Positions 1-64,000 of a stretch of 64,000 bases of DNA are shown piece by piece. The notes under the pieces are model-generated. The model saw only the letters and a list, made by a program, of their open reading frames with translations, made no database searches and was not told the origin of the DNA. Source of the stretch: Brachyspira alvinipulli ATCC 51933 (GTDB lineage: Bacteria; Spirochaetota; Brachyspiria; Brachyspirales; Brachyspiraceae); assembly GCF_000518245.1 (NCBI RefSeq), contig NZ_KI912404.1, forward strand, positions 109,897 to 173,896, given 5' to 3'. The translations under genes were made by a program, and so were the position numbers. Every line of letters starts with the position of its first letter. Position 1 is the stretch's first letter.

Positions 1-1
1 T

Positions 2-718
2 ACTATGGTAGTGCAGGGAGCTTTAATAGGACTTGGAAGGACTAGGGTGCCTCTTTTAATTAGTATACTTAGAATATGGTTTTTGAGATTTATATTTATA
101 ATAGTAACTACGAAATATTTATCATATTGGGCTGTATTTTGGGGCAATTTATTTTCAAATACAATGGCTGGAATAATAGCCTTGATTATAATATCAAAAA
201 CCCCTTGGCGTTCTGTTATTAATATAAGAACTCAAAACAGTATTATTTTAAGAACTAGACTATTTATAGATGAGTTGGGTGCAAAACTTTTTCCTCATAA
301 TATTGGTAAGAGAAAAGATTATATTCAAAAAATGAGAAATAAGTTAAGTAAAATTAAAGATCCTGTACAGCTTGTATTATTTAGAGAAAAAGAGTTTGAA
401 AAAATAGAAAAAATGAAAGAACGAGAAGAGAAAGAAAAGAAAAAAGAAGAAATGAAAAGATTAGAGAGAGCTGAGTGGAGAATGCAGTTAGAAGAGATAA
501 AAGAAAGAAGAGAAAAGATGAATAAAGAATATGAAGAATACAGAGAAGAAAGAAGAAAAGAAAAAGAAGCTCATAGAATAAAAGTAAAAGCTCAGGTTCA
601 GGAGAGAAGAGAAGCTAGACATAGACTTAGAGAAGAGAGAAAAAGAGAGAAAGAAAAGAGAAAAGAAGAACTTAAAAATAAGAAGAATAATAAAAATAAT
701 CAGGATAGTAATGGATAA
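2..718 (+). CDS. MATE-family efflux transporter, C-terminal part, with long charged tail (5' end outside window)
   Basis: The reading frame is open to the left edge, so this is only the end of a gene. The first 70 or so residues are hydrophobic and contain a GALIGLGRTRVPLL stretch followed by two membrane segments, which resembles the last helices of MATE-type multidrug/cation antiporters. From about position 300 the protein turns into an uninterrupted K/E/R-rich helix of roughly 130 residues with almost no hydrophobic spacing, ending in an Asn/Lys-rich stretch. Such a tail is not part of the MATE fold and is probably a cytoplasmic single alpha helix or coiled coil. The stop lies 8 bases inside the start of ispD, so the two are probably co-translated. 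Family call is good, substrate unknown. Confidence 0.7.
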   Translation, partial: TMVVQGALIGLGRTRVPLLISILRIWFLRFIFIIVTTKYLSYWAVFWGNLFSNTMAGIIALIIISKTPWRSVINIRTQNSIILRTRLFIDELGAKLFPHNIGKRKDYIQKMRNKLSKIKDPVQLVLFREKEFEKIEKMKEREEKEKKKEEMKRLERAEWRMQLEEIKERREKMNKEYEEYREERRKEKEAHRIKVKAQVQERREARHRLREERKREKEKRKEELKNKKNNKNNQDSNG

Positions 719-1433
719 GATTATGAATACAACTTTAATAATGCTTATAGCAGGAAGTTCAAAAAGATTTGGAGGAAAAGTAAAAAAGCAGTTCATAAAA
801 GTTGATAATAAGCCTATTTTTATACATACTCTTTGTTCAATGCTTAAATTTAATTTTAAGAATATAGTATTAGTAAGTTCTGAAGATGAAATTAATAATA
901 TAAAAAAAATAATAAAAAATTGCAATGATATAAAAAGCTCTGTGAAAAAGAATATTTATTATATATCAGGAGGAAGTGAAAGGGTTTATTCTGTATATGA
1001 AGCAATGAAATTTTTAAATAACTCTATAGAAGATATAAAAACAGATTATGTGTTTATACATGACGGTGTTAGGCCTCTTGTAAGCAAAAAAGAAATTAAG
1101 TCTTTATATGAATCTGTTTTAGAGTTTGATGCGGCTATACTTGCTTCTAAAGTTGTTGATACTATAAAAAAGGCCGATGATGATAAGAAAATAGTATCAA
1201 CTATAGATAGAACTTATCTTTACAGAGCTGCTACTCCTCAGGCTTTTAAATTTGAAAATTATATGAATGCCATAGAAAAATATATGAATGATAAAAATAA
1301 GAGTTTAGCTACTGATGATGCTGAAATATACAGCAAATATTTTGGAGATGTGAGAATAGTTGAATGTTCTTCTAATAATATAAAGATTACTAATAAAGAA
1401 GATTTAAATATTTTTATTAAATTAAAGTTATAA
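711..1433 (+). CDS. ispD: 2-C-methyl-D-erythritol 4-phosphate cytidylyltransferase (IspD)
   Basis: IspD transfers CMP from CTP to methylerythritol phosphate in the non-mevalonate isoprenoid pathway. The N-terminal nucleotide-binding loop is visible as IAGSSKRFGGKVKKQF, a variant of the usual A-x-G-x-G-x-R-x-G...K-Q signature, and the family's HDGVRPLVS motif is at about residue 118. Its 240 residues match the usual length. Two starts are possible, ATG 711 (overlapping the upstream stop) and ATG 723; the second begins right before the conserved LIMLIAGSS strand. In Bacilli ispD sits in the clp/mcs region downstream of yacL; here it is directly upstream of mcsA-mcsB, a partial echo of that order. 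Confidence 0.93.
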   Translation: MDKIMNTTLIMLIAGSSKRFGGKVKKQFIKVDNKPIFIHTLCSMLKFNFKNIVLVSSEDEINNIKKIIKNCNDIKSSVKKNIYYISGGSERVYSVYEAMKFLNNSIEDIKTDYVFIHDGVRPLVSKKEIKSLYESVLEFDAAILASKVVDTIKKADDDKKIVSTIDRTYLYRAATPQAFKFENYMNAIEKYMNDKNKSLATDDAEIYSKYFGDVRIVECSSNNIKITNKEDLNIFIKLKL

Positions 1434-1490
1434 TTTGCTTTTTTTTTTATTAAATGGTAAAATTTTCTAAATAATTTATTAGGGGTTCTT

Positions 1491-2039
1491 ATGTTGTGTG
1501 ATATATGCGGTAAGGAAAACGCTGTGTTGCATATTAATGAAAAGATAGGTAATAATAGCTATCAAATACATATATGCAAAAATTGCGAAGTTAATGGTAA
1601 TATTATAGAAAAATGTCTTGAACTTGAGTTTAATAATATCGATACCATATTCCCAAATTATAAATCTATACCTTCTAAAAAGAAAAGGAAGAAAGTATCT
1701 AGCTCTAATAAATTATGCAAAGTATGCGGATATTCTTTAGATGATTTCATAAAGACAGGAGTACTTTCATGTCCTAAATGTTATGAACATCTGAAATCTG
1801 ATATTAATAAGGTTGTAAAGAAAATACATAAAGAAAATAAGCATATTGGAAGAGTATCTAATAAAAACCTTACATATAGAGATATAGAAATAAAAATAGA
1901 AAAATATAGAGAAGAGATAGAATTATTAATAAAAATAGAGAAATATGAAGAAGCTGCTTTGATAAGAGATAAACTTGAGAATCTGCAAAAAGATTTAATA
2001 TCTAAAAAAAACAAGAGCGAAAAAAAAGATGTCCATTAA
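1491..2039 (+). CDS. mcsA: McsA-like protein: zinc-binding UVR-motif activator of arginine kinase
   Basis: Four CxxC pairs are visible (about residues 3/6, 29/32, 76/79 and 94/97), as expected for the two zinc-binding modules of McsA. The C-terminal third is helical and carries a UVR motif around EEAALIRDKLENL, the module shared with UvrB/UvrC and ClpC-associated proteins. In Firmicutes McsA activates the arginine kinase McsB and links it to CtsR and ClpC. The start is preceded by AGGGG eight bases upstream. The stop overlaps the mcsB start by 11 bases, so the pair should be translated together. Confidence 0.85.
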   Translation: MLCDICGKENAVLHINEKIGNNSYQIHICKNCEVNGNIIEKCLELEFNNIDTIFPNYKSIPSKKKRKKVSSSNKLCKVCGYSLDDFIKTGVLSCPKCYEHLKSDINKVVKKIHKENKHIGRVSNKNLTYRDIEIKIEKYREEIELLIKIEKYEEAALIRDKLENLQKDLISKKNKSEKKDVH

Positions 2040-3036
2040 TAATATAGCAAATTGGATATATGAAAAAGGTACTGATGATAATATAGTCTTATATTCAAAA
2101 GTATCCATTTATAGAAATATCGATAATATGAGATTTTTTTATAATATGGATAAGGATGATTTTGAAAAAGTAAATACTATACTTAAGCCAAATATAAATG
2201 ATATTAATTTGGGATTGACATATTCTAGAATACTAGATCTTTCAGCATTAGATATACGAATATTAATAGAAAATCTTACAGTTCCAAAAGAAAGAAATCT
2301 ATTAAATGCTTCTTTATATACAGATATTAATGGTTATATTTCAATATTGATTAACTCCAATCAACATTTGGAAATCCAAACTATTGCAAGAGGTCTTGAA
2401 TTAGAAAGATGTTTTGATTCGGCTTATAAAATAGAAAACATGCTTGATAAAAAAGTAGACTTTGCTTATGATAAAAAATTCGGATATTTGACAAGTTCTC
2501 CTAATATAATAGGAATATCTATGAATTTGGATGTATGTATGGCCGTTCCTTGCATTATATGGAAAACTCCTGACAATATAGAACATTTGACTAATGAATG
2601 CTATAAATTAGGTTTTGATGTTACTATAAAAAATGGTTTGATTAATATTAAGAATAATATTATGCTTGGAGTTACAGAAAAGTTTATACTTGATAGTATT
2701 ATTAATAAAGTCAAAGAAATATCAGAAAAAGAGAAAAAAATTAGAAATAGAATAAAAAAAATAGATAGTGTGAAAATAGAAGACAGAGTATATAGAAGCA
2801 GAGCTATATTATCAGCGGCAAGAACATTAAAATATAGAGAATTAATAAATCATAGTTTATGGCTTAGGGTAGGGCTTTATTATGGAATGTTTGATGATAT
2901 AGAATTGGATTCTTTATACTATATGTTTTTCTTGGGTAAAAATAATCATTTGAAGCAATTACATAAAAAAAATAATCATTATAGAAATATAGATGAAATT
3001 AGAGCTAATACAATAAGAGATATAATGAAAATATAA
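2029..3036 (+). CDS. mcsB: McsB-like protein (ATP:guanido phosphotransferase fold), probably catalytically degenerate
   Basis: The protein follows McsB over its length (335 residues; McsB is about 350), with clear anchors: a GLELE stretch, AYDKKFGYLT, and EDRVYRS near residue 251. However the residues that make the phosphagen-kinase fold an enzyme are changed. The NEEDH catalytic loop reads NSNQH (109-113). The CPTNVGTG loop with its conserved cysteine reads SPNIIGIS (157-164). The downstream RASV arginine is replaced, and the SRIRLARN phosphate-binding segment reads SKVSIYRN (23-30). The flexible RG..GEG loop is missing. From the sequence I infer a pseudokinase that may still bind McsA, or a protein arginine-binding adaptor. 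Family assignment is firm; loss of activity is an inference. Confidence 0.8.
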   Translation: MSINNIANWIYEKGTDDNIVLYSKVSIYRNIDNMRFFYNMDKDDFEKVNTILKPNINDINLGLTYSRILDLSALDIRILIENLTVPKERNLLNASLYTDINGYISILINSNQHLEIQTIARGLELERCFDSAYKIENMLDKKVDFAYDKKFGYLTSSPNIIGISMNLDVCMAVPCIIWKTPDNIEHLTNECYKLGFDVTIKNGLINIKNNIMLGVTEKFILDSIINKVKEISEKEKKIRNRIKKIDSVKIEDRVYRSRAILSAARTLKYRELINHSLWLRVGLYYGMFDDIELDSLYYMFFLGKNNHLKQLHKKNNHYRNIDEIRANTIRDIMKI

Positions 3037-3072
3037 AAGATAATTATAGTATTTTAACCATAATTATCTTTT
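3035..3072. terminator. Bidirectional terminator between mcsB and the LEA-type lipoprotein
   Basis: A 13-bp perfect stem (AAAAGATAATTAT paired with ATAATTATCTTTT) encloses a 12-base loop, with A/T runs on both sides. It lies between two convergent genes and would serve both. Confidence 0.75.
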
Positions 3073-3081
3073 ATTGTTTGT

Positions 3082-3579
3082 TTATTGTTCTGTAAAATTT
3101 AATTCTTTAGTGTAAGGGAATTTGAAGCTCATTCCATATACAGTGAAAGTTATATTCATATTAGCTTTACATTTGAAACTTTTATTTTTAAGAGCATCAA
3201 ATGCAGTTGTAAATACATCTGCGTAATTAGCTTTGAATTTTAAATTTACATCTTTTGTTTGTTTAGAAGGTATTTTTAAAGTTTCTACTGTATTTCCACT
3301 TGCAAAAACTTTTCCGGAAGTATTTACCAAATCAACTTGCAGTTTATCTACAGGAACTTCAAATGACAGATTATTTTTTACTTCTAAAGTAACATTTAAG
3401 CTTATATCTTTTAATGTTATTTCAGAAATAGAAGCACTTTTTACCTTTATATCTGGTTTGTTTTCTTCGATATAACTTCTTGTTATTTCTCTTGCACTTG
3501 ATTGTAAAGTTTCACATGATATTATGAAAATTGACAAACTAATAATTGAAAATAATGGTATTAAGATTTTTTTTGACAT
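3082..3579 (-). CDS. LEA14/WHy-type lipoprotein
   Basis: A signal peptide ends in a lipobox IISC at residue 22, so the mature protein should be lipid-anchored. The rest (about 140 residues) has the alternating beta pattern of the LEA14/WHy fold: SASISEITLKDISLNVTLEVKN followed by PVDKLQVDLVN and a PSKQTKDVNLKF strand. The family is a two-layer immunoglobulin-like domain with proposed protective or scaffolding roles in envelopes; no enzymatic function is expected. A second member of the same fold, without a signal peptide and broken by a frameshift, is at 11481-11880. Confidence 0.72.
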   Translation of the reverse strand: MSKKILIPLFSIISLSIFIISCETLQSSAREITRSYIEENKPDIKVKSASISEITLKDISLNVTLEVKNNLSFEVPVDKLQVDLVNTSGKVFASGNTVETLKIPSKQTKDVNLKFKANYADVFTTAFDALKNKSFKCKANMNITFTVYGMSFKFPYTKELNFTEQ

Positions 3580-3635
3580 GATATTTATCCTTATTTCTTT
3601 TTATTTAAAACATTAATATTAGTAAACAGTCAAAT

Positions 3636-3665
3636 AAAAAGAGGTTCTAATAGAACCTCTTTTTA
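3636..3665. terminator. Terminator downstream of the PepSY-like gene
   Basis: Near-perfect hairpin, AGAGGTTCTA paired with TAGAACCTCT, flanked by A5 and T5 runs. It is 31 bases beyond the stop of the minus-strand PepSY-like gene and would end its transcript before the lipoprotein gene. Confidence 0.85.
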
Positions 3666-3695
3666 TTTTTTCATAAACCTTTTATATTTCATCCA

Positions 3696-4127
3696 TTAGT
3701 CATCCCATTTCTGTCCTACTAATTGTCCGTCAGAAGATATAAACAATTCCATCATATTATTAAGTTTTATTTTGTAATTTCCCCATTCTTTTTCTACATC
3801 TATCATCATAGCTTGAGGATGAGTTCTTCTTACTGTATTAGCTACAGCTTGAGGCAATACGCTTAAAGGAACTCCATTATATTCTCCGTCTATATTAACC
3901 CAGTTTCCGTTAGGTAAAAAATCTATAGTAGCACCATTTGATAATTTAACGTCAAATTTTCCATCATCTCTTTCAACTTTCCATATTTGCACACCAGGAT
4001 AAACTCTCTGTATAAAACTTCTTGCTTTTTGAGGTAATGATGAAACAGGAACTACCCAATCAGCAAAAAGGCTTGAAGTAGAAATGATAGTTAATGATAT
4101 TAATAAAGCAAATATTTTTTTTGTCAT
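3696..4127 (-). CDS. Secreted PepSY-like (BLIP-fold) protein
   Basis: Residues 1-22 are a signal peptide ending in LFA before DWVVP. The mature part holds two tandem units, each with a helix of type LPQKARSFIQRVYPG or LPQAVANTVRRTHPQ followed by a beta sheet (VERDDGKFDVKLSNGATIDF and VEKEWGNYKIKLNN). This is the putative beta-lactamase-inhibitor-like/PepSY pattern common in periplasmic proteins of gut bacteria and spirochaetes. It probably acts in the periplasm; partner unknown. It is a single-gene unit with its own promoter and terminator. Confidence 0.75.
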   Translation of the reverse strand: MTKKIFALLISLTIISTSSLFADWVVPVSSLPQKARSFIQRVYPGVQIWKVERDDGKFDVKLSNGATIDFLPNGNWVNIDGEYNGVPLSVLPQAVANTVRRTHPQAMMIDVEKEWGNYKIKLNNMMELFISSDGQLVGQKWDD

Positions 4128-4189
4128 AGTTAATCTCCTTAATTTATTTTTTCATAAATAATCTCATGTAAATTATCTTTACAATTATG

Positions 4190-4217
4190 AGTATAGCAGA
4201 AAAACAATTAATGTCAA
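4190..4217 (-). promoter_or_regulatory. Promoter of the PepSY-like gene
   Basis: On the minus strand TTGACA is followed after 16 bases by TATACT, about 65 bases upstream of the start codon. The 4,220-4,500 stretch holds no gene; it has an AT-rich leader and an isolated CTAGGGCG sequence near 4350 that resembles the repeat motif seen at 45,730. Confidence 0.7.
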
Positions 4218-4507
4218 TAGAATTTACTTTATTTTTACAATTTTTTTACAAAATATTGGTATTTGTACAGTTTAATAAAACCTATACAACATAACTTTTT
4301 TTGTATAGTCTAAATTATTCATTTTTTTCATAATAAATTAAAAATTACTAGGGCGTAAAATATGTTATTAATATGATAATTTGAAATGGATAGATTATCT
4401 TTATTTGAATATATACTAAAAATATTTTATATAAAATTTTATTTTTACAATTGTTTTTTATTTTCGTTTTAATAGTAAAAAAAATAAAAGAAGTTAGTGT
4501 TAGAAAA

Positions 4508-5509
4508 ATGAAAAAGAAAATTTACTTATCAATACCAATAATAGCTGTAGCATTAATAATAGCAGTATCTTTTTATAGAAGCAGAGAAAAATATATAACA
4601 GCAACTATAGTTATAAGCGATACAATATTAAATGTAACAGCACAAACATCAGGAAAAGATATAGATATATTGACTCAGGATATAACAAATGAGATTAATA
4701 GAATAGATAATATATTAAATCCATATAATACTTCCAGTGAAATAGCTAAAATTAATTCAGAAAGTTTAAAAGGTAAAACAGAAATTGAAATATCAGATGA
4801 AATGGCACATATATTTGAAACGGGTTTAAGATATTCAAAAATTAATCCGTCATTTGATATCAGTGTAAGACCATTAATAGAGCTTTGGGGATTTGGGGTA
4901 AAAGAAAATCAAACAGTTCCTTTGAAATCTGAAATAGATAAAGCTTTGAGTAATATAGATTATTCATCTGTAAGTTTGATAACTAATAATGACAATAAAA
5001 AAATATTAAAATTATCAAAACCATTAACATTTGATTTCGGTTCTTATGGTAAAGGTTATATAATAGAAAAATTAAAAAGTATATTTAAAGAACATAATAT
5101 AAATAATTATTTAATAGATTATGGCGGAGATACTTATGCTAATGGAGTTAATAGCAGAGGAAAGCCTTGGGTAATAGCTATAAGAAATCCTAGAAATGAT
5201 GCTGATGGTTATTTAGGATTATTGGAATCAACAAATACTACTATAGTTACAAGCGGTGATTATGAGAGATATTTTACTCAAGATGGGACTAATTATCATC
5301 ATATAATAGATGCTGAAGTCGGATATCCTACATATAATAGTATATCTGCTACAATAGTTCATACAAATGCCGAAGAAGCAGATGCCTTATCAACAACTGC
5401 ATTTTTAATGGGAACTAACTTTTTTACAAATGAGGCATTTAGATATAAAGAAGCGTATATAGTAACTCCTGAAGGTGAATTATATATAGTAACTAATGAA
5501 AATTTTTAA
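4508..5509 (+). CDS. apbE: FAD:protein FMN transferase (ApbE)
   Basis: ApbE attaches FMN by a phosphoester bond to Thr of target proteins, notably RnfG/RnfD and NqrC/NqrB, outside the cytoplasmic membrane. The ApbE core is recognisable: LNPYNTSSEIAKIN, FDISVRPLIELWGFG, the FDFGSYGKGYI motif, YLIDYGGDTYANG, and TSGDYERYF followed by HHIIDAEVGYP. An N-terminal membrane anchor (about residues 5-22) puts the domain on the outer face. I prefer ATG 4508 because the 19 residues from an upstream ATG (4451) would add an odd second hydrophobic start. The gene stands alone, but rnfD and rnfG at 51,691-53,369 carry the expected acceptor threonines. Confidence 0.9.
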   Translation: MKKKIYLSIPIIAVALIIAVSFYRSREKYITATIVISDTILNVTAQTSGKDIDILTQDITNEINRIDNILNPYNTSSEIAKINSESLKGKTEIEISDEMAHIFETGLRYSKINPSFDISVRPLIELWGFGVKENQTVPLKSEIDKALSNIDYSSVSLITNNDNKKILKLSKPLTFDFGSYGKGYIIEKLKSIFKEHNINNYLIDYGGDTYANGVNSRGKPWVIAIRNPRNDADGYLGLLESTNTTIVTSGDYERYFTQDGTNYHHIIDAEVGYPTYNSISATIVHTNAEEADALSTTAFLMGTNFFTNEAFRYKEAYIVTPEGELYIVTNENF

Positions 5510-5567
5510 AATATAATTTTATAATTGATTAAATTTTATTTATTAGATTTTTATAATGAAATTTGAA

Positions 5568-5609
5568 AGCGATAAACAAGCACTGATATTTTTAAGCAAG
5601 TTTATCGCT
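5568..5609. repeat. 10-bp inverted repeat downstream of the broken ATPase gene
   Basis: AGCGATAAAC and GTTTATCGCT are perfect inverted copies separated by 22 bases, between convergent apbE and the ABC ATPase pseudogene. There is no clean T-run, so it may be a weak terminator or a protein-binding site. Confidence 0.45.
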
Positions 5610-5628
5610 AACAAATAATAAGAAATTA

Positions 5629-6356
5629 TTATTTATTTAAAACTTTATACAAAAATTCTTTAATTCTATCATGTTTAGGATGAGCAAAAAATTCTATAGG
5701 TTCTTCATCTTCTAATATTTTACCATCATTCATAAAAAGTATTCTAGTAGCAACATTTTTAGCAAACCCCATCTCATGTGTAACTATAAGCATAGTCATA
5801 CCATCTTTAGCCAAATCTATCATAACATCCAAAACTTCTTTAATCATTTCTGGGTCCAAAGATGATGTAGGCTCATCAAAAAGCATTATTTCCGGCTCCA
5901 TAGCCAAAGCTCTAGCTATTGCTATTCTTTGCTTCTGTCCTCCGGAAAGCTGATTCGGATATGCATTCTGTTTATCTACAAGCCCCACTTTATCAAGAAG
6001 TTCTATAGCTTTTTTCTCAGCTTTTCTTTAGGTATTTTTTTTAATTTCATAGGTGCTAAAGTGATATTTTCCATAACTGTTTTATGCGGAAATAGATTAA
6101 AATGCTGGAAAACCATACCTAATTCTTGTCTCATCAAGTTAATATCAGTAGATTTATCCATAATACTCTTTCCATTAATTAGAATATCACCTTCTGTAGG
6201 CTCTTCCAATCTATTAATACATCTTAAAAAAGTAGATTTTCCGCTTCCGGAAGGTCCTATTATAGCGATTATTTCACCTCTTGAAACATTAACATCTATA
6301 CCTTTAAGAACTTTTAATTTTCCAAATTGTTTGTGTAAATTTTTTATTTTAATCAC
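5629..6356 (-). pseudogene. Polar amino-acid ABC transporter ATPase (GlnQ-like), frameshifted
   Basis: Two reading frames together give one complete ATPase. The first half has Walker A GPSGSGKST and the Q-loop FQHFNLFPH; the second half has LSGGQKQR, Walker B IMLFDEP and the switch histidine in VTHEMG. They are out of frame at about 6022-6025, where the coding strand has an A4 tract that would need five A for [20 protein letters not shown] to be continuous. Everything else looks intact. Either this is a real one-base deletion or a base-calling error in a homopolymer. The adjoining permease gene is also broken (two lesions), which favours real decay. Confidence 0.85.
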
Positions 6357-7061
6357 TTTCTCTTAACCCCTTTTCTACTTTTCTCATAAACATAGCAAAT
6401 GCAGAAGTTAATATTAGATATATGATACCAACAGCAATTAAAGGCTCAACACCTCTGTATGTTTGACTTGTAATAATATTAGCAGATCTTAATAAATCGA
6501 TACCGCCTATAAAACCAACTATTGAAGTTTCTTTAAGCAATGCTATAAATTCGCTTACAAGAGGAGGAAGTATTTTTTTACAGCCTGAGGTATTATTATT
6601 TCTTTCATAGACATAGAATAACTCATACCTAAAGCTCTTGCTGCCTCCATTTGTCCCTTATCCAAACTCTGTATACCTGCTCTTATAATTTCAGCTACAT
6701 AAGCACCGGAATTTATACCAAAAGCAATACCCGCTATAATAAGTATAGGAGTATCTCTTAAGCTATCAATAAAAACAACATTTGCCCATATCATAAGCTG
6801 CACAACTACCGGAGTTCCTCTAATAATATGAACATAGGCAAATGCAAGTCTTCATATAGGATTAAAATTAGATAATTTCTTTATATTTTTAAAAGGATGG
6901 AATGATGAAAGTTCCATTAAAGCTATAAAAATTCCTAGTACAATACCAATAATAGCCGAAAAAGCTGTGGTTCCTACAGAAAATATTAACCCCTTTATCA
7001 TATAAATATATCTACCGTTAGATATAAATATTTCTTTAAGAAGTTCTAAATATTCCAGCAT
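6349..7061 (-). pseudogene. Polar amino-acid ABC transporter permease (HisM/GlnP type), two lesions
   Basis: Three fragments make up one permease of about 237 residues. An in-frame TGA at 6852-6854 interrupts between LSNFNPI and RLAFAYVHIIRGTP; the frame continues unchanged after it, so this is a nonsense mutation (or a suppressed stop). A second break is at 6573-6579, where an A7 tract should be A8 to continue QAVKKILPPLVSEFIALLKETS as one frame. The EAARALGM loop that contacts the ATPase is present. The 3' end overlaps the ATPase start by 8 bases. The nonsense codon is not a homopolymer artefact, so the permease is probably non-functional in this strain. Confidence 0.85.
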
Positions 7062-7091
7062 AAAATCCCTCTATTATAAAATCCCTATATA

Positions 7092-7144
7092 CAAAAAAAT
7101 ATAATATCTTCTTTTCATATTCTTAAATACAAAAAGAAGATATT
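7092..7144 (-). terminator. Intra-operon terminator between binding protein and permease
   Basis: A 13-bp perfect stem (AATATCTTCTTTT with AAAAGAAGATATT), read on the minus strand, is followed by a T7 run. It lies between the substrate-binding lipoprotein gene and the permease, so most transcripts should stop after the first gene. Confidence 0.85.
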
Positions 7145-7174
7145 ATTATATATGATATTAAAAATTATTCTATA

Positions 7175-7924
7175 TTAAAAATATTTTTCTAATAGGGCAT
7201 CATAAGTTCCATTATCTTTTAAAGTTTTCAAAGCCTCATTAACTTTTGCTAATAACTCATTATCATCTTTTTTCATAGCTATAGCATATTCTTCTGTAGC
7301 AGAATCTGTTTCAACTAATTTTAATTCTGGGTTTTGAGCAGCATAATTTTTAGCAGGCTCATAATCTAAAACAACAGCATCAACTTTTTGAGCTTTTAAT
7401 GCTATAACTGTTTCTGAAGCAGCATTAAATTTTTGAATATCTACGTTAGGAAGTTCGCTTACTAAAAGATCTCCAGTATAACCTAATACAACTCCTACTT
7501 TTTTTCCAGATAAATTAGTAAAATAAGTAATATCTTGATTATTGCTGTAAACTAACATAGCTTGTTTAGAATTATAATAAGGATCTGAGAAATTAACAAA
7601 TTTTCTTCTTTCATCAGTTGCAGTCATTCCAGCTACTATTATGTCTATTTTTTTTGATTCTAATGCAGGCAATAAACCGTCAAATTTCATATCTACAAAT
7701 TCTATTTCAACACCTATCAATTTAGATATTTCTGTGATTAAATCAACATCGAAACCTACTATTTTGTCTCCTTCTCTATATTCAAAAGGTTCAAATTCTG
7801 CATTTGTACCTATGTATAATTTATTCTTTTCTGCTTGCTTTTTTTGACATCCTATAACTGCTAAAATAATAATCGATGCTGCTATAAGTACTTTAATAAA
7901 ATTATTTTTAAACATATTATTCAC
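7175..7924 (-). CDS. Amino-acid ABC transporter substrate-binding lipoprotein (family 3)
   Basis: The signal peptide ends in lipobox AVIGC at residue 26. The mature domain is a typical family-3 solute-binding protein: YIGTNAEFEPFEYREG at the start, FDVDLITEISKLIG, the hinge segment LPALESKKIDIIVAGMTATDERRKFVNFSDPYY, and AIAMKKDDNELL near the end. It should capture a polar amino acid in the periplasm. Its frame is intact although both partner genes downstream are broken, so it may still bind ligand, work with another transporter's membrane part, or be on its way to decay. Confidence 0.92.
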   Translation of the reverse strand: MNNMFKNNFIKVLIAASIIILAVIGCQKKQAEKNKLYIGTNAEFEPFEYREGDKIVGFDVDLITEISKLIGVEIEFVDMKFDGLLPALESKKIDIIVAGMTATDERRKFVNFSDPYYNSKQAMLVYSNNQDITYFTNLSGKKVGVVLGYTGDLLVSELPNVDIQKFNAASETVIALKAQKVDAVVLDYEPAKNYAAQNPELKLVETDSATEEYAIAMKKDDNELLAKVNEALKTLKDNGTYDALLEKYF

Positions 7925-7975
7925 CCAGTTTTGTACAATTACAATACAAAAAAATATAATTTTTATGTTCCTTCT

Positions 7976-8003
7976 ATTCTATATAATAATTGAAAAAAGT
8001 CAA
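7976..8003 (-). promoter_or_regulatory. Promoter of the amino-acid ABC operon
   Basis: Minus strand TTGACT, 16 bases, TAGAAT, ending 52 bases before the start codon of the binding-protein gene. Confidence 0.6.
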
Positions 8004-8179
8004 GATAAAGATATATAGATTATTTTTATAATACTTAAACTAGATTTAAAAACAAATGATTTTTATTTGATAATAATTATTATAAAAATATTCAATTTGT
8101 ATATTAACAAAATATGGTACATAATATATAATTTTTACTTAATTATTGATATTTATGTTAATAGTTTATAGGAGTGCTA

Positions 8180-8788
8180 ATGAAAGGTTCTGCGGTAGCA
8201 ATAATATTTATAATTATTAATTTAATAGCTATCAGCATATTTATGATAGTATCTACTAAATCCATAAGAGAATCTATACTAGAAGAAGAAAGATTATCTA
8301 GGGAGTCATTGAATAATATAATAGAAATATATTATAGAAAAAATATGGCATCTCAAAACTATTATAATGCTGTTTCTGTCATACCTAGAATAGATATATA
8401 TACATTGCATGCTTTAAGTAATTATATAGAAAGGATAAAAACTATAGAATCAGATTCTACATTAATAGAAAAGCCATTAACTTTTCAGGAATATCAGTAC
8501 ATTCAAGCTAGAATAACAGAAAATATAAATAAAATAAATTATACAGCAAGAAATTATCCTGTACTTAGAACAAATGAAAACTATGTATCTGCTTTAAATG
8601 AAATGAAGCCTATAATAGAAGATGAAAAAAAAGCCATCGCATTATATAATGATTATGTTATTGAATATAATAAATTAACTACCACTCCGCCTTCTAGTAT
8701 AGTAGCTGGTATAATGGGAAAGTTTCCTTTTTTAATATTTGAAACTGGTACAAATATTATATCTCAAACAGCACATATTTTTCAATAA
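8180..8788 (+). CDS. LemA-like membrane-anchored helical protein
   Basis: An N-terminal membrane anchor of about 22 residues is followed by a helical domain. The second half matches the LemA pattern: ARNYPVLRTNENYVSALNEM, then IALYNDYVIEYNKL and a short PSSIVAGIMGKFPF segment, where LemA proteins have YP-L-x-A-N..., A-R-x-Y-N...YN and FP..L-A-x-x-F-G-F. The first half is divergent from ordinary LemA, which usually has an LIPNLV motif. ATG 8180 is chosen because AGGAG is 5 bases upstream; a GTG two codons earlier lies inside that site. Role unknown; LemA proteins are linked to envelope stress and membrane proteases. Confidence 0.65.
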   Translation: MKGSAVAIIFIIINLIAISIFMIVSTKSIRESILEEERLSRESLNNIIEIYYRKNMASQNYYNAVSVIPRIDIYTLHALSNYIERIKTIESDSTLIEKPLTFQEYQYIQARITENINKINYTARNYPVLRTNENYVSALNEMKPIIEDEKKAIALYNDYVIEYNKLTTTPPSSIVAGIMGKFPFLIFETGTNIISQTAHIFQ

Positions 8789-8837
8789 GAATAATAAGTT
8801 TTACCATTGTTGATTTGAAAGGACTATGTAAAATATC

Positions 8838-9875
8838 ATGGAAAATAATATTAAAGATTTAGAAAATATAAAAAGAGTTACACAAAAAGAAATAGCAAAA
8901 AGACTTGGAATAAGCAGAACAACAGTTGCCCGTGCTATCAATGGAAGTGAATTTATTAAAGAGGAAACTAAAACAAAAATATTGGAGTTAGCATCTCAAT
9001 TAAATTATGAAAAAAATTATATAGGAAGTTCTTTAGCCAATAAAAAAGAAAAAATAGTATATTGTTTGGTTGCCGATTCATTTAATGAGTTTTATACAAG
9101 TGAAATAATAAGAGGCTTGAATGAGGTATCCAAAGAATACCACATGTACAACTATAATTTAAAAATAATAGCAACAGAAATACATTCCCCTAACAAGCAG
9201 GTAGATGTATTAAATGATATATTAAAAAATGATGATAATATAGATGGATTGATCATTACTCCTTTAAATAGAGAAATTATATACGACATTCTGAAACCTT
9301 ATTTTAATAAAATAAATATAATATCAATAGGCAATAGGTTAAGTGAAAATATACCTCATGTTGGTCCGGATCATATAAAGCAAGGTATGATAGTTGCTGG
9401 TATATTATCTAATCTTTTGAGAGATAGTGAAAAGATTCTTGTAATAGATAATGGAGATGATAAAATATCTTCTGGAATGTATTTAGAAGGGTTTTTAAAA
9501 AAAATAATGGAATATAATTTAGAAATTGTAGGTCCTATATTCTGCGGAAATATAGAAGATAGTGTTCATACGATAAAAGAAATTTGTTCTAAAGAAGATA
9601 TAAAAGGTATATATATAAACAGATATGCTCAAGAAATATTTGATATTATAGATAAAGATGTATTAAAAAATAAAAAGATAGTGTCTCATGGTATGGCAAG
9701 TAGTATAAAATCTTTAATAAAATCTGGTATAATATCTTTTACAGTTATGGAAGAGGTTTTTTTAGAAGGGTATAATGCCGGCAAGATTATGTTTGAAATG
9801 ATTTATAAAAACAATATAGAGGCTAATTGGAAAGTTTCAGATTCTAAAATAATATTCTTAGAAAATTTATTATAA
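8838..9875 (+). CDS. LacI-family transcriptional regulator
   Basis: The N-terminal helix-turn-helix is VTQKEIAKRLGISRTTVARAINGSEFI (about residues 14-40), the LacI signature, preceded by an extra 13 residues. The rest is a periplasmic-binding-protein-like sensor domain with alternating strands such as KIVYCLVADSFNEFY and DGLIITPLN. The ligand is unknown; sugars are typical for the family. It is not next to an obvious sugar operon: a LemA-like gene is upstream and rplS downstream. A poor ribosome site (AAAGGA 14 bases from the ATG) suggests low expression. Confidence 0.88.
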   Translation: MENNIKDLENIKRVTQKEIAKRLGISRTTVARAINGSEFIKEETKTKILELASQLNYEKNYIGSSLANKKEKIVYCLVADSFNEFYTSEIIRGLNEVSKEYHMYNYNLKIIATEIHSPNKQVDVLNDILKNDDNIDGLIITPLNREIIYDILKPYFNKINIISIGNRLSENIPHVGPDHIKQGMIVAGILSNLLRDSEKILVIDNGDDKISSGMYLEGFLKKIMEYNLEIVGPIFCGNIEDSVHTIKEICSKEDIKGIYINRYAQEIFDIIDKDVLKNKKIVSHGMASSIKSLIKSGIISFTVMEEVFLEGYNAGKIMFEMIYKNNIEANWKVSDSKIIFLENLL

Positions 9876-9888
9876 TTATAAAATTCAC

Positions 9889-9917
9889 TTGATAAAATTA
9901 ACATATTATGATAGAAT
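9889..9917 (+). promoter_or_regulatory. Promoter of rplS
   Basis: TTGATA, 17 bases, TAGAAT, about 100 bases upstream of the rplS start. A long AT-rich leader follows. Confidence 0.5.
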
Positions 9918-10015
9918 AATGCAATTAATATTTTATAATGTTATATTTGTTTATTTTTCAAGTATAAATGAAATTAATTAAAATTAAGATAAATAAAAAT
10001 TAGGAGATTGCCACA

Positions 10016-10444
10016 ATGGACCAACAGATAAGATTAGTAGAAGCAAAACATAAAAAAGAAGCTATTTTGCCTTTTGAAATAGGTGATACAGTAAAAGTAT
10101 GGGTTAAAATCATAGAAGGTGACAGAGAAAGATTACAGGCTTATGAAGGTACTGTTATATCTATACGCGGTAAAGGAATTAGCAAAAGTTTCATAGTAAG
10201 AAAAATATCTTATGGAGTAGGAGTTGAAAGAATATTTTTATTGAATTCTCCTAGAATAGATCATGTTGATATCATACGTAAAGCTAAAGTAAGAAGAGCT
10301 AAGTTGTATTATTTGAGAAATAAAGTAGGTAAGAAAGCACGCTTAGTAGAAAGATTAGGAGTTAAAATCCCTAAACATTCAGATTTGATTAAAAATACTG
10401 CTGAAGAAAGTAAAACAGAAGTAAGTAGTTCTTCAGAAGAATAA
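10016..10444 (+). CDS. rplS: 50S ribosomal protein L19
   Basis: L19 lies at the 30S-50S interface. The family core is clear: [31 protein letters not shown], then a [21 protein letters not shown] block and [10 protein letters not shown] near residue 100. The C-terminal 25 residues (Ser/Glu-rich) extend beyond the usual 115-residue length. GGAG stands 11 bases before ATG. In most bacteria rplS follows rpsP-rimM-trmD; here it stands alone 16 kb away from rpsP-khpA-rimM. Confidence 0.97.
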
Positions 10445-10495
10445 TATTTTTTAATAAATATTTATTGAATTTTTTAATTATTAAAGGAGAAATTT

Positions 10496-11320
10496 ATGGG
10501 TTATAAAATAGTTGCCAAAGAGCAATGGTCAGAAAAAGTCTTTATGATGAAAGTTGTAGCTCCGGATATAGCTAAGCATCGTAAAGCAGGTAATTTTATT
10601 ATTTTTAGATTAGATGAAAAAGGTGAGAGAGTACCTCTTACTATAGCAGATGCTGATCCAGAGGCAGGAACTATTACTATAGTAACTCAAAGTATTGGAT
10701 ACTCTACTACTAAACTTATGGGACTTAAAGTTGGTGATGAAATAATGGACGTTATAGGGCCATTAGGACAGCCTACTCATATTGAGAAAAAAGATGGTAT
10801 AGTATTAGGTGTCGGCGGCGGTGTTGGTATTGCTCCTTTACATCCTATAGTTGAGGCACATCATAGTGCAGGAAATAAGGTTATTTCTATTTTAGGTGCA
10901 AGAGATAAATCACTTATTATTATGGAAGATATGATGAGAAAAATCTCAGATGAAGTTCTTATTTGTACTGATAATGGAAGTTATGGTGAAAAAGGCCTTG
11001 TAACTGATATGATTACTAGAATATATGAAAGAGGAGATAAAATATCTGAAGTTATAGCTATTGGTCCTGCTATCATGATGAAATTTGTTACTATACTTAC
11101 TAAAAAATATAATCTTCCTACTGTTGTTAGTTTGAACCCTATTATGATTGATGGTACTGGTATGTGCGGATGCTGTAGAGTAAAAGTAGGAGATCAAACT
11201 AAATTTGCATGCGTTGAAGGTCCTGAATTTGATGGTCATTTAATAGATTTTGATCTTCTTATGAAAAGACAGGCTATGTACAAGAAAGAAGAGCATGAAT
11301 GTAATTTGAAATTAAGCTAA
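10496..11320 (+). CDS. Sulfide/dihydroorotate dehydrogenase-like FAD/NAD-binding protein (NfnA-type)
   Basis: The domain order is that of the small subunit of NADH-dependent ferredoxin:NADP oxidoreductase (NfnA) and PyrK-like proteins: an FAD-binding barrel with RVPLTIADAD, an NAD-binding domain with GVGGGVGIAPLHPIVEA, and a C-terminal 2Fe-2S site with GTGMCGCCRVKVG and a fourth cysteine in FACVEGPEFDGH. It would pass electrons between NAD(P)H and ferredoxin together with a GltB-like large subunit, which is not in the neighbourhood. AAAGGAG precedes the ATG by 7 bases. It could also work as a stand-alone sulfide dehydrogenase subunit. Confidence 0.85.
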   Translation: MGYKIVAKEQWSEKVFMMKVVAPDIAKHRKAGNFIIFRLDEKGERVPLTIADADPEAGTITIVTQSIGYSTTKLMGLKVGDEIMDVIGPLGQPTHIEKKDGIVLGVGGGVGIAPLHPIVEAHHSAGNKVISILGARDKSLIIMEDMMRKISDEVLICTDNGSYGEKGLVTDMITRIYERGDKISEVIAIGPAIMMKFVTILTKKYNLPTVVSLNPIMIDGTGMCGCCRVKVGDQTKFACVEGPEFDGHLIDFDLLMKRQAMYKKEEHECNLKLS

Positions 11321-11344
11321 TTTAAATAAATATTAATTTATTTT

Positions 11345-11387
11345 AAAAAGTTATAATCTATTCTAAAGAATAGGTTATAACTTTTTT
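11345..11387 (+). terminator. Terminator after the NfnA-type gene
   Basis: Long stem (AAAAAGTTATAATCTATTCT with AGAATAGGTTATAACTTTTT, one G-T style mismatch) with a 2-base gap and a T-run, 25 bases after the stop. Confidence 0.9.
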
Positions 11388-11480
11388 ATTTAACTAAAAT
11401 TAAGGTAGTTATCAATTTTTTTGTATTGAAAATTAAAAATTATATGATAATCTTAATATCTAATTATTAAGGATGAAATT

Positions 11481-11880
11481 ATGAAGTTTAGTATAACGCC
11501 TAGTTTGAAGAAGGTTGATTTAAAAAATTTTGATTGGGAATGTCCAAATTTGCAGGTTACTTTAGATATTAAAAATGATAATTTTTTTAAAATTAAGATA
11601 AAGGAACTAAAAGTTAATATTATTAATGATAAAAACAGAAAAAAAACAGAAAATATTTGGGTACATTAATTCCAGCGATATAGTGGTTAATGCCAAAAGC
11701 AATACTATGATAATTTTAGATTTAATTTTGTACAATAAGGAATTATTATCATTTTTAACAGCATCATTGTATAATAAAGACCCTTATGTAAAAGTTGATA
11801 TTGTCTATCGTTTATCTCCTATACCTTTTAAATTAAAAATGGAAAAGCAAATTAATATATTTGATTTTTTCAAAATTTAG
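11481..11880 (+). pseudogene. LEA14-type protein, frameshifted
   Basis: The first frame encodes about 55 residues (FSITPSLKKVDLKNF, then LQVTLDIKNDNFFKIKIKEL) and the second, one base later, about 75 residues containing GYINSSDIVVNAKSNTMIIL and VDIVYRLSPIPFKLKME. Joined at the A8 tract 11639-11646 they give one LEA14/WHy domain of about 132 residues, without signal peptide. One extra A in the tract explains the shift, so a sequencing error cannot be excluded. The fold resembles that of the lipoprotein at 3082-3579 but the two are not close in sequence. Confidence 0.65.
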
Positions 11881-11884
11881 TTTA

Positions 11885-11920
11885 TATATTATAATTGAAA
11901 AAAAAGAAAATTATAATATA
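11885..11920. repeat. 12-bp perfect AT-only inverted repeat
   Basis: TATATTATAATT and AATTATAATATA enclose 12 purine-rich bases between the broken LEA gene and the esterase gene. It could be a weak terminator; no T-run follows on the plus strand. Confidence 0.45.
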
Positions 11921-11955
11921 CTAAAAACATCTTTATTATTTTAAGGAAATTAATT

Positions 11956-12930
11956 ATGGCTTTTTTTGATTTAAGTTTAGAAGAACTTTATAAATATAAA
12001 GGCAGTACTGAAGAACCTAAAGATTTTGATGAGTTTTGGGAAAATAATTTAAAAGAAAACAAACATGATGCTGAAGCACAATATACTTTAATAGATACAC
12101 ATTTAAAATTATTTGATGTATGGAGTGTAAGTTTCAGCGGATTTGCAAAACATAGAATAAACGGATGGTATATAGCACCAAAGTATGCAAGAGAAAAAAA
12201 AGAAAAGTTAACATGTATAATGCATTATCCAGGATACGGCGGAGGAAGAGATTATCCTAATAAGCATTTGCTTTTTCCCTCTGCTGGATACAGCATATTT
12301 GTAATGGAGGTAAGAGGTCAAGGAGCGGAGGGCGGAAACGGAGCTACTACTCCAGATCCTATAGGTTCTACACCACATGCTGACGGATTTCTTACAATGG
12401 GTATATTAGATAAAAATGATTACTATTATAAAAGAGTTTTTATTGATGCTGTTAAATCTATTGAAGCTGCAAAACAACATGAACTTACTTCAAAAATTGC
12501 TGTAAATGGTACAAGTCAGGGCGGCGGTATAGCACTTGCTGTTTTAGGACTTTCTTCTCTTACTAAAGAAAATATTGAAGCTGCTATGATAGATGTTCCT
12601 TTTTTATGTGATTATAAAAGAGCATGCACCATCACAGATACTCTTCCTTATAATGAGATAGCAAGGTTTTGCAGAACTAATAGAATGCATGAAAAAAAAG
12701 CTTTTGAAACTTTATCATATTTTGATGGGGCATTATTTGCCAAGAGAGCTAAAGTTAAAGCTTTATTCTCTGTAGGATTGATGGATTTTATATGTCCTCC
12801 TTCTACTGTATTCGCTGCTTATAATAATTATGCGGGTGATAAATCTATTAATGTTTATACATTTAACGGACATGAGGGCGGAGACAATGAGCAAAGTGAA
12901 AGAAAACTTGAATTCTTATCATCTTTATAA
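11956..12930 (+). CDS. CE7-family acetyl xylan esterase / cephalosporin-C deacetylase-like hydrolase
   Basis: An alpha/beta hydrolase of 324 residues, the usual length for carbohydrate esterase family 7. The RGQG motif near the oxyanion site is seen in VMEVRGQGAEGG, the nucleophile in NGTSQGGGIAL, the acid in GLMDFICPPST and the histidine in FNGHEGGDNE. It should remove acetyl groups from small acetylated sugars in the cytoplasm. No signal peptide. AAGGAAA precedes the ATG. It lies 37 bases upstream of a glycosyltransferase, but a functional link is not evident. Confidence 0.88.
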   Translation: MAFFDLSLEELYKYKGSTEEPKDFDEFWENNLKENKHDAEAQYTLIDTHLKLFDVWSVSFSGFAKHRINGWYIAPKYAREKKEKLTCIMHYPGYGGGRDYPNKHLLFPSAGYSIFVMEVRGQGAEGGNGATTPDPIGSTPHADGFLTMGILDKNDYYYKRVFIDAVKSIEAAKQHELTSKIAVNGTSQGGGIALAVLGLSSLTKENIEAAMIDVPFLCDYKRACTITDTLPYNEIARFCRTNRMHEKKAFETLSYFDGALFAKRAKVKALFSVGLMDFICPPSTVFAAYNNYAGDKSINVYTFNGHEGGDNEQSERKLEFLSSL

Positions 12931-12967
12931 AAAATAAAATAGTATTTTGTTATTAAAGCGGTAAATT

Positions 12968-14761
12968 ATGATAATAAATGAATTGGTATCTATATTAGTT
13001 CCAGTATATAACATAGAAAAAACAATAGAAAAAAACATAAATATTTTAATAGAAAAAGTTTCTCCTTTTTTTATGAATTTTGAAATAATTATTTCTGATG
13101 ATGGAAGCAGCGATAATTCAAAAGAAGAAATAAAAAAAATATGTTTAAACTTTCAGAATAATAATACAAATAAAAATTTGAAAAATATAATAGGTGTTTT
13201 TGCAAGAGAAAATCAGGGTAAAGGACATGCTTTAAAAAGAGCATGCGAAGTTTCTAATGGAGAGTATATAATATTCTGTGACGGAGATATGGAAATAGAT
13301 CCTTCTCAATTAGAAAATTTTTTTGTTATTATGCAAAAAGAAAATGCTGATGTTGTTATAGGCTCTAAAAGACATAAAGATTCTGTGGTTAATTATTCTA
13401 ATATAAGAAAATTAATATCTTTTATATATTTCATGTTTGTAAAAATATTTTTTCATCTTCCAATACAGGATACTCAAACTGGATTAAAACTTTTTAAAAG
13501 AGATGCTATAATCAATATTTTCCCAAGAATATTAGTTAAAGCATTTGCTTATGATTTGGAAGTGTTAGTAGCATGCAATTCAAATGGAAAAAAAATAGTA
13601 TCTGCTCCTGTAATAGTTAATCCTAACAGACATTTCGGATTTATTAAGTTTCCTATTCTTTGGAGAACATTTATCGATACATTAGCTATATTTTACAGAC
13701 TTAATATTGTTCATTTTTATAAAGATTTATTTTCTGAATTAAAAGAAAAGCCATTAGTAAGTATTATAATACCTTTAAAAAAGATTAATGATTATGTAAA
13801 AGAAGAAACAGAATATTTGCTTGAACAGATATACACAAATTTTGAAGTTATAATATTGCCGGATAAATATACTGAAGATGAAATAAACATAGAATTATTT
13901 AAAGATGAAAGAATAAAAATAATACAAACAGGAGAGCTTCCTCCAGCTATAAAGAGGTCTATGGGCGTAAAAAAATCTTCGGGTACTATACTTGCTTTTT
14001 TGGATGATGATACATATCCGGAAAAAGATTGGCTTTTGAATGCATTGAGAGCTATTGAAAGTAGTAAAGTTAATGCTTTAGGAGGACCTGCTGTTAATAC
14101 ACCAAAAGATAATTTTTCAAAACAGATAAGCGGCCTTATTTACAGTTCAACACTTATGAGCGGAAAGCATAAAGCAAGATATATACCTGATAAAGTTCAG
14201 TATGTTAATGATTATCCAAGCTGCAATTTTATAATAACAAGGGAGCTTTATGATAGGGTAGGTGGATTTGATAGTGAGTATTGGCCAGGAGAGGACACTA
14301 TACTTTGTAATAATATAATGAAAGCGAATGAAAAAATATTATATACTCCGGAAGCATTGGTTTATCATCATAGAAGGGATTTATTTTTTGGACATTTCAA
14401 ACAGTTAAAAAATTATGCTTGGCATAGAGGATATTTCGTTAAAAGATTTGGGGGAAACTCTTTAAGTTTATCATATTTTATACCGTCTATGTTTTTACTT
14501 TATACTATTTTCGTACCTTTTGCATTGTATTTTAATTTACCTCAAATATTAAATAATTATATTCCTAGTATAAATAAAAATATATTTCTAGCTTTATTAT
14601 TGTTTCCACATAGTTTTTATGCTTTATGTCTTTTGGGAAGCTGGGTTAGTACACTTTCTCCCATAAGAGGTTTTTGCAAAGCTGTAGGAATATTTTTATC
14701 CCATCTGACTTACGGAGTTTTCTTTATAAAGGGATTTTTAAGAGGATTTATAAAAAATTAA
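12968..14761 (+). CDS. Double GT2 glycosyltransferase with C-terminal membrane segments
   Basis: Two GT-A domains are fused. Residues 1-240 resemble dolichol/undecaprenyl-phosphate sugar transferases: VSILVPVYN, SDDGSSDNS, a DGDMEIDP DxD motif and IQDTQTGLKLFKRDA. Residues about 258-490 form a second domain beginning PLVSIIIPLKK, with FLDDDTYPE as DxD, CNFIITRELYDRVGGFD and WPGEDTIL. Two or three hydrophobic segments close the protein, and also one sits at about 145-160. It probably builds a membrane-bound glycan such as an envelope or lipid-linked polysaccharide. The acceptor is unknown. Nothing else for polysaccharide synthesis is nearby. Confidence 0.82.
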   Translation: MIINELVSILVPVYNIEKTIEKNINILIEKVSPFFMNFEIIISDDGSSDNSKEEIKKICLNFQNNNTNKNLKNIIGVFARENQGKGHALKRACEVSNGEYIIFCDGDMEIDPSQLENFFVIMQKENADVVIGSKRHKDSVVNYSNIRKLISFIYFMFVKIFFHLPIQDTQTGLKLFKRDAIINIFPRILVKAFAYDLEVLVACNSNGKKIVSAPVIVNPNRHFGFIKFPILWRTFIDTLAIFYRLNIVHFYKDLFSELKEKPLVSIIIPLKKINDYVKEETEYLLEQIYTNFEVIILPDKYTEDEINIELFKDERIKIIQTGELPPAIKRSMGVKKSSGTILAFLDDDTYPEKDWLLNALRAIESSKVNALGGPAVNTPKDNFSKQISGLIYSSTLMSGKHKARYIPDKVQYVNDYPSCNFIITRELYDRVGGFDSEYWPGEDTILCNNIMKANEKILYTPEALVYHHRRDLFFGHFKQLKNYAWHRGYFVKRFGGNSLSLSYFIPSMFLLYTIFVPFALYFNLPQILNNYIPSINKNIFLALLLFPHSFYALCLLGSWVSTLSPIRGFCKAVGIFLSHLTYGVFFIKGFLRGFIKN

Positions 14762-14912
14762 ATTCTATTTTTATAATGATACTGCTATTTTATCATTATT
14801 TATATTTAATTATATCATACTTAAAATATTGTATTGGCTTTTAATAATTTTATGTAATAAAATATTTTTTATATGTTAATACAAAAATAAATATATTATT
14901 GTATTAACAAAT

Positions 14913-16103
14913 TTAATTACGTAGAAAATTAACTGCCCAATTAGCCATAAGTTCTGAAGGCATATTAAGGAAGCTTTCATCAATTTCGAATTTACTGTTA
15001 TGATTAGGAATTTTTTTATCTGTTACAGTAGAAAATACGGCAAAACATCCTTTAACTTCTTTTAGATAATAAGAAAAATCTTCTCCACCCATACTAGGCT
15101 TATAATATTTATCCCAAACAGAATCTTTTGAAAATATATTCTCAGCGGTATTTCTTACGCTGTTGGTTATATCCCTATCATTAAATGTTACGCATGCATA
15201 TTCTGTTATTTCAATTTCGCATTCTCCTCTCATTGATTCAGCAATAAGTTTAGATTTTTCTTTTATTCTATCAATAAAAAAATCTCTTATATTATTATCG
15301 AATGCTCTTATAGTTCCTTCTATTTCAACTTCATCAGGTATAATATTAAAAGCATTTCCTCCTTGTATTTTGCAAAGAGATAATATAACAGTATCTCCTG
15401 CATCTATTTCCCTGGTAATTATTGACTGTAAACCGTTTATTATTTCAGCAGACATAACTATAGGATCAATGCCTGACTGAGGATATGCTCCATGAGTTCC
15501 TTTTCCCTTTACTCTTATTATTATTTTATCGGTAGAAGCCATTATAGGACCTTCTTGTATTATAAAAACTCCGCTTGGCGTATTAGGAGCAAAACTTCCT
15601 ACATGCACTCCGAATATGGCATCAGCATCTTTAACTGCATTCTCTTCTATCATTATTTTTGCACCAGTTCCTATTTCTTCTCCCGCCTGAAATAAAAACC
15701 TTATATTTCCTGAAATTTTATCTATATTGTCATTAAGTATTTTGCATGCACCTAAAAGTATGGCTGTATGTGCATCATGTCCGCAGGCATGCATATTGTT
15801 ATTGCATGATTTATATTCAAAATCTGTTTCTTCTTTTATAGGCAAAGCATCCATATCCGCTCTTAAAGCTACAGTTTTTATATTATCTTTTTTATTATCA
15901 TTATTAATATAAGCTATTATACCAGAATCTTTTTTATTTGTTGTATATTTTATATTTTTAAAATTATTCAGTTCATTTATTACAAATTCTCTTGTCTTAG
16001 GTAAATCTCCGCCTAATTCCGGTATAGTGTGCAAATATCTTCTGCATTTTACTATATAATCTAATATTTCTTTTGAGTCGTATTTAAGCATAAAAAAATC
16101 CAA
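14913..16103 (-). CDS. M20-family amidohydrolase (N-acyl-amino-acid/hippurate hydrolase type)
   Basis: The metal-binding signatures are all visible: RRYLHTIPELGG, LRADMDALPIKEET, NMHACGHDAHTA, FLFQAGEEIGTGA and MGGEDFSYYL near the C terminus. These di-zinc enzymes cleave N-acyl or N-carbamoyl amino acids. Length (396) is typical. It is the last gene of the nucleoside transporter operon (11 bases after the second permease), so its substrate might be a degradation product of a nucleobase, or simply another nutrient. A disrupted paralogue lies at 24700-25840. Start may be ATG 16103 or the MLKYDSKE methionine four codons in. Confidence 0.88.
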   Translation of the reverse strand: MDFFMLKYDSKEILDYIVKCRRYLHTIPELGGDLPKTREFVINELNNFKNIKYTTNKKDSGIIAYINNDNKKDNIKTVALRADMDALPIKEETDFEYKSCNNNMHACGHDAHTAILLGACKILNDNIDKISGNIRFLFQAGEEIGTGAKIMIEENAVKDADAIFGVHVGSFAPNTPSGVFIIQEGPIMASTDKIIIRVKGKGTHGAYPQSGIDPIVMSAEIINGLQSIITREIDAGDTVILSLCKIQGGNAFNIIPDEVEIEGTIRAFDNNIRDFFIDRIKEKSKLIAESMRGECEIEITEYACVTFNDRDITNSVRNTAENIFSKDSVWDKYYKPSMGGEDFSYYLKEVKGCFAVFSTVTDKKIPNHNSKFEIDESFLNMPSELMANWAVNFLRN

Positions 16104-16114
16104 ATAAATTAAAA

Positions 16115-17071
16115 TTAACGCATACTTTTATCATAAGGTATTCCTGAAGCTTTAGGAGCCTGTGAATTTTTAGATGTAAATGCAAGTACTATTATAGTTG
16201 TTATATAAGGTATCATTTTATATATACTATTAGGTATAGGTAAATTAGCAAGTATAGGTATTCCTGAATATGCTGATGCTAAAGTTTTCATAAGTCCGAA
16301 AAAGAAAGCAGCATAAAGTATTCTTATAGGCTTCCATTGTCCAAATATAAGTACAGCCAAAGCTAAAAATCCGTAACCTGCTACAGTGGCATTAAAGTTT
16401 GTAGAAGTAGGAATAACAAATACTAATCCGCCTAAACCTCCTAAAGCACCGGATATAGCAACACCAATATAACGCATTTTGTAAACATTGATGCCTACTG
16501 AATCTGCAGCTTGAGGGTGCTCTCCGCAGCTTCTAAGTCTAAGTCCGAACCTTGTTTTATATAATAAAAGCCAAGATAAAGCAAGTATTATAAATCCTAT
16601 ATATGTTGTTATATAAGTATTTTTGAATAACAAACTTCCTATTATTGGTATATCCCCTAATATAGGAACAGAACTTATTCTGAAATTATTTACAAAACTT
16701 ATTTGCTGAACTACTTGAATAGCTCTTGTAATATATATAGCAAATGCAGGAGCAAATATATTTAAAGCTGTACCGCTTATAACTTGATCTGCTCCCATAC
16801 TTATAGAAGCATAAGCATGAAGAAGAGAAAATATCATACCTGATAAAGCTGCAATGATCATAGCTATAAATAATGTAATAGTTGGAGGAAAATAACTTCC
16901 GAGTCTGCTTATAAAAAATATACTTGTGAAAGCTCCCATTATCATAATGCCTTCAAGGGCAATATTAACAACCCCACTTCTTTCTGAAAACATCCCTCCT
17001 AAAGCTACAAGTAAAAGAGGTATAGAAAAAAACATTGTCTGTTGTACTAGAAAATAAATTGTGTTCATCAA
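16115..17071 (-). CDS. Nucleoside ABC transporter permease (YufQ/NupQ type)
   Basis: About eight to nine hydrophobic segments. The signature of BMP-type/branched-chain-like permeases is present: LLVALGGMFSERSGVVNIALEGIM at the start and TRFGLRLRSCGEHPQAADSVG in the cytoplasmic loop that docks the ATPase, followed by GALGGLGG. It forms the channel with the preceding permease. The stop is 11 bases from the M20 gene and the start is 19 bases after the first permease, indicating one transcript. Confidence 0.9.
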   Translation of the reverse strand: MMNTIYFLVQQTMFFSIPLLLVALGGMFSERSGVVNIALEGIMIMGAFTSIFFISRLGSYFPPTITLFIAMIIAALSGMIFSLLHAYASISMGADQVISGTALNIFAPAFAIYITRAIQVVQQISFVNNFRISSVPILGDIPIIGSLLFKNTYITTYIGFIILALSWLLLYKTRFGLRLRSCGEHPQAADSVGINVYKMRYIGVAISGALGGLGGLVFVIPTSTNFNATVAGYGFLALAVLIFGQWKPIRILYAAFFFGLMKTLASAYSGIPILANLPIPNSIYKMIPYITTIIVLAFTSKNSQAPKASGIPYDKSMR

Positions 17072-17090
17072 ATTCTCCCTGTATAATTAA

Positions 17091-18206
17091 TTACTCATTA
17101 GCATTTTTTTCTTTACCATTATTAAGTTTTTTATGCAAAAAACTAACTATAGATTTAAAAAGCAAAGCAAAAGCACTGAAATATATAATAGCAGAAATTA
17201 TCATCTCTATAACTTCCGGAGTAAAATCATATATCTGCATATAAAATCCGCCTACAGTAATATGTGCTATAAAAAGACCAGCAATTAATATTCCTATAGG
17301 GTGTGAAAGTCCAAGTAAAGCAATAGGGATCCCCATAAATCCTTCCTCTGCCAATATATCAACAACTTCTATATGTTTACCCATAGTTGAAAGATATAAA
17401 AGTCCTCCGCCAAGTCCAGCTAAAGCTCCTGCTATAACCATAGAAAGAATAATGTTTCTTTTTTCGTTTATACCGGCATATTTACCAGCATCTTTATTGA
17501 ATCCGCATGCTTTAAGCTCGAATCCGAATGTAGTTTTTGAAAGTATTATATACATAATTATAACTGCTATTACAGCAATTATAAATCCTCCGTTGGCATT
17601 TGAGCCTTTAAATATCATGTTTAGTCCCATTACAGGAATGATTGCAGATTCAGGTATATTCTGAGATTGATTTTTAAGCATATCATAAACTGTAAGTGTA
17701 ACAAGATAATTAACTAAATACATACCTATATAATTCATCATAATGCTTGAAATAACTTCATTAACATTGAAATGAGCTTTTAAAAATCCTGTCAAATAAG
17801 CCCAAATACCTCCTGCTATAAATGATGCAATCAAAGCTATAACCCAATGAAGAACAGGAGGAAGAAATGTACATTTTACAGCAACTAATACTGCAGCATA
17901 AGCACCTACTATAAATTGTCCCGAAGCTCCTATATTAAAAAGTCCATTTTTAAAAGCAAATCCTACAGAAAGTCCTGTAAGTATTAAAGGTGTGGCAGTG
18001 TATACAACCTGTCCCATTCCTCTAGTTCCTCCGGAAAATCCTCCTGAAAGTATTGTCATAAAAGCGGGAAAAGCATCATGAACATTACTTATAAGAAGTA
18101 TTATAAGTCCCAGAAGCAGCCCTATAACAATAGCAAGAAAAGAAGAAAATATATTAACAAATCCTTCTTTCTCTAAAATACCAGCCAATTTGTTTTTGAA
18201 ATCCAT
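17091..18206 (-). CDS. Nucleoside ABC transporter permease (YufP/NupP type)
   Basis: A 371-residue integral membrane protein with the sister-permease motifs ATPLILTGLSVGFAFKNGLFNIGASGQ and TTFGFELKACGFNKDAGKYAG, and a GALAGLGGGLLYL segment. It pairs with the permease downstream to form the membrane pore of a BMP-dependent nucleoside importer. The start is preceded by AAAGGAG. A gap of 170 bases separates it from the ATPase gene; I see no convincing promoter or terminator in that gap. Confidence 0.9.
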   Translation of the reverse strand: MDFKNKLAGILEKEGFVNIFSSFLAIVIGLLLGLIILLISNVHDAFPAFMTILSGGFSGGTRGMGQVVYTATPLILTGLSVGFAFKNGLFNIGASGQFIVGAYAAVLVAVKCTFLPPVLHWVIALIASFIAGGIWAYLTGFLKAHFNVNEVISSIMMNYIGMYLVNYLVTLTVYDMLKNQSQNIPESAIIPVMGLNMIFKGSNANGGFIIAVIAVIIMYIILSKTTFGFELKACGFNKDAGKYAGINEKRNIILSMVIAGALAGLGGGLLYLSTMGKHIEVVDILAEEGFMGIPIALLGLSHPIGILIAGLFIAHITVGGFYMQIYDFTPEVIEMIISAIIYFSAFALLFKSIVSFLHKKLNNGKEKNANE

Positions 18207-18376
18207 TAAGTACTCCTTTTATAACAATACATTATTAATAATTAAAATTTTAAAATGTTATATTCGAACCATATACAAAATAAAAAAATTTATTATTTAA
18301 TACACTAGTAATTTTATTTAATTAGTATGCTTTTTATATTTAGCAGATATCAAGTTTATTATAAACTCACTTTAAT

Positions 18377-19918
18377 TTATGCACTTCTTTTAGAACCTGC
18401 CATGTATAAACCTAATTCATTAATAGTCAAATCTTTATTATTAACATTAGCTACAATTTCACCTTCATACATAACAAGTATTCTATCGCTTAAATTCATA
18501 ACCTCATCAAGCTCCAAAGAAACAAGTAAAACAGCTTTTCCATTATCACGCTGCTTTATCAATTCTTTATGTATATATTCTATAGCTCCTACATCTAATC
18601 CTCTAGTAGGCTGAACAGCTATGAGTAAATCAGGGTTTCTGTCTATTTCTCTAGCTATTATAACTTTTTGCTGATTTCCTCCTGACATGCTTCTTGCTAT
18701 AGTTTTTGCTCCTTCTGCACTTCTTATATCAAATCTTTTTATTAATTCATTTGCATAATTTTCAATTTCTTTAAATTTTAAAAATCCTTTATTTTGGAAT
18801 CTTTCTGTAAAATATGTTTGCAATATAGTATTTTCACCTAAAGTATAATCGAGAACAAGCCCATGTTTATGTCTGTCTTCCGGAATATGTCCTATACCGC
18901 TTAATGTTTTTTTTCTTATAGATAGATTAGTAATATCTTTACCATTTAATGTAATAGTTCCGCTTGACATATCCATTAAACCTGTTAAAGCATATATAAG
19001 TTCACTTTGTCCGTTTCCATCAATACCGGCAATACATACTATCTCTCCGGCATGCACATCAAAAGAAACATTTTTAACTATATTTTTTTCACTTTTATTA
19101 TGAACAGATTTAACATTCAAATTTTTTACAGAAAGTATTATATCTTTAGGATTAGCTTCAGTTTTTTCTACAACTAAAGATACTTTTCTTCCAACCATCA
19201 TTTCTGACATTTCTTCTTTAGTAGTGCTTTTAACATCAATGGTGCCTATATATTTTCCTTTGCGAAGTACAGAACATCTGTCAGCAGCTTCTTTAATTTC
19301 ATTTAATTTATGTGTAATAAAAAGAATAGATTTGCCTTCTTTTACTAATGATTTCATTATTTTTATAAGTTCTTCAATTTCTTTAGGTGTAAGTACAGCA
19401 GTAGGTTCATCAAAAATAAGTATATTATTATTTCTATAAAGCATTTTTAAAATTTCTACCCTTTGCTGCATGCCTACAGTTAAATCGCTTATCAAAGCAT
19501 CAGGGTAAATTTCAAGCCCGTAAGTTTTACTTAATTCCATTACCCTTTTTCTTGCATCATCAACTTGAAGTATTCCATTTTTTACAGTTTCAACTCCAAG
19601 CATTATATTTTCCAAAGCAGTAAAATTATGAACAAGCTTAAAATGCTGATGCACCATACCAATACCTAAAGCATTAGCAGTATTAGGATTATCAATATTT
19701 ACTTCTTTTCCATTAACTTTAATAATACCTTCTTCCTGTTTGTATAATCCAAAAAGTACACTCATTAAAGTAGATTTTCCAGCTCCATTTTCTCCAAGCA
19801 ATGCATGTATTTCTCCACGTTTTAATTGAATAGTTATATTATCATTTGCTACTATTCCCTTAAAACGTTTAGTTATATTAAGCATTTCAACAACATATTC
19901 TGATAATTGATTTTCCAT
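18377..19918 (-). CDS. Nucleoside ABC transporter ATPase, two fused nucleotide-binding domains
   Basis: The first domain (about 1-240) has GENGAGKST, LTVGMQQRVEI as ABC signature, ILIFDEPTAVL and ITHKL. The second (about 260-500) has the altered Walker A GIDGNGQSE, the signature MSGGNQQK and a Walker B LLIAVQPTRG in which the usual glutamate is replaced by Gln-Pro, as is normal for RbsA/YufO-type proteins. It energises import by the two permeases. ATG follows AGGACTTC. A strong hairpin lies between this gene and the two lipoprotein genes upstream. Confidence 0.92.
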   Translation of the reverse strand: MENQLSEYVVEMLNITKRFKGIVANDNITIQLKRGEIHALLGENGAGKSTLMSVLFGLYKQEEGIIKVNGKEVNIDNPNTANALGIGMVHQHFKLVHNFTALENIMLGVETVKNGILQVDDARKRVMELSKTYGLEIYPDALISDLTVGMQQRVEILKMLYRNNNILIFDEPTAVLTPKEIEELIKIMKSLVKEGKSILFITHKLNEIKEAADRCSVLRKGKYIGTIDVKSTTKEEMSEMMVGRKVSLVVEKTEANPKDIILSVKNLNVKSVHNKSEKNIVKNVSFDVHAGEIVCIAGIDGNGQSELIYALTGLMDMSSGTITLNGKDITNLSIRKKTLSGIGHIPEDRHKHGLVLDYTLGENTILQTYFTERFQNKGFLKFKEIENYANELIKRFDIRSAEGAKTIARSMSGGNQQKVIIAREIDRNPDLLIAVQPTRGLDVGAIEYIHKELIKQRDNGKAVLLVSLELDEVMNLSDRILVMYEGEIVANVNNKDLTINELGLYMAGSKRSA

Positions 19919-19931
19919 ATTTAGAAGTCCT

Positions 19932-19970
19932 ATAAAAAAATAGAGATACTGTCAAAAGCAGTATCTCTAT
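19932..19970 (-). terminator. Intra-operon terminator between BMP lipoproteins and ABC ATPase
   Basis: 12-bp perfect stem ATAGAGATACTG with CAGTATCTCTAT, 7-base loop, followed on the minus strand by a T7 run. It should reduce transcription into the ATPase and permease genes. Confidence 0.9.
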
Positions 19971-19982
19971 ATATAACAAATA

Positions 19983-21056
19983 TTATTGTATAAAGTTAAC
20001 TTTTACCACATCCAAAGGCAGATAAGTAACATCCTTAATTGTTTTTTCTGTAAGAACTTCTATTTCACCGCTTACAAGTTTATTATAAATTATATCATAA
20101 TCATCTTGAGTAAATTTTTGAAATCTTGAAGTTGCCATAGGAAGTCCTACACCATGAACTTTTGCATCAAGTATTACAGATTTTCCTCCAGGGAATTTTC
20201 CATTATAAAAGTCATCTATAGCATTATAAACAGAATCTCCAAGCATTTTCATAGCAGAAGTAATAACAGTAGAAGATTCAGTACTTTGATCTATATCTAC
20301 TCCTACAACATAAGCATTATTTTGCTCAGCAGCACTCATAACAGCGTTTCCAGCACCACCTGCAGGAGCGAATATTACTTGAACACCGCTTTGATACCAA
20401 GAATTAGCTAAAGTCTGATTTTCAGGAGTAGGGTCGAAGTTTCCTAAATAAGTATAATTTGCTACTATTCCTCCAAGAGGTAAATTTAACTCTTTAGCAG
20501 CATAATTTGCACCTTGTAAAAAACCGTATCCAAATCTCATAACAGCAGGAACAGCCATACCAGCCATAACACCTAAATTAGTAAATCCTTCTTTTACTAT
20601 AGCATATCCAGCTAAAAATCCTGCCTGCTCTTCAGCATAAAGTACAGAATAAACATTTGTTTCTATTCTAAAATCACTGTAAGTACCATCTTGAGGTGTA
20701 CCGTCTAAAAGTACAAAATTTACATCAGGATGAGTATCTTGAGCCTTATAAACAGCAGGTTCAAATAAATAACCAGGTGTTACTATTAATTTTGCTCCAG
20801 CAGCAACTGCTAAATCTATAGCATCAATGTATGCATCTGTGTTTTTTTGAGCAGGCTGATAATATTTATGCGATATATTTTTTTCTAGTGCATATTTAGT
20901 TAAGCCTTCCCATGAACCTTGATTGAATGCTCTGTCATCTATAGTACTAACATCTGTAATTAATGCCAGTTCATATCCTCCAGACTTTCTATTTTTTCCG
21001 CCGCATGAAATAATAAATATTATTAAAATAGCAGTTAAAATAAGATTTTTTTTCAT
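19983..21056 (-). CDS. BMP-family (PnrA/TmpC-like) nucleoside-binding lipoprotein 2
   Basis: Lipobox IISC at residue 18. The mature protein follows the PnrA/BmpA family: ALITDVSTIDDRAFNQGSWEG, LIVTPGYLFEPAVYKAQDTHP, EEQAGFLAGYAIVKEG, IFAPAGGAGNAVMSAAEQN and VVGVDIDQS. These are periplasmic purine-nucleoside receptors in spirochaetes such as Treponema and Borrelia. It is about 60% identical by eye to the neighbouring lipoprotein at 21097, a tandem duplication. Different residues around the binding cleft (AGMAVPAVMRFG here against GGVDHPAVIRFG) suggest a different ligand preference. Confidence 0.93.
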   Translation of the reverse strand: MKKNLILTAILIIFIISCGGKNRKSGGYELALITDVSTIDDRAFNQGSWEGLTKYALEKNISHKYYQPAQKNTDAYIDAIDLAVAAGAKLIVTPGYLFEPAVYKAQDTHPDVNFVLLDGTPQDGTYSDFRIETNVYSVLYAEEQAGFLAGYAIVKEGFTNLGVMAGMAVPAVMRFGYGFLQGANYAAKELNLPLGGIVANYTYLGNFDPTPENQTLANSWYQSGVQVIFAPAGGAGNAVMSAAEQNNAYVVGVDIDQSTESSTVITSAMKMLGDSVYNAIDDFYNGKFPGGKSVILDAKVHGVGLPMATSRFQKFTQDDYDIIYNKLVSGEIEVLTEKTIKDVTYLPLDVVKVNFIQ

Positions 21057-21096
21057 GTTATCTCCTTTATTTAAATTAATTATTTATTTTTATTAA

Positions 21097-22182
21097 TTAT
21101 TCAATATATTCTACTTTTACAATATCAAGAGGAAGTTCATTTATATTTGTAACATCTTCACCTGTTAAAATTTTTATTTTATCTCCTACAAGCTGATTAT
21201 ATATATAATTATAATTATCTTCTGTAAAAACATTAAATTTTGAAGTTTTCATAGGTAAGCCTATTCCATTAACTTTTGCATCTAATATTATGTTTTGTCC
21301 ACCATAAAAATTATTATTATAATATGAAGCAACAGCATTATAAACAGATTCTCTTATCATCTTCATAGCAGAAGTAATAACTGTAGGTGATTCAAAACTT
21401 TGGTCAACATCCACTCCTACAACTAAACCATTGTTGCTTTCAGCAGCACGCATAACAGAATGAGTTGCAGCACCTGCCGGAGCAAATATAACCTTTACGC
21501 CACTTTGATACCAAGAAGCAGCCAAATCTTGGTTTGCTGGTGTATCATCATAATTGCCAGTATATGTATATTTTATATTTAGCGAGCCTTTTGGAATTTC
21601 TAATTCTTTAGCAGCATAATCAGCACCTTGAATAAATCCATATCCGAATCTTATAACTGCAGGATGATCAACTCCTCCCATAACGCCTAAATTAGTATAA
21701 CCTTCTTTTACAACAGCATATCCTGCTAAAAAACCTGCTTCTTCTTCAGCATAAAGAATAGCAATTGAGTTTTCTCCGGTTTTATAATTTGTATAAGTTC
21801 CGTCCTGAGGAGTACCGTCTATTAATATAAAATGCACATTAGTATATATATCCTGTGCTTTATAAACAACAGATTCAAACATATATCCTGGTGTTACTAT
21901 TAATTTAGCACCTCCTGCAACCGCAAGTTCTACTGTATTCATATAAGAATTAAAATCTTTATCAGGTACTCTGTAGTATTTATGAGTTATGCCGTTTTTT
22001 TCTGCATATTCTTTGACACCTTCCCAAGAACTTTGATTAAAGGATTTATCATTTAGAGGACCTAAATCTATTAAAACTCCTATTTCAAAACCTGTTGGTG
22101 CTTCATTCTTATTATTTCCGCAAGAAAATAAAAATATTGAAGCTGCTGCAATAATAAATAAAATAATAATTTTGTTATACAT
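21097..22182 (-). CDS. BMP-family (PnrA/TmpC-like) nucleoside-binding lipoprotein 1
   Basis: Lipobox LFSC at residue 21. Same family as its neighbour: VLIDLGPLNDKSFNQSSWEG, LIVTPGYMFESVVYKAQD, EEEAGFLAGYAVVKEGYTNLG, VIFAPAGAATHSVMRAAE and VGVDVDQSFES. It should bind nucleosides in the periplasm and deliver them to the permeases encoded downstream. It starts 10 bases after the phosphorylase stop, so salvage enzyme and receptor are made from one message. Two receptors for one transporter would widen the substrate range. Confidence 0.93.
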   Translation of the reverse strand: MYNKIIILFIIAAASIFLFSCGNNKNEAPTGFEIGVLIDLGPLNDKSFNQSSWEGVKEYAEKNGITHKYYRVPDKDFNSYMNTVELAVAGGAKLIVTPGYMFESVVYKAQDIYTNVHFILIDGTPQDGTYTNYKTGENSIAILYAEEEAGFLAGYAVVKEGYTNLGVMGGVDHPAVIRFGYGFIQGADYAAKELEIPKGSLNIKYTYTGNYDDTPANQDLAASWYQSGVKVIFAPAGAATHSVMRAAESNNGLVVGVDVDQSFESPTVITSAMKMIRESVYNAVASYYNNNFYGGQNIILDAKVNGIGLPMKTSKFNVFTEDNYNYIYNQLVGDKIKILTGEDVTNINELPLDIVKVEYIE

Positions 22183-22191
22183 TTTTTACCC

Positions 22192-22980
22192 CTACTTATT
22201 ATATTTATATATTTTATCATTATTTATTAAAATTTTAACAGATTCAATAACAAAATTTATAGCATCTTCAATTGTATTTTCGTTATTATTTTTTTTATGT
22301 TCATGATTATGAAGAACAAACATAGCAGCACCAGTACGTACATTTTTAGCAGCCCCTACAGCAAAAAATGTTGCAGATTCCATTTCTGAAGCTAAACATC
22401 CTGTTTTTATATAGCTTTCATATTTATATATTAATTCTTTGTCTACAGCCATATTTTCAGGATTATGCTGAGCATAAAGAGCATCCTTACATTGAACAAC
22501 ACCTATATGTGTTTTTAATTTAGTTTTCTTAGTGGATTCTATCATAGCTTCCAATACGTCAATATTAGGTACGCATGGAAATTCTTTAGGTATATAATTA
22601 TCCATAGTGCCGCCCATTTTTACAGCACCATTAACTACAATAATGTCTCCAGCATTTACATCACTATTCATTCCTCCGCAGGTACCAATTCTTATAAACG
22701 TATCTGCTCCAATTTTGATAAGTTCTTCTAAGGCTATAGCGGTAGAAGGGCCTCCAATACCATGAGAAACTACAGAAACTTTTATATCATTTATATATCC
22801 GGTATAAGTTACGTATTCTCTATAATCAGCCATTAATTTTGCATTATTTAATTTGTTTGCTATTAGAACACATCTTTTAGGATCCCCAGGCATTATAACA
22901 TATTTACCTACATCTCCTTTTTTTAATTTTAAATGATGAACAAGATTATAATTTTCTTGATAATAAGCCTTTGGAAACAT
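22192..22980 (-). CDS. udp: Uridine phosphorylase-like nucleoside phosphorylase
   Basis: NP-1 family: YVIMPGDPKRCVLIAN, ADYREYVTYTG, HGIGGPSTAIALEELIKIGADTF, RIGTCGG and the EMESATFFAVGA ribose-binding motif, which is closer to Udp (EMESAT) than to PNP. It cleaves a pyrimidine or purine nucleoside with phosphate, yielding (deoxy)ribose 1-phosphate. Together with deoC upstream this gives deoxynucleoside catabolism. The substrate cannot be fixed from sequence alone. The upstream neighbour is a paralogue with a frameshift. Confidence 0.82.
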   Translation of the reverse strand: MFPKAYYQENYNLVHHLKLKKGDVGKYVIMPGDPKRCVLIANKLNNAKLMADYREYVTYTGYINDIKVSVVSHGIGGPSTAIALEELIKIGADTFIRIGTCGGMNSDVNAGDIIVVNGAVKMGGTMDNYIPKEFPCVPNIDVLEAMIESTKKTKLKTHIGVVQCKDALYAQHNPENMAVDKELIYKYESYIKTGCLASEMESATFFAVGAAKNVRTGAAMFVLHNHEHKKNNNENTIEDAINFVIESVKILINNDKIYKYNK

Positions 22981-23000
22981 TATTTATCCTCTATTATTAA

Positions 23001-23815
23001 TCATCTTTTATTATCTTTTTCATTTAATAATACTACAGCTTCTAATGCTGTTAATATCATATTTTCTATATTGTCGCTGTATTGTAAACGTGTATCCATT
23101 CTATCTATCATTGTATTTTCGACAATATGCATTATTCCTCCAGCTCTAACTTTTCTTAAAGAAGCACATGCAAATATGGAAGCACATTCCATTTCTGATG
23201 CTATTGCTCCGCATAATGTATAATATTTAAGGTTGTTTTCAAACTTTTCTCTGAAAAATGAATTTTGAGGTTCAAGTTCTCCGTAAAAACAATCTTTACT
23301 ATGAACTACGCCTATATGATAATTATGCTTTCTCTTTTTTGCGGCATCTCTTAAAGCAAATACTATATCTGTATTAGCAATTGCAGGATATTCTATAGGT
23401 ATATATTCTTTTGAAGTTCCTTCATCTCTTATGGCAGCCTGTGCTATAGCTAAATCATTAGGTTTTACTTTTAAGCTAAGTCCTCCGGCAGTACCTACAT
23501 GTATAAATGTGTCAGCACCTACTTCTATAAGTTCTTCTACAGCTATTGAGGCAGAAGGTCCTCCTATTCCTGTAGAAGTTACAGATACATCAACATTTTT
23601 ATATTTGCCTGTTGCTGTAACATATTCTCTGTAATCAGCTTTTAATTCAACATCATTTAAAAATTCTGCTATATATTTTACTCTTTTAGGATCTCCTGGA
23701 AGAAAAGTACATATTTGGCAACATCACCTTTTTTTAATTTAGTGTGATACTTAAGAAGTCCTTTTTGAAAAGCGTCTTCATCATAAAATGGCATTGGATC
23801 TTTGACTTCTTCCAT
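23001..23815 (-). pseudogene. Second nucleoside phosphorylase (Udp/DeoD-like), frameshifted near the N terminus
   Basis: The first 38 or so codons from ATG 23815 (MEEVKDPMPFYDEDAF, then LKKGDVAKYVL) are in one frame; from PGDPKRVKYIAEFLND onward the protein continues in another frame to a TGA at 23001. The junction is at 23700-23706, where GTACTTTTCTTCCAG carries two bases too many (or one too few) compared with the intact paralogue. The remainder is a full phosphorylase with TGIGGPSASIAVEELIEVG, HVGTAGG and EMECASIFA. The EMECAS motif differs from EMESAT in the neighbour, suggesting a different substrate when intact. It is not a simple homopolymer error of one base. Confidence 0.8.
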
Positions 23816-23866
23816 AGTTTCTATAACTCCTAACAAATAATATAATTAACTTTTAATTCAGTTATT

Positions 23867-24520
23867 TTATTGTTTCTGCGATTTTACTATGGCAATTCCG
23901 CTGCTTGTTCCGATTCTGCTTGCACCAGCATCAATCATTTTTAAAGCATCCTCATAAGTTTTTATTCCGCCTGATGCTTTAATTTTTACTTCTTTGCCTA
24001 CAGCACCATGCATAAGTTTTATGTCATGTTCTGTAGCACCTCCATTAAAAAATCCAGTGGAAGTTTTAACAAAATTTGCTCCGCATTCTTTGGCTATTTT
24101 ACATGCTAAAACTTTTTCTTCATCTGTAAGAAGAGATGTTTCTATAATAACTTTTAAAACACTTGCAGAACATGCATCGCGTACTTTTTTTATATCACGT
24201 TCAAATAAATCTATTTTTTTGCTTTTTAAAAATCCAATATTCATAACCATATCTATTTCATCAGCCCCACTGTCTACAGCAAATTTGGCCTCATAAGCCT
24301 TTGCTTCTTTCATCATAGCACCAAGCGGAAATCCTACTACAGAACAAACTTTTACATTAGAATGAATTAAAAAATTATAAGCTACATTAACATAAGCAGA
24401 GTTTACACATACAGAATGAAATCCGTATTCCTTTGCTTCTATACATAACTTTCTTATTTCTTCTATTGTTGCTTCTGGTTTTAACATGGTATGATCGATT
24501 AATTTACTTATATTATTCAT
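23867..24520 (-). CDS. deoC: Deoxyribose-phosphate aldolase (DeoC)
   Basis: DeoC splits 2-deoxyribose 5-phosphate into glyceraldehyde 3-phosphate and acetaldehyde. The family motifs are present: IDHTMLKPEAT, CVNSAYV, VCSVVGFPLGAM, DEIDMVMNIG, LKVIIETSLL, FVKTSTGF with the Schiff-base lysine, and VKIKASGGIKT. Its 217 residues match the short bacterial type. It is the first gene of the nucleoside operon and carries the operon promoter. Phosphopentomutase (deoB), which is needed to link it to the phosphorylases, is not in the window. Confidence 0.96.
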   Translation of the reverse strand: MNNISKLIDHTMLKPEATIEEIRKLCIEAKEYGFHSVCVNSAYVNVAYNFLIHSNVKVCSVVGFPLGAMMKEAKAYEAKFAVDSGADEIDMVMNIGFLKSKKIDLFERDIKKVRDACSASVLKVIIETSLLTDEEKVLACKIAKECGANFVKTSTGFFNGGATEHDIKLMHGAVGKEVKIKASGGIKTYEDALKMIDAGASRIGTSSGIAIVKSQKQ

Positions 24521-24542
24521 TTTATATACCTCATACTATTAT

Positions 24543-24570
24543 ATGATATAGAATATTTATAATTTGTCAA
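24543..24570 (-). promoter_or_regulatory. Promoter of the deoC nucleoside operon
   Basis: Minus strand TTGACA, 16 bases, TATCAT, 23 bases before the deoC start. The 180 bases between deoC and the divergent M20 pseudogene also carry a TATAAT-rich stretch that could serve the plus strand. Confidence 0.65.
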
Positions 24571-24699
24571 ATTTTATAATTATGAAATTTCGATATAATT
24601 TAATGACTTATATATTATTTTTTTATTACAAATGATATTTTGTTATAATATTATTGTATGATATAATTTTAATAGTATCTCATTATAAGGTATAAAAAT

Positions 24700-25840
24700 A
24701 TGGATTATAAAAAATTAAATGATATCATAGTCTCTATGAGAAGAGATTTGCATAAAATACCAGAAGTAGGAACAGATCTTCCTCAAACAAAAGAATATGT
24801 AATAAATAAATTAAAAGAATTAGGTATTGATTATAAAGAGTCATCAATAGATTCAGGGCTTGTATGCGATATAGGAGATTTGAACAGTAATAATATAGCT
24901 GCTATAAGGGCTGATATGGATGCATTGCCTATAAAGGAGGAAACAGATTTTGAATATGCATCTAAGAACGGAAATATGCATGCTTGCGGACATGATGTGC
25001 ATACAGCCTGTCTTTTAGGAGCAGCATATTATTTACTTGAAAATAAGTCAAGATTAAAGGGTAGAGTAAGATTGATTTGAGGAATTAGCAAGAGGGGCAC
25101 ATAATATGCTTAATTCCAAATTATTAGACGGAGTTAATGCCATAATAGGAACACATGTAGGTACTTTAGCATCAAATGTTCCTAGCGGAGAGTTTGTGAT
25201 TCAGGATGGGGCTTTAATGGCTTCTAATGATAGGATATTTATTAAAGTTATAGGAAAAGGCTCTCATGGTGCTTATCCTCATTTATCTGCAGATCCAATA
25301 TTAACTGCAAGTCAAATAATACAGGCAATATATAATATAAAAAGCAGAGAAATATTGGCAACAGATCCTATAATTATTTCGATATGCATGGTTCATGGCG
25401 GAAGTCAGTATAATATAATACCTTCAGAAGTAAATATAGAAGGAACTTTCAGAACTTTTAGTGAACAAAATAGATCATATATAACAGAAAGAATAAAAGA
25501 AATAGCAGAATCTATTGCTGTTTCTAACAGAGCTAAAGCAGAAGTTGTAATAAAACGCAGAGGAGCGCCTGTTATTAACGATGTAAAAATAGTAAAACAA
25601 TTAAATGAAGTTTGTGATGAATTAGGATTTAGAAAACATAATAATCATGTTTTATCTATGGCGGGAGAAGATTTTGCTGATTATCTTGAAACAATTAAAG
25701 GTTCATTTATATTCTTTTCTACAATGACAGAAAAAAATATAGCTCATCATAATAGTAAATTTGAAGTAGATGAATCTAAATTGTATCAGCCTTCCGTTTT
25801 GATGAGTGAATGGGCTATAAAATATTTAAGTGAATTTTAA
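24700..25840 (+). pseudogene. M20-family amidohydrolase, broken by a small deletion
   Basis: The N-terminal frame has RRDLHKIPEVG, IRADMDALPIKEET and NMHACGHDVHTA, then stops at TGA 25078-25080 right after GRVRLI. The C-terminal frame resumes with EELARGAHNM and runs to MAGEDFADYL and the end. Compared with the intact paralogue at 14913-16103 (RFLFQAGEEIG), about 11 bases covering the codons for F-Q/E-P-A are missing, which removes the residues before the catalytic Glu-Glu and shifts the frame. This is not a homopolymer effect, so the gene is genuinely disrupted unless an assembly slip occurred. Confidence 0.85.
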
Positions 25841-25845
25841 TATTA

Positions 25846-26355
25846 TTATTCATCATCAAATATAGGTTTTTCGATGATTTCTATTGTTTTGTTTAATTTG
25901 TCTGCTTTTCCAAAATAAGCATGTACATAAGGAATGGATACCACATTTCCATTTTCTTTTAATTTGATATCAAATACATAATTGGAAGGCAGACTATAAA
26001 CATCAACGATTTCTCCATATAAATTATTATCTAGATCTATGACTTTATATCCTATAATTTCTGCCTCATAAAATGTATCATCATCAAGTTCCGGAAGATA
26101 TGAAGAATCTACAAATATATCTAATCCTATCATTTCTTTTGCTTTTTCTATAGAGTCTATATTTTCAATAGCCAAAACAAAAGCTTTATTTTTCTTTTTA
26201 ACATTTAGAAGATTAAATGTTTCATTATTAATAATAATAGGTATATTTTTGTTTAAAACAGGAAGAGAGGTGAAATAACTTTTATCAGCAAAAGCTATTT
26301 CAACCTCTCCTTTTAAACCATGTATACCTGTGATTCTTGCATAAAAAATAATCAA
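25846..26355 (-). CDS. rimM: Ribosome maturation factor RimM
   Basis: RimM assists maturation of the 30S head near S19. The N-terminal domain begins YARITGIHGLKGEVEIAF, the typical I-x-x-x-H-G-L-K-G-E-V signature; the C-terminal PRC-barrel starts near DDTFYEAEIIGYKVID and ends with DIKLKENGNVVSIPYVHAYF. 169 residues is normal. The start overlaps the khpA stop by 4 bases (ATGA). trmD, which usually follows rimM, is absent here: the next gene is a convergent pseudogene. Confidence 0.93.
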   Translation of the reverse strand: MIIFYARITGIHGLKGEVEIAFADKSYFTSLPVLNKNIPIIINNETFNLLNVKKKNKAFVLAIENIDSIEKAKEMIGLDIFVDSSYLPELDDDTFYEAEIIGYKVIDLDNNLYGEIVDVYSLPSNYVFDIKLKENGNVVSIPYVHAYFGKADKLNKTIEIIEKPIFDDE

Positions 26356-26594
26356 TTGTCAATAATCTCAAGCATTACACGTTTACCACTTTTCATGGAA
26401 GCTGCAAAAAGAATAGTGCGTAATGCATGAGCAATACGACCTCTTTTACCTATAATTTTACCTATGTCGCTTTGGTTTACTTTCAATTCCAGAATCGTAC
26501 TCTTCTCACCCTCAATAACTTTAACACTTACACCTTCAGGCTCATCTACCAACTTTTTAGCCAAATACTCAATAAGCTCTTTTTCTTCCGTCAT
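26352..26594 (-). CDS. khpA: KH-domain RNA-binding protein KhpA
   Basis: An 80-residue single KH domain with the GxxG loop in IGKIIGKRGRIAHALRTIL (about residues 45-63). In Gram-positive bacteria and spirochaetes KhpA sits between rpsP and rimM, as here, and with KhpB binds many RNAs. AGGAG stands 7 bases before ATG. Confidence 0.93.
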   Translation of the reverse strand: MTEEKELIEYLAKKLVDEPEGVSVKVIEGEKSTILELKVNQSDIGKIIGKRGRIAHALRTILFAASMKSGKRVMLEIIDN

Positions 26595-26626
26595 AGCACA
26601 CTCCTTTATATATTATAAGACGTAAA

Positions 26627-26974
26627 TTAAGCCTCGCTTGATTCAGGCTTAGCTTGTTTACGATGTTTGCGTCTTTTTTCAGGATTTTTCAATGCTTTTC
26701 TCTTTTTGCGTTCAAGAGGAGCACCTTTATCTTTCTCCATCAAACCTTCTTTTACAAGAATACTTTTTACTACATAAGTCGGCTGTGCTCCGTTAGAAAG
26801 CCATTTTTTTACACTATCAACATTTAACTTATATAGGACATCTTTAGCTTTAGGGTTAAACCAACCTAACTCTTCAATAAAACGACCATCGCGTGGAAAA
26901 CGAGCATCTGCTGCTACAATACGATAATGAGGCTCATGTTTGCGACCTATACGTTTTAATCTTAACTTTACCAC
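26627..26974 (-). CDS. rpsP: 30S ribosomal protein S16
   Basis: The N terminus [20 protein letters not shown] is diagnostic, followed by [20 protein letters not shown]. The 30-residue Lys/Arg-rich tail makes it longer (115) than typical S16 (80-90). GGAGG-like sequence precedes the start. It is 21 bases downstream of ffh; the order ffh-rpsP-khpA-rimM is a common bacterial arrangement. Confidence 0.97.
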
Positions 26975-26995
26975 CTTTTTTTTCCTCCAAGTTTA

Positions 26996-28351
26996 TTACA
27001 TTAATTTATTTAAATCATCTATAGACATACCCATACCCTCTAAGGATTTTGCGAGCTTATCCATCTTTTTAGTGCTGCCCATCATGTTTTTCATCATAGT
27101 AAATTGTTTTATCAACTGATTTACATCATAAACACTTTGACCGCTTCCTTTAGATATTCTCATCTTTCTTGAATTATTTAAAGGAAATAGGGCTAGTCTT
27201 TCTTTTTTAGTCATTGACTGTATAATAGCCTTATACTTTTTAAATTTTTCTTCCTCACGGTTTAATAGTTCTGTATCTATATTTGCCATTCCAGGAAGCA
27301 TAGAAGTCATTTTACTTATACCGCCCATTTTGGCAGTAGCTTCTATCTGTTTTAGGAAATCGTTATAATCAAAATTATTTTCTATAACTTTTTGAAGCAT
27401 TTCCTGTGCTTCTTTTTCGCTTATAGCGGCACGGGCTTTTTCTACTAATTTTACTATATCTCCCATACCAAGTATCTGACCTGCTACTCTTTTAGGATCA
27501 AATACATCTATATCTTCTAAATGCTCACCTGTTCCCACAAATTTTACAGATGAACCTGTTGCATATCTAAGAGATAATGCAGCACCGCCTCTTGTACCTG
27601 AGTCAAATTTGGTGAGTATTACCCCATCTATTCCTATGTTACTTTGGAAATTTTTTGCAACATCATAAACACTTTGACCTGCTGTAGAGTCAACAACCAA
27701 TAACTTTTCTGTAACATTAGCAGAGTTTACAACACGTCTAAGTTCAAGCATCATTTCATCGTCTATTTCCAAACGTCCGGCTGTATCAACAAGTATCATG
27801 TTGTACTGCTCTTTTTTGGCTATAGCAAGAGCTTTTTTGAGTATTTTATATGCTTTTTTCTCTTTAGTGTCTATATGATATGGAACTCCCACCTCTTTGG
27901 CTAAAACTGCAAGCTGTTCCATAGCTGCTGGTCTGTGAATATCAAGACCTACAAGCATAACACGTCTTTTATCTTTATAATATTTAGCTAATTTGGCAGA
28001 AGTTGTAGTTTTACCAGAACCTTGTAAACCGAAAAGGAGTGTGATAGTAGTTTTTTCAACAGGCTCTAGTTTTAACCCGCTTTCGCCTTCGCCTATCATA
28101 TTGACTAATGTATCATGTACATCTGCTATGAATTGATTAGCAGGATCTACACCTTCTAATTTTTCTTTTCCTATAGCTCTATTAGTAGCTTCTTCTAGGA
28201 ATTTATTAGCAGCTTCTAAGGATACATCGGCAGATAAAAGTGCTTCTTTAATAGTTATAAGGCTGTCTGTTATATCTTTATCAGACAAAACTTTTTTATC
28301 GCGTATTTTAGAGAATACGCCGGATATAGATTTTGTTAAATTACCAAACAC
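26996..28351 (-). CDS. ffh: Signal recognition particle protein Ffh
   Basis: NG GTPase: four-helix N domain, then LFGLQGSGKTTTSAKLA (G1), VDTAGRLEID (G3), ILTKFDSGTRGG (G4) and GTGEHLEDIDVFDP (closing loop). The C-terminal M domain (from about 325) is methionine-rich, with SMTKKERLALFPLN, RMRISKGSGQSVYDVN and the M-K-N-M-M-G region that binds SRP RNA and signal sequences. 451 residues is usual. It leads the operon containing rpsP. Confidence 0.97.
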   Translation of the reverse strand: MFGNLTKSISGVFSKIRDKKVLSDKDITDSLITIKEALLSADVSLEAANKFLEEATNRAIGKEKLEGVDPANQFIADVHDTLVNMIGEGESGLKLEPVEKTTITLLFGLQGSGKTTTSAKLAKYYKDKRRVMLVGLDIHRPAAMEQLAVLAKEVGVPYHIDTKEKKAYKILKKALAIAKKEQYNMILVDTAGRLEIDDEMMLELRRVVNSANVTEKLLVVDSTAGQSVYDVAKNFQSNIGIDGVILTKFDSGTRGGAALSLRYATGSSVKFVGTGEHLEDIDVFDPKRVAGQILGMGDIVKLVEKARAAISEKEAQEMLQKVIENNFDYNDFLKQIEATAKMGGISKMTSMLPGMANIDTELLNREEEKFKKYKAIIQSMTKKERLALFPLNNSRKMRISKGSGQSVYDVNQLIKQFTMMKNMMGSTKKMDKLAKSLEGMGMSIDDLNKLM

Positions 28352-28390
28352 AATAAAAAAATAACCTTAAATATATTATTTCCAAACCAT

Positions 28391-28418
28391 ATTATACACA
28401 ATATATTTAAAAAGTCAA
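28391..28418 (-). promoter_or_regulatory. Promoter of the ffh-rpsP-khpA-rimM operon
   Basis: Minus strand TTGACT, 16 bases, TATAAT, 40 bases upstream of the ffh start. Among the best matches to consensus in the window. Confidence 0.8.
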
Positions 28419-28458
28419 TATTTTCAAAATTAAGTTTGTATTATGTATCAAATTTATG

Positions 28459-29304
28459 CTATTTTGTAGCACCGCCTGTCATTCCGCGTACTAAGAATTT
28501 TCTAAATATTATTGCTAATAAAGCAGGAGGAAATATTGCTAAAAGTCCGGCTGCTGTTGTTATTCCATATTGTATGCTATCTTTTGACACAAATTCAGAC
28601 GCAACTATTGATATCGGTTTTGTTGCGGCAGAGCTTGCTAATATAAGAGGTATTTGAAATTGCCCCCAAGACATTAAAAAAACAAGCAAAAAGGCAGACA
28701 TAATAATCGGAGCAGATATTGGAAGCATTATTCTAAATAATACATCTAATTCATTGCATCCGTCTATATATGCCGCTTCTTCTATATCTGAAGGTATTGT
28801 GTCAAAATAGTTTGAAATCATCCAAGTATTTATAGGTAAAAATGATGTTACATATATAAGTGATAGAGAAAATAAATTATCAAGCAGTGACATCAATGAG
28901 AACATTCTATAAAGAGGTATGATAGTTGTAAATGCAGGAATAGCCATAGATATAAGTATTATTGTTTTTATAACCTTTCTGCCTTTAAATTTCATTTTTG
29001 ATATTGCATAAGCACATAGTATTGAACAAGGCAAACATAAAAATATTGTTATGAAAGCAGTTTTGATTGAGTTAATTATGCCTACAAAAAACATTTTTGA
29101 TTGTCTGTCAGATGCAGTAAATAGTTTGACATAATTATCTATTGTAGGTTCTTTCGGCAGAAAAGTTGATGTGTTTTTAAACATTTCATATTCTGGAGTA
29201 AAACTTACAATTATAGCCCATATAATAGGACCTAATACTATTATTACAAAAAATATTACAGATATATAGTACAATAAATTTACTCTTTTCTTTTTTATTT
29301 TCAT
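28459..29304 (-). CDS. Carbohydrate ABC transporter permease (MalG/UgpE type)
   Basis: Six membrane helices in 281 residues. The cytoplasmic EAA loop is clear as EEAAYIDGCNELDVLFRIMLPIS (shown in parts: EEAAYIDG and RIMLPIS), and WMISNYFDTIPSDI precedes it. It forms the inner-membrane pore together with the permease encoded just upstream (21 bases). Substrate probably a sugar or glycerol derivative. No ATPase gene is present here. Confidence 0.9.
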   Translation of the reverse strand: MKIKKKRVNLLYYISVIFFVIIVLGPIIWAIIVSFTPEYEMFKNTSTFLPKEPTIDNYVKLFTASDRQSKMFFVGIINSIKTAFITIFLCLPCSILCAYAISKMKFKGRKVIKTIILISMAIPAFTTIIPLYRMFSLMSLLDNLFSLSLIYVTSFLPINTWMISNYFDTIPSDIEEAAYIDGCNELDVLFRIMLPISAPIIMSAFLLVFLMSWGQFQIPLILASSAATKPISIVASEFVSKDSIQYGITTAAGLLAIFPPALLAIIFRKFLVRGMTGGATK

Positions 29305-29325
29305 TGTTTATTCACTTTTATTTTT

Positions 29326-30198
29326 TTATATATATTCAATTTTTTTAGACATAGCTCTTATATAAAGCATACCTAAAACACCTGCTGTAATCATAACTAA
29401 ATATGTTAAAGAACTTCCGCGTCCGAAATCCAAAAATGAAAAAGTTATCATATAGTTTTCCAGCAATATAGTTTTTCCTAAATTACTGTAACCGGATATT
29501 GATATAACTTCATCGAATACATTAATAGCAGATATGGATGTAAAAGTTAATATTATTCCTAATGCTGGCATTAAAAGAGGTAATGTTATTCTTGTAAACA
29601 TTTGAAATCTATTAGCTCCGTCTATACTAGCAGCATCATATACTGAATCTGGTATGGCTCTTATTGATGATAATAAAACTATAGTGCAAAATGGTATATT
29701 ACGCCATGCTATAACTATTCCTACAATAAGCATTAAAGAATATCGATTTGATAAATATTGTATTGGTTCTTCTATAAGGTTAAGATTATACAAAATTTTG
29801 TTTAAAAATCCGTAACCAGGATAAAATATCCATTTCCAAAGTATGCCATTTACTACAGGAGGCAATGCCCAAGGTATAACAGCTATAGCCATTAGTATAT
29901 TTTTTAGTTTACTGTCAACATCTAAAATTAATGCAGATAAAAGTCCGAACAATACACATATAATTATAACTATAATCATTATCATTATACTGTTTTGTAG
30001 AGAATACCAAAAATCAAATGATTTTAAAGTTGCAATATAATTATCAAATCCTATAAATGCTGTATCCTTTGGTGCTGTTAATTTCATTTTTCTTAAACTA
30101 TAAAAGAATGTTACTATTATAGGATATAATACAAAAACAGACATTATTATAAATGCCGGTAATATTAATATATATGGTAAAACTTTACTCTTTTTCAT
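29326..30198 (-). CDS. Carbohydrate ABC transporter permease (MalF/UgpA type)
   Basis: Six membrane segments, starting LPYILILPAFIIMSVFVLYP as in MalF/UgpA permeases, and the EAA loop YDAASIDGANRFQMFTRITLP (in parts: DAASIDGAN and RITLPLLMP). It lies downstream of the binding protein gene but beyond a terminator hairpin. The missing ATPase is commonly supplied by a shared MsmK/UgpC-type protein encoded elsewhere, as known in other bacteria. Confidence 0.9.
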   Translation of the reverse strand: MKKSKVLPYILILPAFIIMSVFVLYPIIVTFFYSLRKMKLTAPKDTAFIGFDNYIATLKSFDFWYSLQNSIMIMIIVIIICVLFGLLSALILDVDSKLKNILMAIAVIPWALPPVVNGILWKWIFYPGYGFLNKILYNLNLIEEPIQYLSNRYSLMLIVGIVIAWRNIPFCTIVLLSSIRAIPDSVYDAASIDGANRFQMFTRITLPLLMPALGIILTFTSISAINVFDEVISISGYSNLGKTILLENYMITFSFLDFGRGSSLTYLVMITAGVLGMLYIRAMSKKIEYI

Positions 30199-30285
30199 AA
30201 TCCAAAAATATTTTGTAATTTTTATACAAATATACTTAAACTATTAAAATTTGTCAAATCAATAATTCTTTGATAGTTAATAAAA

Positions 30286-30320
30286 TAATAAAAAAGGGTA
30301 CTACTAAAAAGTAATACCCT
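30286..30320 (-). terminator. Intra-operon terminator between sugar-binding protein and permeases
   Basis: On the minus strand AGGGTATTAC, 6-base loop, GTAGTACCCT, then T6. One mismatch in the 10-bp stem. Placed 22 bases after the binding-protein stop. Confidence 0.85.
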
Positions 30321-30341
30321 ATTAAAATTACATTTATGAAA

Positions 30342-31586
30342 TTATCTAGCAACTAATTCTTTTATTTTTGCATCCATTGCATCAAATGCTTGTTCCGGAG
30401 TTTTTGTTCCTAAAACCATTTCATTAACAGCATTAAATATAGCTGTAGTCATTTCTGAATAGTAGCTAGGAACGCCTTTTGGGAATGGACTTGATATTAA
30501 AGTAGATTCTTCAAGTAAAGCACCTGTATTTTTAAGTTTGCCTTCATTGATAAGTTCTTCCATAACAGAAGTTCTTGTAGGCATAGTGTTTTGTACATAG
30601 TTTAATTGTTTTTGTATTTCCGGAGAATTAAACCATTTTACAAATTTCATAGCAGCTTCTTTATTTTTGGATAATTTTATAACTCCTACTCCTTCAGGAA
30701 GAGCAAAAGTTTTTGGAGAAGGTCCTGTAGCACCTGGAAGCAATATTGGTATAACATCTCCTACAACTTGAGATTCGTTTGTATCTTGTACTCTGCTTAC
30801 AAATGAAGTAGGTCCTACTATAAAGCTAGCCTCTCCGGAATTTATTCTTCTGTAAGCATCCATACCTGTAGAAGTTTTACAAGCAGGGTCTATTAAATTA
30901 TCAACATTTACCATTTGATTAATAAATTGTAAAGCACCAAGTACAGCATCTTTATTTAAAGTACCATCTTCATTAAATACTATACCGTATTTTGAATAAG
31001 CCATCCATATTAATGAAGTAGTACAAGATTCATCAGCATTTAAAGGCATAGAAAAAGGATATTTACTTACACCAGCAGCTTTTATAGCTTTTAAAGCAGT
31101 ATAAACATCATCCCAAGATTTTGGAGCTTCAGCAATGCCGGCAGCTTCAAAATGTTTTTTATTATAATAAGCTAAGCGGAAATCATTAGCATAAGGAAGA
31201 GCAAGAACTTTTCCATCTATTATGAAAGGCTGTATTGAAGGCATAGCATCAATTTCTTCTTGTGTTAATTCTATAGGTTCAAGCCAATCAGCACTGTTGA
31301 ATTCTCCTACCCAAGACCAATCAACTTCTACAACGTCAGCAGCAGCAGTTCCGCCAGCAGCGGCAATTGATATTTTATCTCTTATATTTTCCCAAGCTAT
31401 AACATTCATATTAACAGTAATTCCTGTTTCTTCTTTGAAAGCATTAAGCATTTCATCAGAAGGTACTGCCCAATCTGGTACCATTACTGTTATTGAATTT
31501 TCAGATGATGTTTCTTGGGTTTGGCAAGAAACAATAAAAATTGCTGTCAGTGAGATGGCAATTAATAAAGCAATAATTTTTTTCAT
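30342..31586 (-). CDS. Extracellular solute-binding lipoprotein, family 1 (sugar)
   Basis: Lipobox FIVSC at residue 21. The mature 393 residues fit MalE/UgpB-like family-1 binding proteins: ITVMVPDWAVPSDEMLNAFKEETGI at the start, ADVVEVDWSWVGEF, ALPYANDFRLAYYNKKHFEAAG, and a late KNKEAAMKFVKWFNSPEIQ stretch. It would deliver a carbohydrate to the two permeases downstream. The specific sugar cannot be told. Start follows AGGAGTAAATAA. Confidence 0.92.
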   Translation of the reverse strand: MKKIIALLIAISLTAIFIVSCQTQETSSENSITVMVPDWAVPSDEMLNAFKEETGITVNMNVIAWENIRDKISIAAAGGTAAADVVEVDWSWVGEFNSADWLEPIELTQEEIDAMPSIQPFIIDGKVLALPYANDFRLAYYNKKHFEAAGIAEAPKSWDDVYTALKAIKAAGVSKYPFSMPLNADESCTTSLIWMAYSKYGIVFNEDGTLNKDAVLGALQFINQMVNVDNLIDPACKTSTGMDAYRRINSGEASFIVGPTSFVSRVQDTNESQVVGDVIPILLPGATGPSPKTFALPEGVGVIKLSKNKEAAMKFVKWFNSPEIQKQLNYVQNTMPTRTSVMEELINEGKLKNTGALLEESTLISSPFPKGVPSYYSEMTTAIFNAVNEMVLGTKTPEQAFDAMDAKIKELVAR

Positions 31587-31616
31587 TTATTTACTCCTAT
31601 TTTGTAATGATAGAAA

Positions 31617-31644
31617 AATATACTATATTAGTTATTAAAGTCAA
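31617..31644 (-). promoter_or_regulatory. Promoter of the sugar ABC operon
   Basis: Minus strand TTGACT, 16 bases, TATATT, about 30 bases before the start of the binding protein. A divergent gene lies 170 bases away. Confidence 0.65.
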
Positions 31645-31758
31645 GTAATTAGATAATTAAATTAAAATTAATATTAATATTTTGTTGAACTTTTAATTTT
31701 TTTGTATATGCTTTATAATATTATATATTTAACCATAATAGTGTTGCGGATTGTTGTT

Positions 31759-33459
31759 ATGAATAATCATATTCTATACATTGTAATTGCATGCATATTT
31801 TTAGTGATATTATTTGCTACTATTTTTATGATCAAAAATATATTCTCTAAAAAAGAAAATAATTCTCTAAAAAAAACTTCAAAAAATGTAAAAAAAAGAA
31901 TGGAAGAGCTTAGAGAGAAAGTTTCATCTAATGTGAAAGACTTGGATTCTTTATATGAACTTGCTTCATTAGAAGAAGAATATGGTGATTTACAAACAGC
32001 TTTAGAAGAATATGAAGCTCTTATAGATGCCAGATATTTTTCTGATGATACTGCAGATGAAATAGAGATATATAAAAAACTTGAAAGCGGATATAGTCAA
32101 TTAAATAACAAAGAAAAAGTTTTGAAATATATGCTGATAATATCAAAATTAGAACCTAATAATATTTATTATTCAATTAAGATAGCAAGTATTTTAGGTA
32201 AAGAAGGTAATTATCAAAGAGCATGTGATTATTTCAATAAGGCGTTAGTTTCTAAAAATGAATTTGAAATAGATGAACTAAAAATAGCGAGTTTATCTTT
32301 TTTTATGGTTAAAGATTATAAAAAATCTATTTTATTTTTGGAGGAACTATATAAAAAGTCTTTTAATGCATTTAAAAATGATAAAAATAAAGATAGAAGC
32401 AATATTAATAATTTAGAGAAATTATTATTATCTATGTATATATCTGCTGATGAACTTAATAATGGTATTTCATTTGCTGAAAAGATATTAGCTGATGATT
32501 TCATGAGTGATGTGCATAAAATATATGTGAATAAGATTTATATGTTTATGCTATATAAATTATCTGATACTGAAAAATTTAATAAATTATATAATGAATT
32601 GATATCTGTTTATCAACTAGATAAAGGAAATAGAAAATATGCAAGTATTATATTCGATTTCGGATTTTATGCATATTTTTTAAAAGATATTGAAACATCT
32701 ATAAAATATTTTAGTATATTAAAATCATTTAATATGCTTGAATTTAGCGTGTATTATTTAGATCAAGTATTAAACTATTTAACAGAAGTAAATAAAGCAT
32801 ATGGTCAGTTAAGTAAATTAAGAAGTGCAATGGGATTAAATGATGAAAAATATAAAAATGAAAGATATGATAAATATGTAGACAAAGAAGCTATGGCTAC
32901 TTGGGAAAAAGTTTTAGGTTTATGGGAAGCTTCTTTTTTGAATCTTGATTATATAACTTCATTAACAGAAATAGAAAAAACTATGGATATTGATAAGATA
33001 TTATTAGATTTTGACGCTAATAAGAGTTCTTATGATAATGCAAAAACAGGAAATATAAATGAAATAGATAAGATATATAAATTAACTTATACTAATTTTA
33101 AAAAATTATGCCAGAATATAGTGCAAACAAAATTATCTTATTCTATATTACAGGAATATTCTGATAATGTTATCAATTATGAATATGGAGATGAAGTTAA
33201 TTTTTTAGCTTATCATATTAATAAAGGTAAGAAAGATTTGACTTTAATATCTTTCAAACGTTGGAAAAATACTGAAATTGGAGAATTAATTTTAAGAGAT
33301 TTTATGCTTATGGTTAATGAGTCAGGGGCAAAGAGCGGAATATTAGTTCTTCCAGTTAGATTATCAAATAGTGCTAAAAGCTATGCATTGCATAATGATA
33401 AGATAACAGTTTATTCCAGAAGTCAGTTTAATTCTTTTTTAAAGACTAAATTCGTATAA
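31759..33459 (+). CDS. Membrane-anchored TPR protein with Mrr-like C-terminal domain (copy 1 of 3)
   Basis: I chose ATG 31759 (MNNHILYIVIACIF) since this makes the first 25 residues a membrane anchor as in the two paralogues; an upstream ATG at 31702 would add a second hydrophobic stretch. After a KKTSKNVKKRMEELREKV linker come TPR-like helices (LYELASLEEEYGDLQTALEEYE, ILGKEGNYQRACDYFNKAL; in parts). The last 100 residues resemble the Mrr/PD-(D/E)xK fold: YGDEVNFLAY, LTLISFKRWKN, then ESGAKSGILVLPVRLSNSAKSYA. In Mrr the Asp and Gln of GvD...QxK are catalytic; here they read Asn and Ser, with Lys kept. Thus it may be an inactive nuclease fold. Function unknown. Confidence 0.7.
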   Translation: MNNHILYIVIACIFLVILFATIFMIKNIFSKKENNSLKKTSKNVKKRMEELREKVSSNVKDLDSLYELASLEEEYGDLQTALEEYEALIDARYFSDDTADEIEIYKKLESGYSQLNNKEKVLKYMLIISKLEPNNIYYSIKIASILGKEGNYQRACDYFNKALVSKNEFEIDELKIASLSFFMVKDYKKSILFLEELYKKSFNAFKNDKNKDRSNINNLEKLLLSMYISADELNNGISFAEKILADDFMSDVHKIYVNKIYMFMLYKLSDTEKFNKLYNELISVYQLDKGNRKYASIIFDFGFYAYFLKDIETSIKYFSILKSFNMLEFSVYYLDQVLNYLTEVNKAYGQLSKLRSAMGLNDEKYKNERYDKYVDKEAMATWEKVLGLWEASFLNLDYITSLTEIEKTMDIDKILLDFDANKSSYDNAKTGNINEIDKIYKLTYTNFKKLCQNIVQTKLSYSILQEYSDNVINYEYGDEVNFLAYHINKGKKDLTLISFKRWKNTEIGELILRDFMLMVNESGAKSGILVLPVRLSNSAKSYALHNDKITVYSRSQFNSFLKTKFV

Positions 33460-33477
33460 TTTGGGGATAAGTTTTAT

Positions 33478-35159
33478 ATGATGGACGCTTATACTTATAT
33501 TTTTATAGTACCTGTATCTATTATATTAGTAATAGGTATTATCATATTTTTTAATTCTGTGTTAAAAAAAAATGATTATTATAAACCTAAAAATATAAAG
33601 AAAAAAATGGATGATCTTGAGAAAAAAATTAAAGAAAATCCATCCGATTATAATTCTCTTTATGAGTTAGCCAAACTTGAAGAACAGCATAATTTTTTAG
33701 AAAATGCTTTAAGTAAATATGAAAAATTAATAGAAGTTGACTATTTTGAAGGAGAAGAAGTAAATATATATAAAAAATTAGAGGATATACATAGAAGGTT
33801 AGGTAATGAAGAAGAAAGTTTCAAGTATGTTCTAAAAGTATCTCAATTAGATGATAAAGATAATTATTATTCATTAAAGACAGCCACCATCTTAGGAAAA
33901 GAGGGAGCTTATAGTTTAGCTTGTAAATATTTTAATAGGGTTCTTAATAATAAAAGCGATTTTGAAATAGATGAATTAAAAATAGGTTCATTATGCTATT
34001 TTGTAGGTCATGAGTATAAAAAAATGATTACTTTGCTTGAAGAGCTGCATAAAAGATTAAGCAGAAATATAAGCAATATTGAAGAAGATTATGAGGAAAT
34101 GGTATTAGTAGAAAAAATACTATTGTCATTATATATAGCTACAGATGAAATAAATACAGCTAGAAATTTGGCAGAGCATATTTTGTCTTTAAGAAGTATT
34201 AATAATGATAAGTCTTATAAATTTTTTATTAATAGAATGTATTTGTATATATTATATAAATCAGATGATAATGCTGCTTTTGAAGAGCTGTATAATAAAC
34301 TTTCAAATGAATATAAAATAAGTGATATTGAAAAAGAAAAAACCAATATTATTTTGGATTTCTCTTTTTACAGCTACTTCATAAAAGATATTAACAGTGC
34401 TATTCATTATTTTGAGCATTTAAGATTATTTGAAGCACCTGAATTTGCTTCTTATGATTTTAATAATATTCTAAAATATTTATTAGAAATATCAAAGGCT
34501 AATGAACAATTAAAAAAATCAAGAGCTTCAATGCAGTTAAATAATGATGAAAAGTTTAAACATGAGAATTATGAAAAATATGTTAGTAAAGCATATATTG
34601 ATATTTGGGAAGAGAGTGTTAAATTATGGGAAAGTTCTTTTAATAATATTGATTATATATTTCAATTAGTAGAAATAGAAGGAACTATGGATATTGCAAA
34701 AATATTATCAGAATGCAATATAGATGAGAATACATCTTCTGTAGAAAATAAAACTGTTAAAAAAGTTGATAGAATATATGATATAACTTTAGCATCATTT
34801 AAGAGTATATGTTTTGATATAGTACAAAATAAATTATTATATTCTGCTGTGCAGGAATATAATGAAAATTCAATAAGTTATGATTATGGTGATGAAGTTA
34901 ATTATTTAGCTTTTGCTTCAAATAAAAATAAGAAAGATTTAACATTAATATCTTTTAAACGCTGGAGAAATACTGAAGTTGGAGAATTGATATAAGAGAC
35001 TTTCTAATGCTTATTGATGAAGCTGGTGCTAATAATGGTATATTAATATTGCCTGTAGAGCTTACAAGCACTGCTAGAAGCTATGCTTTACACAATAATA
35101 AGATAAAAGTTTATACTAGAAACCAATTTAATTATATGTTAAGAGACAGTAGATTTTAA
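33478..35159 (+). pseudogene. Membrane-anchored TPR protein with Mrr-like domain (copy 2 of 3), frameshifted near the end
   Basis: The first 505 codons are intact and parallel copies 1 and 3: N-terminal anchor YIFIVPVSIILVIGIIIFF, a KKKMDDLEKKIKENP linker, TPR-like helices, then YGDEVNYLAF and LISFKRWRNTEVGELI. A stop follows at 34993-34995. The expected continuation RDFLMLIDEAGANNGILILP and LTSTARSYALHNNKIKVY is present in the next frame up to TAA 35157-35159. TTGATATAAG should be TTGATAATAAG, so a single A is missing, not in a long homopolymer. The missing part is the last 50 residues of the Mrr-like domain. 18 bases separate it from copy 1. Confidence 0.75.
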
Positions 35160-35217
35160 CATTTATTTTGTTATATTTTATATACATATTATTGATTTAA
35201 TAGTAAGGATAGTAGAA

Positions 35218-36876
35218 ATGAGTTACATTTATATTGTTATTGCAGCTGCATTCATATTGTTGCTGATTTCTTTTTTACTTATAAAAAAAATTCTAAGTAA
35301 TAAATCTTCTAAAAAAGTTTCAGGAAATATTAAAAAGAAAATTGAAAAATTAAAAGCGGCTTTATCAGAAAATCCCAAAGACTATGTATCTATGTATCAA
35401 TTGGCATTGCTTGAGGATGAGATAGGTGATGATGCTAATGCTTTAAAAAAATATGAGGAACTTTTGAATGTTTCTTTTTTTCAAGGTAAAGAGGAAATTG
35501 ATTTCTGTAAAAAGGTCGAGGGCTATTATGATAAAATAGAAAATAAAGAGATGTCATTTAAATATGCTATAAAGATTACTAAGCTTGACCCTAATAATAT
35601 TTATTATTCAATAAAAGTTGCATCTATACTTGGAAAAGAGGGTAGTTATTTATTAGCTTGTGATTATTTCAATAGAGCGCTTCTTTCAAAAGGTGAATTT
35701 GATATAGAAAGTATCAAGATTGCAGTTTTTTCTTTCTTTAAGATAAAAGAGTATAAAAAATGTATTGTATTTTTAGAAGAGCTTTATAAGAGAATGGCTA
35801 AAGATAAAAATAACATTGGAAGTGATGAATTAAATAATTTGCAAAGAAGTTTGATATCAATGTATATACTATCTGATGAACTTAATATAGCTAGAAATTT
35901 TATTGAGCAGGTTCTTATAGAAAACAATAATGAAAGTCATTTATATTTTATTGATAAAATGTATTTATATATATTGTATAAATTAGTTGAAAATGAGAAG
36001 TTTAAGGAATTGTATGATAAAATGTATATTAAATACAAGATTAAAGATTATAATAAAAATTATTATAGTTTAATATTGGATTATTGTTTTTATTCATACT
36101 TTTTGAAAGACATGACATTTGCCATAAAATCATTTGAAGCTATAAATAGTTTTAATTTGCCAGAGCTTAAAGTTTATAATATTAATGGCATATTAAAATA
36201 TTTGTCAGATATAGACAGGGCAACTTCTCAGCTTAATAAACTTAGAAGTGTAATGAAATTGGATAATTCAAAAAATGACAATTATGAAAGATATGTAGAA
36301 AAAGAGGATATTGAGAATTGGGAAAAATCTATTGATTTGTGGGAAGGATCATTTATAGATATAGATTATATATTATCATTAATGGCTGTAGAGAAAACCA
36401 TTGATATAGAAAAAATATTAGAGGAATTAAAAATAGATAGTAATCCAAGCAATGAAATGGATTTAAAAATAATAAAAAAGGTTGATAAAATATATAATTT
36501 AAATAAAGTAGATTTCAAAAAATTATGCCAAAATTTAATACGTTCAAGATTGGCTTATTCTATAGTGCAGGAATATACTGATAATGTTGCTAGCAGTAAT
36601 TATGGAGATGAGGTGAATTATTTAACTTATCATGTTAAAGGTAATAAAAAAGATCTTACATTAATATCATTCAAACGTTGGAAAAAAGTAGAGATTGGAG
36701 AATTAATGATTAGAGATTTTCTTATGATGGTTAATGAATCCGGTGCTAAAAACGGTATTTTAATAGTACCAGTAAAATTAAGCAATAGTGCTAAAAGTTA
36801 TGCTTCTCATAATGATAAAATAACAGTTTATTCTAGAAATCAATTTAATAATTTACTTAAAGATGAAAATCTTTAA
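35218..36876 (+). CDS. Membrane-anchored TPR protein with Mrr-like C-terminal domain (copy 3 of 3)
   Basis: Same layout as the two genes before it: membrane anchor YIVIAAAFILLLISFLLIKK (residues 5-24), basic linker, TPR-like repeats with LDPNNIYYSIKVASILGKEG, and a C-terminal Mrr-like domain with YGDEVNYLTYHV, LTLISFKRWKKVEIGEL and ESGAKNGILIVPVKLSNSAKSYA. Tandem copies share about half of their residues by eye, with the C-terminal domain conserved most. AAGGATAG lies 8 bases before the ATG. The orientation of the anchor would place the TPR and Mrr-like parts in the cytoplasm. I do not recognise a described family. Confidence 0.7.
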   Translation: MSYIYIVIAAAFILLLISFLLIKKILSNKSSKKVSGNIKKKIEKLKAALSENPKDYVSMYQLALLEDEIGDDANALKKYEELLNVSFFQGKEEIDFCKKVEGYYDKIENKEMSFKYAIKITKLDPNNIYYSIKVASILGKEGSYLLACDYFNRALLSKGEFDIESIKIAVFSFFKIKEYKKCIVFLEELYKRMAKDKNNIGSDELNNLQRSLISMYILSDELNIARNFIEQVLIENNNESHLYFIDKMYLYILYKLVENEKFKELYDKMYIKYKIKDYNKNYYSLILDYCFYSYFLKDMTFAIKSFEAINSFNLPELKVYNINGILKYLSDIDRATSQLNKLRSVMKLDNSKNDNYERYVEKEDIENWEKSIDLWEGSFIDIDYILSLMAVEKTIDIEKILEELKIDSNPSNEMDLKIIKKVDKIYNLNKVDFKKLCQNLIRSRLAYSIVQEYTDNVASSNYGDEVNYLTYHVKGNKKDLTLISFKRWKKVEIGELMIRDFLMMVNESGAKNGILIVPVKLSNSAKSYASHNDKITVYSRNQFNNLLKDENL

Positions 36877-36883
36877 TTGTGAT

Positions 36884-36927
36884 AAAAAAACAGCAATAGC
36901 ATTAGTTTTGCCATTGCTGTTTTTTTA
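36884..36927. terminator. Bidirectional terminator after the TPR/Mrr-like cluster
   Basis: AACAGCAATAGC pairs with GCCATTGCTGTT (one mismatch) with T7 and A7 runs on the two sides, between convergent genes. Confidence 0.85.
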
Positions 36928-36951
36928 TATTTAACTCACTTTATTTAAATA

Positions 36952-37890
36952 TTATTTTAACATTTCTCTATTAACTAACTCATTTGCAGGAACATAGTCA
37001 TTAATAATTTGTGAGAATACCAAAGTATCAACGAATCCGCCTCTCTCTATTGATAAGAATAAATCATTATATTCACTTTCAGGCATACCTAATTTTTTCA
37101 TAGTTACAGCTTTATAGAATACTGCATCATTAGCGAATCTTGTTCTAGGATATTCTGTTATTACTCTGTCAAATAAAGATATAGCTTCTTTAAGCTGATT
37201 TTCATCTGTAGAATAAGTTTGATAAAGCATACCATTCCATAATAATGAAAGAGGTTTGAATTTTTCTATAGAAGTTAAACCAGCAACTTTCTTGAAACAT
37301 TCATTAGCTTCAACAATATGATTTTTAGCTACAACATTGTTTGATTTTCCTTCTTTTGCTAAGAAATAATGAACGATTCCTTTAAATTGATATAAATGAC
37401 CTACATCAACATCTTCAGGTAAATTATTAAAATCCAATTTATTTATATAGTTCAAAGCCTGAGTATATTCTTTATTAGCGATCATAACTCTTATTTCTCT
37501 AATCATCAAAGGGTCATCATTAGAAGTCCAAGGGCTATAGAAATTGTATATAGTAGCTTTTAAAGGTCTTCTTTTGCTAGGCTGTTTATCAGTACTGCTG
37601 CCGCTATTTCCTTTAGAAGGCTTAGAACTTGAACTGTTATTTGCTTGAGTATTATTATCTATTTGAATATTATTATCTTCAGGCATATACATATCATCTG
37701 TAGGAGTAGTAGTCTGAGTACCGTTATTAGTTTCTACTATTACATCATTACTAGATGAGTTTTGATACTCTTTTTCTATTTCATTAATATAATCTTCTTC
37801 TAAATTACTGTTTTGCTCACTTGGCTTTTGACATGAAAGTACAAAAACTGATAAAATCATTATAAAAACTACTAAACACTTCTTTAACAT
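36952..37890 (-). CDS. TPR-type lipoprotein
   Basis: ATG 37890 is preceded by GGAG at seven bases; a TTG four codons earlier overlaps that site and is unlikely. Lipobox VFVLSC ends the signal peptide. A low-complexity Asn/Ser/Thr/Lys-rich linker (about residues 25-105) follows, then a helical region with TPR-like repeats: MIANKEYTQALNYINKLDFN, YQFKGIVHYFLAKEG, and LKEAISLFDRVITEYPRTRFANDAVF, like BamD/outer-membrane assembly lipoproteins. Probably anchored in the outer membrane and exposed to the periplasm. No partner is evident. Confidence 0.75.
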   Translation of the reverse strand: MLKKCLVVFIMILSVFVLSCQKPSEQNSNLEEDYINEIEKEYQNSSSNDVIVETNNGTQTTTPTDDMYMPEDNNIQIDNNTQANNSSSSKPSKGNSGSSTDKQPSKRRPLKATIYNFYSPWTSNDDPLMIREIRVMIANKEYTQALNYINKLDFNNLPEDVDVGHLYQFKGIVHYFLAKEGKSNNVVAKNHIVEANECFKKVAGLTSIEKFKPLSLLWNGMLYQTYSTDENQLKEAISLFDRVITEYPRTRFANDAVFYKAVTMKKLGMPESEYNDLFLSIERGGFVDTLVFSQIINDYVPANELVNREMLK

Positions 37891-38000
37891 TGTTTGCTCC
37901 AACTATTTTTTATATTGTTGTCTAATTTGTCGGAAAATACTAAAAAAGCGTTAGAACATTATTATTGGTATTATTTATAATAGGTATATAAAAATATCAA

Positions 38001-38957
38001 TTATTTATAATTTTCTATATTTTTATAATAATTTTTTTGTTTATATTCATCTGAAACATTATCTATATAATTGTTTATTTTTTTGTCAGCATCAGCAAAA
38101 TATCTGTCATAAGCCTTTTTACAGTAATTGTCATGCTTAGATTTTATTCCAGTAGGAGGATTCTCAAACTTGTAAACTCCATTAACCCTCCAGAAATTTA
38201 ATATCCCTATACTAATAGCATCAACAGGACATCTGAAAGCACAGCTAGTACACATTACACATTTATTTTTGAATTTGATGTTTCCTTTTTCATCATTATA
38301 AATGTTGTTAACAGGACACTTTTTAACGCATAAATTACAATGAGTACAAACTTTTTTTACTTTGAATAAATTACCATTAACTTTCATAGCAGGGTGTTCT
38401 ATTCTAAATAAAAATGCTATTAATCTTCCGAATGGGAATTTATTTAATAAATGCTCTTTACCATCTAAAACTTCATTAGCCTCTATAACACATAAAGCCT
38501 TAACAGTTTTCCACATCTTAGCGGCAAACTCATCGGTATGTCTGAATATTATATTATAAGGCATTATATAATGATATTCATTAGTAAGTATATAACCCTT
38601 TGGTTTTAATCTTGCTATTAAAGGCTCTGAAGAAATATTATTAATTGTTAAAGGCTCTCCTGAAGTTTTTATAATAAATATTTTTTTATTATCTAGTTTT
38701 GGAAATAATTTTATTAAATCAAAAATAGGATAAGGTGCATTGAATCCATGTATAGGATAAGCAAGACCTACATAATCATAATCTTTAGGATTAGGCATAT
38801 TATCAAAATTATCGCCTACATTATAAAGTAAAGTTTCAACACCGTTTTCTTCAAATATTTTTTTATATTCTCTAGCTGCCTTCTCAGTGTTTCCAGTTCC
38901 TGAAAAACAATATATTACAGCTTTTTTATTTTCATAAATACTCATTTTATTATCCAT
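38001..38957 (-). CDS. EFR1-type flavodoxin/ferredoxin fusion protein
   Basis: The N-terminal flavodoxin-like fold begins with KKAVIYCFSGTGNTEKAA (FMN phosphate loop). The C-terminal half carries two 4Fe-4S motifs, CTHCNLCVKKCP and CVMCTSCAFRCP. These EFR1-family proteins shuttle electrons in anaerobes; the acceptor is unknown. The N terminus may be ATG 38957 (MDNKMSIYENK) or ATG 38945 (MSIYENK); the second start lies inside a 29-bp sequence that also forms the start of the methyltransferase gene at 41013. Confidence 0.85.
   Translation of the reverse strand: MDNKMSIYENKKAVIYCFSGTGNTEKAAREYKKIFEENGVETLLYNVGDNFDNMPNPKDYDYVGLAYPIHGFNAPYPIFDLIKLFPKLDNKKIFIIKTSGEPLTINNISSEPLIARLKPKGYILTNEYHYIMPYNIIFRHTDEFAAKMWKTVKALCVIEANEVLDGKEHLLNKFPFGRLIAFLFRIEHPAMKVNGNLFKVKKVCTHCNLCVKKCPVNNIYNDEKGNIKFKNKCVMCTSCAFRCPVDAISIGILNFWRVNGVYKFENPPTGIKSKHDNYCKKAYDRYFADADKKINNYIDNVSDEYKQKNYYKNIENYK
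38924..38952. repeat. 29-bp direct repeat, right copy (EFR1 start region)
   Basis: Identical to 40992-41020, 2,068 bases away. On the minus strand it contains ATG and codes for M-S-I-Y-E-N-K, the beginning of both the EFR1 protein and the methyltransferase. It bounds the restriction-modification pair. Confidence 0.9.
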
Positions 38958-38965
38958 AATAAAAA

Positions 38966-39640
38966 TTATTTAATCATTTTAGTTAAATCTGTGATAAAGT
39001 TAGAAAATAATTTTACTTTTTTACTTTCTTGAACATCACTTTCTGTTAATATATAACAACCATCTGTATCAACTTCAGCAATAGCACGACCTTTTTTAGT
39101 AGGCTTTTTTATAGATAAAGTATCATCTTCATCAAGGGTAATAAACAGAACTTTTATATCTTTTGTAACAGAAGATTGCATAAGCTTTAATTTCCAATAA
39201 CCAGTTTGAGCTATTCTTTCTCTTAAAGTGACTTTTATAGACAGTACAGCAATTATTTTACTATCTTTATTATCATAAATTATGATATCAACATCTGGTA
39301 AATGTAGTCCATATTCCCCATAATCTATACACAGATTCCTTTTTAATAAGTCTAAAGTCTTATCTTTAATATTTTTCTTTTTTTCTAATTTATTTCCATT
39401 AATTATAGACAATCCTAATTTTTTAATTTCATCAGCAATAATATATTCAATAATTTTTTCAAGATTTTTACCTTTGAAAGCTCTCCAAGACTGTTCAGTA
39501 TCTTTTATACCATTTTTTAAAGCATCTTGCTTATGATTTTCTTCAGCGTCCATCAAAATTTCTGAAATATGTCTATAAACTTTATCACCATAGACTTTTT
39601 TCTTATCTTTATAAATAGTTATTAAATCTTCAAATTTCAT
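38966..39640 (-). CDS. Type II restriction endonuclease (BsaWI-like PD-(D/E)xK)
   Basis: The 224-residue protein has a PD-(D/E)xK core: LPDVDIIIYDNKDSK, then AVLSIKVTLRERIAQTGYWK, where SxK-x-x-L-R-E-R-x-x-Q-T-x-x-W-K is the pattern I know from BsaWI-type enzymes (in which the residue before K is usually Cys). It should cleave a short palindromic site protected by the adjacent methyltransferase; the target cannot be read from the sequence. It overlaps the methyltransferase stop by 4 bases (ATGA), so the toxic enzyme is made after the protective one. Codons look like the neighbours. Confidence 0.72.
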   Translation of the reverse strand: MKFEDLITIYKDKKKVYGDKVYRHISEILMDAEENHKQDALKNGIKDTEQSWRAFKGKNLEKIIEYIIADEIKKLGLSIINGNKLEKKKNIKDKTLDLLKRNLCIDYGEYGLHLPDVDIIIYDNKDSKIIAVLSIKVTLRERIAQTGYWKLKLMQSSVTKDIKVLFITLDEDDTLSIKKPTKKGRAIAEVDTDGCYILTESDVQESKKVKLFSNFITDLTKMIK

Positions 39641-41013
39641 AATTTCTCCATAATTAAAATATATTCTGTAGGATAAACTAATTTATCTGTAGAGGAAGTT
39701 TTAGCAAATCTTCCTGTAATAGAATCTCTAGTAGAAGGAAGCATTTTCGATGGAATTTCTCTATGTATAATATTACAAACTTTAAAACCTATATTTATCA
39801 TTTGTTCACAAAATATCTCAGCATTTAATATATCTACATTTTTAAACTGGGTATTACCTATTACAATTGCTGCTTTTCCTTTATATTTTAATATTCTTTT
39901 CATTTCAATAAAACTTTCAAGCATATCAGCATAATAATTTTTTATCTCTCTTATCTTTTTTTTATTATTTGAAAATTTGTGTATAGTTTCAATAACTATA
40001 CTACTTTTTAAATCTACTGCATCAATATCAACTCTATTTTTATATCCACTGCCTATAAATTTTTCTCTAAACTCAGGTAAAGTATTTAAATATCCCAACC
40101 ATAAAGATGGAAGTTGATGTAAATCTGCATATTCATAACTTGTTACATAGGGGGGACTTGTTACAATAAAATCAGCTTTTTCATCTTCTAAAGGAATAAA
40201 TCTGGAATCAGAACATTTTATTTTTCTATATTTATTTATATCTGAAATAAAACTTTTATCAAGCATAGTATTATACATTTCATGCCTTTTTATCATTCTT
40301 TTTGCTTGACTTAAAAATAAATTATAAGAATCCTGTTCTTTTTTCTTCATATCTCTTGTAGGCTTTATGCTTTTTTGAAGCCATATAGAAGCTGTTTTTA
40401 ATATTTGCGCAAATGCTAAAAGATAAAAATCTCTTATATCTATATTTTCTATTTCAAATATAGAATAAAAAATTAAGGATAATTCTTTTTTTTGTTTAGG
40501 TTTAAACCAATAATCTATTCTATCATTATTAGGAACAATATTTTTTGCTTTTATTAAAATATCTTCTTCAGCAAAGATACTATAGTTTGTCAATTTTTCT
40601 TCTAATTTTAGATATTCTTTTTTTAATAATTCAATATCAAGCGGAGTAGTTTTTACTTTTGATATAAGATATGCTATTTCATTTATATCAACTCCACATG
40701 CATATCTTTTATTAACAAGACTTTCAACAATAGTAGTACCGCTACCCATAAAAGGATCAACAACAACTTCTTTTTCTTTTGTATATGTATTAATTAATCT
40801 TGAAACTAATTGAGGGATAAATTTAGCAGGATATGTGTAATAATTATGTGTAATATATGCTGTATCTTTTATAGTTTTATCAGAAAAAGACCAAGAATAA
40901 TCTAAAGGAATAGAACTTAAGTCTTTTATATTGTAAGATTCAATATTATTAAATGGCATAAAGGTATTATTATACATAAAATTAATCAGCCTTTTATTTT
41001 CATAAATACTCAT
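39637..41013 (-). CDS. DNA methyltransferase of Type II restriction-modification system (N4-cytosine type)
   Basis: The SAM-binding motif VVDPFMGSGTTIVESL is at about residue 80 and the catalytic motif TSPPYVTSYEYADLH at about residue 285, the order and TSPPY sequence of N4-cytosine or N6-adenine enzymes (TSPPY favours cytosine-N4). The spacer of about 190 residues probably contains the target-recognition part. The protein begins MSIYENKRLINF; its first seven residues and the surrounding bases are a perfect copy of the start of the EFR1 gene. It is the first gene of a two-gene unit with the endonuclease. Confidence 0.88.
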   Translation of the reverse strand: MSIYENKRLINFMYNNTFMPFNNIESYNIKDLSSIPLDYSWSFSDKTIKDTAYITHNYYTYPAKFIPQLVSRLINTYTKEKEVVVDPFMGSGTTIVESLVNKRYACGVDINEIAYLISKVKTTPLDIELLKKEYLKLEEKLTNYSIFAEEDILIKAKNIVPNNDRIDYWFKPKQKKELSLIFYSIFEIENIDIRDFYLLAFAQILKTASIWLQKSIKPTRDMKKKEQDSYNLFLSQAKRMIKRHEMYNTMLDKSFISDINKYRKIKCSDSRFIPLEDEKADFIVTSPPYVTSYEYADLHQLPSLWLGYLNTLPEFREKFIGSGYKNRVDIDAVDLKSSIVIETIHKFSNNKKKIREIKNYYADMLESFIEMKRILKYKGKAAIVIGNTQFKNVDILNAEIFCEQMINIGFKVCNIIHREIPSKMLPSTRDSITGRFAKTSSTDKLVYPTEYILIMEKL

Positions 41014-41020
41014 TTTATTA
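40992..41020. repeat. 29-bp direct repeat, left copy (methyltransferase start region)
   Basis: Exact match to 38924-38952. The flanking bases differ apart from a few T's, so the duplicated block is about 29 bp. Confidence 0.9.
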
Positions 41021-41194
41021 ACCTATTAAATTTTATACACTAATTATACTAAAGTGAATATATTTTGTCAAAATTTTATTTTTAGTTTACCAGCAGAATT
41101 TTATAGTTTATTTATATATTTTATAAAATCAACTAATTAAACAGATGCGTTTCTATTGGAATAAGTTTTAAGTTCAGAAATATATAATAAAAAT

Positions 41195-41253
41195 GAGGGT
41201 TCCCTCTCCAGGGGCAGCCCACAAGCCCGATACCCAGCAGCATATTCACTGCC
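41195..41253. other. GC-rich island in an intergenic gap; possible structured RNA or repeat
   Basis: The 400 bases between the methyltransferase and SDR genes are AT-rich except for this block, in which I count 37 G/C in 59 bases. It includes GAGGGTTCCCTC, GGGGCAGCCC and CAGCAGCAT. A short 37-codon open frame runs through it on the minus strand (start near 41243), but there is no good ribosome site. Nothing else is seen in 41014-41416. Confidence 0.5.
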
Positions 41254-41416
41254 TTCAAACGAGTTTTATTTAATGCCAGACTCAAAAACTGACAATATAT
41301 AATATAAAATATAAAATATTATATTAAATAGTTAATTAAAATTTTCAAAATAAAAAAAATATTTCAATTCTTTTAGTTTTTTCACTTATAGCATTTTTAT
41401 ATACTTTTTAATATAT

Positions 41417-42979
41417 TTAATTATTTATTTTTTTATAATGTGCTTTAAAATCCTCATCGAAATAATAAAGCATATTCTCATCTTCCTTATGTGAATCATA
41501 CCAAACTTGAGCAAAATAAGGATTCTTTTTCGCAAGCATATCAAAGTTCCATTGATAATCAGGCATACATTCCATACACCAATGACCAGCCTTTATAACT
41601 GTAAATGGTGAAGCTTCAAATTCATGTCCTTCAGCACAAGCCCATTTTAATTTTGTATGTAAGTCGCCTTTAATCATGCTAGTACTTAAAAGTTTTCCCC
41701 CTCTGAACTCGGCAGCTTTTTTAAGATCTTCTATATCAATCTCACTGTCTTTTTTGCTTTCATCATAACCATGATTAAGAAGTTTAGCATTATTTATATC
41801 AAGCAAAGCTTTATAATCTATATAATTTCCTTCAAAGTCTTTATTTTCAAATAATAAATTAAAATCTTCCCATTTTTTTGGCAAATTATCAAAATTTTCT
41901 AAACTTCCAAATGTAGCTATAATCTTACCGTCCTCTCCGTTTTTTCTCCAATATATAGGCGAATTAGGGTGCGATAATAGTCTTTGTATAGCGAAGAATG
42001 ATATTATTCCTGCTGGTACTAATTTACCGAATGCATAATACCAATGTGTTTTACCTATTTCATTCCAATAATCTATAACTGATTCTTTTTGATAAGAAAA
42101 TAATTCTTCAAGTTTGTATCCGTCATAATACCAAAGTCCATGGAAATTTCTTGTAGCATTCCAATTAGGTTTCATGTATTTTTTTGTGGATCCGCCTATT
42201 AATTTAAATCCATCATTAAATGTATCATAACCAACTAATCTATTTTCAGCCTTGCTTCCTAAATTGAAGCAGCCTTTCCAGAAATAATCATTTAAATTTC
42301 CTTTTATATCTTCTTCAATGATTCTTTTCATTAATAAACCGCTGTCTCTTGCAGTTGCCCATTCAAGCGGTGCATTATAGCAAGTATGGAACATTAAACC
42401 ATCGCTCATATTATCAGTAAGCATTCTGCTGTGAAGCATTGCTGTTTGTCTTATTATAGCTCTATGTTCTAATGATGAATCAAGAACATATCTTTCACCC
42501 TTTAATTTAGAAAAAGAATATGCATCATAAGGGCTTATTAGTAAAGGATCTCCAACTCTTCCCCAAGGATGTTTTTCATTGCGGTTTCCATAAAGAGCCA
42601 CTGTTGATATATGAACAAGTTTAGGGCGTTTTTCTTTAGGCATTGATTCAATTAAATCAACTAAATGCATTACTCCTACATAATTTGTTAAATGTGCCAG
42701 CTTTGGAAAACTATCTGATTTAGGAGGAATAACTGCTGCCAGATTAAGAACATAATGACAATCTTTAATTAATTTTTCGCAGTCATCTTTCTCATATATA
42801 TATCCAATTATAATTTCTATTCTTTTACCATATTGTTTTTTAAATTTGTATGCGGCTTTTTCACTTTCTTTTCTAATTAGAACCTTTACAACTTCAACAT
42901 CTTCTATTTCCATTAATTGTTTTAAAGTTTCAAGCCCCATATTTCCTGTAGCACCGGTTAATGCTATATTATACTTCAT
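41417..42979 (-). CDS. NAD-dependent epimerase/dehydratase-like SDR fused to a zinc-ribbon-type C terminus
   Basis: The N-terminal half is an extended SDR: NIALTGATGNMGLETL (nucleotide loop), LNLAAVIPP, VHISTVALYG and the catalytic pair in YSFSKLKGERYV. About 260 residues follow that I do not recognise, and the last 110 contain FRGGKLLST, LKWACAEGHEFEASPF and AGHWCMEC, the pattern of a treble-clef/zinc-ribbon module (C...GH...WC..C) seen in other proteins at nucleic-acid or protein interfaces. The combination is unusual at 520 residues. Substrate unknown. It is transcribed alone, ending in front of the GC-rich island. Confidence 0.75.
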   Translation of the reverse strand: MKYNIALTGATGNMGLETLKQLMEIEDVEVVKVLIRKESEKAAYKFKKQYGKRIEIIIGYIYEKDDCEKLIKDCHYVLNLAAVIPPKSDSFPKLAHLTNYVGVMHLVDLIESMPKEKRPKLVHISTVALYGNRNEKHPWGRVGDPLLISPYDAYSFSKLKGERYVLDSSLEHRAIIRQTAMLHSRMLTDNMSDGLMFHTCYNAPLEWATARDSGLLMKRIIEEDIKGNLNDYFWKGCFNLGSKAENRLVGYDTFNDGFKLIGGSTKKYMKPNWNATRNFHGLWYYDGYKLEELFSYQKESVIDYWNEIGKTHWYYAFGKLVPAGIISFFAIQRLLSHPNSPIYWRKNGEDGKIIATFGSLENFDNLPKKWEDFNLLFENKDFEGNYIDYKALLDINNAKLLNHGYDESKKDSEIDIEDLKKAAEFRGGKLLSTSMIKGDLHTKLKWACAEGHEFEASPFTVIKAGHWCMECMPDYQWNFDMLAKKNPYFAQVWYDSHKEDENMLYYFDEDFKAHYKKINN

Positions 42980-43028
42980 TTTATTACCCTTTATTTATAG
43001 TTTTTTATATAGATATTTTGATAAAACT

Positions 43029-43343
43029 TTATTTATTTTCTTTAGTTTCGTCTATGAGTTTTATAAGTTCATTGCTTCTTGAGGCTATGCTTTCTTTTAA
43101 TGCTGATAGAGTATCTTTTCCTGCTTTACTATTGGCTATCTCTCTTTTTAGAAGGTCTGCTATATTAAGGCATGCTAATATTGCTATAGTATCTCTTGGA
43201 TAACCACTGCCGTAATGTTCTGCTATATCGTTCATACTTTCATTTACGAAATCTGCAATTTCTTTTAAATATTCTATATTTTCTTCATTAGATTTGATAT
43301 TTAAAGTTCTGCCGTATATTGTAACCTCTAAAGAATTATCCAT
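43029..43343 (-). CDS. zapA: Cell division protein ZapA
   Basis: ZapA bundles FtsZ filaments. The 104 residues start with LEVTIYGRTLNIKSNEEN, the ZapA N-terminal domain, followed by a long helix with DTIAILACLNIADLL (the coiled-coil tetramer part). The gene overlaps nothing and lies 21 bases downstream of a coiled-coil protein gene; both are probably driven by the promoter at 44381. Confidence 0.87.
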   Translation of the reverse strand: MDNSLEVTIYGRTLNIKSNEENIEYLKEIADFVNESMNDIAEHYGSGYPRDTIAILACLNIADLLKREIANSKAGKDTLSALKESIASRSNELIKLIDETKENK

Positions 43344-43364
43344 AATTATTTACCTGTTTTTATA

Positions 43365-44351
43365 TTATTTTGATTCATTATCGAAAAAGAAGTCTTCTTC
43401 ATCATCGTCACCAAACATATATTGATCATCTTCATTTATATCAAATTCATAACTATCTTCTTTGTTCTCATTTGATTCTTCAGATTCTTGATTTTCTTCT
43501 TTTATTTCTTTTGCTGCTTTATGTTCATCTTTCTTTATATCATCATCCCAGCTTGAATCTGATGCATTAGAAAATGGATCTTCATCTTCTGTTACTTTAA
43601 CATTTGATGCTACTTTGACTTCTTTTACTGTTTCATGCTTTTTTACTTCTTTTACTTCAGATATTTCGGAAGAGTTTTCTTTATATTCTTCATATTCATT
43701 ATCAAATATATCACTGTCATTGTCGCTAAATGGATCCATATCTTCTTCTATATTTTCTACAACATTAACTTCTTTATTTACTTCTTTTTCTATTACTTTT
43801 ACTTCTTCTTTAATATTATTTATTTCTTCTTTTTTAACTTCAGCTTCTTTTATTTGATTATGAGTTTTTTGTGTATTATTTGATTTTCTTACACTATCTA
43901 TTTTTTCTATAAGAATGCTTAGATTTTCTTTTAACTGTTCATTTTCTTTTGTAAGAGTTTCTATAGCTTTATTGGCATTTTCTAATGCTTTTTTTATATT
44001 ATCATTTTCTTCTATTAATGTTTCAGAATCCTTTTCAATGCTTTCCAAATTAGATTTTAAAGAATCTCTTTCTATTCTAGTTGCTTCCAACTGTTTTATT
44101 AGATTATCTTTTTCTTCTTTTATAGAGTTATAATTATCAGTTACATTTCTTTTATCAGCTTCAAGTATTGTTTTTTCTTCTTTTATAGAAGAGAGATTTT
44201 CTTTTATTTGATTTAATTCATTAATAGCTTGTTCTTTTTCTTTTGTTAATTTGTCTATTATTTGTAATAATTCTTTATTATCTGATGATACTGTTTGGTA
44301 TTCATCTAAAAAATCTTTAATTTTTTCTTCTAAAATAGCAAACTCTTTCAA
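43365..44351 (-). CDS. Long coiled-coil protein with acidic C terminus, upstream of zapA
   Basis: Residues 1-160 form an almost unbroken coiled coil with heptads such as LEEKIKDFLDEYQTV and LTKEKEQAINELNQIKENL (in parts), containing few charged breaks. The second half (about 170-328) is extremely acidic and low in complexity, with repeats DEDPFSNASDSS and EDMDPFSDNDSD, ending in DDDEEDFFFDNESK. No enzymatic motif. Position in one operon with zapA suggests a divisome scaffolding role comparable to ZapB; this is only an inference from context and coiled-coil character. Confidence 0.65.
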   Translation of the reverse strand: MKEFAILEEKIKDFLDEYQTVSSDNKELLQIIDKLTKEKEQAINELNQIKENLSSIKEEKTILEADKRNVTDNYNSIKEEKDNLIKQLEATRIERDSLKSNLESIEKDSETLIEENDNIKKALENANKAIETLTKENEQLKENLSILIEKIDSVRKSNNTQKTHNQIKEAEVKKEEINNIKEEVKVIEKEVNKEVNVVENIEEDMDPFSDNDSDIFDNEYEEYKENSSEISEVKEVKKHETVKEVKVASNVKVTEDEDPFSNASDSSWDDDIKKDEHKAAKEIKEENQESEESNENKEDSYEFDINEDDQYMFGDDDEEDFFFDNESK

Positions 44352-44380
44352 TTTTATACTCCAAAAAAATGCTATTTAAA

Positions 44381-44409
44381 ATTATATCACATATAAAATC
44401 AATTGTCAA
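44381..44409 (-). promoter_or_regulatory. Promoter of the coiled-coil/zapA operon
   Basis: Minus strand TTGACA, 17 bases, TATAAT: a full consensus promoter, 30 bases before the coiled-coil gene start. Confidence 0.85.
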
Positions 44410-44471
44410 TTTTTTATTTATATGATAGAATTGTAATATTAATAATAAAACAATGATAAATATTAAATGAT

Positions 44472-45611
44472 ATGAAGAAGATTTTTATAATATTATTTTT
44501 TATATGTTTTTGTATAAACATATATGCCCAATCTCCATACACGGAAAAAGAACAGAAAATGTTAAAGAACATAGTAACCATTTGGCCTTATATAGGTTTA
44601 GAACCTGTAAGACCTACAGAAAGTTATATGCCTTTTGATTATATACATGAGAGCCATAAAAGAGAAAGCGTAGTAAAAACAGCATATTCATCAAGACTTT
44701 TATATGAACTTTCTACTATAGAATTGCACATGAATACTTTAATAGGGGTAAATTTAAAAAGCGGTCATTTCAGCATGCCTAATATGTATTTATCTCTTGG
44801 TAAAAGTTTTCATTTTGATTGGATGTTTTCAGCTACTCCATTTGTAACTATGACTTCTAAATTTGATGTATTTAGTAAAGATCATGCTACAGGAAGTATT
44901 GGATTATATGATGCAGGTATAGAAACTGTAACATTAACTAGAATACTATTATCATTTAGGATGAAGGCTGTTAATGATATAAATGGAAACACATTTATGC
45001 TTCTTCCTTCTGTTGTAGACAGTGAGTCAGCTGCATTTGCTCCGCATTGGTATTTGCCTAGGGTAAAGAATGAGATGGGTTTTAGGGCAGGATTTATAGG
45101 GTACTATTATGAGATATCATATTCTCAAGGGTATTCAGAAGATTCAAATCCTTTAGCTGTTTTATTAAAGATAAACGGTGATTATTTTAGAGCACAGTTT
45201 TTATATCAATACAATAAAAACAATTCTCTTTCTCCTGAAAAATACGAAAACTTCTACTATAATGATTATACTCATCATTTAGTTCAATTATCAGCTATGG
45301 GTAGACTTCCTTTGCTTGACAGACAATTATGGGTTAATATGCTTGGTGAATATACTTGGAGAGACAATGATGCTCATTATTTAAGATTTGAGCTTGGTGT
45401 TGAATGGAAGATGCTTAATCTTGCTATTAGACCTCTATTTTATATACCTGTTGATTATGATGATGACAGACATTACGGCAGACAATTTGACAAGAGCAGG
45501 GATTTATTCTGTTTGGAATACAGTGCTTATGTTAAATTTGATCCTGTATATTTTGGTTTTCAAGGTTCTACTGACGGAAGATATTATATTGCCATGAAAG
45601 CTGTATTTTAA
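44472..45611 (+). CDS. Putative outer-membrane beta-barrel protein
   Basis: Residues 1-19 form a signal peptide ending INIYA before QSPYTEKEQK. The mature 360 residues show alternating strands rich in Tyr, Phe, Trp and Gly (GYYYEISYSQGYS, ALRFELGVEWKML-like pieces, YAYVKFDPVYFGFQGS) and end in a phenylalanine (MKAVF), a typical C-terminal barrel signal. I do not recognise a family. Function unknown, possibly a porin. A noncoding repeat region follows for 750 bases. Confidence 0.6.
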   Translation: MKKIFIILFFICFCINIYAQSPYTEKEQKMLKNIVTIWPYIGLEPVRPTESYMPFDYIHESHKRESVVKTAYSSRLLYELSTIELHMNTLIGVNLKSGHFSMPNMYLSLGKSFHFDWMFSATPFVTMTSKFDVFSKDHATGSIGLYDAGIETVTLTRILLSFRMKAVNDINGNTFMLLPSVVDSESAAFAPHWYLPRVKNEMGFRAGFIGYYYEISYSQGYSEDSNPLAVLLKINGDYFRAQFLYQYNKNNSLSPEKYENFYYNDYTHHLVQLSAMGRLPLLDRQLWVNMLGEYTWRDNDAHYLRFELGVEWKMLNLAIRPLFYIPVDYDDDRHYGRQFDKSRDLFCLEYSAYVKFDPVYFGFQGSTDGRYYIAMKAVF

Positions 45612-45620
45612 TTTTATTAT

Positions 45621-46277
45621 AATCGCACGGTTAATAAAATTTCTAATATATATAAATTATTATTATAGTTTTATTTCATTAGAAAATAATTTTAATCGTG
45701 CGTTAAATAGATTTTAAATCTAATAATCACTAGGGCGGGTGTGCTTTTCTTTTACGATAGAAAAAATTATATAGACAGAAATTTATAATTAAAGTTAAAA
45801 ATTTTAAAGGGCGGGGTATGTAAATAAAATTCAAAACTTAATTACATCTACCTGCTATATTGATTTATAATTTTAAGTGTAACTGTATCAAAGTATTAAC
45901 CGTACACATAGTGAAATAACTGTAAATACTATTTAATTAGTATTTGATATTTTATTATACATACAATAGATTAAAAGTTAAAAATATGTCTTTTTTGCAA
46001 CTTTGACGAAATCGGCACAAAAAAGTTGATAATTAAATTAAAAGATATTATAAAAAATAATTAAAATTACATTTGCCCGCCCTCTAGGTTTATAATTTTA
46101 TTTTGTTATTTTTGTTTTGTATTTACTTACTGTTTGATTAGAAATTATAGCACCCGCCAAAGTGTTTTAAAAATTTATAGTGTATTAAACCGCACGCTAA
46201 ACAAAACTAAAAATATAAAACTGATTATTAATGCATTTTTATTATATTTAAATTTAGTTAACCGTGCGTTAAATAAA
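45621..46277. repeat. Noncoding region with inverted copies of two short GC-rich motifs
   Basis: No gene is seen in 45612-46365. One motif, AACCGTGCG(T)TAAA, occurs near both ends (reverse copy 45621-45640, forward copies 45693-45710 and 46258-46277) with partial copies at 45894 and 46185. A second motif, GGGCGGGTGTGC/GGGCGGGG, occurs in plus orientation at 45732 and 45808 and in inverted orientation at 46074 (GCCCGCCC) and 46150 (GCACCCGCC). The symmetric layout looks like a degraded inverted-repeat element about 650 bp long. Internally CAACTTT...AAAGTTG (45998-46028) can form a small hairpin. Confidence 0.6.
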
Positions 46278-46365
46278 TCAATTTAAATAAAAAATATTTG
46301 ATGTATTGACATAAAAATTAAGTAATATATCATTCAAATAAAATATTAGTAATGGGGAATAATAA

Positions 46366-47010
46366 TTGAGAAATTTAAATCTTGATGATGAAATATTGCA
46401 TGAATATTTGCTTGATGATTTTAATACAGAAGATAGTTCTATAATAAGAAATGAATTGCAAAAAAGATTATCTGAATATGATGTGAGAGAATTAGAAATA
46501 GGATGCGGCAATGGTAAGTTTATAGTTGAGCTTGCTATGAATAATAAAGATAAATATTTTTTAGGAATTGAGTATTCATATAAGGCAGCAAAAAAAGCTG
46601 TATCAAAAGCATATAAAAGAAATATAAAAAATCTTACTATTATATTTGGAGAAGCCAATAAAGTAATAGATGAATATTTAAAGGATAAGTATTTTTTTGA
46701 TAAGATATATTTAAACTTTCCAGATCCATGGCCTAAGAAAAAACATTCCCATAGGAGAATTTTTACAAAGGACTTTTTAAATAAAATGTATCCTTTACTT
46801 AAAGATGATGGTATATTCTATTCTGTTACAGATGATGATAATTATGCTCTAGAAATAATGAATCCAATATATAAAGAGGCTAGTAATTTTAATAATATTT
46901 TAGATAATGACTATGTTCATAAATTGGATGGATATGGGGTTGCTTTGTATGAAGAGAAAATGAGAGCTATTGGGCATAATATATATTTCTTTGCCCATTG
47001 TAAGAAATAA
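46366..47010 (+). CDS. trmB: tRNA (guanine-N7-)-methyltransferase
   Basis: TrmB methylates G46 in tRNA variable loops. SAM-binding ELEIGCGNGKFIVELA, GIEYSYKAAKKA and the signature NFPDPWPKKKHSHRR are obvious. The start is TTG 46366, since GGGG lies eight bases upstream and there is no ATG before residue 60. 214 residues is typical. Confidence 0.95.
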   Translation: MRNLNLDDEILHEYLLDDFNTEDSSIIRNELQKRLSEYDVRELEIGCGNGKFIVELAMNNKDKYFLGIEYSYKAAKKAVSKAYKRNIKNLTIIFGEANKVIDEYLKDKYFFDKIYLNFPDPWPKKKHSHRRIFTKDFLNKMYPLLKDDGIFYSVTDDDNYALEIMNPIYKEASNFNNILDNDYVHKLDGYGVALYEEKMRAIGHNIYFFAHCKK

Positions 47011-47056
47011 TAAAAAATATTATAGAGTATAAAAATATTTTTTAGGTTTAATTTTG

Positions 47057-48046
47057 ATGAATATGTTTATTAAAGTAATATTTTGTTTGTTTTCATTCAT
47101 ATTATTTGCATCATGTAATAATGAAGAATCGTATAATAATAAAGTTATAGTAAGCATAATAAAAGAAAGCAATACAAGAAATTTTAATTCTATAGAAAAA
47201 GGCTTGCTTGATCAGATAAATTTAGATAAATTAGATGTTCATATAAACTTTTATACATCGGATGGTAGCGATACATCTGCTATAGAGATTGCTAATAAGG
47301 TAAGGGATGATAATTCAACTATAGCCATAGTAATAGGGGAAAATGCCACTTTAGTATCTATGAATGTTATAGTTCCGCAGTCAATTATATTTGCAGGATG
47401 TTTTGACTATATATCATTAGAATCTATAAAGAGGAGTAAGATTCAAAATAATAATATAACAGGTGTTTATGGTGTTTTGGATATTACTAAATATTTGAAT
47501 ATAATATCTACAGAAGGACTTAGAAACCTTGGATATTTATATTCAAGACATTCTAGGATTTCTGCCCATGTATCTGAAGAACTTATGGATTATTGCTCTG
47601 AAAACAATATTAATTATTATCCGTTAATAATTGAAGAAGATTATGATATTAATGATATAGAAAGAATAATCGCTTCAAAAAATATAGATTATTTATATTT
47701 AGCTAGAGAAAAATATATAAGTGATAATATATATAATTTAGATATTATATGTGATAAATATTCAATTCCAATTATAAATACAGATTTAGAATATGCATTT
47801 AATGTAGATATATTATTTTCTTTAGATTTTAATTATTATTATTTAGGCAGACAATTAGCTTTACTTTTGACTGAAGTTATTGATAATTCTGGAAGTACAG
47901 ATGGCATTGATTTTGTGAAAGCAGAAGATTCTCATGTATTACTTCTTAATAAAGATGTTGCTAGGTCTCGTAATGTAAATTTTACAGAGGATTTGTTAAA
48001 AAACAGTTCTATTATAATAAGTAATGGTAATATTATGAGAAGATAA
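47057..48046 (+). CDS. ABC-type substrate-binding lipoprotein (TrpX-like, PF04392-type)
   Basis: Signal peptide with lipobox LFASC at about residue 19 (counting from ATG 47057; a TTG one codon earlier is equally open). The mature region has the periplasmic-binding-protein fold of the family typified by TrpX: KVIVSIIKESNTRNFNSIEKGLLDQIN, DNSTIAIVIGENAT, GCFDYISLESIKRSKIQN and a later FSLDFNYYYLGRQLALL. No permease or ATPase gene is next to it. Ligand unknown. Confidence 0.72.
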   Translation: MNMFIKVIFCLFSFILFASCNNEESYNNKVIVSIIKESNTRNFNSIEKGLLDQINLDKLDVHINFYTSDGSDTSAIEIANKVRDDNSTIAIVIGENATLVSMNVIVPQSIIFAGCFDYISLESIKRSKIQNNNITGVYGVLDITKYLNIISTEGLRNLGYLYSRHSRISAHVSEELMDYCSENNINYYPLIIEEDYDINDIERIIASKNIDYLYLAREKYISDNIYNLDIICDKYSIPIINTDLEYAFNVDILFSLDFNYYYLGRQLALLLTEVIDNSGSTDGIDFVKAEDSHVLLLNKDVARSRNVNFTEDLLKNSSIIISNGNIMRR

Positions 48047-48068
48047 AATTGTATTATGTTAATTTTAC

Positions 48069-48097
48069 TTGACAAAATTGATGCTTTATAGTATTAT
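48069..48097 (+). promoter_or_regulatory. Promoter of the rpmF-plsX-fabH-like operon
   Basis: TTGACA, 17 bases, TATTAT, 84 bases before the rpmF start. Confidence 0.75.
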
Positions 48098-48180
48098 ATT
48101 TAAACTTTATATTGTATAATAGCGACAATTATATTAATTTTTATTAATTGTCTTTAATAAATTTTTAAGGAGAAAATAAA

Positions 48181-48375
48181 ATGGCAGTACCAAAGCATAG
48201 AAAGTCGAAAGCTAAAAAAAGATCAAGACAAGCAGCTAATGATAAAAGATTTTTAGGTTCTTTATCAATATGCCCTCAATGCGGAGCAGAAAGAATGCCT
48301 CATAGAATATGTCCTGAATGCGGATTCTATAAAGATAGAGTAGTAAAGGCACCAAAAACTCAAAATGCAGGATAA
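48181..48375 (+). CDS. rpmF: 50S ribosomal protein L32
   Basis: The N terminus MAVPKHRKSKAKKRSRQA is diagnostic. CPQCG and CPECG give the four zinc-binding cysteines (CxxC-type L32). AAGGAG stands eight bases upstream. rpmF-plsX-fabH is a widespread lipid operon order. Confidence 0.98.
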   Translation: MAVPKHRKSKAKKRSRQAANDKRFLGSLSICPQCGAERMPHRICPECGFYKDRVVKAPKTQNAG

Positions 48376-48387
48376 TTAGGAAATATT

Positions 48388-49407
48388 ATGAATTTAGCCA
48401 TAGATGTAGCCAGTGGAGAAAAATCAATTGAAGAACTAGTATTAGGCGCTATTAATGCTTTGCCGGAAAATAATGATATTAATTTGATACTAGTTGGAAA
48501 TGAAAGATATATAGTAAAGGCATTATCAGAAGCTAAATATGATCATCATCGTGTTGATATTAAACATACAGATGAGATTATAGATATGAATGAAAGCCCT
48601 GCTAATGGAATAAAGCATAAGAAAAATGCTTCAGTTTTGTTAGCGGCACGTTTAGTTTCTGATAAATTAGCCCATGGTTTTTTCTCTCCCGGAAATACTG
48701 GCGCTACTTTGGCAGCTGCATTGACAGAAATTGGACGTTTAAAAGGGGTTATGCGTCCTCCTCTTGTATCAACTTTGCCTAAATTAGGCGGTGAATTCTG
48801 TATGCTTGATATGGGAGCAAATGTTGATTGTACACCTGATTATATAGTACAGTTTGCTGTTATGGGACGTGTATTTGCTAAGCGATATTTACGTATAAAT
48901 AATCCTAGAGTAGGTTTACTTAATATAGGTGAAGAAGATTCTAAAGGAAATGCTGCTAGTAAAAAAAATTTTGAACGTTTGCAAAAAATGAAAAAAATCA
49001 ATTTTATAGGTAATATAGAGCCTAATGATATGCTTAAGTCGGATGCAGTGGATGTTGTTATAGCAGATGGATTTGATGGAAATATAGTTTTAAAAACTAT
49101 AGAAGGCACAGCATCTTTGGTTGTAAATGTATTAAAAAATGAAATAAAGAAAAATCCTGTTAGTGTTATGGGCGGACTTATGATGAAGCCTGTATTTAAT
49201 AATTTAAAAACTAAATTAAGTTCTGATTCTTATGGTTCTGCTATACTATTAGGTTTGAATGGCGGAGCATTTGTAGGTCACGGAAAAACTAGCGGTATAG
49301 GCGTAAAAAATGCTGTACTTAATATGTATAGATTTTTAGATGCTAAAATTAATGAAAAAATATCTAAAGAACTTTATGATTCAGGAGTGAAAAGAAGAAT
49401 ATTTTAA
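48388..49407 (+). CDS. plsX: Phosphate acyltransferase PlsX
   Basis: PlsX makes acyl-phosphate from acyl-ACP for phospholipid synthesis. Family motifs: MNLAIDVASGEKSIEELVLGA, FFSPGNTGATLAAAL, MRPPLVSTLP, DMGANVDCTP, LLNIGEEDSKGN and IADGFDGNIVLKTIEG (in parts). The usual AVDAMGGD start reads AIDVASGE, a variant. It begins 12 bases after rpmF. Confidence 0.93.
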   Translation: MNLAIDVASGEKSIEELVLGAINALPENNDINLILVGNERYIVKALSEAKYDHHRVDIKHTDEIIDMNESPANGIKHKKNASVLLAARLVSDKLAHGFFSPGNTGATLAAALTEIGRLKGVMRPPLVSTLPKLGGEFCMLDMGANVDCTPDYIVQFAVMGRVFAKRYLRINNPRVGLLNIGEEDSKGNAASKKNFERLQKMKKINFIGNIEPNDMLKSDAVDVVIADGFDGNIVLKTIEGTASLVVNVLKNEIKKNPVSVMGGLMMKPVFNNLKTKLSSDSYGSAILLGLNGGAFVGHGKTSGIGVKNAVLNMYRFLDAKINEKISKELYDSGVKRRIF

Positions 49408-49459
49408 TATATAGATATAATAATTTATATCTAATTTTTTTAATTAAAGGAATTTTATA

Positions 49460-50314
49460 ATGGTATACATAAAATCTTGTAAAGGCACTTATAAAAATCA
49501 AAAGACTAATATGGCAGCATCAGATTTAGCTTTGATTTCAATAAATGAGGTAATAAACGGATTTGATACTGATAAAATAGATGCTATTATATGTGCTACA
49601 GTTACTAAAGATTATGTTTATCCTTCAACAGCATGCATACTAGCTGGAAAAATTAAAGCTAGTAATGCTTTTTGTTTTGATATAGAAAGCGATTTTACTG
49701 GTTTTTTATCGGCATTGAGATTAGCTTATGCCTTTATAAAAAGCAGCAGATATAAAAATATTTTAGTTGTTGCTACAGAGTCATTTTATATATGTGATGA
49801 TGAAAATAGATTTGATGATGCTAGCGTGGCAGCACTTATTACTAATGAAAAAACAGACATTCAAATAGATTTTATTGATTCTGTAACAGATGGAAATGCC
49901 CTAGAAAATTGCTATATACCTATGGGCGGAACAGCTAAGCCTTATACAAAAGAAGGTGTCTTAAATAAAGAACATTTTATATCTATAAAAAACAATACAG
50001 TTTTTGAAGATGAAGCTAAAAAAGCAGCATTATATGTTAAAGATGTTCTTTCAACAAATGGTATAGAACCAAATATATATATACCATCTTATTCTACTCA
50101 AAATGCTTACAATGTTTTTGTTGATGCTTTGGCTGTGAATAAGGATATGGTTTATTCTAAAATGGAAAATGCTCATTCATCTTTAAGTGCTTCATCTGGA
50201 GTAGCATTATCTATGGCTTTAGAAGATGGTGCTATAAAGAAAAATAGTAAAGTTGCTTTATGCAGTTATGGAAGCGGTTATACTAGATCTGTAGCTGTTA
50301 TTTCTATAAATTAA
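49460..50314 (+). CDS. FabH-like thiolase-fold protein without catalytic residues
   Basis: Overall a 3-oxoacyl-ACP synthase III fold: DAIICATVTKDYVYPSTACILAGKIKA, NILVVATESFY and a late SSGVALSMALEDG and LCSYGSGYT. It is in the normal place of fabH after plsX. But the catalytic Cys is replaced (family: D-x-x-A-A-C-x-G-F; here DIESDFTGF, Phe at residue 79), the active His of V-P-H-Q-A-N is replaced (IPSYSTQN) and the Asn of G-N-T-S-A-A-S is also changed (AHSSLSAS). The first 35-40 residues are also missing and total length is 284 against about 320. Either a scaffold or a relic; a true FabH should be elsewhere. Confidence 0.8.
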   Translation: MVYIKSCKGTYKNQKTNMAASDLALISINEVINGFDTDKIDAIICATVTKDYVYPSTACILAGKIKASNAFCFDIESDFTGFLSALRLAYAFIKSSRYKNILVVATESFYICDDENRFDDASVAALITNEKTDIQIDFIDSVTDGNALENCYIPMGGTAKPYTKEGVLNKEHFISIKNNTVFEDEAKKAALYVKDVLSTNGIEPNIYIPSYSTQNAYNVFVDALAVNKDMVYSKMENAHSSLSASSGVALSMALEDGAIKKNSKVALCSYGSGYTRSVAVISIN

Positions 50315-50367
50315 TTTATAATAGTGTAGTAATTTACATTAATTTTATTAAATGAAGGATTAATAAC

Positions 50368-51675
50368 ATGAAATTAGGTAAATTTCGTTTTGGTGGAGTT
50401 CATCCGCATGATAGTAAAGATACTGCTAATATTGTTTCATCAAATCTTTCACAATCATCTAAAACAGTATTAATATCTATGGCACAGCATATAGGTGCAC
50501 CTGCTAAAATGCTAAAAAATAAAGGTGATAAGATAGAAAGAGGTGAACTTATTGGAGAAGCTAGCGGATATGTATCTGGTAATGTTTATTCATCTGTGAC
50601 TGGTACAGTAGCTTCAGCAGAGATAGCTGCTCCTCCTCTTGGAAGGGGGGCTAATGCTTTACTTATTAATGTTGATGCTAATGCTGTTAATTTGGCTTAT
50701 TCTGAAGATACTAATTATATGTCTTTATCATCCGAAGAAATGTCCAAAAAAATTCAAAAAGCCGGTATAGTTGGTATGGGAGGTGCTACTTTCCCAGCAC
50801 ATGTTAAAGTTGATGGTGCTGCTAAGGGCGGATGCGATACTTTAATTATTAATGGTGTTGAATGCGAACCATATATCACAAGTGACTATAGACTTATGGT
50901 TGAATATACGCAGGAATTGTTTAAAGGTATTGAAATTTTAAGAAAGATTATACCTTCTGTTAAAAGAACTGTAATCGGAATAGAAGCAAATAAGCCTTTA
51001 GCTATAGAAGAGATGACTAAAATTGGAAAAACCTGCAATGTAGAGGTTATGGCTTTAAGATTAAGATATCCTCAAGGTGCTGAAAAAATGCTTATAGATG
51101 CAGCAACAGGAAGAACTGTTCCTGTTAGTAAATTACCTATGGATGTTGGAGTTTTAGTAGTTAATATAGCTACACTTTATGCTATATATGAGGCGGTTGC
51201 TAAGGATAAACCTCTTATAGAAAGACTTGTTACAGTTTCAGGAGATGCTATAAAAGAACATAAAAATTTATGGCTTCCTTTAGGTACTCCTATTTCTCAT
51301 GTTGTTGAGGAATGTGGAGGAATTACAGAAGAAAATGTACTTGTACTTGCAGGCGGTCCTATGATGGGTGCAAGTGTTCCTAGCTTAGATCAATGTGTTA
51401 ATAAGGGGACCAACTCTTTGCTTTTCTTAAATAAGGATAAAATGCCTAAAGAAGTAGAATATCCATGTATTAAATGCGGAAGATGTGCCCATGCTTGTCC
51501 GCTTAAATTATCTCCTACTGAGATAGCTCATACTGCTAAAGCCAAAGTTAAAGATAAATTGAATGATTTAGATATAGCAACTTGTTTTGAATGCGGATGC
51601 TGTTCTTATATATGTCCTTCAAAAATACCTTTAACTCAGTGGATTAGATTTGGTAAAGATTTATTAAGAAGATGA
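50368..51675 (+). CDS. rnfC: Ion-translocating electron transport complex subunit RnfC
   Basis: RnfC is the soluble NADH/ferredoxin-handling subunit. The glycine-rich nucleotide region AGIVGMGGATFPAHVK and NGVECEPYITSDYR, a quinone/FMN-like middle part, and two 4Fe-4S motifs CIKCGRCAHACP and CFECGCCSYICP are visible. The short 435-residue form lacks the long Ala/Lys tail found in some bacteria. AAGGA lies upstream. It heads rnfCDG. Confidence 0.94.
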   Translation: MKLGKFRFGGVHPHDSKDTANIVSSNLSQSSKTVLISMAQHIGAPAKMLKNKGDKIERGELIGEASGYVSGNVYSSVTGTVASAEIAAPPLGRGANALLINVDANAVNLAYSEDTNYMSLSSEEMSKKIQKAGIVGMGGATFPAHVKVDGAAKGGCDTLIINGVECEPYITSDYRLMVEYTQELFKGIEILRKIIPSVKRTVIGIEANKPLAIEEMTKIGKTCNVEVMALRLRYPQGAEKMLIDAATGRTVPVSKLPMDVGVLVVNIATLYAIYEAVAKDKPLIERLVTVSGDAIKEHKNLWLPLGTPISHVVEECGGITEENVLVLAGGPMMGASVPSLDQCVNKGTNSLLFLNKDKMPKEVEYPCIKCGRCAHACPLKLSPTEIAHTAKAKVKDKLNDLDIATCFECGCCSYICPSKIPLTQWIRFGKDLLRR

Positions 51676-51690
51676 TTTAAGGAGATAATG

Positions 51691-52791
51691 ATGAAATTTT
51701 ATACAGAATCTTCTCCGCATATAAAAGATGGAGATACTACTAATAAGATAATGTTAAGAGTTATTATAGCTCTTTTACCTGCTGTTATATATAGTATTGT
51801 GTTATTCGGAGCTAAAGTTATAGTTTTATATTTAGCATCTATTATTACATGTATACTTTCAACTGTAATAGTAAAAAAGATAAGAAAAAAACCTTTACTT
51901 CCTGATTATGCAGTAATTATTACAGCTATACTTTTAGTTATGACTCTTCCTCCTTCATCTACAGTAACTATGGTAGTTATAGGAAGTGTTGTTGCTATAG
52001 TATTTGCTAAAGAAGTTTTTGGAGGTTTAGGTTCTAATATATTTAACCCTGCTTTGGTTGGAAGAGCATTTTTACAGGTTGCTTTTCCTGCTCAAATGAC
52101 TATCTATGCAGCTCCTACAAGAGTTCCTTTTTTTGATTTATTTTCAGAAGGTTTGCATAATTTAGTAAATACAGTTACGGGCGGTACACAAACTATAGAT
52201 ATGATGAATGCCTTAACTCAAGCTACTCCATTAACATTTATGAAATTTACTTATAATGCTAATATAAGTACTTCATTAGCTGAGCAAATAGGATTTGAAT
52301 CTCATTACTATTTACAAATGTTATTAGGAAGTACTGCCGGAGCTATAGGAGAAACTTCTTTCTTGCTTCTTTTAATAGGCGGAATATTCCTGCTTGTTAC
52401 TAAGACTATAGATTGGAGAATTCCTTTAGGAATGTTTATATCATTAGTAGTTGTTAGTTTAATTCTTTGTTTGGGTATGCCTGGCAGATTCCCATCTCCT
52501 ATATATCATGTACTAGCAGGCGGTTTTGCTTTAGGTGCTTTTTTTATGGCTACAGATATGGTTACATGTCCTTCAAGCCATTTAGGTGCTTGGATATATG
52601 CTCTTTTAATAGGTGCTGTGCTTGCGATATTAAGAGCTTTCGGATCATCTCCTGAATATATGATGTATTCTATACTTATAGGAAATATGTTTATGCCTTT
52701 AATTTCTATACTTACTCGTCCTATGCCTGTAGGTAAAAAAGAGTTAATTGCTATAAATAAAGCTAATCTCCAAAAAGAAGGAGGAAAATAA
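51691..52791 (+). CDS. rnfD: Ion-translocating electron transport complex subunit RnfD
   Basis: Eight or nine membrane segments in about 366 residues. The FMN attachment site is seen as TQATPL with Thr at about residue 179-180, matching the S/T-G-A-T-P-L motif known from RnfD/NqrB. LPPSSTVTMVVIGS and GGLGSNIFNPALVGRAFL are conserved family stretches. ATG 51691 is preferred over ATG 51688 because GGAG is then six bases upstream rather than three. RnfC and RnfD are 15 bases apart. Confidence 0.93.
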   Translation: MKFYTESSPHIKDGDTTNKIMLRVIIALLPAVIYSIVLFGAKVIVLYLASIITCILSTVIVKKIRKKPLLPDYAVIITAILLVMTLPPSSTVTMVVIGSVVAIVFAKEVFGGLGSNIFNPALVGRAFLQVAFPAQMTIYAAPTRVPFFDLFSEGLHNLVNTVTGGTQTIDMMNALTQATPLTFMKFTYNANISTSLAEQIGFESHYYLQMLLGSTAGAIGETSFLLLLIGGIFLLVTKTIDWRIPLGMFISLVVVSLILCLGMPGRFPSPIYHVLAGGFALGAFFMATDMVTCPSSHLGAWIYALLIGAVLAILRAFGSSPEYMMYSILIGNMFMPLISILTRPMPVGKKELIAINKANLQKEGGK

Positions 52792-52793
52792 TA

Positions 52794-53369
52794 ATGAAAA
52801 AAGAAGTTGGTTATACTGCAGTTATTTCTGTTACTATTACAGCATTATTAGCAGGCTTTTTACTTTCTTTTGTATATTCTTCTTTTGAGAAAGATATATT
52901 GGCAAATAATGAAAAGACTGTATTAAATGGTGTTAAAGCTGTTATAGAAGGTGCTGATGAATTGGAAGGACCTTTAAAAGAAAATTCTTCTTATGATTAT
53001 TATATTGGTAAAAAATCTGATGGTACAGTAGTTGGTTATGCAATGCTTGCTTCTGCAGGAGGATATAACGGACAGAATAAGGTTTTAGTTGGTTTTGATG
53101 CTAATGCTGAAGTGATCACTGGTATAGTTGTAACAGAACAGGCTGAAACTCCAGGACTTGGTGCTAAAATTACTGAAGTTAGCTTTAGAGATCAATTTAA
53201 AGGTAAAAGTACTATAGTGCCTTTGACTGTTACAAAAGGTATAAAACCTGAAGAAGCTGGAGAATATGAGATAGCAGCAATAAGCGGAGCTACAATATCA
53301 TCTACTTCTGTTGTGACAGCGGTTAATAGTGCTAAAGATGAAGCTGTAAGTTTATTTAAGAATGAATAA
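52794..53369 (+). CDS. rnfG: Ion-translocating electron transport complex subunit RnfG
   Basis: An N-terminal membrane anchor (about 8-29) leads to a periplasmic FMN-binding domain. SGATISST (164-171) carries the Thr to which ApbE attaches FMN. AETPGLGAKITEVSFRDQFKG is another family block. The start is two bases after the rnfD stop. After rnfG a strong terminator follows, so rnfE, rnfA and rnfB are not in this operon. Confidence 0.93.
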   Translation: MKKEVGYTAVISVTITALLAGFLLSFVYSSFEKDILANNEKTVLNGVKAVIEGADELEGPLKENSSYDYYIGKKSDGTVVGYAMLASAGGYNGQNKVLVGFDANAEVITGIVVTEQAETPGLGAKITEVSFRDQFKGKSTIVPLTVTKGIKPEEAGEYEIAAISGATISSTSVVTAVNSAKDEAVSLFKNE

Positions 53370-53396
53370 TTAAGTTATAGTTATATATAATAAATT

Positions 53397-53436
53397 AGGC
53401 TTGTAAAATGTTAATTCGTTTTATAAGCCTTTTTTA
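53397..53436 (+). terminator. Terminator after rnfG
   Basis: AGGCTTGTAAAA pairs with TTTTATAAGCCT (one mismatch), followed by T6. It closes the rnfCDG unit 27 bases after the stop. Confidence 0.85.
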
Positions 53437-53588
53437 CATATATGTTATATTTGTATATTTAATGTATATAATTACATTAAAATATAATGATATATATACA
53501 AAAATAATATTATTTGTAAAAATATATTGAATTTTTTATATTATATTTTATAATATGCATAAATTCAATAATATATTGGTAGACTACT

Positions 53589-54281
53589 ATAAAAAAAGTA
53601 TTCTTAATAATTTCTATTTTTATATTTACAAGTTTATCTGTTTTTGCTGAAGGTTTCTTTGAATTTGGTGTTTCTGTACCTTTTGGACTTTCAACTGGTA
53701 TGCCTATGGGACAATCAGATAAAAATAATTCTTTCGGATTGGAAGGTGGATTTGATGTTTTAATTGGATACAGAGCAATATTTAGCGAAGCTGTTGGAAT
53801 GAGTTTCTATGCTGATTTAGGATACAGCTATGATACTTTCAGAATGGCTGGAGCTCCTCAAGGTACTGATATAAGACAGATAGATGGTTTGAATTTACAC
53901 AGTCTTAAAGTTGGATTTTTACCTAAAGTAAATATATATGATAAATACTCTATAGGTCTTGGTTTGGGTGTAAAACTTCCATTGGGCGGAAGCAGATATT
54001 CAAGAAGATTAGATGGTACTACAGGTGCTTTAATAAGTACTACAGAAACAACTAGAATGTTCTTAAGAGATTTACAAAATAATTATTCATCTCTAAGTGT
54101 AATTCCTTATATTAAATTAACTTTTGATTATACTATGTTTAATACAGCTAAATCATCAGCTGACTTAGGATTATACTTAGGTTATGATATAGGACTTAGA
54201 CAAGGTAGTTCTGGAATTGACAGTATAGATTTCGGTCTTCAGTTCTCATTAAGATTTAGACCTTATGGTGAAGATTATTAA
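53589..54281 (+). CDS. Small outer-membrane beta-barrel protein; start codon appears to be ATA
   Basis: The open frame starts after TAG at 53580 with ACT ACT ATA, then KKVFLIISIFIFTSLSVFA, which is a complete signal peptide without any ATG, GTG or TTG before it. The first ATG (53700) would cut off this peptide and two barrel strands. The first codon at 53589 is ATA where its paralogue at 60770 has ATG (MKKTILMII). The body has LHSLKVGFLPKVNIYDKYSIGLG (in parts) and VKLPLGGSRYSRR, matching the paralogue. So either ATA/other codon initiates, a base was mutated (pseudogene), or there is a sequencing error. Confidence 0.7.
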   Translation: MKKVFLIISIFIFTSLSVFAEGFFEFGVSVPFGLSTGMPMGQSDKNNSFGLEGGFDVLIGYRAIFSEAVGMSFYADLGYSYDTFRMAGAPQGTDIRQIDGLNLHSLKVGFLPKVNIYDKYSIGLGLGVKLPLGGSRYSRRLDGTTGALISTTETTRMFLRDLQNNYSSLSVIPYIKLTFDYTMFNTAKSSADLGLYLGYDIGLRQGSSGIDSIDFGLQFSLRFRPYGEDY

Positions 54282-54306
54282 TTTGTTTTTATAAATTGAA
54301 GTTTAC

Positions 54307-54343
54307 AGAAAAGACTTATATTTTTTATAAGTCTTTTCTTTTT
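54307..54343. terminator. Bidirectional terminator between beta-barrel and TPR genes
   Basis: 14-bp perfect stem AGAAAAGACTTATA with TATAAGTCTTTTCT, 5-base loop, T-run following. The TPR gene stop is at the base of the hairpin. Confidence 0.9.
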
Positions 54344-56553
54344 TAAATATTTTCATAATTAATATTGTTTTTTGAGCAGAATATTTTAGCTGTTTCAATA
54401 TTTTCTTTTGATAATGATATAAGACATTTTATTATTAATTTTTTATCTTCTTTTCCAGCAAATGAATAAGCTTTTTCAAAATAATTATAAGCCTCTTCAT
54501 TGAATTTATTATAAACATTATCCATTTTATCAAATTGTATATCTATATATGCCAAACTATTATGTGCCAATGCATGATTGTTATTTAATTTTATAGAATT
54601 ATAAAAACATTCTCTTGCTTTATTATAATATTGTGAAGCATTTTCTTTATCATTAAGAGTAAAATATATATTAGCTAATTTTGTAATGGTATAGCCCATA
54701 CTGTCATATATTGAAGCATTAGTTAAATCATCATTTATATTTAAATCCAATCCTTTTTGATAATATTTCAAGGCTTCATTGAGCAGTTCTGTAGCTTTAT
54801 CAGTATTTCCTTTTTTAAATTCATTGTTGGAATGTTTAGTTTTTGAAAATCCTATTCCATTATAGGCATTTAAATATTGCGGATTTATTTTTAATGCATT
54901 TTTATAATCCTCAAATGCTTCATCATAAAGTTTTAATCCTACTTTACTCAATCCTCTGTTATAATATGCATCGAGTGAGGAATTATCAATATCAATAACT
55001 TTTGTATAATAATCAATAGCTTTTTTGTATTCTTTTAAAGAGTCATAACATATTGCTATATTAAAATAAGAGTCCGGATTATTAGGATCTAAATTTGATG
55101 TTTTAGTGAAATCATCTATAGCTTTATTATATAAATCTATTTCCATTGATGATAAAGCTCTATTATAATAAGCATCAGAATAAGATGGATTTATCTCAAT
55201 AACTTTTGAATAATATTTAATAGCATTCTCATATTCTTCTATAGCATCATAGGATAAAGCTATATAATAATAAGCATATATATTTTCATTATCTATTTCT
55301 GTTACTTTTTTAAAATTATTTATAGCTGATTCATAATTTTGAAGTTTGTAATATATCAATCCTCTTTCATTATAAGCATCAATATACTCATTATCTAAAT
55401 CAATAGCTTTGTCAAAATCTTTTATAGCTTCTAAATACTCATTCAAATAAGAATATGTAATACCTCTAAAATAAAAAAATTCACTTTCTTTGTCATATAA
55501 TTCTATAGCCTTATTAAAATCTTTTAAAGCCTCTTCATATAAATGCATTCTCCCTTTTAATAAAGCTCTATTATTATATATATAAGCATCATTTGGTTCT
55601 AATTCTATAGCTTTATTATAATCTTCTAAAGCCTCATCATACATTTGCTTTTCATTTTTTATAAGTCCTCTGTTATTATAAGAGTAAGTATCATTTGGGT
55701 TTAATTCTATTGATTTGTCATAGTCTTTTAATGCTTCATCATATAATTCTAAAGCTTCTTCTGCCAACGCCTTATTATAGTAAACATAATAAACACTGTC
55801 ATCAGTTTCTATTATTTTATTATAATAATCTATAGCATTTTTATAATTTCCTAATTTATATTCAAGAAGTCCAAAATCATTATAAATATTTACTATATTT
55901 TCAGGTTCGCATTCTAAAGCTTTTTGATAATCTTCTTTAGCTTCATTATATAATTCTAAATTACTTTTACAAATACCTCTATAATAATATGCATCATAAA
56001 TTTCATCATCCAGCAATAAGGTTTTATCAAAATTTTTTATAGCCTCTTCATAGTTTTCTAAATAAAAATATCCTAACCCTACATAATATCTTGCTTCTAC
56101 ATCATTTTCATTAAATTCCAAAACCTTTTTAAAATCTTCAATTCCTTCTTCATATCTGCCCAAATATGATTTAGAATGTCCTCTATTATAATAAGCATTT
56201 GTTTTTTCAGGTGAAAGTTCGATTACTTTATCAAGGTCTTCAATAGCTCCTTCATAATTTTTGAGATTATATTTTGATATTGCTCTATTATAATAAGCAT
56301 CAACTAAAGTATTATGAGTGCTGTTAATTTCTTCATCGTCTATATTTCTTTCTTCTTCATCTTCATTATTGTTTTCATATGGACCGCTATATATAATAAA
56401 TTCATTATCCGAATATGCGATAATATCTTTATTATAAATATCTATAATTTCATCTAAATATGATATAGCTTTTTTATAGTCATTATTATTGAAAGCCTCA
56501 TGTGCTAAATTAAATAACATTTCAATATCTTTCATATTTTCACTATTATTCAT
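54343..56553 (-). CDS. Large TPR-repeat protein
   Basis: 736 residues composed almost completely of 34-residue TPR units, at least fifteen, with consensus pieces such as AYYNRGLSKYNLKNYEEAI, DAYYYRGICKSNLELYNEA and KAIELNPND (approximate). An acidic insertion (ENNNEDEEERNIDDEE, around residue 58) interrupts the first repeats. No signal peptide, no catalytic domain. Probably a cytoplasmic scaffold. Tandem TPR proteins are frequent in spirochaetes. The 3' end adjoins the terminator. Upstream 260 bases to the ferredoxin gene carry promoters only. Confidence 0.85.
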   Translation of the reverse strand: MNNSENMKDIEMLFNLAHEAFNNNDYKKAISYLDEIIDIYNKDIIAYSDNEFIIYSGPYENNNEDEEERNIDDEEINSTHNTLVDAYYNRAISKYNLKNYEGAIEDLDKVIELSPEKTNAYYNRGHSKSYLGRYEEGIEDFKKVLEFNENDVEARYYVGLGYFYLENYEEAIKNFDKTLLLDDEIYDAYYYRGICKSNLELYNEAKEDYQKALECEPENIVNIYNDFGLLEYKLGNYKNAIDYYNKIIETDDSVYYVYYNKALAEEALELYDEALKDYDKSIELNPNDTYSYNNRGLIKNEKQMYDEALEDYNKAIELEPNDAYIYNNRALLKGRMHLYEEALKDFNKAIELYDKESEFFYFRGITYSYLNEYLEAIKDFDKAIDLDNEYIDAYNERGLIYYKLQNYESAINNFKKVTEIDNENIYAYYYIALSYDAIEEYENAIKYYSKVIEINPSYSDAYYNRALSSMEIDLYNKAIDDFTKTSNLDPNNPDSYFNIAICYDSLKEYKKAIDYYTKVIDIDNSSLDAYYNRGLSKVGLKLYDEAFEDYKNALKINPQYLNAYNGIGFSKTKHSNNEFKKGNTDKATELLNEALKYYQKGLDLNINDDLTNASIYDSMGYTITKLANIYFTLNDKENASQYYNKARECFYNSIKLNNNHALAHNSLAYIDIQFDKMDNVYNKFNEEAYNYFEKAYSFAGKEDKKLIIKCLISLSKENIETAKIFCSKNNINYENI

Positions 56554-56745
56554 AAAATATTATCTCTCTTTAATACAGTTCATTTATTGTTTTTATTATA
56601 TATAAAAATAATAATAATTACTATATATAATATGAATTTTATTGTTTTATAATAAATTTAGATAGTTATTACTATGATATTATAATGTTATAGTTAGTAT
56701 TATTCATTGAACTTTTTTATTTTTTAATATAAATAATAAATATAT

Positions 56746-56773
56746 TTGACAAAGAGATTTTTTTAAATATAAT
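56746..56773 (+). promoter_or_regulatory. Promoter of the 2-oxoacid:ferredoxin oxidoreductase operon
   Basis: TTGACA, 16 bases, TATAAT: full consensus boxes, 39 bases before the ferredoxin start. Confidence 0.85.
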
Positions 56774-56811
56774 TTATAACTGTAGGATTTGTGTTTTTAA
56801 GGAGGGTTTTT

Positions 56812-57048
56812 ATGGCAGGAAAAGGCCGAGTTACAATAGATTCTGAAGCATGCAAAGGCTGTTCAAATTGCATATCTGTTTGTCCAACTAAAATATTATA
56901 TTTAGATAAAGAAAATATGAATTCATGGGGATATTACCCAGCGGCTGTTACTGATATGGAAAAATGTATAGGCTGTGCTAATTGTGCTATGATGTGTCCG
57001 GATATATGTATAAAAGTTGAAAGATTGGACAAAGAGGAGGGTAAATAA
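56812..57048 (+). CDS. 2-oxoacid:ferredoxin oxidoreductase, delta subunit (2 x 4Fe-4S ferredoxin)
   Basis: Two ferredoxin motifs: CKGCSNCISVCP and CIGCANCAMMCP. MAGKGRVTIDSEACKG begins at ATG 56812, preceded by AAGGAGGG at the right distance; an ORF start seven codons upstream (56791) has no such site. It carries electrons from the TPP site to free ferredoxin. First of four genes with tight spacing (its TAA overlaps the ATG of the next gene by one base). Confidence 0.9.
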   Translation: MAGKGRVTIDSEACKGCSNCISVCPTKILYLDKENMNSWGYYPAAVTDMEKCIGCANCAMMCPDICIKVERLDKEEGK

Positions 57049-58106
57049 TGGCTAGAACATTAATGAAAGGAAATGAGGCTATGGCTAGTGCTGCTATTGC
57101 TGCAGGATGTAAATGTTTTTTTGGGTATCCTATTACTCCGCAAAATGAGATACCAGAGTTTATGTCTAAAGCTATGTATGAATCCGGCGGAGCATTTGTA
57201 CAGGCAGAAAGTGAAGTTGCTGCTATTAATATGGTTTATGGTGCAGGAGGAGCTGGGGTTAGAGCTATGACTTCTTCTTCTTCTCCAGGTATAGCATTAA
57301 AACAGGAGGGTATATCTTATTTAGCTGGTGCGGAAGTACCTGCTGTTATACTTAATGTTATGCGCGGAGGTCCTGGACTTGGAAGTATACAGCCTGCTCA
57401 AAGTGATTATCTTATGATGACTAAAGGCGGCGGTGATGGTGATTATAATTGTCCTGTTCTTGCACCTGCTAATTTGCAGGAGGCTGCTGATATGATAATG
57501 GAAGCATTTGACATGGCTGATTATTATAGAACGCCTGTTTATGTTGCTGCAGATGGATTTATAGGACAGATGATGGAACCTGTAGATATAGTATATAAGC
57601 CGAAATATAAGATAGAAGAAAAAACTTGGGCAGCATGCGGAAAAAGAGGAAGAAGAGAAAAAAATAATATAATAAATTCTCTTTATTTAGAGCCTGAACT
57701 TCTTCATGAGCATAATGTACATTTGCAGAAAAAGTATGCACAAATAAAAGAAAAAGAGGCTAGAGCTGAAAAATATAATACAGAAGATGCTGAACTTATA
57801 TTTGTTTCTTACGGCACTATGTCAAGAGTTGTAAGAGGAGTTGTTGATAAACTTAGAGAAGAAGGCAAAAGGGTAGGTATGATACGTCCTTTAACTTTAT
57901 GGCCTTTCCCAGTTGCAGCATTTAATAATCTTAATTGCAAAATGTATGTAAGTATAGAAATGAGTATGGGACAGATGCTTGATGATATAAGACTTGCATC
58001 TGAATGCAAAGTTCCTGTTAAGTTTTATGGAAAAGCTGGAGGAATAGTGCCTTCTGCACATGAAATAATAGATAATGTTAGAAATTTTGCCGGAGGTATT
58101 ATATGA
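57048..58106 (+). CDS. vorB: 2-oxoacid:ferredoxin oxidoreductase, alpha subunit (VorB-type)
   Basis: The subunit provides the pyrimidine-binding half of the TPP site: GNEAMASAAIAAGCKCFFGYPITPQNEIPEF and VQAESEVAAINMVYGAGGAGVR (in parts), TSSSSPGIALKQEGISYL. 352 residues fits VorB/KorA. It is closest to VorB-type (3-methyl-2-oxobutanoate) enzymes by my recollection; substrate (branched-chain 2-oxoacid or 2-oxoglutarate) cannot be decided from sequence. Stop overlaps the next start by 4 bases. Confidence 0.87.
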   Translation: MARTLMKGNEAMASAAIAAGCKCFFGYPITPQNEIPEFMSKAMYESGGAFVQAESEVAAINMVYGAGGAGVRAMTSSSSPGIALKQEGISYLAGAEVPAVILNVMRGGPGLGSIQPAQSDYLMMTKGGGDGDYNCPVLAPANLQEAADMIMEAFDMADYYRTPVYVAADGFIGQMMEPVDIVYKPKYKIEEKTWAACGKRGRREKNNIINSLYLEPELLHEHNVHLQKKYAQIKEKEARAEKYNTEDAELIFVSYGTMSRVVRGVVDKLREEGKRVGMIRPLTLWPFPVAAFNNLNCKMYVSIEMSMGQMLDDIRLASECKVPVKFYGKAGGIVPSAHEIIDNVRNFAGGII

Positions 58107-58837
58107 TAGTATTTGAAAAATCTAAAGGATTAACTGATGCAAGAACACATTATTGCCCAGGATGTATGCATGGAACTTCTCAGAGAATAGTAGCTGAATG
58201 TTTGGAAGAACTTAATGTATTAGATAGAACAGTTGGTGTAGCTTCTGTTGGATGTTCTGTACTTGCTTATAAATATTTTTCATGTGATATGCAGCAGGCA
58301 GCACATGGAAGAGCACCTGCAGTTGCTACAGGAGTTAAAAGAGCAGTTCCGGATAGTATTGTATTTACTCTTCAAGGAGACGGAGATTTAGCAGCTATTG
58401 GTACTGCAGAAATAATACATGCTGCTGCTAGAGGAGAAAATATTACAGTAATATTTTTGAATAATGCTATTTATGGTATGACAGGCGGACAAATGGCACC
58501 TACTACATTAGAAGGACAAAGAACAACAACCACTCAGTCTGGAAGAGATTTTCACAGAGCCGGAAAACCTATAAGGGTATGTGAAATGCTTGCTACTTTA
58601 GAAGGAGCTACTTTTGTTGAGAGAGTTGCATTAGATAGTCCTGCAAATATTAGAAAGGCTAAAATGGCTGTTAAAAAGGCTTTTGAAAATCAGATTGCAG
58701 GAAAGGGTTTTTCTATAGTTGAGATGCTTACAAGCTGTACAACTAACTGGGGAATAGCTCCTACAGAATCGCATAAATGGATAAGAGATTATATGATTCC
58801 TCATTATCCTCTAGGTAATTTTAGAAATGACGGTTAA
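58103..58837 (+). CDS. 2-oxoacid:ferredoxin oxidoreductase, beta subunit (TPP-binding)
   Basis: TPP motif GDGDLAAIGTAEIIHA with the closing NNAIYGMTGGQMAPTT, and CPGCMHGTSQRIV near the N terminus, whose Cys may bind the cluster. 244 residues, usual for KorB/VorA. Downstream gene begins 15 bases later, so the four genes form one operon with the order delta-alpha-beta-gamma. Confidence 0.92.
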   Translation: MIVFEKSKGLTDARTHYCPGCMHGTSQRIVAECLEELNVLDRTVGVASVGCSVLAYKYFSCDMQQAAHGRAPAVATGVKRAVPDSIVFTLQGDGDLAAIGTAEIIHAAARGENITVIFLNNAIYGMTGGQMAPTTLEGQRTTTTQSGRDFHRAGKPIRVCEMLATLEGATFVERVALDSPANIRKAKMAVKKAFENQIAGKGFSIVEMLTSCTTNWGIAPTESHKWIRDYMIPHYPLGNFRNDG

Positions 58838-58852
58838 AAAAGGAGATATTAT

Positions 58853-59407
58853 ATGAGTACAGAAAGAATAATTTTTGCAGGATTTGGCGGACAGGGAGTT
58901 ATGTCTATGGGACAGATGATAGCTTATGCCGGAATGATAGAAAATAAACATGTTACTTGGTGTCCTTCTTATGGACCGGAAATGAGAGGAGGTACAGCTA
59001 ATTGTTCTGTAGTTGTAAGCGATGAGCTTGTTGGTTCTCCTTTGATTTCTCATGATGCTTCTGCTGCTGTTATAATGAATCTTCCTTCTTTAACTAAGTT
59101 TGAAAAGGATGTTTTGCCTAATGGTATACTTCTTATAAACTCATCTTTAATAGAAAAGAAAGCTTCTAGAGATGATGTAAAAGTAGCTTATGTTGAAGCT
59201 AATAAAATAGCAGGTGATATAGGAAATCCAAAATCTGCTAATATGGTTATGCTTGGTGCTTTACTTACACTTCATAATATAGTATCATTTGACAGTGTAC
59301 AGCAGGCATTTTTGAAAGTATTTGGTGAAAGAAAGAAAGAGTTTTTGCCATCCAATGAAAAAGCTTTGAATGCAGGAAGAGATGCTGTGAAAGATTTAGT
59401 ATCTTGA
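58853..59407 (+). CDS. 2-oxoacid:ferredoxin oxidoreductase, gamma subunit
   Basis: The gamma domain of PFOR-type enzymes: FAGFGGQGVMSMGQMIAYAG, WCPSYGPEMRGGTANC and SANMVMLGALLTLHNIV (in parts). 184 residues is normal. AAGGAG precedes the start. The last 314 bases of the gene have a degraded copy at 60201-60516. Confidence 0.92.
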   Translation: MSTERIIFAGFGGQGVMSMGQMIAYAGMIENKHVTWCPSYGPEMRGGTANCSVVVSDELVGSPLISHDASAAVIMNLPSLTKFEKDVLPNGILLINSSLIEKKASRDDVKVAYVEANKIAGDIGNPKSANMVMLGALLTLHNIVSFDSVQQAFLKVFGERKKEFLPSNEKALNAGRDAVKDLVS

Positions 59408-59459
59408 AATTTATATTCTAATTAAGAATAAAATTTAATTTTTAATAAAAAATCATAAG

Positions 59460-59492
59460 TGTCTGGTGTTTTTTTACTTACCAGACATTTTT
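59460..59492 (+). terminator. Terminator of the 2-oxoacid oxidoreductase operon
   Basis: TGTCTGGT pairs with ACCAGACA, loop of 12 bases, followed by T5. It lies 53 bases after the stop. Confidence 0.85.
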
Positions 59493-59513
59493 ATATTTTT
59501 TACATATAAATAA

Positions 59514-59555
59514 AAAATAGTCTTGAGTATTATAAAATATATTCAAGACTTTTTA
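59514..59555. terminator. Bidirectional terminator before the minus-strand membrane protein
   Basis: AGTCTTGA pairs with TCAAGACT, flanked by T5 on the plus and T6 on the minus strand. It terminates the minus-strand gene ending at 59599. Confidence 0.75.
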
Positions 59556-59598
59556 ATGAAAATTAATTATTGCTGTTCATTTAATTTATTATAATAAT

Positions 59599-60072
59599 TT
59601 AATAATCAGTATTATAAATAATTATTATTCTTATTATTCCATAAACAGCTATTACAGCATGATATACAATAAAAACTATAAACATTGTTTTACTATTAGA
59701 AATGATATTATTTATAAAATCTATATTAAATTTAGAAAATAAAGTTATAATAATATCTTTTATTAAAATAAGAAAATCAAAAGCTAAACTAAATATACAA
59801 GCAAATAAGACAATTAGTACAGTTTCAAATATTTTCTTAATTTTTACCATTTTAGGTTTATAATAAGAATTAAATACACCTAACTCTCTCTCATGGTGTT
59901 TTTTTTCACTTCTAAAAAAAGGTTTTTTATGATGATAACAATAGTTAAAAAAATCATTACGATAATTATAAAAATTGCTGTTTATAAATAGAGCAATACG
60001 TATTAATATAATAATTAATAATAATTTAGCAAATATTATAATATTGATATTAGCATAATAAAATTCAGGCAT
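59599..60072 (-). CDS. Hypothetical small membrane protein
   Basis: 157 residues with three or four hydrophobic segments (IIIFAKLLLIIILIRIALF, VLIVLFACIFSLAFDFLIL, TMFIVFIVYHAVIAVYGII) separated by a basic/His-rich loop RNDFFNYCYHHKKPFFRSEK (in pieces). No motif that I know. AGGGG precedes the ATG. It lies between the gamma subunit gene and its decayed copy, in opposite orientation. Could be an inserted gene or a lineage-specific one. Confidence 0.5.
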   Translation of the reverse strand: MPEFYYANINIIIFAKLLLIIILIRIALFINSNFYNYRNDFFNYCYHHKKPFFRSEKKHHERELGVFNSYYKPKMVKIKKIFETVLIVLFACIFSLAFDFLILIKDIIITLFSKFNIDFINNIISNSKTMFIVFIVYHAVIAVYGIIRIIIIYNTDY

Positions 60073-60200
60073 AAAACACCCCTATAAATATTATTTATTA
60101 TAATTAATATTACATAATATATCAATGACAAAAATTGACGTTATTATAAAAATTGAAATAATTTAATAATTTTCTAAAAGTTTTATTATTTATTATTTCT

Positions 60201-60516
60201 TTAACTAACTTTGAAAAGGATGTTTGCCTAATGGTATATTTTTTATAAACTCATCTTTAATAGAAAAAAGCTTCAAGAGATGATGTAAAAGCGGCTTATA
60301 TTGAAGCTAATAAAATAGCAGGTGATACATGAAATCCAATATCTGCTAATATTGTTATGCTTGGTGCTTTGCTTACAGTTCATAATCTAGTATCATTTGA
60401 TAATGTATAGAAGGCATTTTTAAAAGTATTTGGAGAATGTAAGAAAGAGTTTCTTCCAAGTAATTAAAAGGTACTTATAATACTGTAAGAGATGCCGTTA
60501 AAAATTTGCTTTCTTA
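60201..60516 (+). pseudogene. Decayed copy of the gamma-subunit gene 3' half
   Basis: The DNA reads like 59094-59404 with scattered changes and small indels: AACTTTGAAAAGGATG, ATGGTATATTTTTTATAAAC, GAAGCTAATAAAATAGCAGG, GTATCATTTGATAATGTATAG. It contains in-frame stops (TGA in GATACATGAAAT, TAG in GTATAGAAGG, TAA in AGTAATTAAAA). No start or upstream half of the gene is found, so it is a partial duplication that has decayed. The 250 bases after it, up to the beta-barrel gene, show nothing else. Confidence 0.85.
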
Positions 60517-60769
60517 AAAGTTAAAGTCTATAAAAAATTTTAACTAAAAAGTAATTAATTATATATTTACAAAAAATTAGAATTCAGGTTTTTATAATAT
60601 AGGGTATATTTATATATAATAATTAGTTAAATTACATAGTTTATTTAATAATAATGTTAATTTATAGATATTAATTATTGTTATTAAATTTTGAAATATA
60701 TTTGCTAAAAAATCAATTTTTTGTATATTTAAATAAATAAATTTTGTTTAAAGGTACACAGGAGTAAAA

Positions 60770-61411
60770 ATGAAAAAAACTATATTAATGATTATATTAT
60801 TTATAACAACAATCAGCGGAAGTCTTATGGCTAAAAGCGGATGGGGTGTTGATTTATCTGTTCCTTTAGGTGCTGGTATTGGTTTTTATCTTGAAGAGGG
60901 AAAGCAAAGTGAAATAATTAAACCAGATGCAGGATTTGAATTTGGGGTTTATTTAAAGCCTAATTATTATTTTGATTTAAGTATTTTATCTTTGGGTATA
61001 TCATTGGATTTAGGATATCAAAGAGATGTATTTGCATTTAAATCTGATTTAAATAAAGGAAATCTTACATTCGATAGTTTAAGTTTAGGACTTATGCCTA
61101 AAATAGATATTTTATTTATGTCTATAGGTGTAGGTGCGGGTGTTAAATTCCCTCTTGGCGGAAGCAGTTATTCTAAAGAAAACAGCGGAGGAGAGCAAAG
61201 ATATTCATATAATTTAAAAGAACTGCAAAATCAATTTTATAATCTTTATATACCATATCTTAAAGCAAGTATAGATTTTCTTTTATTATATAATATTACT
61301 TTAGGTGTTTATCTTTCTTATGATTTCCCATTAATGGAGTATAAAGATTCTATTCCTAAAGTAAGTTTCGGCGGACTTGATGTAGGCGGACAAATTGGAA
61401 TAAGATTTTAA
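60770..61411 (+). CDS. Small outer-membrane beta-barrel protein
   Basis: Signal peptide MKKTILMIILFITTISGSLMA (residues 1-21) is cleaved before KSGWGVDLSVPLG. The rest alternates short strands: FEFGVYLKPNYYF, SLSLGLMPKIDIL, VGAGVKFPLGGSSYSKE and ends with GGQIGIRF, a terminal Phe. It is paralogous to the protein at 53589-54281 (both share the PLGGS block and the length of about 210-230). AGGAGT lies before ATG. Function unknown; porin-like or adhesion. Confidence 0.72.
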   Translation: MKKTILMIILFITTISGSLMAKSGWGVDLSVPLGAGIGFYLEEGKQSEIIKPDAGFEFGVYLKPNYYFDLSILSLGISLDLGYQRDVFAFKSDLNKGNLTFDSLSLGLMPKIDILFMSIGVGAGVKFPLGGSSYSKENSGGEQRYSYNLKELQNQFYNLYIPYLKASIDFLLLYNITLGVYLSYDFPLMEYKDSIPKVSFGGLDVGGQIGIRF

Positions 61412-61429
61412 TAAAAATTAATAATAAAA

Positions 61430-61463
61430 AAAACATGCTTAAATTATTTAGCATGGTTTTTTA
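61430..61463. terminator. Terminator between the beta-barrel gene and cyclase gene
   Basis: CATGCTTAAA and TTTAGCATG form a hairpin with a small internal mismatch, with A7 before and T6 after. Serves two convergent genes. Confidence 0.7.
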
Positions 61464-61477
61464 TTTTTATAAAAATA

Positions 61478-62107
61478 TTAATCTATTATTCCGTAAGCTC
61501 TAACAGGAGAACCCTCTCCATTTTTTATTTTTAAAGGTGCAGCACTAAAGAAGAAACTTTTATTTTTTACTTTATCCAAATTTACTAATGATTCTATAAC
61601 GCATATATTATTTGAAAATAAAATTTTATGAGTTAAATTGTTAGTTTCCAAAGAATCAACGGAAGGAGTATCAAGTCCAACAGTTTTTATTTTTAAATCT
61701 ACTAATTTTAATGCTAATTCTTCATCTATATAAGGCCATAAATCAAAATATTCATCTGTACCCATCTTATTTTCCCATCCGGTTCTAAAAATAATAATAT
61801 CATTTCCTTTTAATTTATTAAAATCAAAATCAGAAGGGAACTTAATTGTTTCTTTTTTATTTGTAGGTACATCTACACAGTATGCTTTTCCCACATAATG
61901 AGTAAGATCAATATTTTCAGTGCTTGGTTTGCCATTAATGCAATGTAAAGGTGTATCAACATGGGTTGCTGTATGCACACTCATTGAAATATTAGTTACA
62001 TAAAATCCAGCTTCTGCTATAGAATCTGTATTTTTTACCATTACTTCAGGATTACCAGGATAAGATGGAATTTTATTGTATATTGTAGTAGAAAAATCTA
62101 TAATCAT
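61478..62107 (-). CDS. Cyclase-family (kynurenine formamidase-like) metal hydrolase
   Basis: The family motif H-x-G-T-H-x-D-x-P-x-H is seen as HTATHVDTPLH (residues 43-53), with Ala for Gly. Other blocks: FSTTIYNKIPSYPGNP and a C-terminal FFSAAPLKIKNGEGSPVRAYGI. 209 residues is right. Members hydrolyse formylkynurenine, isatin or similar amides; this one cannot be assigned. It lies 9 bases after the PIN/TRAM gene, on the same strand, and may be cotranscribed. Confidence 0.83.
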   Translation of the reverse strand: MIIDFSTTIYNKIPSYPGNPEVMVKNTDSIAEAGFYVTNISMSVHTATHVDTPLHCINGKPSTENIDLTHYVGKAYCVDVPTNKKETIKFPSDFDFNKLKGNDIIIFRTGWENKMGTDEYFDLWPYIDEELALKLVDLKIKTVGLDTPSVDSLETNNLTHKILFSNNICVIESLVNLDKVKNKSFFFSAAPLKIKNGEGSPVRAYGIID

Positions 62108-62116
62108 AACTTCCTC

Positions 62117-63127
62117 CTATTTATTACTATGATCATGTCTTTTTTTATTTCCTGTATTGCTGTTTTTATTGGATCCAGCAAGAGAGGCAAATATTACTCT
62201 TCCTGCTTCTTTAGGAAGTACATTATCTATTTCTATATCAACATTTTTTCCTATTAAATGTTTTGCATTATCAACAACAATCATAGTGCCGTCTTCCAAA
62301 TATCCAAGTGCCTGCTTATCTTTACCTTCTCTTATAAGATCTATTTTTATAGTTTCACCCGGTAAAACAACTACATGCAAAGAGTTAGCTAAATCATTGA
62401 TATTTAATATATCAACTTCATGTATAGATGCTACTTTCATTAAGTTAAAATCATTTGTGATAACTTTAGCATCCATTTTTTTAGCAAGTTCTATAAGTTT
62501 TAGATCAACTTCTTTTATATTTGGAAAATCTATATCTGTTATTGAAAGCAGTATATTTTTAGAAGATTTCATTTTATTTAATATTTCTAAAGCTCTTCTT
62601 CCTCTTATTCTTTTTTGAGGATCTCTTGCATCGCTTAAAAATTGAACTTCTTTTATAACGAATTCAGGTAGTATAAGAAGTCCATCAAAAAATTTTTTCT
62701 CAGCTATATCATATATTCTTCCATCAACTATAACAGATGTATCTAATATTTTTGCAGTTTTTGTTTTATCAGGCTTTGTTAATTTAAGCATATTTGATAT
62801 ATTCGGTATAAATGCCGAAATAATACCAAATGTTAAATAACCTTCTATAAAAAGAATAATAAGTTTTTCATTTAATGATAATGATATTCCTATTATATTT
62901 ATAGCTGTTAAAGTTAATATTACAGTTACTATGGTTAAAAAAAACGATATAAAAAAAGCTAATGCTATTTTAGATGATTTCTTTCTAATAAATAAGAATT
63001 CAAATAAAAATACTAAAATAGAACTAACTAAAAATATTAATAGAGTTCTATAATTAAAAGATTTAAATTGAAAGTAATCTATTAAAGCAATTAAAAAAGA
63101 TACTGCAAAGTACGCTATTCTCCACAT
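62117..63127 (-). CDS. Membrane PIN/TRAM-domain protein (YacL-like)
   Basis: Four N-terminal membrane segments (about 1-110) are followed by a PIN domain starting ILDTSVIVDGRIYDI, with conserved acidic residues in DTS, EFVIKEV and VITNDFNL, and a C-terminal TRAM domain VVVLPGETIKIDLIREGK...GYLEDGTMIVV (in parts). Known relatives (YacL) are thought to be RNA-handling PIN proteins. CarD lies upstream, a pairing common in spirochaetes and Firmicutes. Confidence 0.9.
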   Translation of the reverse strand: MWRIAYFAVSFLIALIDYFQFKSFNYRTLLIFLVSSILVFLFEFLFIRKKSSKIALAFFISFFLTIVTVILTLTAINIIGISLSLNEKLIILFIEGYLTFGIISAFIPNISNMLKLTKPDKTKTAKILDTSVIVDGRIYDIAEKKFFDGLLILPEFVIKEVQFLSDARDPQKRIRGRRALEILNKMKSSKNILLSITDIDFPNIKEVDLKLIELAKKMDAKVITNDFNLMKVASIHEVDILNINDLANSLHVVVLPGETIKIDLIREGKDKQALGYLEDGTMIVVDNAKHLIGKNVDIEIDNVLPKEAGRVIFASLAGSNKNSNTGNKKRHDHSNK

Positions 63128-63202
63128 AATTTTCCCCTAATTTATATATTGTGATATATATTATTTTTTAATGGAATAAACTAATAAGATGAATATAAAA
63201 AA

Positions 63203-63781
63203 TTATTCTTCAGTAGTATCCTTCTTCTTTTTTTTATTATTTTTAATATTTTCTTTTACTATTTTTTCCTTTTCTAAAGGTTTAGTTTTAAATTTTTTAG
63301 CAGATTTTTCTAAAGCATTAGATACTATATCTTCAATTTCATCTTTATCTTTTTTAAGTGCTATACTAATTTCATTAACAATAAACATATAAGCTTTTTC
63401 ATATAAACGTTTTTCACTAGCAGACAGCTCTTTTAACTTATTTCTTGTGAATAAACTTCTAGCAACTTCTATCGTATCTTTAATATCTCCGCTCCTAAGC
63501 TTCTCTTCATTTTCCTGATATCTTATTTTCCAATTATTTTCTATATCATGTATTTTCGTCTGCAAAACGTTTAAAAGATTTTCAGCTTCAGCCTTTGATA
63601 TTATCTTGCGTATACGATATTCTTTGACTCTATTTATAGGTACTTTTAATGTTATATTTTCTCCTTCACATTCTAAAACATAACATTCTACTAGGTTCGA
63701 ATTTACTTTATTATCAGATATACCTATAACTTTACATATTCCATACATAGGATATACCACATAAGTATTTATTTTATACAT
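63203..63781 (-). CDS. CarD-family transcriptional regulator
   Basis: The N-terminal CarD/TRCF-like domain begins with INTYVVYPMYGICKVIGI and ENITLKVPINRVKEYRIRKI; a helical C-terminal domain follows with NWKIRYQENEEKLRSGD and VARSLFTRNKLKELSASEKRLYEKA (in parts). CarD binds RNA polymerase beta and stabilises open complexes. An unusual basic tail (KKFKTKPLEKEKIV...KKKKKD) ends the protein. Confidence 0.9.
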   Translation of the reverse strand: MYKINTYVVYPMYGICKVIGISDNKVNSNLVECYVLECEGENITLKVPINRVKEYRIRKIISKAEAENLLNVLQTKIHDIENNWKIRYQENEEKLRSGDIKDTIEVARSLFTRNKLKELSASEKRLYEKAYMFIVNEISIALKKDKDEIEDIVSNALEKSAKKFKTKPLEKEKIVKENIKNNKKKKKDTTEE

Positions 63782-63880
63782 AATAGCCTTTAAAATTAAG
63801 TCAAATTCTTTATTCTAAAAAAATATAATAATATACCTCCATACATTATATATCAACAAACCAAAAAATCAAGTACAAAA

Positions 63881-63920
63881 ATTGGTATAAACTTTATAAA
63901 AGTTTATACCAATTTTATAT
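63881..63920. terminator. Strong terminator between the CarD gene and the gene at the window edge
   Basis: 15-bp perfect stem ATTGGTATAAACTTT with AAAGTTTATACCAAT around 3 bases, with A4 and T4 flanks. It follows the minus-strand gene cut by the right edge and lies upstream of the CarD gene. Confidence 0.85.
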
Positions 63921-63938
63921 ACAAAATATTATTCCTAA

Positions 63939-64000
63939 TTACATTTTTCTAAGAGCTATACTGAGAAAGAAGGCAAAACCTCCCCATATAGCTAATAAAC
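63939..64000 (-). CDS. C-terminal end of a membrane protein (rest outside window)
   Basis: On the minus strand the frame LLAIWGGFAFFLSIALRKM ends at a TAA (63939-63941). It is hydrophobic with a basic end, like the last helix of a transporter. Only about 19 residues are in the window, so the family is unknown. Confidence 0.5.
   Translation of the reverse strand, partial: LLAIWGGFAFFLSIALRKM

Follow-up and report, generated by a model that had tools for sequence, protein, structure and literature searches.

Membrane-anchored TPR proteins with a degenerate Mrr-like C-terminal domain in Brachyspira and other spirochaetes

Three tandem plus-strand open reading frames, homologous to one another, fill positions 31759-36876 of the window (the whole 64,000-nucleotide stretch of DNA analysed here). 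They encode proteins with a single N-terminal membrane helix, a TPR-like helical region and a C-terminal domain with the fold of Mrr restriction endonucleases, in which the canonical catalytic site is incomplete. This three-copy pattern is well beyond chance, and by sequence matching the family is chromosomal and occurs in most of the sampled spirochaetes, the agents of syphilis and Lyme disease among them. We tentatively propose, at a probability of about 0.4, that these proteins are non-catalytic membrane scaffolds or tethers for nucleoprotein, probably serving housekeeping rather than defence, and that the C-terminal domain binds without cutting.

The tandem locus and the fold of its C-terminal domain

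The window was assigned to a Brachyspira-type genome (G000, contig C3), and the named relatives found are Brachyspira. The features of the locus are as follows.

31759..33459, plus strand: copy A, long-class TM-TPR-Mrr-like protein, 566 aa, intact (open reading frame; Mrr_cat 27.9 bits)
31774..31842, plus strand: copy A membrane helix at about residues 6-28, with a stretch rich in Lys/Arg after it (hydropathy and charge, 64 relatives)
33052..33456, plus strand: copy A Mrr-like C-terminal domain, with Asn at the D site, Ser at the Q site and Lys kept (Mrr_cat, hhalign, residue alignment)
33478..34995, plus strand: copy B, anatomy like A and C, 505 aa; the frame ends within the Mrr-like domain, after GELI
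34986..35159, plus strand: copy B Mrr-like remnant, 57 codons open to their own stop, in a different frame from copy B
35218..36876, plus strand: copy C, long-class TM-TPR-Mrr-like protein, 552 aa, intact (open reading frame; AlphaFold pLDDT 87)
35221..35298, plus strand: copy C membrane helix, residues 2-27 (AlphaFold model; hydropathy and charge)
35323..36426, plus strand: copy C TPR-like helical solenoid, residues 36-403 (model secondary structure; weak Pfam TPR matches)
36469..36873, plus strand: copy C Mrr-like domain, residues 418-552, H-E-E-E-H-E-H-E-H (Mrr_cat, AlphaFold, Foldseek)

The original prediction had described three tandem homologues, each with one N-terminal helix and a TPR region, and this is what we see: all three lie on the same strand, a TPR-like helical region is present in each, and consensus TPR structures are among the PDB profile-search matches of the copy C solenoid. 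Its account of three complete copies stands for A and C but not for copy B, which is frameshifted in its last domain; the prediction evidently read across the break. The reading frame of copy B meets a stop at 34995 immediately after '...SFKRWRNTEVGELI'. Copy B orthologues are intact in G018 and G020, as are those of copy A (84% and 93% identity, respectively), and the copy B frameshift is either a recent event or an assembly error.

Pfam Mrr_cat (PF04471, cut-off 21 bits) hits both copy A (E 2.8e-6) and copy C (33.5 bits, E 5.1e-8); the copy C domain alone reaches 37.4 bits, and all 63 family domains scanned alone, from the long and short classes described below, are matched. An hhalign comparison of the family-domain profile with true, ~300-aa spirochaetal Mrr proteins gave a probability of 99.3% (E 3.7e-20) over 124 columns, pairing GDEVN with GDxGID and ISFKRW with IQxKRW. 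Because whole-protein Foldseek searches were flooded by generic TPR structures, the C-terminal domain of copy C was modelled alone (AlphaFold pLDDT 94, pTM 0.90). This model matched RPB5 (1.6e-4), MspJI (3.8e-4) and EndoMS (8.8e-4), as well as AspBHI, EcoT38I and AF1548, and RPB5 was the best solved-structure match by sequence profile too (7.3e-5). The Mrr_cat, hhalign and Foldseek matches together identify a restriction-endonuclease-like fold; the assignment to the Mrr branch of PD-(D/E)xK folds, made originally from the residue pattern, is thus upheld by profile, structure and motif, and the fold test brought no refutation.

Two known systems help to place the domain. Mrr type IV enzymes have a homologous catalytic-domain fold, but the window copies lack both the complete D-QxK site and an Mrr_N-type recognition domain: Pfam Mrr_N gave no match, and the N terminus of the copies is instead membrane helix and TPR. 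The N-terminal (jaw) domain of RPB5 is likewise a catalytically inactive version of the restriction-endonuclease-like fold (PMC1185551, PMC551604). RPB5 is, however, a subunit of eukaryotic RNA polymerase and is not membrane bound, and the likeness is one of shared fold, not of family membership.

True spirochaetal Mrr enzymes read D...QxK, while copies A and C have Asn, Ser and Lys at the mapped catalytic positions. The predicted replacement of Asp by Asn and Gln by Ser, with Lys kept, is therefore right for the window copies, but the Asn is not family-wide. Among 38 Brachyspira long-form domains, the three positions are N (32) or D (6), S (38), and K (37) or R (1). The three proteins from other Brachyspiraceae genera have N and R at the D and K sites; long-class proteins outside Brachyspiraceae have D in 12 of 12 and R replacing Lys in 12 of 12; the short class keeps no recognisable catalytic site. 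An Arg, R487 in copy C, follows the Lys position in 63 of 63 domains, and the complete canonical D-QxK site occurs in none of the 63 aligned. Profile, structure and motif evidence thus support the probable loss of cutting already suspected for the window copies, in which cleavage is unlikely as judged from these residues. Inactivity is less certain elsewhere in the family, since five domains, from one lineage of Brachyspira, retain D, S and K.

Spread, constraint, topology and neighbours

Counted per genome, the window trio proves to be a sample of a wider family: homologues are present in 26 of 26 Brachyspira genomes, with 1-4 full or disrupted copies each. These fall into at least three old groups of paralogues common to many sampled species, and copy C is often far from A-B. 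Broken copies occur in G000 (copy B), G011 (one) and G014 (one), and in G015 no long copy is intact; the long class is thus not indispensable.

The family comes in two size classes, long (~515-575 aa) and short (~440-490 aa). A short-class relative is present in all 26 Brachyspira genomes; in the one that was examined, the Mrr-like end is weaker. A third TPR relative in the window's own genome (L119:7453-8814), with an unconvincing Mrr-like end, was left uncounted. Across the phylum the family profile matches 202 of 393 Spirochaetota genomes, some of the matches spanning the TM-TPR part only. Searches of phage, plasmid and viral-contig collections gave no match. Borrelia-sized genomes have one homologue each, of 470-487 aa. 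A genome of 1,139,633 bases has two short-class proteins, one of them encoded at 499837-501246; codon 357 of this gene is GAT at 500905, matching the site of the D357N change reported in TP0471, a 'hypothetical protein with TPR domain' (PMC10013896). Like the window copies, T. pallidum TP0471 and the homologues from Borrelia-sized genomes have an N-terminal helix, a TPR region and a degenerate Mrr-like end, but they belong to the short class.

The components are already known (the Mrr fold, inactive restriction-endonuclease domains, TPR, membrane anchors), and the proteins are partly labelled by Pfam. We found no description, in the literature searched, of the phylum-wide membrane-TPR-dead-Mrr combination, its two classes or the ParB_N adjacency described below; a search joining Brachyspira, TPR and restriction endonuclease found no paper, and for TP0471 the literature searched held genome-variation papers only.

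Selection was compared between the C-terminal domain and the TPR part by Nei-Gojobori dN/dS between orthologues, with six valid pairs; the pairing of copy A with G020 was set aside for its wrong coordinates. In four of the six, dN/dS was 0.04-0.09 in the C-terminal domain and 0.15-0.19 in the TPR part: for copy C, 0.088 and 0.037 versus 0.18-0.19; for copy A, 0.041 versus 0.154; and for the G013/G010 pair, 0.056 versus 0.183. The G003/G021 pair gave 0.13 versus 0.26, and copy B, whose frame ends early, gave equal values in both parts (0.18). The degenerate Mrr-like domain, under purifying selection, is usually the most constrained part of the protein, which speaks for a binding role and against decay.

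The hydrophobic helix is single and begins near residue 5. The 25 residues after it contain a mean of 6.7 Lys/Arg, against 0.1 before it, with the same bias in 64 of 64 relatives, so that the soluble part is predicted to be cytoplasmic. The membrane tether proposed originally gains support from the N-terminal helix of the AlphaFold model and from hydropathy and charge over relatives. Brachyspira C-terminal domains are basic (median +5, pI ~9.2; copy C +8, copy A +6) and the TPR part is acidic (charge -11); the net charge of the C-terminal domain is near zero in other Brachyspiraceae genera and has a low median of +1.5 in other long-class proteins.

In several other spirochaetes the short form is followed by a cNMP-binding/patatin-like gene, then by genes for a small membrane protein, a STAS protein and a protein of ~750 aa, and these by the long form and the ParB_N-like gene. 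Of the 43 genomes in which a ParB_N-like gene was called at E <= 1e-15, 39 have it directly next to the long form (adjacency counted by hand from coordinates); the 43 are drawn from 384 genomes of the phylum, most of which are without such a gene. The ParB_N assignment is moderate, since Pfam ParB_N, at E <= 0.1, recognises 7 of 11 such proteins, with a best value of 1.7e-7. A profile search found no ParB_N-like partner in Brachyspira, only canonical ParA/ParB; the only profile match there, checked in G000, proved to be canonical ParB, encoded downstream of ParA, and was rejected as a partner.

No conserved operon partner was found inside Brachyspira, where the neighbours of the copies differ by species. 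ZapA-like and coiled-coil genes lie by copy B in ~11 genomes; they are convergent with copy B, and we therefore claim no operon with them. At a distance of 2 kb there is a BsaWI-type R-M pair, which G020, a close relative, lacks next to its copy C.

What the proteins may do

Under the reading that we prefer, the single N-terminal helix would hold the protein in the inner membrane, and the acidic TPR solenoid would project into the cytoplasm and dock a client protein. The Mrr-type fold, without a complete D-QxK site, would have been retained as a binding module, most probably for nucleic acid or nucleoprotein, the protein acting as a non-cutting membrane-to-nucleoid tether or sensor. The adjacent ParB_N-like protein would be the likely partner of the long form in other spirochaetes; in Brachyspira that partner may have been lost or replaced, and the long form would have expanded into diverging paralogues, some of them decaying. 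Chromosome anchoring has indirect support from the ParB_N-like adjacency in relatives, the basic domain and the predicted cytoplasmic topology.

The main rival, which we consider rather unlikely, is a pure protein scaffold, with an RPB5-like domain that contacts proteins only and a membrane assembly factor's layout like that of LapB/YciM. LapB has an N-terminal membrane helix, a cytoplasmic TPR region and a small C-terminal domain. The first two are predicted here as well, from the positive-inside bias in 64 of 64 relatives, and LapB is among the PDB profile matches (2.6e-5); the TPR part is strongly acidic, and the top fold match, RPB5, has an inactive domain linked to possible protein-protein contacts (PMC1185551), so that a conserved fold need not mean nucleic-acid binding. 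Yet the LapB matches are confined to generic TPR, LapB/YciM ends in a rubredoxin-type metal domain where the window copies end Mrr-like, the C-terminal domain carries a basic charge in Brachyspira and is in most cases under the strongest constraint, and the ParB_N-like neighbour in relatives points toward DNA-related work. A periplasmic role of the flagellar collar type, as in Borrelia FlcA/B/C, we consider barely credible. The present family consists of spirochaete-wide TPR proteins with one N-terminal helix, a layout resembling that of the Flc proteins when compared by description. The Flc TPR domain is periplasmic, however, whereas the Lys/Arg after the helix in 64 of 64 relatives predicts a cytoplasmic C terminus here, and the flagellar collar account offers no room for an Mrr-like C-terminal domain.

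Two further readings concern defence and catalysis. A defence or sensing role, in which the inactive restriction fold would recognise foreign nucleic acid at the membrane and pass a signal on through the TPR part, seems improbable to us. For conflict systems, a sensor function towards nucleotides or nucleic acids has been proposed for inactive restriction-endonuclease domains (PMC12839542). NA-iREase1 (PF22722), a NACHT-associated inactive restriction endonuclease, is weakly matched by 54 of 63 domains, one outgroup protein reaching 30.6 bits, and the R-M pair is nearby. The window copies, however, score 15.4-18.6 bits, under the curated cut-off of 27 (copy C has 15.4 for the whole protein and 18.6 for the domain alone), and we found no NACHT domain in family proteins or in annotated neighbours, nor another effector adjacent. 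PADLOC gave only a marginal LmuB match to copy A (E 0.042) and none to copies B and C, G020 lacks the R-M pair beside copy C, and the phages, plasmids and viral contigs searched carry no copies. The same anatomy is retained in very reduced genomes, and the suggestion of an unrecognised defence system finds no support in a family that is chromosomal and phylum-wide. Less probable again is a still active membrane-tethered nuclease with an altered site, for example D...S-x-K. This would suit the six Brachyspira domains (from G010, G013 and G016) that keep the Asp, five of them with D, S and K together, and an MTase-fused Mrr_cat elsewhere in the window's own genome also reads D...SVK; against it, the window copies have Asn at the Asp site, Lys has become Arg in all 12 other long-class and all three sister-genus proteins, and the short class is without a recognisable site.

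To extend the tether reading to the whole phylum would be to propose a spirochaete-wide dead-Mrr membrane-to-nucleoid tether, with a ParB_N-like partner in many lineages and a core reaching down to T. pallidum and Borrelia, and this we consider doubtful. If true, it would be an unusual reuse of a pseudo-enzyme, kept in most sampled branches including two major human pathogens, and proteins at present annotated as 'TPR' or 'restriction endonuclease' would gain a name and a testable role. Should the ParB_N link prove right, there would be consequences for how DNA is placed along the membrane in long, thin spirochaete cells. For annotation there is also a warning: Mrr_cat matches 108 of 120 Spirochaetota genomes, mostly in open frames of 445-600 aa where true Mrr has ~300 aa, so that spirochaetal Mrr_cat matches are mostly not restriction enzymes.

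Serine in an Mrr_cat domain of the same genome

Outside the window, the B. alvinipulli genome encodes a further protein with the Pfam Mrr catalytic domain (Mrr_cat):

L002:1369-2970, minus strand: DNA methyltransferase carrying a fused Mrr_cat domain

Its Mrr_cat site reads D...S-x-K (GDGGID...ISVKSS), showing that Ser at the Gln site alone does not prove inactivity.

Other genes in the window

24700-25840, plus strand: M20-type peptidase/amidohydrolase, two ORFs (126 + 244 aa)
38966-41013, minus strand: restriction-modification pair near copy C, made up of a BsaWI-type restriction endonuclease and an N6/N4 DNA methyltransferase
43029-44351, minus strand: ZapA-like gene (104 aa; assigned by eye) with a coiled-coil gene

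The peptidase gene is apparently disrupted. The restriction-modification pair also adjoins copy C in the Brachyspira genomes G018 and G007 and was not found beside copy C in G020, and is therefore probably a mobile insertion. The coiled-coil gene and its by-eye ZapA-like partner convergently face copy B in approximately 11 other Brachyspira genomes. In G004, a copy A homologue (L051, G004:C5:279500-286000) is in frame with BspA/DUF285-like repeats, forming a single open frame of 1124 residues.

Other TPR relatives

L119:7453-8814, plus strand: third membrane-anchored TPR relative in the B. alvinipulli genome

No recognisable Mrr end was found in this protein, whose gene adjoins a GGDEF-like gene; most Brachyspira genomes have related frames of 458-481 aa. 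At two loci of Treponema-like genomes (L104 and L105), a short-class gene clusters with metallophosphoesterase, GAF-SpoIIE phosphatase and STAS genes, suggesting a signalling link for the short-class gene in that lineage.
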